Source: a virus. From it: 23,435 nt of DNA. Under the pieces are notes generated by a model, which worked only from the letters and a program-made list of their open reading frames with translations, did no database searches and was not told where the DNA came from. Positions 1-23,435 of this stretch are shown here, one piece after another (the first letter of the stretch is position 1; every line of letters starts with the position of its first letter). The DNA lies in IMG/VR virus record IMGVR_UViG_3300037011_000133, positions 1 to 23,435 of that record, one strand, 5' to 3'. The position numbers and the translations under genes were made by a program.

Positions 1-98
1 CCAAATGTTCCTAGTTCTTGATCGGCAAAAAGCAAATAAGGCCACTTCGCGAGAGTGTCGTAAGTAGTTCCTGTTTTAAAATTTAATTCATGTGCCAT
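1..98 (-). CDS. N-terminal fragment of an unidentified gene downstream of baseplate J
   Basis: A reading frame begins with ATG at 98-96 and stays open to the left edge, giving 32 complete residues that start MAHELNFKTGTTYDTLAKWP. A good ribosome binding site (GGAAGAG) lies about seven bases upstream, and only 17 bases separate this start from the stop of the baseplate J gene, so it is very likely the next gene of the operon. In myophage clusters this position usually holds another wedge protein, a gpI-like protein or a tail fibre. The visible residues are too few to choose, and no function is assigned. Confidence 0.6.
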   Translation of the reverse strand, partial: MAHELNFKTGTTYDTLAKWPYLLFADQELGTF

Positions 99-115
99 CT
101 TATTCTCTTCCTTTA

Positions 116-1939
116 TTAATAAGCTGCAAAAATATCAGATCTAATAGCTGAAGGATCGCGATAATAATCATTATAATTTGGAGCTGCATCTAAAAACTTA
201 TAGCCCGTAAGTGTATTCACTAATGAATTAAGATTATTAACTATATATATGTCTGAAAGCAATAGATCAACTTTCTCATTAATCGAAGTATCGAGAGTTG
301 CATCTCTAAAGCCCTCTTTGAAAGTACTAGTATTCAAGTCTTCATGAATAGAAGGATCATATCGATAATAGATATAAAGATTTCCATACTGATTATATCT
401 CTGATATAAATAAGCGTAAAGTTCATTTCTAATAAAATCAACTCCAATGTTTTTTGTATTGGCAAATGCAATAACATCTGCTCTAATACTATCAACAATA
501 TCAGAAGGGACTAATGAACTAGTGAGACTACTTGTGTGTATGATTATCGTTGGATGAATCTGAATGACAGAAGCGTCAGTAACTGTAGTGACAACACCAG
601 CTGCCTTAAAGTTATCTATCGATTCTGTAATCAATATTTTATCATCGTTCGTAATTCTATCACGATAATTTTTAAGACAATAAATATCAACATAACCAGG
701 AAATGGATAGGTCATGACTTTATAAACATCGAATGGAGGAGAAGCTGTTGCTGTAACAACCTTCTTCATATTAATCCTTATAAAATATGAGTTATAATCT
801 TTTATTTGATATTTTCCCCACCGCGTAGAATCAATTTGCCATGCTAAATACTGCTCGGCTATAAGAGGATAATCATATGATATATCAACATTTAAAACCT
901 CGGCTTGTTCCCAATCCTGTGTAATAACATCATAATATTCTATACCTCCAGCAACAACAAGAGATTGCCCTATCCCAACAATTAAATAACTTCCCGCATC
1001 ACCTTCTGACGGAACAGACTGAGTTGACATCAAAAGATTATTAAATTTATCTTCAGCACCAACATAAAGATAAAATTCAGGATTAGCATTCGTCGCGTCG
1101 TTATCTATAAATAGTGAATATGAAGGATAAAATTTATTCTTAAAAGTTAAGTCTCCATCTTCACCTCCATAATTATTTGTACCCACTTGCGAATATGTCT
1201 GTTTAACAATATTCAAGAATCTAAAACCACTTATTGAATACATAAGACCAGAAAATGCTGCGTTAGTAGCTAAAGCATATTCTAGCGATTCTTTTGTGCC
1301 TCTACGAAGCGAGATTAGATATTTTTGAAATCTTAATTTCATATTTTCTTCAGTCTCTGCGTCTGCACCTCCGGAAGCCGAATCATTTCTAATCCAGTAT
1401 GCGTAATTATTTATATTTGTGATCGATGAAGCAAATTTCGTTATTGAATTCGCAGCAACATTGCCGACTGTACTTGTTTCAGTGCACATTGCATGAACAC
1501 GATATTCAATCTTATCATTAAATTCACCAGAATTAGATACTTGCATAAAAGCCGTCGAATAATCATCAGTAATCTCAAATGTGACCGAACCATCATCAGT
1601 CGTAACTTTAGCACCTCTAGGTATTGAAAAGAAATTAGTCTCTAAAGAAGCAACATCGGGAGCGTCTATGTAGATAGTTAAAGCAACTAAAGCTCGTTTA
1701 CCAGGGACTTTAAAGAAATTAAATCCATTATAGATATTTTCTAATGAATCACGTGTAACCTGAAAAAGATCGAAATAATAATTCTCTAAAACATCAGCAA
1801 ATGCTTCTACTAGAACATTGAGGACACTGCCAATATTGTAGTCATTAACATTTGGACCACCATTTTCCTCTATCGCGGATCGCAAGAACTTAATAAAATC
1901 AGACTTTATTATATCGGCATTCTTTATCTGGATTGTCAC
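116..1939 (-). CDS. Baseplate J-like wedge protein (gpJ / T4 gp6 family)
   Basis: The 607-residue product carries features typical of the baseplate J family, which forms the wedge ring around the hub. An N-terminal helix (residues about 35-60) has the GSVLNVLVEAFADVLENYY pattern. A central part has TVGNVAANSITKF (157-169), then GGADAETEENMKLRFQKYL (190-208) and LRRGTKESLEYAL (211-223), the acidic/arginine block seen in most J proteins. The start is GTG at 1939, eight bases after AAGAGG, which overlaps the upstream stop. An ATG at 1947 is out of frame and stops after three codons. The gene lies 12 bases after the LysM/gp25 fusion gene, matching the usual gp25-then-J order. J proteins contact the sheath initiator and transmit the trigger for contraction. 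The family call is firm; the exact role of the long C-terminal half is inferred. Confidence 0.93.
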   Translation of the reverse strand: MTIQIKNADIIKSDFIKFLRSAIEENGGPNVNDYNIGSVLNVLVEAFADVLENYYFDLFQVTRDSLENIYNGFNFFKVPGKRALVALTIYIDAPDVASLETNFFSIPRGAKVTTDDGSVTFEITDDYSTAFMQVSNSGEFNDKIEYRVHAMCTETSTVGNVAANSITKFASSITNINNYAYWIRNDSASGGADAETEENMKLRFQKYLISLRRGTKESLEYALATNAAFSGLMYSISGFRFLNIVKQTYSQVGTNNYGGEDGDLTFKNKFYPSYSLFIDNDATNANPEFYLYVGAEDKFNNLLMSTQSVPSEGDAGSYLIVGIGQSLVVAGGIEYYDVITQDWEQAEVLNVDISYDYPLIAEQYLAWQIDSTRWGKYQIKDYNSYFIRINMKKVVTATASPPFDVYKVMTYPFPGYVDIYCLKNYRDRITNDDKILITESIDNFKAAGVVTTVTDASVIQIHPTIIIHTSSLTSSLVPSDIVDSIRADVIAFANTKNIGVDFIRNELYAYLYQRYNQYGNLYIYYRYDPSIHEDLNTSTFKEGFRDATLDTSINEKVDLLLSDIYIVNNLNSLVNTLTGYKFLDAAPNYNDYYRDPSAIRSDIFAAY

Positions 1940-1951
1940 GTGTTCATCCTC

Positions 1952-4720
1952 TTATAGCGTAGTCTTAATGAGTACGTCCTCATTATTTACTAGTATCACT
2001 GAAGCTTGAGCTTTTATCGCATCGAAGGCATCTTCAATTTGAATGTCATTTGCTGATCTAACTCTAGCATCTGACATAAGTTGATTATATAGATTATATC
2101 GAAGAAGAATGAGGTGCTCGAGCGTATTCTTCTTACCAAGTAAAACAGGTAGACCATAGTCCATGTGCAATATTAAACCGCCCGGTGGACATTCTAGTCG
2201 GTCGCGAATTGCTTGCTTTACATTAGCTAATCCACTAATTAATTTAAACTCTAATATTCCCTGTTCTTCGCCAGTAGGACCAGGACCCAGATCAACTCTC
2301 GGTAGAATTGACACATGAGTATCGTCTAAATATGTAAATCTAATATCAAGATCGACCTTATATGTATCTTCATGAGTAAATGCTTCAGTGAAAGGTAAGA
2401 ATTTATCTTCAAGAGAAGGAAGTAAGATCTCTTGTCCATCAACCAATACCTTATATTCGCTGAAACAAGCAATTGAATAACTACTTTTTGTAGCAGAACC
2501 AGTACCAGTAAAATTTGTAAAAATTACATAATTTTTATTTTCCTCATCTCCAGCCAAGAAAGTCTTATCGTCTTCAGTAAATGGGAAAAAACTATCTTCA
2601 GGATCAACTGTATCAGAAGGTTCGGGTAAAATAAATGATCCAACATTTTGTAGATATATCTGATACATTACTGAGATTGTTGTATGAAAAAGCGGAATGA
2701 GCGGATCTACGATAAAGTCAAAATATTCACGTTGATCGTAATAATCGACCAAATCACCAGTAATTGTATACGGACTTAATATCTCGAATAATGTATCATT
2801 ATTGATGTCATATGAACGCCCTTTTCTAAGAGCACAAATAACATAACTCTTGACCTCTGGAGAGAAGAGAGTACATGTAGGCGCCAACGTATCTGTTATC
2901 CCAAACAAAGCATAACATCTATTTGAATAAGTTTCTTTAAACAGAAGAACAAAGAATTTATCACCAGTTTTAATCTGATCCTTCACTTCTTTCTGTTGTA
3001 ATAGAAAAACTGTCGGATCATCAAGAAAAGCCGCTGTGCTGTCGTATAACGGAAGTGGTTGACCCGGATATGCGCCAGTATCGATATTATATATATATAG
3101 AGTGAACTCACTAGCTGCTGTGAATATTTTATAACCATATGATCCAAAATACGCGATGAAATTCAGATTGTCCGATGTAACCACATACGGATATTCGACT
3201 TTATTTAAATATGCGACTTCTGAAAGATATGTTCTAGAAGCATTAGCTTCATTTGGTGCATATTTCTTTACAATAGAGTCGAGGTTTTCGCCCTTCTGAA
3301 TCAAGACTCTCTTGATGCTCTTGTATCGAGGCTGAACGATTGACTCAAAAGATGAATAGTTATATTCAATTACAAAGTTATAAGAATACCCAGATGTATT
3401 ATAATTAGTCGATAAAACTATCTTTGAATCGCTGAATGATTCAACTAAGTCGTTCTCATTACCAAAATCATTTATGGCATATATCTTGACTAAAGCGATC
3501 CCAAGCGATGAGGGTCGAGTCTTAAAGAATACATTAATTTTAGTCTTGCCATTCGTTGTAATCTCTTCAACTCGATCAATAGGGAATGGGAAAGAAACCC
3601 TATTTAGTTGTCTAATGTCTTTTTGAAATTGAGCGACTGTGGCTTTGTTCGCTGCTAATGTAACTGGCGCTGAAATAGAGGCTAATCTAGTCATATTAAC
3701 ATTAAAGGCTAGATTTTGTTGCTCACCAGTCATAGCATCTTTTAGAAGATTCATCTGTGCTTGAATATTTTTTACACGAACATATGGTTCATAGAATGCT
3801 GTTTGAAGATCAGTAGAAACCAATGCCTTGAAGTTATTTACGAAGCCTCTTGTTAGGCCTATGCTCGTTGTAACACCATTAAGAGCATCGGTCATTCTTT
3901 CAAGACGACGAATGTCATTAACAACTGAGTTAGCTGAGCCAATGAAGGCATTACCAACAGCGACTGTTGTATTTATAGCCTCTACTGCAAACTCATAAGC
4001 ATTATAGACATCTTTTACGCCCGGCTGTTCTAAAGCCATATTGACCATATTAGGAAGCCAATTAGCGTATGAAGCAATTGTTGAAGTAATCTCTGCAACA
4101 CTAAATGACGTTCCGAATATCGTATAAGTCTTTCCAGCAGAAACCCTTGACGATTCTTGTGTAATAATAAAATCTAGTTTATATTTGTAGAGGTGAGGCT
4201 GTTCTCTATTACGCATAAATGAATCGTTTTGTAAGAGAACGTCATATGTGATGCCCTGGTCGGGAATTGTTATACTAACCGTTTCGATATTGTCTATATT
4301 ATCAACTGAAAACGAATCTTTGATAGTTGCAGCCCATGATGTTCCTAAATATTTATTCTCGCCTTTTATGAGTTGAATAATTGAATATAAATCTAACCAA
4401 AGAGATTTACCTGGAGCAGAATCAGCAGGAGCCACAGCAGCGGAAAGCGTTGATTTGGCGACTGGCGCCTGAATACCATATTTCTTTGGATCTAATTTAT
4501 AACCTGTATGACCTTCGATTGAAAGTGTTTTGAGGCCGGCACCCAGATTTTGGAATACTTTTGCTCCATATGTGAATGTAGCACTAACTCTACTAGCTTG
4601 ATTTATTGTAAGCGATGACGGATTTAGAGGAAATAAGTAACTTATCGTATCCCCTGTCGTACGTATCTTGACAGAGATAACGATAAGGTTTTTCGCCTGT
4701 GGGTTAAATCTAGTAGCCAT
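1952..4720 (-). CDS. Baseplate fusion protein: XkdP-like N-terminus, LysM domain, gp25-like C-terminus
   Basis: The 922-residue product looks like at least three baseplate parts joined together. Residues 25-75 (YLFPLNPSSL, then a G-x-x-L-x-x-x-S-I-E-G-H pattern) resemble the start of PBSX XkdP-type LysM baseplate proteins. Residues about 471-515 form a LysM-like unit (VLIQKGENLDSIVKKY followed by AYLNKVEYP). Residues about 825-922 match the gpW/gp25 lysozyme-like wedge fold: VKQAIRDRLECPPGG, MDYGLPVL, then NQLMSDARVRSANDIQIED. T4 gp25 nucleates sheath assembly, and T4 gp53 carries a LysM-like fold. No separate gp25 gene is present before J, so this protein probably supplies that function. ATG at 4720 has AAGGA six to seven bases upstream, overlapping the stop of the spike gene. 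Residues 200-370 are alanine-rich and helical; 520-800 are beta-rich and unassigned. Confidence 0.82.
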   Translation of the reverse strand: MATRFNPQAKNLIVISVKIRTTGDTISYLFPLNPSSLTINQASRVSATFTYGAKVFQNLGAGLKTLSIEGHTGYKLDPKKYGIQAPVAKSTLSAAVAPADSAPGKSLWLDLYSIIQLIKGENKYLGTSWAATIKDSFSVDNIDNIETVSITIPDQGITYDVLLQNDSFMRNREQPHLYKYKLDFIITQESSRVSAGKTYTIFGTSFSVAEITSTIASYANWLPNMVNMALEQPGVKDVYNAYEFAVEAINTTVAVGNAFIGSANSVVNDIRRLERMTDALNGVTTSIGLTRGFVNNFKALVSTDLQTAFYEPYVRVKNIQAQMNLLKDAMTGEQQNLAFNVNMTRLASISAPVTLAANKATVAQFQKDIRQLNRVSFPFPIDRVEEITTNGKTKINVFFKTRPSSLGIALVKIYAINDFGNENDLVESFSDSKIVLSTNYNTSGYSYNFVIEYNYSSFESIVQPRYKSIKRVLIQKGENLDSIVKKYAPNEANASRTYLSEVAYLNKVEYPYVVTSDNLNFIAYFGSYGYKIFTAASEFTLYIYNIDTGAYPGQPLPLYDSTAAFLDDPTVFLLQQKEVKDQIKTGDKFFVLLFKETYSNRCYALFGITDTLAPTCTLFSPEVKSYVICALRKGRSYDINNDTLFEILSPYTITGDLVDYYDQREYFDFIVDPLIPLFHTTISVMYQIYLQNVGSFILPEPSDTVDPEDSFFPFTEDDKTFLAGDEENKNYVIFTNFTGTGSATKSSYSIACFSEYKVLVDGQEILLPSLEDKFLPFTEAFTHEDTYKVDLDIRFTYLDDTHVSILPRVDLGPGPTGEEQGILEFKLISGLANVKQAIRDRLECPPGGLILHMDYGLPVLLGKKNTLEHLILLRYNLYNQLMSDARVRSANDIQIEDAFDAIKAQASVILVNNEDVLIKTTL

Positions 4721-4728
4721 GTTATTCC

Positions 4729-5631
4729 TTAACTAATCTGAGTCACGATTCCATTTTGAGATGTAATCACTGGATTCCCCGAATGAAAATGTTGACCTGT
4801 AACGCCTACTATACTGTTTATCTTTACTATCGGTGTGATAAAATCAATTTCTGGAGCATTAATAACTGCCTTGCCTGTAGCATTAACATTAACGTCGCCT
4901 GTAGCAGTAAGATTAATATCTGTTTCTGACACAATCTGCACTTGCTTCTTAGTATTTATGCCCACAATACCATCCTTAGTTATAGTAATAAGTGCATTAT
5001 CTTGATCAGTCCCTATTAAGACATTACCATCGTTACTGAGAATGATACTCTGTCCCGCGTGCCATTTAATAAATAAATTAGTCTCTTTTCGATCATTATA
5101 GTCGGCAGTATCTCTAACATTAAAACTATCTGCCTTTGTTGGAATCATTAAAGATTCAGACATCTCATTACTATCATTTGATCCGATTTTTATAATGCTT
5201 CCGCTAGGATGATACATTTGAGCCGTGCCATCGGCTCTAATCATCCACATAACATCTGATTCATGTCTAAAAAGATAAAGACCATAATCTGGTATTGACA
5301 ACATTGTTTCTTTAGGAAATAAAAATCCTAATATTACTGCATTATTATAGTCTTCACCAATAAATGCAGCGATACAATAAATATCACCCGGCGAATGTAT
5401 GTATCCCGTTTCTAGATTAGAATCATTATGAGATGGGACATACTTTGCACCAAAAGCAAATCCAGCTGGCATCGAACATACAATCTGACAGTTAAGAAGA
5501 GAAATATCATCATCAATTGATACAACATCTGCTGTATTGCTACCTATATTGAATCGTGTAACTTTTGCAAAATAAATCTCGGTTGGGGCAGTAACACTTC
5601 CGTCTTCGTTATTTAAAAGTAGGTTATCCAT
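4729..5631 (-). CDS. Baseplate central spike protein (gpV / gp45 / gp5 family)
   Basis: The 300-residue product has the expected spike layout. Residues about 18-110 are an OB-fold-like domain ending in DYNNAVILGFLFP, which would sit on the hub trimer. Residues about 205-275 have short alternating beta repeats (ITITKDGIVGINTKKQVQIV, then INLTATGDVNVNATGKAVI), the pattern of the intertwined trimeric beta-helix. Near the C-terminus is H281-F-H283-S-G, the HxH motif that in P2 and phi92 spikes binds an iron ion near the tip; here 17 residues follow it, so the tip may be modified or capped. No lysozyme domain is present, unlike T4 gp5. Its ATG overlaps the hub stop codon (TAATG) with no clear ribosome binding site, so translation is probably coupled to the hub. 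It acts outside the cell, as the membrane-piercing needle. Confidence 0.88.
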   Translation of the reverse strand: MDNLLLNNEDGSVTAPTEIYFAKVTRFNIGSNTADVVSIDDDISLLNCQIVCSMPAGFAFGAKYVPSHNDSNLETGYIHSPGDIYCIAAFIGEDYNNAVILGFLFPKETMLSIPDYGLYLFRHESDVMWMIRADGTAQMYHPSGSIIKIGSNDSNEMSESLMIPTKADSFNVRDTADYNDRKETNLFIKWHAGQSIILSNDGNVLIGTDQDNALITITKDGIVGINTKKQVQIVSETDINLTATGDVNVNATGKAVINAPEIDFITPIVKINSIVGVTGQHFHSGNPVITSQNGIVTQIS

Positions 5632-7751
5632 TACAATGCTTTAACAATCAGTACTGAATCATCTGATGCGGTTCTAGTCATATTAAAGTTCGATTTCATA
5701 GTCGAAGCATTAAAATCTATAGTATGCGAAATAGCAGTAACATACCCACGAAATCTTGGTTTATTGAATTCAGGATTTCCAGGAAAAACAGAATTAACTA
5801 TCATTCCCGGGAGAATTGACAGGTCAATCGGTTTTAATATTTGACAATCATATAGGTGTTCATTTTCACGATAAGCCTGAGCAACGATTCCATTAAGTTC
5901 AGCCACAAAGGTACCTAATGATGCACTACCGGCATTTTTTAATTTTAATAAAAAAGTAGAAACATCTGAAGCCTTAAACTCTTTAGGATCAAATTTAAAT
6001 TGATCACATGCAGCTAAAAATCCTGCATCTTTAAAAGCTGCTTCATAAAAAACACCAATCTTTTTGGGCGGTGAAATATTTTTAACACTCTTTTTAGGAT
6101 TCTTCTTCGTATTACTATCGGTTTTTTGAGAATTATTTTCTAGAATAGAATTTAATTTCTTCATCTCTTTTAAGTCGGTACTTTCTTCTATCATTTTTTC
6201 AATAAGTTCTTTATCTATATAATTAAGAATATAATAGGCTGTAGAGTCATAGAATGTTAAGCAATTCCACTTTATTTCAAACTCTCTAAATCCAAAATAA
6301 TTCAAATCTCCAGAAACATATTTATCAGGAAACATATTCTTATAATTCATTAAAAATACAGGATTAGGATTTACATTTTTTACAAATTGATCTGCAACAT
6401 ATTTCTTAAAAGCTTCTTCACCGAGACCATATGAACTTAATTTGTCATATAAGAGACCGTAAACAAGAGAACGTCCAGAAGTCTTTAAAACAGCAGTATC
6501 TGTAGCTGGAGTTGTCCAAATAACATTGACGACAGATTGAGCCGTTCTCGTCATATTAATAGATTCTAAAAATCTTATATCAAAATCGATAACATTAAAA
6601 AAATTCTTTACAAGAAGACTACATTCGTAATTGGTCGGAATAAGAGAATCAACATCTAATTTTTTAGACTCTTTAATCGTATCATTCATCGTTTTCATTA
6701 TCGGATTCAAATGATCTCGTATAAATTTAACAGGCTGAAAACCCGTTTCAAATTCAATCGACTTAATTCTATCGAAGCCAAAATCTCCTCTATTTATAAC
6801 ATTAAATGAATCAACACTTTCAACGCCACCCTGGAGATTTAACGTTTCTGTCTGCGTCAAGCTAGAAGGATCAGCCTCCTGATATTCGATCGTTGTCTTA
6901 TCCTTCAACACTCGATCAAATGACATAAGCGGAGTTGTTCTAATTTGTAATATTACAGAGTCGACTGTTTCATATGTTGAGAATTCAAATAGCGGTTCTG
7001 GATAAAGATACTTGTATAAGTCTAGGGCAACACCTTGAAGTTGTTTATAAATTATTAATGAAGAGACTTGACTCTTAAACATCGACTGCCATTCTTTTTC
7101 TTTGCCAACATCAAAACCAAAAGGCATAAAAAGCTTAAATTGCTTGAATATGCTCTCTTTACCAACCATTTTTGATTCACCTGGTTTATCATAAACGATA
7201 TTATATAAAAACTTAAAGAAAAAGAAGCTAAAAAATATAAAACCAATTTGATTTACTGAATAAAAATCATTAAGCAGTTTATTTTTAGGATCATTAAATA
7301 TTTCGGAAAAATTAAGAAGTCTAAACTCTGGAACAGCTTGATTTAAAATATCTAAAAAGGTGAGGTTTTTCGTATAGAACGTCGTCTTAAATAGATTAGC
7401 AAAGTCAACAATTACAATGGTAGTCGCCGATGAAGGACTCTGACCATACAGTGTCTGCTTGCTCATATTTTGTATAAATCCTGAAAAATAAAATGTTTGA
7501 TAATCCGAACCTTGATCATAGTTTTTAAGAAGCAACTCTATTTTAACATAGTTATATAGTTTCATCGACTCTTCTAATTTTAGAAGAGTATATGATCTAG
7601 ATTTAGCAAATGTAATTATAGCTTGATTATTTAATTGCAAGTCTTTTGTTATTTGAATATTTCGTACGAGTTCAGCATCATCTCTTATTTTTATAGATGA
7701 CTTTGTACGAACATCAAAAATCTCGATATTGAATTTCAGTACTTGTTGCAT
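5631..7751 (-). CDS. Baseplate hub protein (gp27 / gpD-like)
   Basis: This 706-residue protein lies between tape measure and spike, the standard place for the hub that caps the tail tube and holds the spike. Its first 130 residues fit the tube-like first hub domain: VRNIQITKDLQLNNQAIITF, a later YVKIELLL strand, FYFSGFIQNM (87-96) and TTIVIVDF. The last 70 residues (LPGMIVNSV, then FRGYVTAISHTIDFNASTM) match the final hub barrel. It is longer than typical gp27- or gpD-type hubs. The middle has a lysine-rich, probably disordered stretch (about residues 525-570) and an odd phenylalanine-rich segment (GFIFFSFFFFKFLYNIV, 170-186), which could be buried or membrane-active. Start ATG 7751 overlaps the tape measure stop as TAATG with no clear ribosome binding site. 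The call rests on domain pattern plus gene order. Confidence 0.78.
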   Translation of the reverse strand: MQQVLKFNIEIFDVRTKSSIKIRDDAELVRNIQITKDLQLNNQAIITFAKSRSYTLLKLEESMKLYNYVKIELLLKNYDQGSDYQTFYFSGFIQNMSKQTLYGQSPSSATTIVIVDFANLFKTTFYTKNLTFLDILNQAVPEFRLLNFSEIFNDPKNKLLNDFYSVNQIGFIFFSFFFFKFLYNIVYDKPGESKMVGKESIFKQFKLFMPFGFDVGKEKEWQSMFKSQVSSLIIYKQLQGVALDLYKYLYPEPLFEFSTYETVDSVILQIRTTPLMSFDRVLKDKTTIEYQEADPSSLTQTETLNLQGGVESVDSFNVINRGDFGFDRIKSIEFETGFQPVKFIRDHLNPIMKTMNDTIKESKKLDVDSLIPTNYECSLLVKNFFNVIDFDIRFLESINMTRTAQSVVNVIWTTPATDTAVLKTSGRSLVYGLLYDKLSSYGLGEEAFKKYVADQFVKNVNPNPVFLMNYKNMFPDKYVSGDLNYFGFREFEIKWNCLTFYDSTAYYILNYIDKELIEKMIEESTDLKEMKKLNSILENNSQKTDSNTKKNPKKSVKNISPPKKIGVFYEAAFKDAGFLAACDQFKFDPKEFKASDVSTFLLKLKNAGSASLGTFVAELNGIVAQAYRENEHLYDCQILKPIDLSILPGMIVNSVFPGNPEFNKPRFRGYVTAISHTIDFNASTMKSNFNMTRTASDDSVLIVKAL

Positions 7752-9454
7752 TAGGGTTTAGGTCGTCTGCGTCGAGCGCGGAGTCCCCCGTCGCCACCCA
7801 AATATTTCGTAATCCATTTTGCAATACTTTCATCAAGAACGTCCATGCTATTAACAACCGATATTTCCATAAGATTAGCAGCTCTCGTTGTCGCTTCTGA
7901 TATAGTTTTTGATGTTGCTGCGATTGAATTAAGGCCCGTCGTAACTCTATCTATAGTCTTTCCAAACTCAGCCTCCATTAAAGGACCCTGTGCTTTATCT
8001 AGAGCTAAGCCTGTTCTACCAAGTTTTTTCATTGCTTCAGACGGTTCAGCAGAGCCAGCAGCACCCATCATCCTTCCAGCATCAAGTTCTCCTGTAGCTT
8101 CGCCATATAACTTTATCGCCTCATCTCGTGCCTCTTTACCGGCGCCTTTAAATATTCCTGTACCGACACCAAGAAGACCTCCCTGTTGTCCCATAACTCC
8201 AAATGTTTTAGCTGCACCTGACATCATTTTCATCCATGCTGGAGATGCTGTGCCCATGCTTTTTGCTTCAAGAAAATCCATATAAGAACTACCCGGATTA
8301 GCTTGTTGAAACTGCTGGAACAAAATCATTTCAGAAGCTTCATTCCCACCTGCAGCACCTGCAGCACCTGCAGAGCCCTGAGTAAGTGCAGCCATAGCAA
8401 TTGCAGGAGAATTTAATTGCTGTGCCATCGTTGTACTGGTAGCCATATTAAAAAGACGATTTCCAGCACTTGGACCAAACATAAAAGATTGTCCCCTAGC
8501 TATTTCCATTGCTTGCGCAATCTGTGGAATCTGAAATCCTGTTCTTTCTGAAGCTCTTAAAAGCTCATTCTCACTAAATCCTGTTCTATTACTGATCTGC
8601 ATAGCAACTGCATTAGCACCAATATCTTGACCATAAATACTCATGTTTGTAATCTGTCTAGCTCTATCCATACTAAACTTACTGTAACCTCTAGCTCCTT
8701 GTGCCTGGACATTGGCTATAATACCCGCCGACTCCATACCGCTAATTCCCAACTCAGAAAGAACAAAAGCAGCTTCTGAACCACCCTGACCGCGCATTCC
8801 CTTTCCAGCAACATCGCCTCTCTGAAGACGATAATTCAACATCATGCTGTCTCTAGCACCAATAACTCTTTCAGTTGCCATTCTTGCAGCTTGTTCTTCA
8901 CCCGCTGCTTTAATAGATGCCTCTTGAAAAAATCCTCGACCTATTGCTGCATTTCCTCCTGCAGCACCCAAGCCAACAATGGCGCCAGAAACATAAAGGC
9001 CTATTCCTGGAATCATAGCGGCAAGACCAGCCATGACTGTAGTAACTATTTGACCCGTATCTCGTTCTCTTTCCATCATGCGGCCGCCCACTTGACCCAT
9101 CGTACCACCAAGCATTTCATACGGTCTAGCAATAGAGTATTTAGAATATTGTGAAACCATTGGACCAGCTAATGCCAGTGCAGTACCAAGAATCTCAAGT
9201 CCCTTTAAGTGCTGAGTTAAAGTGTCTTTGCTATCAGCCTGTGCTCTTACTGATTTTCCTGTTACTTCAGTAAGTTTTTCAATACTATCTTTAAGACCCG
9301 AAAGTATATCATTAACATTCTTACCGCCCACAGCTACTCCCGTATTAGGGTCGATAATATGACTACTACCTCCCACAACAGGTCCTCCCGCCATCTTATT
9401 AACAGCGGCTGTCAGTTCTCTAATAGCATTATTTAAGCCCACATCAGGAGGCAT
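7751..9454 (-). CDS. Tail tape measure protein
   Basis: This 567-residue protein is rich in Ala, Gly and Met, has helical stretches at both ends and a hydrophobic segment at about residues 136-170 (IVTTVMAGLAAMIPGIGLYV onward). It sits directly between the two-frame chaperone and the hub, the diagnostic place of the tape measure, which sets tube length and is ejected during infection. At the usual 1.5 angstrom per residue it predicts a tube of about 85 nm. A nine-base tandem repeat encodes GAAGAAG near residues 362-368. The C-terminus is strongly basic (LRARRRRPKP). ATG at 9454 overlaps the chaperone end by 11 bases. The length is modest for a myophage, and no lytic domain is seen. Confidence 0.87.
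   Translation of the reverse strand: MPPDVGLNNAIRELTAAVNKMAGGPVVGGSSHIIDPNTGVAVGGKNVNDILSGLKDSIEKLTEVTGKSVRAQADSKDTLTQHLKGLEILGTALALAGPMVSQYSKYSIARPYEMLGGTMGQVGGRMMERERDTGQIVTTVMAGLAAMIPGIGLYVSGAIVGLGAAGGNAAIGRGFFQEASIKAAGEEQAARMATERVIGARDSMMLNYRLQRGDVAGKGMRGQGGSEAAFVLSELGISGMESAGIIANVQAQGARGYSKFSMDRARQITNMSIYGQDIGANAVAMQISNRTGFSENELLRASERTGFQIPQIAQAMEIARGQSFMFGPSAGNRLFNMATSTTMAQQLNSPAIAMAALTQGSAGAAGAAGGNEASEMILFQQFQQANPGSSYMDFLEAKSMGTASPAWMKMMSGAAKTFGVMGQQGGLLGVGTGIFKGAGKEARDEAIKLYGEATGELDAGRMMGAAGSAEPSEAMKKLGRTGLALDKAQGPLMEAEFGKTIDRVTTGLNSIAATSKTISEATTRAANLMEISVVNSMDVLDESIAKWITKYLGGDGGLRARRRRPKP
8348..8374 (-). repeat. Three tandem copies of a 9-base unit inside the tape measure gene
   Basis: The plus strand reads acctgcagc, acctgcagc, acctgcaga. 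On the coding strand this gives Ala/Gly repeats. Being nine bases long, gain or loss of a unit keeps the frame and would change tape length by three residues per unit. Confidence 0.8.
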
Positions 9455-9914
9455 CTACTTTTTCCCAATCTTCATCTGGAGTCATGAGCGATTCTAAATC
9501 GACATCTTCGCCCTTTTCTAGTCGCTTAGCTATACTATCATATTCATCTGTATTTCTATAAATAATTTTATTGTCGTCTCCCTCTTCTTCTTCAAATCGA
9601 TGTTCAATCCATTTACTGTATTCAGATTGAAGAACGAGTTCATACACGATTTCTTCGTCTGTAAGATCTAAAAACTGAGGGTTATTGGGGGGGAGATTGT
9701 ATTTAGACCGATAGATTAATCGAGCCAAATTGTTTTTCAATTCATCATTGGCTTGCTTTTTGAGTTTCTGAAATGCAAAATCTTCTATATCGTCATCGAC
9801 ATCAGGATCTTTTCTAGAAGCTGCCGTCAGCTCACGACGGAGAAGGTTCTGCTGGAGCTTGGATACGAAAAAAGGCGAAGTTTTGATAATCGGTAAGCAT
9901 CTGGCGGAGAACAT
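9444..9914 (-). CDS. Tail assembly chaperone, second-frame (T-like) extension
   Basis: This frame overlaps the end of the upstream chaperone gene by 83 bases and runs to the tape measure start, as in lambda G/GT and many other tailed phages, where the second frame is made only as a fusion. The frame is open from 9929. Its first ATG (9914) has no ribosome binding site, so separate initiation is unlikely. The offset from the first frame is +1 (equivalently -2). The unique part is acidic and helical (KLKKQANDELKNNLARLIYR; DLTDEEIVYELVL; RFEEEEGDDN). Shifting at the T-run described at 9866-9873 would give a 238-residue fusion, 98 residues from the first frame and 140 from this one. The fusion would bind the tape measure and recruit tube subunits during tail assembly, and would be absent from the virion. 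Confidence 0.8.
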   Translation of the reverse strand: MFSARCLPIIKTSPFFVSKLQQNLLRRELTAASRKDPDVDDDIEDFAFQKLKKQANDELKNNLARLIYRSKYNLPPNNPQFLDLTDEEIVYELVLQSEYSKWIEHRFEEEEGDDNKIIYRNTDEYDSIAKRLEKGEDVDLESLMTPDEDWEKVDAS

Positions 9915-10161
9915 GCCAATCAGACGTATCTATTTCTTCAAATTTTAGATCAACTGGTTTATCTACTATAACTGTCTCCAATGTTGCTGTAGCATAAGCC
10001 AACAGCTCAGAAGTTTCATCAAGAGAAGGAAAACCAGCTTTATAAACGGCAAAACGCTGACCTATTGCTATCTGCTCTCCAACTTTTGGAGTTTTATATC
10101 TAATCTTGTATTCTTTTCCATCAAAATTGTACGTAAAGTATTGCGAGATTTTTTGAGACAT
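9832..10161 (-). CDS. Tail assembly chaperone, first-frame (G-like) protein
   Basis: This 109-residue protein (start MSQKISQYFTYNFDGKEYKI) follows the tail tube gene and precedes the tape measure, the conserved site of the gpG-type chaperone. It has a beta-rich N-terminus followed by a helical part (ETSELLAYATATLETVIVDK; DWHVLRQMLTDYQNFAF) and ends at TGA 9834-9832. The start at 10161 is preceded by AGAGG. The identification rests on position, size and the second overlapping frame rather than on residue-level similarity. It is expected in excess over the frameshifted form and should work in the cytoplasm during assembly only. Confidence 0.78.
   Translation of the reverse strand: MSQKISQYFTYNFDGKEYKIRYKTPKVGEQIAIGQRFAVYKAGFPSLDETSELLAYATATLETVIVDKPVDLKFEEIDTSDWHVLRQMLTDYQNFAFFRIQAPAEPSPS
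9866..9873 (-). promoter_or_regulatory. Candidate programmed +1 ribosomal frameshift site
   Basis: On the coding strand, codons GCC TTT TTT CGT place a run of six T residues followed by C in the window where both frames are open (9929-9834). With the second TTT in the P site, one-base forward slippage lets tRNA-Phe re-pair with TTC and continue as GTA TCC AAG in the second chaperone frame. This is the only obvious slippery run in the overlap. A -2 slip would reach the same frame but gives poorer re-pairing here (TTT to CCT). The exact site is inferred. Confidence 0.55.
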
Positions 10162-10180
10162 TTTTACACCTCTTTATTTA

Positions 10181-10618
10181 TTAGGCTGTAGTTTCAATAA
10201 ACCCTGCTGCATCTCCAGCTAAAGCCTCAGTCGAAAGTAAAGTGCAATTGTGGCTTACGATAGTGTGCTTTCTAATAGAAAGAGTCCCTCTGGCAAAAAT
10301 ACAGTTATTATATTGACGAATTGTCTTTTGAGAAACTTTGTCAATGACAACTACTGTAAAGGGCTCAGTTGCGAGATACTTGTCAATACCTTCCGGGAAG
10401 ACGCCGACAGAGAAGAGGGAGTCTTTCTTGAGTGACATTGAAGAAACGGCCAAAGAGATCCTGTACATCGTTGGGACATATTCTACAACTCTTGGATCAC
10501 CAATTCCCGACGCTGGATCTGGAGCAAAATCTTCATCGGCTGTACAGTCTTGGAGCAAGCCCACAGGTTTGTTTTTGATGACTACGAGGATCGTATTTCC
10601 TGAATAAACTTTAGCCAT
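10181..10618 (-). CDS. Tail tube protein
   Basis: This 145-residue protein directly follows the sheath gene, the usual place for the major tail tube subunit. It has the tube-like pattern of an N-terminal strand (GNTILVVIKNKPVGLLQDCT), a loop with EYVPTMYRISLAVSSMSL, and paired strands (TEPFTVVVIDKVSQKTIRQY; CTLLSTEALAGDAAGFIE). Hexameric rings of it would stack around the tape measure, inside the sheath. It has one of the best ribosome binding sites in the window (AAGGAG, eight bases upstream of ATG 10618), as expected for a highly made structural protein. The gene is separated from the sheath stop by 17 bases. Confidence 0.87.
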   Translation of the reverse strand: MAKVYSGNTILVVIKNKPVGLLQDCTADEDFAPDPASGIGDPRVVEYVPTMYRISLAVSSMSLKKDSLFSVGVFPEGIDKYLATEPFTVVVIDKVSQKTIRQYNNCIFARGTLSIRKHTIVSHNCTLLSTEALAGDAAGFIETTA

Positions 10619-10626
10619 TATAATAG

Positions 10627-10632
10627 CTCCTT
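10627..10632 (-). promoter_or_regulatory. Strong ribosome binding site of the tail tube gene
   Basis: The coding strand has AAGGAG eight bases before the ATG at 10618-10616, an almost perfect match to the anti-Shine-Dalgarno sequence. It fixes the tube start and suggests high translation. Confidence 0.8.
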
Positions 10633-10635
10633 AGA

Positions 10636-12498
10636 TTAGATCGTTGCTTTGAAAACAGTAGCGTGGATATTGATAAGAATATAATTGATTGGGAGAACTG
10701 GTGAACATTCAAAAGATACACGAACAACATCTCCATCAGCAGTAAGAACCAAATTACGATATGCAGGATAAGCCAAAGTCCCTACAATGATTTCATTATT
10801 CTCAAGTTCGCGGAGGATCTGTACCAAAGAGCCTTTGATAATCTGAAGAATTTGCGGAGAATTCTTTCTACCGATAAAAGTCTTCAAATTATCTCTGCAA
10901 TTCTTAGCAACAAAGTTCGTTGCTAATCTGACAGAGATTTCTTTCTTGTTGAAGTTGTCGTCTGAAATCCATGAAGTCACGCCCTGGACTACCTTGAGAG
11001 CTGATCCAACTCTTTCAACGGTGCAGACACCATTGTCGATAAGCTGAAGGATCTGGCGGTTCTTGAAGTATGTAGAAAGTGCCTGTATTCCAGAGATGTC
11101 TTTGTTTGTGATGGGTTCGCCCACCGGGAATGAAGCAATCAAACCAGCAATATAAGCAGCTGTGTAAGTACCATTGAAGAATTTTAGATCGCCCTTAATA
11201 TTGAAGGTCTTGAATCTTGGAGCGCAGACAACCATATATGGTGAATTGAGTACGGCCGCTCTATTGATTAATAGTTGAGTAAGCGTATCGGCATCTCCAT
11301 CTGACGTTAAAGTTATATTTCCAACACCATCGAATTGATATCCCACTAATCCAATTCTTTCTTCTGATTTTATCGTGCTCATCGCTTTGCAATGAGATAA
11401 GACCGAATTAAAGATCGAATCAGCACTTAAAACTATCGTATTTCCGAGATAATCATCTACAATCGGAACGACAAGATCTAGATCCAAATCTTCATAAATT
11501 TCAGCCAGAACACCCTCGTACGATGTATTGTCAATATATCCCATATCGCCCGTCAGATTAGCGAGAGCCATATTGAACGTAAAAACTGCAAGTGGATTGC
11601 CCTGAATAGCAAAGAGTGTCGAGTCCTTTGTTATATAAGACGTAAAGATTCCCCTTGAATCTTCAGCATAGACATAGGGCTGAAAACCCGAATTAAACCA
11701 ATCAAATACAGCTCTGACGTTAGCTTTTAAAGTTCCCGATGATTGAACAGTTGTCGTGCCTGCGTCTAATTGCACACCTGGAATTTCTTTCAAAACCGTA
11801 AACGTAAACGATGTATCATCAATGGGCGACGGAATAGCAGTCGCCATTACCTCCTTAATTCTTTCAACTAAATCAGTAGTTGACGATACGCCAACTAAAT
11901 CTAACATACCGCTATTCGAACCCTGCGTTATCGTTAATTGATATTCCGTAGCATTAGTAACAATAACAAAAGTTGTTTCTGCAGAAGTATTATCAATTCG
12001 GAGAACATTATAATAAATTCCAGTACCAGTAATCACATTACCTTGAGCAGAAACCGTTACATCAATGCCCTTCGTCGCATCAGCGTTTCGATGTGTAGAA
12101 ACTTGAATTCCATTAGCCTGAAATCCATAGGCTTTCGAAAGAAGTCTAAACGGAATATTGGGCGAATCATTATATTCGTAGATAGCTTGATTTGGCGGCG
12201 AGGTAAATAAATGTGTCGTTGCAGAATATGTTCCGCCAACACGCGTTGCCCAGATGTACTGAGCTCCTCCATTAAACGCCATCGCAACGCCATCAACAAG
12301 AGGACCTTCACCAAAAATGTCGGTGGCGTCCATCAAGGATGTCAAAAGATAAGCCTGATTAGGGATGCCGTCTTTAGCGGGACCCATCATTCCTATTACA
12401 TTTGACCCAACAAGTCCAACCGGTGTTAACGCAGTATCGTCTACATAAGTAGCAACCTGTGGCTTAATGTAGTAGCGTCCGTTAAAATATACACCCAT
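10636..12498 (-). CDS. Contractile tail sheath protein
   Basis: The 620-residue product is a clear tail sheath. The N-terminus (MGVYFNGRYYIKPQVATYVD, then VGLVGSNVIGMMGPAKDGIP and the AFNGGAQYIWATRVGG strand) matches the family start, and the C-terminal part (IQALSTYFKNRQILQLIDNG, WISDDNFNKKEISVRLATNF, IIVGTLAYPAYRNLV) matches the conserved domain that locks neighbouring subunits. It assembles around the tube, contracts on infection and identifies the particle as a myovirus-type tail. The start ATG 12498 has AGGAG seven bases upstream and follows the largest intergenic gap in the window. A middle domain (about residues 100-270) is beta-rich and probably surface exposed. Confidence 0.95.
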   Translation of the reverse strand: MGVYFNGRYYIKPQVATYVDDTALTPVGLVGSNVIGMMGPAKDGIPNQAYLLTSLMDATDIFGEGPLVDGVAMAFNGGAQYIWATRVGGTYSATTHLFTSPPNQAIYEYNDSPNIPFRLLSKAYGFQANGIQVSTHRNADATKGIDVTVSAQGNVITGTGIYYNVLRIDNTSAETTFVIVTNATEYQLTITQGSNSGMLDLVGVSSTTDLVERIKEVMATAIPSPIDDTSFTFTVLKEIPGVQLDAGTTTVQSSGTLKANVRAVFDWFNSGFQPYVYAEDSRGIFTSYITKDSTLFAIQGNPLAVFTFNMALANLTGDMGYIDNTSYEGVLAEIYEDLDLDLVVPIVDDYLGNTIVLSADSIFNSVLSHCKAMSTIKSEERIGLVGYQFDGVGNITLTSDGDADTLTQLLINRAAVLNSPYMVVCAPRFKTFNIKGDLKFFNGTYTAAYIAGLIASFPVGEPITNKDISGIQALSTYFKNRQILQLIDNGVCTVERVGSALKVVQGVTSWISDDNFNKKEISVRLATNFVAKNCRDNLKTFIGRKNSPQILQIIKGSLVQILRELENNEIIVGTLAYPAYRNLVLTADGDVVRVSFECSPVLPINYILINIHATVFKATI

Positions 12499-12571
12499 TA
12501 AATTTCTCCTATCGCATAGAGTGAAGATAAACCTATGTCATGTTTATAAATTAACAAATCTATGGCGTTTC
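12499..12571 (-). other. Largest intergenic gap (73 bases), upstream of the tail sheath
   Basis: AT-rich spacer between the tail terminator stop and the sheath start. It holds the sheath ribosome binding site. No hairpin terminator and no convincing -35/-10 pair could be found; TTTATAAAC is the only promoter-like element and lacks a partner at proper spacing. Confidence 0.4.
12506..12510 (-). promoter_or_regulatory. Strong ribosome binding site of the tail sheath gene
   Basis: AGGAG on the coding strand lies seven bases before the ATG at 12498-12496. With the tube gene site it marks the two most abundant tail proteins as the best-initiated genes here. Confidence 0.8.
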
Positions 12572-13210
12572 TTATGCAGTGCCCATGATATTTTGCCAGA
12601 AATCAGTACCGCATGATTGCATGAAAATCTGGTTGATCGGACCGTACACATCATTCCACGACTCTACATAGCGGAATCTAACAATCAAATGAACATGAAA
12701 CACATCTTGCGGGAAAAACTCGGCATCTGGTGAAAATCTATCCGTGTTTATGTCCAAGTCCGGCATATCATCGTTGACAGCCGAATAACTTTCCAAAATA
12801 AATCTAATGAAAGTACCGAGAAGCCTCACTAGCAAGATCTGTTTTGCCAGAATGTTAATGGAATAAACACCCATGTTGATGGTGCCATACTCTTCTGTAT
12901 CTGTGCCATCGTCCATGATAGCACTGCCTAATACGTCGCCAATAGGTTTATCTGATTCTATTTGCGTTTCTTGATCCATAATTACAACGATGTTTGGAAC
13001 CACTGCTGAAATCGTTGCATATGTTGTATGATACTGAATCTTGTCATTAATAATGATGTCTTTGAATGCAGAACGTTCTTCTTCGCTTAAGTCTACTGTG
13101 TCAAATAGGTATTTGAATGTCTGATCAAACGCACTACCCGTTGACTTCAGCGCAGTGAACGCCGTTTGTATAATGCGCAGTATTTTATATTCATTAAATG
13201 GAAAAGCCAT
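12572..13210 (-). CDS. Probable tail terminator / tail completion protein
   Basis: This 212-residue protein sits immediately upstream of the sheath, where myophages encode the protein that caps the finished tail and joins it to the neck. The C-terminal half has a beta strand pattern seen in such proteins (VFHVHLIVRFRYVESW, residues 170-185), preceded by a long hydrophobic helix (SINILAKQILLVRLLGTFIRFILESY, 117-142; shown here only for its amphipathic character). The N-terminus is helical (EYKILRIIQTAFTALK). The ATG overlaps the upstream stop as TAATG and is preceded by GGAG. The call depends mainly on position and size; a neck or head-closure subunit is the main alternative. Confidence 0.5.
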   Translation of the reverse strand: MAFPFNEYKILRIIQTAFTALKSTGSAFDQTFKYLFDTVDLSEEERSAFKDIIINDKIQYHTTYATISAVVPNIVVIMDQETQIESDKPIGDVLGSAIMDDGTDTEEYGTINMGVYSINILAKQILLVRLLGTFIRFILESYSAVNDDMPDLDINTDRFSPDAEFFPQDVFHVHLIVRFRYVESWNDVYGPINQIFMQSCGTDFWQNIMGTA

Positions 13211-14520
13211 TATTCAGCTCCGAGATCTGCGACCTTCTTCTTTGCTTTACGTTCTCTTTCAATCTTACCAGAGTCAACTTCTCTTTGTTTCTCATCGGTT
13301 TGCTGATAAGTTGGAGTTCGACCTGGAGGACGCTGACCATCTTTCACTAATGTTGCAGGCTGGCCACCCTGAACAACCACTCGACCGCCCTTAGTAATAT
13401 ATGCTGAATCAGTCTGCCAAGTGTTCATAACATCTTGCTGAGATTTCTTGGCTAGCTTTAGATTGTGAGCCCAAACTTCGTCTGTCATAGCTTCTCCAAA
13501 TTTACTCTGCGCCTCTGGGTTTTTAGCATTTTTGAAGTGGAACTTTACCGCAACACGTTTTGCCTTGTCGCTGTCAGCATTCTTGACGTATTCGCGTCCA
13601 ACGGCTCCTCCCACCTTTTCGGGTGCGAAGCCTTTATGAAGGTCGCATGTGCGTTCGTCAAGAGACTTATATCGAATCTTAGGATCTTGCGAATCCTGCG
13701 GGTTGTTGAACTTCTTTGAGCCAGGGACATATTTACCCTTATCTTCTGGGCCTTCTTTCATTAATCCGTGCTTCTTTGCCAATTTCACCTTCGAATCATC
13801 AAACTCCTTTGGCGTAATGAGTTTATTCGCTTTCTCTAGATCTGAATCAAGAGACTTTTTCGCAGAATCTGCATCACTTGGGAGTGGGCCTCTTGTATCT
13901 GAGTTGCTATCTGACCTTTCATTATCTCTTGGGTGTAGATTACTGTCAGGGTCTTGCTTACGACCATGTCGTTTCACACCAGATTTGCGAGGACCGTAAT
14001 CCACATTGAGGGATTTCACCAAATCGGTTGTTCTCTCGTCAAGCGACTTTGTCCGACTTTCATAATGCTTTTGAGATTCGGCAGCAATCTTGTCTTCTTC
14101 TGAAGCTCGTTTGTGCAAGCCTTCGATACTAGCTCGCGATCCAGCTTTCTTACTGACATTAGAAAGAAGTTCTTTCTTTCGCTCTTCTGATAGAGCGGGA
14201 GATTTTACTTTCCCAGGCTTAGACGAATCTTTTCCGGAGCCTCTCTCTACCTTGCCGTGAGACGCACCTGCACCATAGACGGCTTTTTCAATAAGAGAAT
14301 CAATAGATTTTACAAGATCAGAATCTTCGGACTTTTCAGCATGCTTTTTGTCATAAGATGCCCAAGCTTTTTCTCCAACGATTCTTTTTCTTTCAGCCTC
14401 TGGTTTATCAAAAAATTTTGACGGAACCTTTTTAGCTTCGGGACGTTGGAGCGGTGTGCTCTTAGCCTTTTCAAGAATGTTGTCTATAATCGATTTATCC
14501 AATTCTAGCCTCGCTTTCAA
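13210..14520 (-). CDS. Charged, probably disordered repeat protein A (function unknown)
   Basis: This 436-residue protein is dominated by Lys, Asp, Glu, Ser and Arg and looks largely disordered. It belongs with the two charged proteins at 15084-18288. It has the same hydrophobic-x-Lys-small motifs: LDKSIIDNILEKA (7-19), DLVKSIDSLIEKA (68-80), DLVKSLN (166-172), DLEKANK (227-233), DLHKGF (293-298). A KSLDERT unit occurs twice (158 and 285), each followed by DL-x-K. The last 90 residues are more folded-looking (SAYITKGGRVVVQGG). No ATG exists before the first in-frame stop upstream. TTG at 14520 is used here, but TTG at 14505, with GAGG six bases upstream, would give MDKSIIDN, closer to the start of its relatives. 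The start region overlaps the end of the homing endonuclease. No function is recognised; a virion-internal or assembly role is inferred from position. Confidence 0.75.
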   Translation of the reverse strand: MKARLELDKSIIDNILEKAKSTPLQRPEAKKVPSKFFDKPEAERKRIVGEKAWASYDKKHAEKSEDSDLVKSIDSLIEKAVYGAGASHGKVERGSGKDSSKPGKVKSPALSEERKKELLSNVSKKAGSRASIEGLHKRASEEDKIAAESQKHYESRTKSLDERTTDLVKSLNVDYGPRKSGVKRHGRKQDPDSNLHPRDNERSDSNSDTRGPLPSDADSAKKSLDSDLEKANKLITPKEFDDSKVKLAKKHGLMKEGPEDKGKYVPGSKKFNNPQDSQDPKIRYKSLDERTCDLHKGFAPEKVGGAVGREYVKNADSDKAKRVAVKFHFKNAKNPEAQSKFGEAMTDEVWAHNLKLAKKSQQDVMNTWQTDSAYITKGGRVVVQGGQPATLVKDGQRPPGRTPTYQQTDEKQREVDSGKIERERKAKKKVADLGAE

Positions 14521-15082
14521 GTCTTCGCCTAAAACATACTTTTTTTATCGCTACGCTTATTTTTTCTTTTGTCTCATCAGAAAGTTTTGTTCCCGTTAGA
14601 GTTTTGCTGATTTTCTTCTTATATTCTTCCGAGAGATGTTTTCCTTTATTCCATGGAATATTTCCCTGTTTTGCTATACGCATATTCTTTTTATGTTCTT
14701 CAGATTTAGGCTTTCTCATTTTCTCTTTTGTTTCTTCAGATCTATGTTTTCTCATTTTATGCTTTGTTTCTTCGGAATGTCTGCAGCCCAACCGACTAAC
14801 AACACATTCTCTCCTTATAGCATATTCAGGTTTCCATAAATCTGTATAATATTGTTCACGTGCTGCCAATATTTTGCTATCTCTATCGGTATGTTCAACT
14901 TCTGAAAACTCAAACAAATTTTCGCCGTCTTTATTCCAAGCACGTTGAAGATGAATATTTGAATGTAGTCCTTTTTTAAGAAGCCACTTATGCTTTGCCC
15001 ATCTCTCACTAAAATCAACGGTACTGCCGATATACATATGATGGTTTCGCATATTCATTATTTGATAGACGCCCGAATTCAT
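14495..15082 (-). CDS. Free-standing GIY-YIG homing endonuclease (Seg-like)
   Basis: The 195-residue protein has an N-terminal GIY-YIG nuclease domain with G-V-Y (4-6), Y-I-G (17-19), the conserved Arg in FSERW (R27) and the metal-binding Glu in AREQYY (E76), so it looks catalytically complete. The rest is a DNA-binding region of five SEETKxKMRK-like repeats (about residues 102-177, NUMOD3 type). Such enzymes cut an allele lacking the gene and spread by repair; their genes are selfish elements common in phages. It lies between two related charged-protein genes: it starts one base after the upstream stop and its end overlaps the downstream start by 26 bases, so it has been fitted into the operon. 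Its own ribosome binding site is poor, suggesting coupled or low expression. Confidence 0.93.
   Translation of the reverse strand: MNSGVYQIMNMRNHHMYIGSTVDFSERWAKHKWLLKKGLHSNIHLQRAWNKDGENLFEFSEVEHTDRDSKILAAREQYYTDLWKPEYAIRRECVVSRLGCRHSEETKHKMRKHRSEETKEKMRKPKSEEHKKNMRIAKQGNIPWNKGKHLSEEYKKKISKTLTGTKLSDETKEKISVAIKKVCFRRRLESEARIG
14552..14779 (-). repeat. Tandem NUMOD3-type repeats in the homing endonuclease
   Basis: Five units of about 11 residues follow the pattern (H/R/K/L)S(E/D)E-x-K-x-K(M/I)(R/S): HSEETKHKMRK, RSEETKEKMRK, KSEEHKKNMRI, LSEEYKKKISK, LSDETKEKISV. They form the helical DNA-recognition part of Seg/I-TevI-type enzymes. The first three are nearly contiguous; spacers separate the last two. 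Confidence 0.8.
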
Positions 15083-15083
15083 A

Positions 15084-16112
15084 TTAATGTCGTTTTAAGC
15101 CAGCTTCTGAAGCCTTCCGGTCGCTGGGGTCTTTGCTTTCAGCCAACTTTTTTAAATTTCGTATAGTACCTGGCTCGGCACGTTCAAACGACGCCTTCTC
15201 TTTAGAACCCCCAGGGTTGCCCATTGTAGCCATGCTACCGCCTGGGAGTTCTACACCTTCACCCTCTGATTCTTCAAACTTCTTACGGTCGCCTAAAGCT
15301 GCCTTATTCTTACCACGACGGCCTTTTTCAAGAATTTCATCAAATACAGAAAACACGGACGCGTTCTTCAGCTCTTTTTCATGGGCAGCATTAGCAGGAA
15401 TAACTTTCCTATTTTTCTTTCCGCCCTCCATATTACTTTCGAACACCTCTACGTCACCCGTTTTAGGTCGATTTCGATATGTCTTAGCTGGTGGGACGAG
15501 AAACCCGTCTTCCTTAGTAAAAACATCTGTATCAGTACCTTTACCGTCAATGTCTTGTTCGATTTCTTTTGATGCTGACTTATTAAACATTGATTTATTA
15601 GACGGAGCATGTTTCTCGAAATTAGCATCTAACTCTTCGTCTTTATCTGTATCGCGAGCATTACTTTCAGCATACTTTGCAGCACGAGGAGGAGCCTTTT
15701 CTTTTTTTGGCGGAGGACTCTTAAGATCATATGATCCGTGGGGAGCAGATGTTTTATAAGACGTTCCAATAACATTCTTTTCAGATTTTATTAAACCCAT
15801 GTTTTCAAGAACAGATTTTGAGAAGTCAAGAGAATATGAAGCATTTTTTAATTCTTTTTCATGAGCAGCATTAGCAGGAATAGTTTTCAATTTCTTTCGA
15901 GGAGCAGTTTCTACTTCTCGATGTACGTTGATTTCGCCTTTGTTCTTATCATATGCATACTCTTTGCCTCTATGCGTCGACGTTGCATTTAAACCATGAT
16001 GCGCCTTTTCTTGAACAACAGGCTTTCCTTTATGTCGACCATATTCAGCTTTTCCCAAATAATCAACATCAGCAAATATAAGTCGATCTATTACCGATTT
16101 AGAGAACTTCAC
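15084..16112 (-). CDS. Charged repeat protein B with two IPANAAHEKELKNAS modules (function unknown)
   Basis: This 342-residue, highly charged protein starts at GTG 16112 (MKFSKSVID), one base after the upstream stop, behind AAGAG. It carries two copies of a module that runs from a Y...K-G-x-(I/V)-x-V strand to IPANAAHEKELKNAS: residues about 50-92 and 212-252. Each is followed by a short amphipathic helix (LDFSKSVLENMGLIKSE at 95-111; FSVFDEILEKG at 254-264). The segments between are Pro, Lys and Asp rich and probably disordered. The C-terminal 70 residues contain GGSMATMGNPGG and a basic end. It shares modules with the neighbouring 724-residue protein, so the two arose by duplication and module exchange. 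No enzyme or binding domain is recognised. Confidence 0.78.
   Translation of the reverse strand: MKFSKSVIDRLIFADVDYLGKAEYGRHKGKPVVQEKAHHGLNATSTHRGKEYAYDKNKGEINVHREVETAPRKKLKTIPANAAHEKELKNASYSLDFSKSVLENMGLIKSEKNVIGTSYKTSAPHGSYDLKSPPPKKEKAPPRAAKYAESNARDTDKDEELDANFEKHAPSNKSMFNKSASKEIEQDIDGKGTDTDVFTKEDGFLVPPAKTYRNRPKTGDVEVFESNMEGGKKNRKVIPANAAHEKELKNASVFSVFDEILEKGRRGKNKAALGDRKKFEESEGEGVELPGGSMATMGNPGGSKEKASFERAEPGTIRNLKKLAESKDPSDRKASEAGLKRH
15357..15482 (-). repeat. IPANAAHEKELKNAS module, copy 2 of protein B
   Basis: Residues 211-252 of protein B: TYRNRPKTGDVEVFES, a short basic linker, then VIPANAAHEKELKNAS. The core DNA (attagcagga on the plus strand and flanks) is nearly identical to the other copies. 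Confidence 0.8.
15837..15965 (-). repeat. IPANAAHEKELKNAS module, copy 1 of protein B
   Basis: Residues 50-92 of protein B: KEYAYDKNKGEINVHREV, a basic linker, then TIPANAAHEKELKNAS, followed by YSLDFSKSVLENMGLIKSE. The same YSLDFSKS-x-M/L unit recurs near residue 618 of the 724-residue neighbour. Confidence 0.82.
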
Positions 16113-16113
16113 G

Positions 16114-18288
16114 TTAATCTCTTTTCTTGTCCAGAATAGCGTCCAGAGACTTATAAAGGTCAGCTGAGGAGACGGAAGCGTTCTTCAACTTTGATTCTTC
16201 ACTTACGCCGATTTCTCTAGTCTTTTCGCCTTCTTTCTCTACGTTGACAGTTCCCTTAGCAGGATTGTGGATGTATTTCTTATCGCTCTTTGCCTTAGGG
16301 TGCTTGAACCGAGTAGTTGGCTTTGAGCCATAGTTGATCTGAGTAGCCTTACCTCCGCCGGCTTCCTTGGAGACAGAAGTGGCGCCCTTTTCAAGACCCA
16401 TTCTTTCCATAATAGACTTTGAAAAGTCTAGTGAATATTCTTCGCTCATATTATCCTCGCTTTTTTCGAGATCTGATTCCTCTGATTTAGCTGCGCCACC
16501 TGTGCCAACGCCTTGCTTTAATGCAGCAAGAGCTTTTAGATTAACCTTTTTATTCGTTAGCGGATTATCTTCTTCACTTGGAGCAGCTTTATAAGCGCCC
16601 GGCATCTGAGCCAACATCCTGCGCTTAGCAGGATCAACCGACGATCCGCCGACAACAGCCTTAAGAATTTCTTCCATCCTGTCAGCGCCCATAGTCTTGA
16701 GTAAGTGACTGAGAATTTCCTCGTCGGCTGTCATGGACTTCTTAGCATTCTTCTCAGGCGGGATGGTATCATCATCCTCCATCTCGTCTTCGAATTCATC
16801 AGGAAGATTATCAGCCAAGTTATCAGATTTTTCAAGACCAAAATACTCCTCTATAATTTCGTTCGTTTCGTCGATGTCATAACCTTTTTCCATCAAGAAA
16901 TCACCCACTATTTCAATTGCTTTTTCAAGGTCGAAGTCATTTTGAGAAGCGTTCTTTAGTTCTTTTTCATGAGCAGCATTAGCAGGGATGCTTCTTTTTC
17001 TAGTTCTTCCTTCTTCAGGAGACGAAGAGATTTTCATCTTGTCTGTTTTTTTATCATATTCAGACTCTTTAAAATAAAGCTTTCTTCCTTTATCGTCTTT
17101 GCCCGCAGCATCGTCGTGCGCAATTGTTTTGGGATTTCTACTTTCTGATTCACTGTGCTGTCTGACACCGCCGCGGCCATTTTTTAAATCATAACCTTCG
17201 TTTCTACGCTTATAATCGCCCACATATTCAAAATCAGACTTTGAAAGGTCACCATCCTCTATTGAAGCCTTCTTTGTTCCTGTACCGGGCTCGTTAGGGC
17301 CAATGCCTGAAGGTTTGCCTTCATGTTTGATAGAATCGGGACGAGCTACTGCAGCATGACCTTCTCCGCCAATGGTGTCTTCGGAGCCATCCTGGAACTC
17401 TTCACCTGATTCGTTCTTTTTCTTGCCCTTGAGAAGTTCATCTAAAATCTCTTGAGCGTCGGGATGCCCCTTGAGAAGCGTTGCAACCGTCATTTCGTCA
17501 ATTGTGTAGGATCTTTCCAACTTAGGCTCCTTTGCCGCATCAGCACGGTCTTCTGCTTTCATTCTAGCGCCCTCAGCTTTCTTAGGCTTATACATAGGAT
17601 CAGTATGATCTCGTTCTTCTTTATCTTTTTGCTTCAAGCTTTCGGGATAGCCTTTAATGATCAATTCGGGCAGTACGGTTCTATTTTCAAAAGACTTATT
17701 CAAGAAAGAATCTACCGAGCGGCGCATGTCGGCCCGCACAGCACGAGCAGTTTCAGGATCGCCGCCCGGCATATCTATATTTTCTTGCTGCTTTTTATTT
17801 TTCCCTGACGTCTCAGCTCGTCGAATATATTCACTTTTAATATCATCCAAATCACCACCAGATGACCAGCCAACAGGTGCAGGATGTCTTTCGTCACGGT
17901 CTAGAGCTCGAGCAGCTTTAATCTTACTGTCTCTGGATGTTTTCTCTAGATCGAAGTCATCTTGAGATTTCTTAGCATATTTCGCTGCCGATCGGCGAGC
18001 AAAACCCGCTGATTGTGCATCGGCTGGGCCTGTTTCAGAATGAGCTTCAAATATATAGTCTTTAGCTTTCTTTTTAGACATGCCCTTTGTATCAGATTCA
18101 TCATTCTCTCTAGCGCCAGCTAAGCCTTCTCGTACTTTACCAACCTCTTCTCTTGACATATCCCGAATTCTTTTCTTAGGAGCTAATCCCGCATCGTGAT
18201 AATGCATACCCGACTGCGCAGCTCTCGTATCTTTCGATTCCGACTTTAGAAGTCCCATATTGGCCAGCACTGATTTACTATATTCCAT
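16114..18288 (-). CDS. Charged repeat protein C, largest member of the module family (function unknown)
   Basis: This 724-residue protein begins MEYSKSVLANMGLLKSE and is almost entirely charged and probably disordered, with an acidic run at about 491-509 (LPDEFEDEMEDDDT). It has one full IPANAAHEKELKNAS module (411-448) and one diverged copy (672-705, ending SEESKLKNAS). At least a dozen hydrophobic-x-Lys-small motifs are scattered along it, including DLEKTS (113), FLNKSF (195), LLKGHP (271), DLSKSD (347), DLEKAI (453), GLEKSD (484), DLEKSE (606), DFSKSI (621) and DLYKSL (710), often paired around short amphipathic helices. ATG 18288 has GGGAG seven bases upstream, overlapping the end of the neck gene. 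Encoded between neck and tail genes, it may be a virion-internal, scaffold-like or assembly protein. This is inference only. Confidence 0.78.
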   Translation of the reverse strand: MEYSKSVLANMGLLKSESKDTRAAQSGMHYHDAGLAPKKRIRDMSREEVGKVREGLAGARENDESDTKGMSKKKAKDYIFEAHSETGPADAQSAGFARRSAAKYAKKSQDDFDLEKTSRDSKIKAARALDRDERHPAPVGWSSGGDLDDIKSEYIRRAETSGKNKKQQENIDMPGGDPETARAVRADMRRSVDSFLNKSFENRTVLPELIIKGYPESLKQKDKEERDHTDPMYKPKKAEGARMKAEDRADAAKEPKLERSYTIDEMTVATLLKGHPDAQEILDELLKGKKKNESGEEFQDGSEDTIGGEGHAAVARPDSIKHEGKPSGIGPNEPGTGTKKASIEDGDLSKSDFEYVGDYKRRNEGYDLKNGRGGVRQHSESESRNPKTIAHDDAAGKDDKGRKLYFKESEYDKKTDKMKISSSPEEGRTRKRSIPANAAHEKELKNASQNDFDLEKAIEIVGDFLMEKGYDIDETNEIIEEYFGLEKSDNLADNLPDEFEDEMEDDDTIPPEKNAKKSMTADEEILSHLLKTMGADRMEEILKAVVGGSSVDPAKRRMLAQMPGAYKAAPSEEDNPLTNKKVNLKALAALKQGVGTGGAAKSEESDLEKSEDNMSEEYSLDFSKSIMERMGLEKGATSVSKEAGGGKATQINYGSKPTTRFKHPKAKSDKKYIHNPAKGTVNVEKEGEKTREIGVSEESKLKNASVSSADLYKSLDAILDKKRD
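16174..16275 (-). repeat. Diverged module copy at the C-terminus of protein C
   Basis: Residues 672-705 of protein C: YIHNPAKGTVNVEKEG, a linker, then IGVSEESKLKNAS and the helix ADLYKSLDAILDKK. The strand and the KLKNAS end align with the other copies while PANAAHEKE is replaced. Confidence 0.65.
16945..17058 (-). repeat. IPANAAHEKELKNAS module in the middle of protein C
   Basis: Residues 411-448 of protein C: YDKKTDKMKISSS, a basic linker, then SIPANAAHEKELKNAS, followed by the helix FDLEKAIEIVGDFLMEKG. The core plus-strand DNA tctttttcatgagcagcatt is shared exactly with copy 1 of protein B. Confidence 0.8.
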
Positions 18289-18299
18289 CTTAATTCTCC

Positions 18300-19079
18300 C
18301 TATCCGAAGAGGTAGCTATCCGGTATTTCAAGTTTTGCGGTGAATAAGCGGGGTAGATCTTCAAATGCCTGAACTCCACCTGTAGCAGGAGACTTTCCAG
18401 CCACTGTTCCGCGGATTTCATGAGCCGCCGTTATTACAATGTAGCTCGGGAAGAAGGTGTAGAGAGCACTAAATCCCTTACCAGATGGAGGCCTGCATTT
18501 TCCTTCAGTCCATACTAATTGACCATCTGCATTTGAATCTACATCTCTGTCTTCAACATTGAGGTTCGTACAATCATACGATTTACCATCAACGTCGAGC
18601 ACCTGCATTAGTTCCACAATGGGAAACGTAAAGTTGTATGTTTCTATCGCAGGATCGAACACTTTAGCTTCCGACCTGAAAGTGACCGACTCCTTGAACA
18701 CCATACGATCCCGAATGTTGACTTTATAGGCGGGCTCACATGTTAAATTAACGAAAATATTTGATAAAACACCAGGTTGAGCCACTCTGTATGTTAATGT
18801 CTGCTCTTCTCTTCTATTCGAAGAAGGCACCGCTCTTATTTCATTCGTGAATACATAAGTCCAGCCAGTTCCGTTGCAGAGTCCACACGCCAACTGTCTA
18901 AACTTTAAATCGGTTTGCTGAGGTGATAATGTGCATGGGCACACTAACGCCTGCCACCAATCAAATCTTGAACCGTACTGCTGTATGAGCCCTATCGCCG
19001 CCCGAGTATTGTAGTCAATCTTTATAGGATTGAAATGTACCCGGGCTGCTCCCTTGGCAGTGCTACGGTTGAGAGCCAT
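18300..19079 (-). CDS. Probable neck / head-closure protein with CxC...CxxC motif
   Basis: The 259-residue protein follows the head-tail connector gene with a TAATG overlap and is therefore probably a second neck component. Its N-terminal part has four cysteines, C47-x-C49 and C65-x-x-C68 within CGLCNGTGW, an arrangement suited to one zinc ion. The rest is beta-rich (TLTYRVAQPGVLSNIFVNLT; YIVITAAHEIRGTV), like head-closure barrels. Head-closure proteins form a ring below the connector and bind the tail terminator. The role is inferred from order and fold pattern; the cysteine motif is seen directly. An alternative is a minor virion protein unrelated to closure. Confidence 0.55.
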   Translation of the reverse strand: MALNRSTAKGAARVHFNPIKIDYNTRAAIGLIQQYGSRFDWWQALVCPCTLSPQQTDLKFRQLACGLCNGTGWTYVFTNEIRAVPSSNRREEQTLTYRVAQPGVLSNIFVNLTCEPAYKVNIRDRMVFKESVTFRSEAKVFDPAIETYNFTFPIVELMQVLDVDGKSYDCTNLNVEDRDVDSNADGQLVWTEGKCRPPSGKGFSALYTFFPSYIVITAAHEIRGTVAGKSPATGGVQAFEDLPRLFTAKLEIPDSYLFG

Positions 19080-19828
19080 TATGCAGCTACCAGAGTCAAT
19101 CCATAGTAGTATTGTCTAAGCGTCTTAACTACTTCTGACATTTCTCTTTCCATTTGTCTGATTCTGCCTCCGTATGCAGCGTTTTCAGCCGACGCCGTAG
19201 TGCTAACCGACTGGGAAAGTCCATCGATTCCGATAGAATAGCCAGCTAACGCGGCCTGACCACCGAGAGCAATTTCACCAAGAACATTAAGAACTCCAGT
19301 CGTAGCATTCATTGCTATAAGTTGCACTAGCAAATCTGGAGCATCTTCATTTTCACCAATACCTGCAGTATACGAAACCCTCAGAATTTGAGGGATGTAA
19401 ATCGAGCTAGCCATTAAGGGCATAAATAGCAGCATTTGATTGCCGATGTCTGCACTTGCTAATGTTCCGTAATAAGGAATGAGCGTTACTTGAGCCGATT
19501 TCTTTTTTAATTGAATCCATTCCCGAGGAATAGAAATAATTGATGTAATAACATTTAGCTCCATTGCAGTAACTTCGACAGCAGGACGAGTGTTCAATTG
19601 AACGTATCCGTATCCGCTCATCCACTCTTCGACTCGATAGTCATATGTCTCGTTCTCAATAACCTTAGGACGTATCGAAATGTTCAATAACAGCTCTGCT
19701 CTACTTATTGCAGAATCAATGTAGAACTGAATGGCTTCATCGGTAAGCTTGTCGTCGTCAAATTCGATCGGAATACGCCACAACCAGATTTCCTTTAACC
19801 AGTCTGGCGTAATATCTTTAATTTTCAT
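19079..19828 (-). CDS. Head-tail connector (adaptor) protein, gp6/gp15-like
   Basis: The 249-residue protein has the helical start typical of the HK97 gp6/SPP1 gp15 adaptor family: LTDEAIQFYIDSAISRAELL (28-47), then a strand with VIENETYDYRVEEWM and NTRPAVEVTAMELNV. A long hydrophobic and glycine-rich section (about 170-205) and a C-terminal helix (RIRQMEREMSEVVKTLRQYY) extend it beyond the smallest family members. Adaptors form a twelve-subunit ring under the portal. ATG 19828 is preceded by GGGAG. The stop overlaps the next start (TAATG), coupling it to the neck protein. The position before the neck, terminator and sheath genes agrees. Confidence 0.7.
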   Translation of the reverse strand: MKIKDITPDWLKEIWLWRIPIEFDDDKLTDEAIQFYIDSAISRAELLLNISIRPKVIENETYDYRVEEWMSGYGYVQLNTRPAVEVTAMELNVITSIISIPREWIQLKKKSAQVTLIPYYGTLASADIGNQMLLFMPLMASSIYIPQILRVSYTAGIGENEDAPDLLVQLIAMNATTGVLNVLGEIALGGQAALAGYSIGIDGLSQSVSTTASAENAAYGGRIRQMEREMSEVVKTLRQYYYGLTLVAA

Positions 19829-19872
19829 TTATTTAGTGCTCCCTAGACTTAATTGCAATACTTATTTTTCGT

Positions 19873-20259
19873 TTAGTTTCTATCGTACGTTGATTTAGAT
19901 TTATGAATTTCCATAGTACGCTCCAGCACATCTATTCGAATAGTGTTAACCCGTTGACGCTCTTCTAAAACTGCTGTTTTTTCAGCCATCGAAGTAAAAT
20001 TTGGACGGCCTGCCTGCACTAATTCTGCAATCGTTACTCGTCTGTCAAGATTTCCAAGTTGTGTCAGCATGTAAAAAATCACAGCTAAAGCCGGAAAAAC
20101 AGCAATTTGAGAGATTTTATAAATTACGTCCCACGGAATACCGTTACTCTTCTTAGTAGCTTCTGCTTCTTGCGTTAATCGTCTGTCTTCAGAAAGAGCT
20201 TCGCGAAGTATACGTACGAGTTCTTCATTAGTAGCGACATCGTTAATTAAATTGTTCAC
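19873..20259 (-). CDS. Small single-pass membrane protein with C-terminal coiled coil
   Basis: This 128-residue protein has a charged helical N-terminus (EELVRILREALSEDRRL), one clear membrane segment at about 46-68 (VIYKISQIAVFPALAVIFYM) and a C-terminal heptad-like helix (AVLEERQRVNTIRIDVLERTMEI, 96-118; coiled-coil spacing). GTG at 20259 is the start, behind AAGGACGGA. The layout recalls XhlA-type or holin/spanin-associated phage membrane proteins, but no family motif fixes this and no endolysin gene is nearby. It could instead help anchor assembly at the membrane or alter the host envelope. It is placed alone between the fibre-like gene and the neck genes, with 68- and 44-base gaps. Confidence 0.62.
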   Translation of the reverse strand: MNNLINDVATNEELVRILREALSEDRRLTQEAEATKKSNGIPWDVIYKISQIAVFPALAVIFYMLTQLGNLDRRVTIAELVQAGRPNFTSMAEKTAVLEERQRVNTIRIDVLERTMEIHKSKSTYDRN

Positions 20260-20327
20260 TTATAATTATCCGTCCTTTTATCGTTATCGTCTTCCTCTAA
20301 TTTTAAATTAAGTATAAAACAAACTCC
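20260..20327 (-). promoter_or_regulatory. AT-rich 68-base leader with possible -10 element
   Basis: This gap between the mosaic fibre gene and the membrane protein gene contains TATACT on the coding strand (20316-20311), a five-of-six match to a bacterial -10 box, but no good -35 hexamer at 16-18 bases. No terminator hairpin is seen. A phage-specific promoter cannot be excluded. Confidence 0.2.
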
Positions 20328-23300
20328 TTAACGAAACCACCCGCGGAATCTTATTGCTCGCACCCTATGCAGTGCGCTTTGCGTATATACGACAACTAAA
20401 TATGGCCTTTTGTTAGTCGTACCCTCAATCGACGTAAAAATCCGATTAGTATCTGCAACTCCGTCTTGCATCCCAGATATTGAAACATACAGCGGCGAAG
20501 CGTTTGCGTATGCCCATGCAGTCATCGCAGTAACATCGAAGCTAACCCACCCAGGAATCTTCCCAACTTCAGTAAAAGACTCGTAAGCTTGCATAACATT
20601 GTCGAAAGTTGCCCAAGTGACTGTTGATATATTTTGCGGGCTAGACCGCTGAGCAAACAGCCGCATAGGATCTGTACCAGCAAAGCCGTCTACAGACTCC
20701 ATATACTTATATAAAGTCGCCGATACAATAGTCGCGTTGTTTGGCAACCCAAGCACAATGTTGTCAAGTATACGATTAGCAACAGTATAATGTGGCCACT
20801 GATAAACCTCTGTATAAATATTGCTTGAATAATTTGTAAACGGAGATCCACTGTTAATAAACGTATCTTGAATAGCCGAGATGCTAACCGTCACGAGTAC
20901 GCTATCATCAGCAACGTACAAAGTCAATGCCTTCGTACCAGTGTTCGCGCTATTATCTGTTGCCGTCACAGTGATAGGATACGTCCCAATCACAGTAGGC
21001 GTTCCAGAAATTACACCGCTCTGTGAAAAGTTTAACCCAGAAGGTAACACGCCTGAAATAATCGCCCACGTGTACGGAGAGGGTATTCCGCCGGTCGCCG
21101 TTAACGTCTGAAAATATGCTGTGCCCTTTGTTCCGCTAGGGAGCGAAGTCGTTGTTACATATACCGGAGCCGTAGCGCTATAGACGAACACAACCCAATC
21201 GGCCGCACCAGCAGGACGGTTAAATGTTCTAGTAGCCGGACCCGTAGTTACTGTCCCGGTTGTAGTAACTCCCGTCACGGGATCAAAATATTTGACTGAG
21301 TACGAACCGGCTCCAAGCGTGATATTAACAGATGCTCCAGAGAGAACATATCCTAAGTACTGCGATCCTATTTTCGCTAGAAGAGAGTTCGTTGTATTTG
21401 TACTGATGAGCGAATGCTGCGGAGACATGTCCCAAAACTGCACCGCATTGTTGGCAAGGAACTGTGGTATATACCCATAATAAGTGGCTTTAGCCATTTG
21501 CAACCCGCCGCCATATCCGCCAAACGACCACCAATCGCTAGAAAATCCTCCCCATCCAAATGCCCCACCAGTAAGCGAGTACCATGCCGCCTTGCGTAAA
21601 TCGTCAGCGGAGCCATGCTGCAGAATAGAACCATCCGGATCAAGCATTGCCGGATAACCTTTACCAACTATAGAAGCAACCTTAGTCTTTACATCGGCTG
21701 GAGATGCCCCAATATGTGAAACCCATCCTCCTGTAGAAGACGGCATAGTACATCCTCCAGAGCCCTCATAACAAGTATTGATCGTTACGGGCTTGCTCGT
21801 CTTCGTAATCATGTAATTTCGAACAGCAGTAGCCCACGTAGGACAGGTTGAAGTAGTAAATTCGTTACCTACTTCATAAAAAACATTATTATATCCATCT
21901 ATTTCCGCTATTAATTTATCGATCAATCGCTTCTGATAATATCCTATGCCTGTGCTAGCAGTAAATGCTGCTGTATTGCAAAATTCATTTGAATCTGCGG
22001 CGTCTCCATCAGAGTTCGTATCAACGTTCCCATAGAAACTCGTCGTTTGGTTAGCAAGATTCCAGTCAGAATTAGACCAACGATAGGCCGCCGGATTAGA
22101 ATCTGTGATACCATATCCATCAAACACCGACAGATGCATAAAGATACCCTGCCCTGCCGCATTCTCTACGTCGCTTCTAAGATTCGTCCAATAAGTATCG
22201 TCCCATTGGTTCATATTCGCCTTGTCTCCTTGATACAAAAACGGAGTGTGCGAAGTTAACCCATCAGAAGACGGCGGCGAAGTAGTTGCTGTATACCTGT
22301 ACTGAGATACCAACGCACGCATATAGTTTAGGCCATAAGGACCTATAGCATCGGCAATTTGCTTCAAAGTATACGCATCAGAAGTCCCAGTATGACCAGC
22401 CGATTGATCACAATATCCGATCAGAAACTTCGGAGTACCAGAGGCATCCGTAAAGTATCGACCGTTGATAACAGACATGTTTCCTGCAGCAAATACAATA
22501 ATTGACAACGCTTGGTCGTCTATAACTGATAAAGCATCTGTAACGCGCACAGTAAAGTTGAACATACCGAGAGTAGTAGTCGTACCCGTAATAACACCGG
22601 CAGACGACAAGCTCAATCCAGTCGGAAGCGAACCAGAAGGTTTAGAAAATGTATACGGCTCCTTACCTCCAGTAGCATAGACCGTCTGTGAATAGGGCGC
22701 AGACAATGCACCGCCGGGAAGAGTGGACGTCGTGATTGCTAGCGGAACCGGGTCAGATACAATTGTATATTGCCAAATATCTGTGGACATAATGTTCCCA
22801 GCACTATCGCGGAATCCAGAAGTAGACACATTCACGACTTGACCGTAAGACCAATCTGAGCTCTTCGTAAATGTCACTGAAACGTCGTTTGTCCCGTTAC
22901 CAGTACATATCAAACCAGCAGAGCAAGTGTAATCCGCTCCCTCAATATTCACAACGCCATTAGAAGTAAGTACATCAACCCCGTCTTGAACGTGGAAGCT
23001 GATTGTCCGATTAGTCTTGGCAACACCTACCGAAGACTTTGTGGGAGACCATTGAGAAGAGTACGGACGAGATGTATCGTCAGCGCCACCACCTATCGGC
23101 GTCGTGCTGATGATGGCGTGATCCATGTAGAAGAAGTCTGATTGATCCTTTGTTTCACCATGCCCTCCCCATATAGGGAGCAGGTTGGACAGCCAAAAGT
23201 TTCTCGTTCCCCAGTTGCTTTCTGCACCACCGCCGTTTTTCCTAAGTTCTACGTCCGTGTACTCAAATTGCAGTACGTCGTTTATCCACGCTCTTGCGAT

Positions 23301-23435
23301 ACCATTTGCGGAACCGGAAGTATTCAGTTTCACATACCATGATAATTTGTACCAAACACCATCCACCATGCCGATTGCGCCGGGTTGATTGGGATATAAG
23401 TTCCTCTGCGGCAGACCGGATGAGTTCGGTTGTAG
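20328..23435 (-). CDS. Mosaic adhesin/glycosidase-like fibre protein (5' end beyond the window)
   Basis: The frame is open to the right edge, so the N-terminus is missing; numbering here is from the internal Met at 23369, with 22 more visible residues before it. Domains in order: concanavalin-like lectin/lyase fold (to about 90; WYKLSWYVKLNTSG, ARAWINDVLQF), a Big_5-like Ig domain (about 110-205), a putative Ig He_PIG domain (209-293), a clan GH-A-type barrel resembling DUF4038/GH140 (297-640) with NVFYEVGNEF holding the expected acid/base E503, a collagen-binding-2-like strand domain (670-733), a second He_PIG domain (736-820) and a DNRLRE/CBM96-like domain (824-996; AIQDTFINSGSPFTNY). The end is basic (RVRAIRFRGWFR). 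Where the catalytic nucleophile Glu is expected there is AMLDPDGS (D577). Probably a surface-binding virion protein; activity is uncertain. The DNA looks richer in G+C than the tail genes. Confidence 0.8.
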   Translation of the reverse strand, partial: LQPNSSGLPQRNLYPNQPGAIGMVDGVWYKLSWYVKLNTSGSANGIARAWINDVLQFEYTDVELRKNGGGAESNWGTRNFWLSNLLPIWGGHGETKDQSDFFYMDHAIISTTPIGGGADDTSRPYSSQWSPTKSSVGVAKTNRTISFHVQDGVDVLTSNGVVNIEGADYTCSAGLICTGNGTNDVSVTFTKSSDWSYGQVVNVSTSGFRDSAGNIMSTDIWQYTIVSDPVPLAITTSTLPGGALSAPYSQTVYATGGKEPYTFSKPSGSLPTGLSLSSAGVITGTTTTLGMFNFTVRVTDALSVIDDQALSIIVFAAGNMSVINGRYFTDASGTPKFLIGYCDQSAGHTGTSDAYTLKQIADAIGPYGLNYMRALVSQYRYTATTSPPSSDGLTSHTPFLYQGDKANMNQWDDTYWTNLRSDVENAAGQGIFMHLSVFDGYGITDSNPAAYRWSNSDWNLANQTTSFYGNVDTNSDGDAADSNEFCNTAAFTASTGIGYYQKRLIDKLIAEIDGYNNVFYEVGNEFTTSTCPTWATAVRNYMITKTSKPVTINTCYEGSGGCTMPSSTGGWVSHIGASPADVKTKVASIVGKGYPAMLDPDGSILQHGSADDLRKAAWYSLTGGAFGWGGFSSDWWSFGGYGGGLQMAKATYYGYIPQFLANNAVQFWDMSPQHSLISTNTTNSLLAKIGSQYLGYVLSGASVNITLGAGSYSVKYFDPVTGVTTTGTVTTGPATRTFNRPAGAADWVVFVYSATAPVYVTTTSLPSGTKGTAYFQTLTATGGIPSPYTWAIISGVLPSGLNFSQSGVISGTPTVIGTYPITVTATDNSANTGTKALTLYVADDSVLVTVSISAIQDTFINSGSPFTNYSSNIYTEVYQWPHYTVANRILDNIVLGLPNNATIVSATLYKYMESVDGFAGTDPMRLFAQRSSPQNISTVTWATFDNVMQAYESFTEVGKIPGWVSFDVTAMTAWAYANASPLYVSISGMQDGVADTNRIFTSIEGTTNKRPYLVVVYTQSALHRVRAIRFRGWFR

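Follow-up and report, generated by a model that had tools for sequence, protein, structure and literature searches.

The question raised by this locus is why a protein built largely like a secreted bacterial glycosidase is encoded just ahead of the connector genes of a phage, and where such a protein would act. The window, which is the whole analysed stretch of 23,435 nucleotides, is an IMG/VR contig of 23435 bases, i.e., a linear fragment, and all of its substantial genes lie on the minus strand. The open reading frame described in the first-pass annotation is real: it runs on the minus strand through 1035 codons to the window edge and is still open where the contig ends, and the start codon of this giant gene is not within the contig. 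The missing 5' part was sought using the last 30 bases of the contig, which no other IMG/VR contig has. The features discussed below are collected in Table 1.

Table 1. Positions of the giant gene, its predicted domains and candidate catalytic motifs, and the neighbouring genes in the window.
Feature	Positions	Strand	Evidence
Giant mosaic protein gene, C-terminal 1035 codons	20328..23435	minus	open to window edge; 5' part beyond contig end
PL14/lectin-type jelly roll, second half, residues 1-95	23151..23435	minus	Polysacc_lyase_14, E 3.1e-5
Probable bacterial Ig-like domain, residues about 110-215	22791..23108	minus	Big_12, E 0.11 only (weak)
He_PIG Ig-like domain 1, residues about 213-300	22536..22799	minus	PF05345, E 1.9e-10
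GH140-like glycosidase TIM barrel, residues 297-676	21408..22547	minus	AF2 model, PDB fold matches, Armatimonadota identity about 40%
Collagen_bind_2-type C-terminal sandwich, residues 677-755	21171..21407	minus	PF12904 in 24/28 homologues; strands at pLDDT about 96
He_PIG Ig-like domain 2, residues 757-845	20901..21167	minus	PF05345, E 5e-13
CBM96/DNRLRE carbohydrate-binding module, residues 849-1016	20388..20891	minus	PF24517, E 1.5e-7; NF033679, E 1.1e-11
Glu525, strand-4 NE motif, candidate acid/base	21861..21863	minus	invariant in 28 sequences and in 8 close ones
DPD motif Asp599-Pro600-Asp601, in or just after strand 7, candidate nucleophile region	21633..21641	minus	invariant in 8-member subfamily
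SPO1 gp6.3 homologue, head-tail connector region	19079..19828	minus	phrog_772, E 1.7e-43; head-tail adaptor phrog_442, E 2e-4; SPO1 gp6.3, 33%
Virion structural protein, SPO1 gp6.4 position	18300..19079	minus	phrog_1004, E 9e-14; position in SPO1
Small one-pass membrane protein, holin-like topology	19873..20259	minus	homologue directly upstream of gp6.3 in L003 (68% identical) and L002 (65%)

As shown in Table 1, the visible part of the giant protein is a mosaic of domains. The Polysacc_lyase_14 match covers residues 19-69 and corresponds to positions 133-183 of the 215-position profile; since it begins at position 133, the first half of the jelly roll must be encoded off the window. On the whole protein, He_PIG is found in two copies with an E of 6.7e-19, and the second copy is at most 54% identical to the He_PIG domains of the major tail proteins of Gordonia and Rhodococcus phages. 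The C-terminal carbohydrate-binding module is matched over the whole domain and above both cut-offs (CBM96, 31.8 bits vs 26; DNRLRE NF033679, 45 vs 34). The matches of Collagen_bind_2 (E 0.008) and Apiosidase (E 0.019) to the phage protein alone are both below the cut-off, and among 28 homologues they are found in 24 and 13, respectively. In the predicted fold of all 1035 residues, only the barrel region is confident, and the rest, modelled without an alignment, has a pLDDT below 50. No collagen repeat is found in the visible part. The domain list given in the first-pass annotation was thus largely recovered by profile or fold, namely the lectin-like domain (as half of a PL14 jelly roll), the two He_PIG domains, the barrel, and the Collagen_bind_2-like and DNRLRE-like domains. 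The exception is Big_5, which was not recovered by name; the weak Big_12 match is the sole one, and an Ig-like domain at this position is plausible from the sequence. The interpretation of Collagen_bind_2 as an independent collagen adhesin was rejected because the bacterial homologues carry it together with the barrel, which indicates that the two are inherited jointly and identifies it as the sandwich normally present at the C-terminus of this enzyme type.

The AF2 model of the barrel has a pLDDT of 84 and a pTM of 0.86, and a Foldseek search against the PDB ranks the GH140 apiosidases 8t9w (mangrove GH140) and BT_1012 (5msy) first. These GH140/DUF4038 enzymes match the fold with a TM of about 0.60-0.69 and have in common with it the TIM barrel and the Collagen_bind_2-type sandwich, although just 12-15% of the residues are identical over the structural alignment. 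The order of a GH-A barrel followed by this sandwich, which is the GH140 architecture, was obtained consistently from AF2, Foldseek and the PF12904 matches of the homologues. A profile search with the homologue alignment gave a match to GH140/DUF4038 enzymes with an E of 1.5e-16, and the Apiosidase profile PF13204 gave scores of 15.0 and 18.1 bits for the phage domain, below the cut-off of 26.5.

The catalytic pair of the GH140 enzyme BT_1012 consists of an Asp and a Glu, and typical enzymes of clan GH-A carry a Glu on strand 7. In the 28-member alignment, Gln501, Asn524 and Glu525 (full-protein numbering) are invariant and Asp599 is nearly so; in the 8-member alignment, the NE motif and D599, P600, D601 and G602 are invariant. 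Where GH140 apiosidases have a Glu-bearing strand-7 motif, the phage barrel has DPDG, and in the whole 8-member subfamily neither the alignment nor the profile search revealed the canonical strand-7 Glu at the DPD region. Because the Apiosidase score is below the cut-off and this Glu is missing, the barrel is classified from its sequence and model as GH140-like and not as a member of GH140. The absence of the canonical nucleophile throughout the subfamily makes the enzyme activity uncertain. At the sequence level, the barrel has no sign of decay, and the candidate acid/base Glu and the DPDG are kept as in the bacterial subfamily.

The relatives of this barrel were found in bacteria. In IMG/VR, a direct query with the giant protein gave no relatives; phage records matched it only over short segments, almost always within the second He_PIG region, and gave no match to the enzyme region. 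The plasmid collection gave a single weak match, in Halomontanus (E 0.1), and the first scan of genome contigs gave no homologue. When the candidate acid/base motif FYEVGNE was scanned against the genome contigs, the Armatimonadota contig L134 was found, whose product is 41% identical to the phage protein along part of the barrel; the same scan of IMG/VR gave no relative. A search of Armatimonadota yielded full-length homologues with 39-41% identity at eight loci and, in many genomes, weaker ones; the best match to barrel and sandwich has an E of 2.4e-92. The earlier remark that the architecture is typical of bacterial secreted enzymes is borne out: the nearest homologues are Armatimonadota proteins, and export leaders are evident by eye in several of them, e.g., L142 and L143.

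The secreted glycosidases of Armatimonadota (L142, L143, L147-L151) are 35-39% identical to the phage protein over the aligned barrel and sandwich, or about 40% by local search, and carry the same NE and DPDG motifs. Most of them are exported proteins of 450-520 aa that stand alone, and L142 is a larger multidomain protein; the jelly roll, He_PIG and CBM96 domains of the phage protein are absent from them. In the tree, the phage domain and seven close bacterial proteins form one clade of 8 with a support of 100/100, within which the phage domain falls outside a bacterial clade supported at 97/97; therefore, none of the sampled genes is its recent source. The full-length homology over barrel and sandwich, the signature residues in common and the common clade all place the phage barrel in this Armatimonadota subfamily.

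The minus strand carries, in order, the truncated giant gene, the membrane protein gene that separates it from the gp6.3 homologue, the gp6.3 homologue itself and the homologue at the gp6.4 position. Beyond the latter, 13210-18288 is taken up by additional genes for charged proteins and a homing endonuclease, followed by the sheath, tube-like, chaperone pair and baseplate genes. With the gp6.3 homologue as the query, 225 phage records were obtained, in which SPO1-type Bacillus phages rank at the top with 33-34% identity. The order in SPO1 is portal, protease, scaffold, major capsid protein, gp6.2, gp6.3, gp6.4, three small genes, sheath, tube and chaperones; in the window, gp6.3, gp6.4, sheath, tube and chaperones are recognisable in this Herelleviridae-type order, with the extra genes at 13210-18288. 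The gp6.3 matches and the shared gene order indicate, at the level of sequence and synteny, that the phage is SPO1-like in its structural module. The public label of "tail fiber" on the gp6.3 homologue is doubtful. A search of 291 Armatimonadota genomes for the gp6.3 homologue, performed for host inference, gave no match.

Several features of the genes beyond gp6.4 were also observed. The charged proteins encoded at 16114-18288 and 15084-16112 (minus strand) contain repeated modules (PANAAHEKELKNAS and FSKS[IV][LM]E[NR]MG), and the 724-aa one has an ARPxxIKHEG...GPNEPGT motif common to the scaffold-position proteins of the relatives L003 and L009. These repeat proteins are possibly internal head proteins with a scaffold-derived signal in common. 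Between the charged protein genes, a GIY-YIG/NUMOD3 homing endonuclease is encoded at 14495-15082 (minus strand) and overlaps the start of the next open reading frame. At 9444-10161 (minus strand), the tail assembly chaperone reading frames overlap, and the CCTTTTTTCG stretch inside the overlap suggests programmed frameshifting, as annotated for SPO1 gp10.2-gp11.1.

The corresponding position was compared among 53 relatives gathered by gp6.3, in which the close clade has 58-93% identity in gp6.3. This clade includes 20 loci with a complete interval between the major capsid protein and gp6.3, with lengths of 1.4 to 4.2 kb; several are near-identical contigs, and the 20 loci should not be counted as independent cases. 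Collagen-like (SGYSG)n proteins are encoded in the interval in all 20, as determined by the (GXY)n count in 19 and by reading the open reading frames in L004, where two short SGYSG proteins are present. Small proteins of 110 aa, 127 aa and 248 aa come next in several of these intervals. In L002 and L003, which are the nearest relatives, gp6.3 is likewise preceded by this membrane protein (65-68% identity), and the position of the giant gene is taken by a 248-aa protein. The giant protein is found in none of the 20 close relatives with a complete interval, and neither it nor He_PIG or CBM96 is encoded elsewhere in the records of the relatives, many of which are fragments; the giant-protein search was run without a positive control.

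Outside the close clade, the interval holds just the small gp6.2 in SPO1, and in distant SPO1-like relatives most intervals span 0.3 to 1.2 kb and contain one or two small genes; longer intervals are those of L046 (1.6 kb) and L049 (5.2 kb). In some relatives, the interval also holds non-structural genes, namely an HNH-like gene in L017 and open reading frames for a PAS-domain protein and a response-regulator-like protein in L049 (L049:5799-9582). The major capsid gene of this phage lies beyond the contig end, and the placement between the major capsid protein and gp6.3 is known from the relatives; the exact far-side neighbour of the giant gene is presumably the same as in them. By comparison with the relatives, the giant gene appears to occupy a slot of the head module whose contents vary and are usually collagen-like proteins. 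This agrees with the first-pass annotation, according to which the gene lies upstream of the connector and neck genes and not after the baseplate genes; it precedes both the gp6.3-like and phrog_1004 genes.

Other observations concern the genes surrounding this slot. The SGYSG-repeat proteins, with up to 30 GYSG units, follow the major capsid protein throughout the clade (loci include L002:3767-4987, L003:2303-3160, L008:5066-6154, L022:7948-8805 and L023:7933-8886). A homologue of the membrane protein of the window, with 70% identity, is encoded downstream of gp6.3 at L023:11451-11900, which indicates that the membrane gene has changed its place relative to the neck genes. The one-pass membrane protein encoded immediately before gp6.3 has, in many close relatives, a C-terminal HH...CxxCH, which is a c-type haem motif (L014:9414-10001, L010:884-1471, L004:9533-9988, L007:521-871, L009:9428-10000, L011:4208-4582 and L013:4990-5355). 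Those of L010 and L014-L016 have two haem motifs and a cytochrome-like tail, with Pfam cytochrome matches of E 0.03 or worse, and the motif is missing in the membrane protein of the window, L002, L003 and L023. Judged from its sequence, the haem-motif protein appears to be a c-type cytochrome anchored in the membrane and encoded by the phage at a holin-like position.

With a bacterial secreted-type architecture, the giant protein joins sugar-binding domains to a putative sugar-cutting enzyme and probably serves to grip or trim sugars on the host exterior. Our main reading is that it is a late virion protein on the outside of the phage head that binds and cuts host-surface polysaccharide, with an estimated probability of about 0.48. 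This reading is supported by the SPO1 synteny, which puts the gene between the major capsid protein and gp6.3, and by the collagen-like proteins that fill the slot in all complete close relatives. The collagen-like gp12 of phage SPP1 is an accepted capsid decoration, and Ig domains make up T4 Hoc, for which an adhesin role has been proposed (PMC7602432). The two He_PIG domains of the giant protein correspond to the extended Ig-like or collagen-like folds of head decorations. The enzymatic part of the reading is based on the confident barrel model, the top-ranking GH140 matches and the retained Glu and DPDG. Incorporation into virions, attachment to the head, catalysis and the class of substrate are predicted. 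The off-contig N-terminus and the Ig-like domains would anchor the protein and hold it off the head shell, while the jelly roll and the CBM96 domain would bind polysaccharide. The GH140-like barrel with its C-terminal sandwich would cleave a sugar linkage in the host capsule, slime or surrounding matrix, and virions would thereby be held at the cell surface and be able to work through the cell coat.

The main reading is weakened by the fact that no phage relative has the giant protein and that the slot in relatives also holds the non-virion genes described above. The same genes give weight to a soluble late enzyme, released by lysis or exported by Sec, that would loosen exopolysaccharide for the spread of progeny, with the position in the head module being incidental. 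The architecture and the homologues are indeed those of exported enzymes, the neighbouring gene encodes a holin-like membrane protein, and the N-terminus lies off the contig; however, a gene placed in the head module more probably encodes a virion protein, and we regard the soluble enzyme as rather unlikely. The protein may instead form a fibre or spike attached to the neck, at a whisker or collar position, with a polysaccharide-degrading enzyme. The giant gene adjoins the connector genes, and Vibrio phage XM1 has tailspikes on the neck as well as the baseplate (PMC10457771). The slot in relatives, however, holds collagen-like proteins typical of capsid decoration, and in SPO1 only the small gp6.2, which makes the neck position distinctly unlikely.

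The remaining explanations concern the barrel and the gene itself. The replacement of the strand-7 Glu of typical clan GH-A enzymes by Asp-Pro-Asp would fit a catalytically dead barrel that serves purely as a sugar-binding adhesin. This appears quite improbable, in that the bacterial relatives with identical DPDG and NE motifs, mostly stand-alone exported proteins, are expected to be active. The location at the contig end and the absence from all relatives could also reflect an assembly chimera or a recent host gene stuck on the contig. However, the giant gene is on the same strand as the next gene, from which it is separated by a plain gap of 68 bases with no terminator-like site. Its GC3 (0.418) and its codon correlation with the rest (0.78) fall among the values for the phage's own genes and fit the neighbouring head genes, whereas these values differ in three of the four bacterial homologues tested. 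This argues for a phage protein and makes an artefact highly improbable.

Tailspikes and baseplates are the main known sites of phage enzymes that degrade polysaccharides, and the role known for head decorations is binding. A further step beyond the head-displayed reading is that a giant head-displayed enzyme has replaced or supplemented the collagen-like head fibres, so that a GH-A glycosidase with carbohydrate-binding modules is carried on the capsid and the head itself digests polysaccharide; we propose this tentatively and consider it somewhat unlikely. In the part of the literature covered, no report of a capsid-borne glycosidase or of a GH-A glycosidase in a head-fibre slot was found. 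If true, a secreted bacterial-type enzyme in such a slot would suggest that the heads of phages can be equipped with catalytic activity. It would also represent one route for bacterial carbohydrate-active domains into phage structural modules, and a testable reason for the high variability of the interval between the major capsid protein and gp6.3 in these phages.

Compared with known systems, T4 Hoc and other Ig-domain head decorations resemble the giant protein in that chains of Ig-like domains are encoded with head functions; Hoc, whose binding to the capsid is established, has no known enzyme domain or CBM96. The collagen-like capsid spike gp12 of SPP1 has its counterpart in the collagen-like proteins that fill the same interval in the close relatives, but the visible part of the giant protein is not collagen-like. 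The megatron, or hub, protein of roseophage R4C is a virion protein with a mannanase-like peripheral domain and a CBM (PMC10276861), and thus combines a glycosidase-type barrel with a carbohydrate-binding domain in one phage protein, as the giant protein does, although it is a baseplate hub of another location and lineage. The neck and baseplate tailspikes of XM1 provide the case of a sugar-targeting spike at the neck, away from the tail tip, but they are described as tailspikes and not as a GH-A barrel with Ig and CBM domains (PMC10457771).
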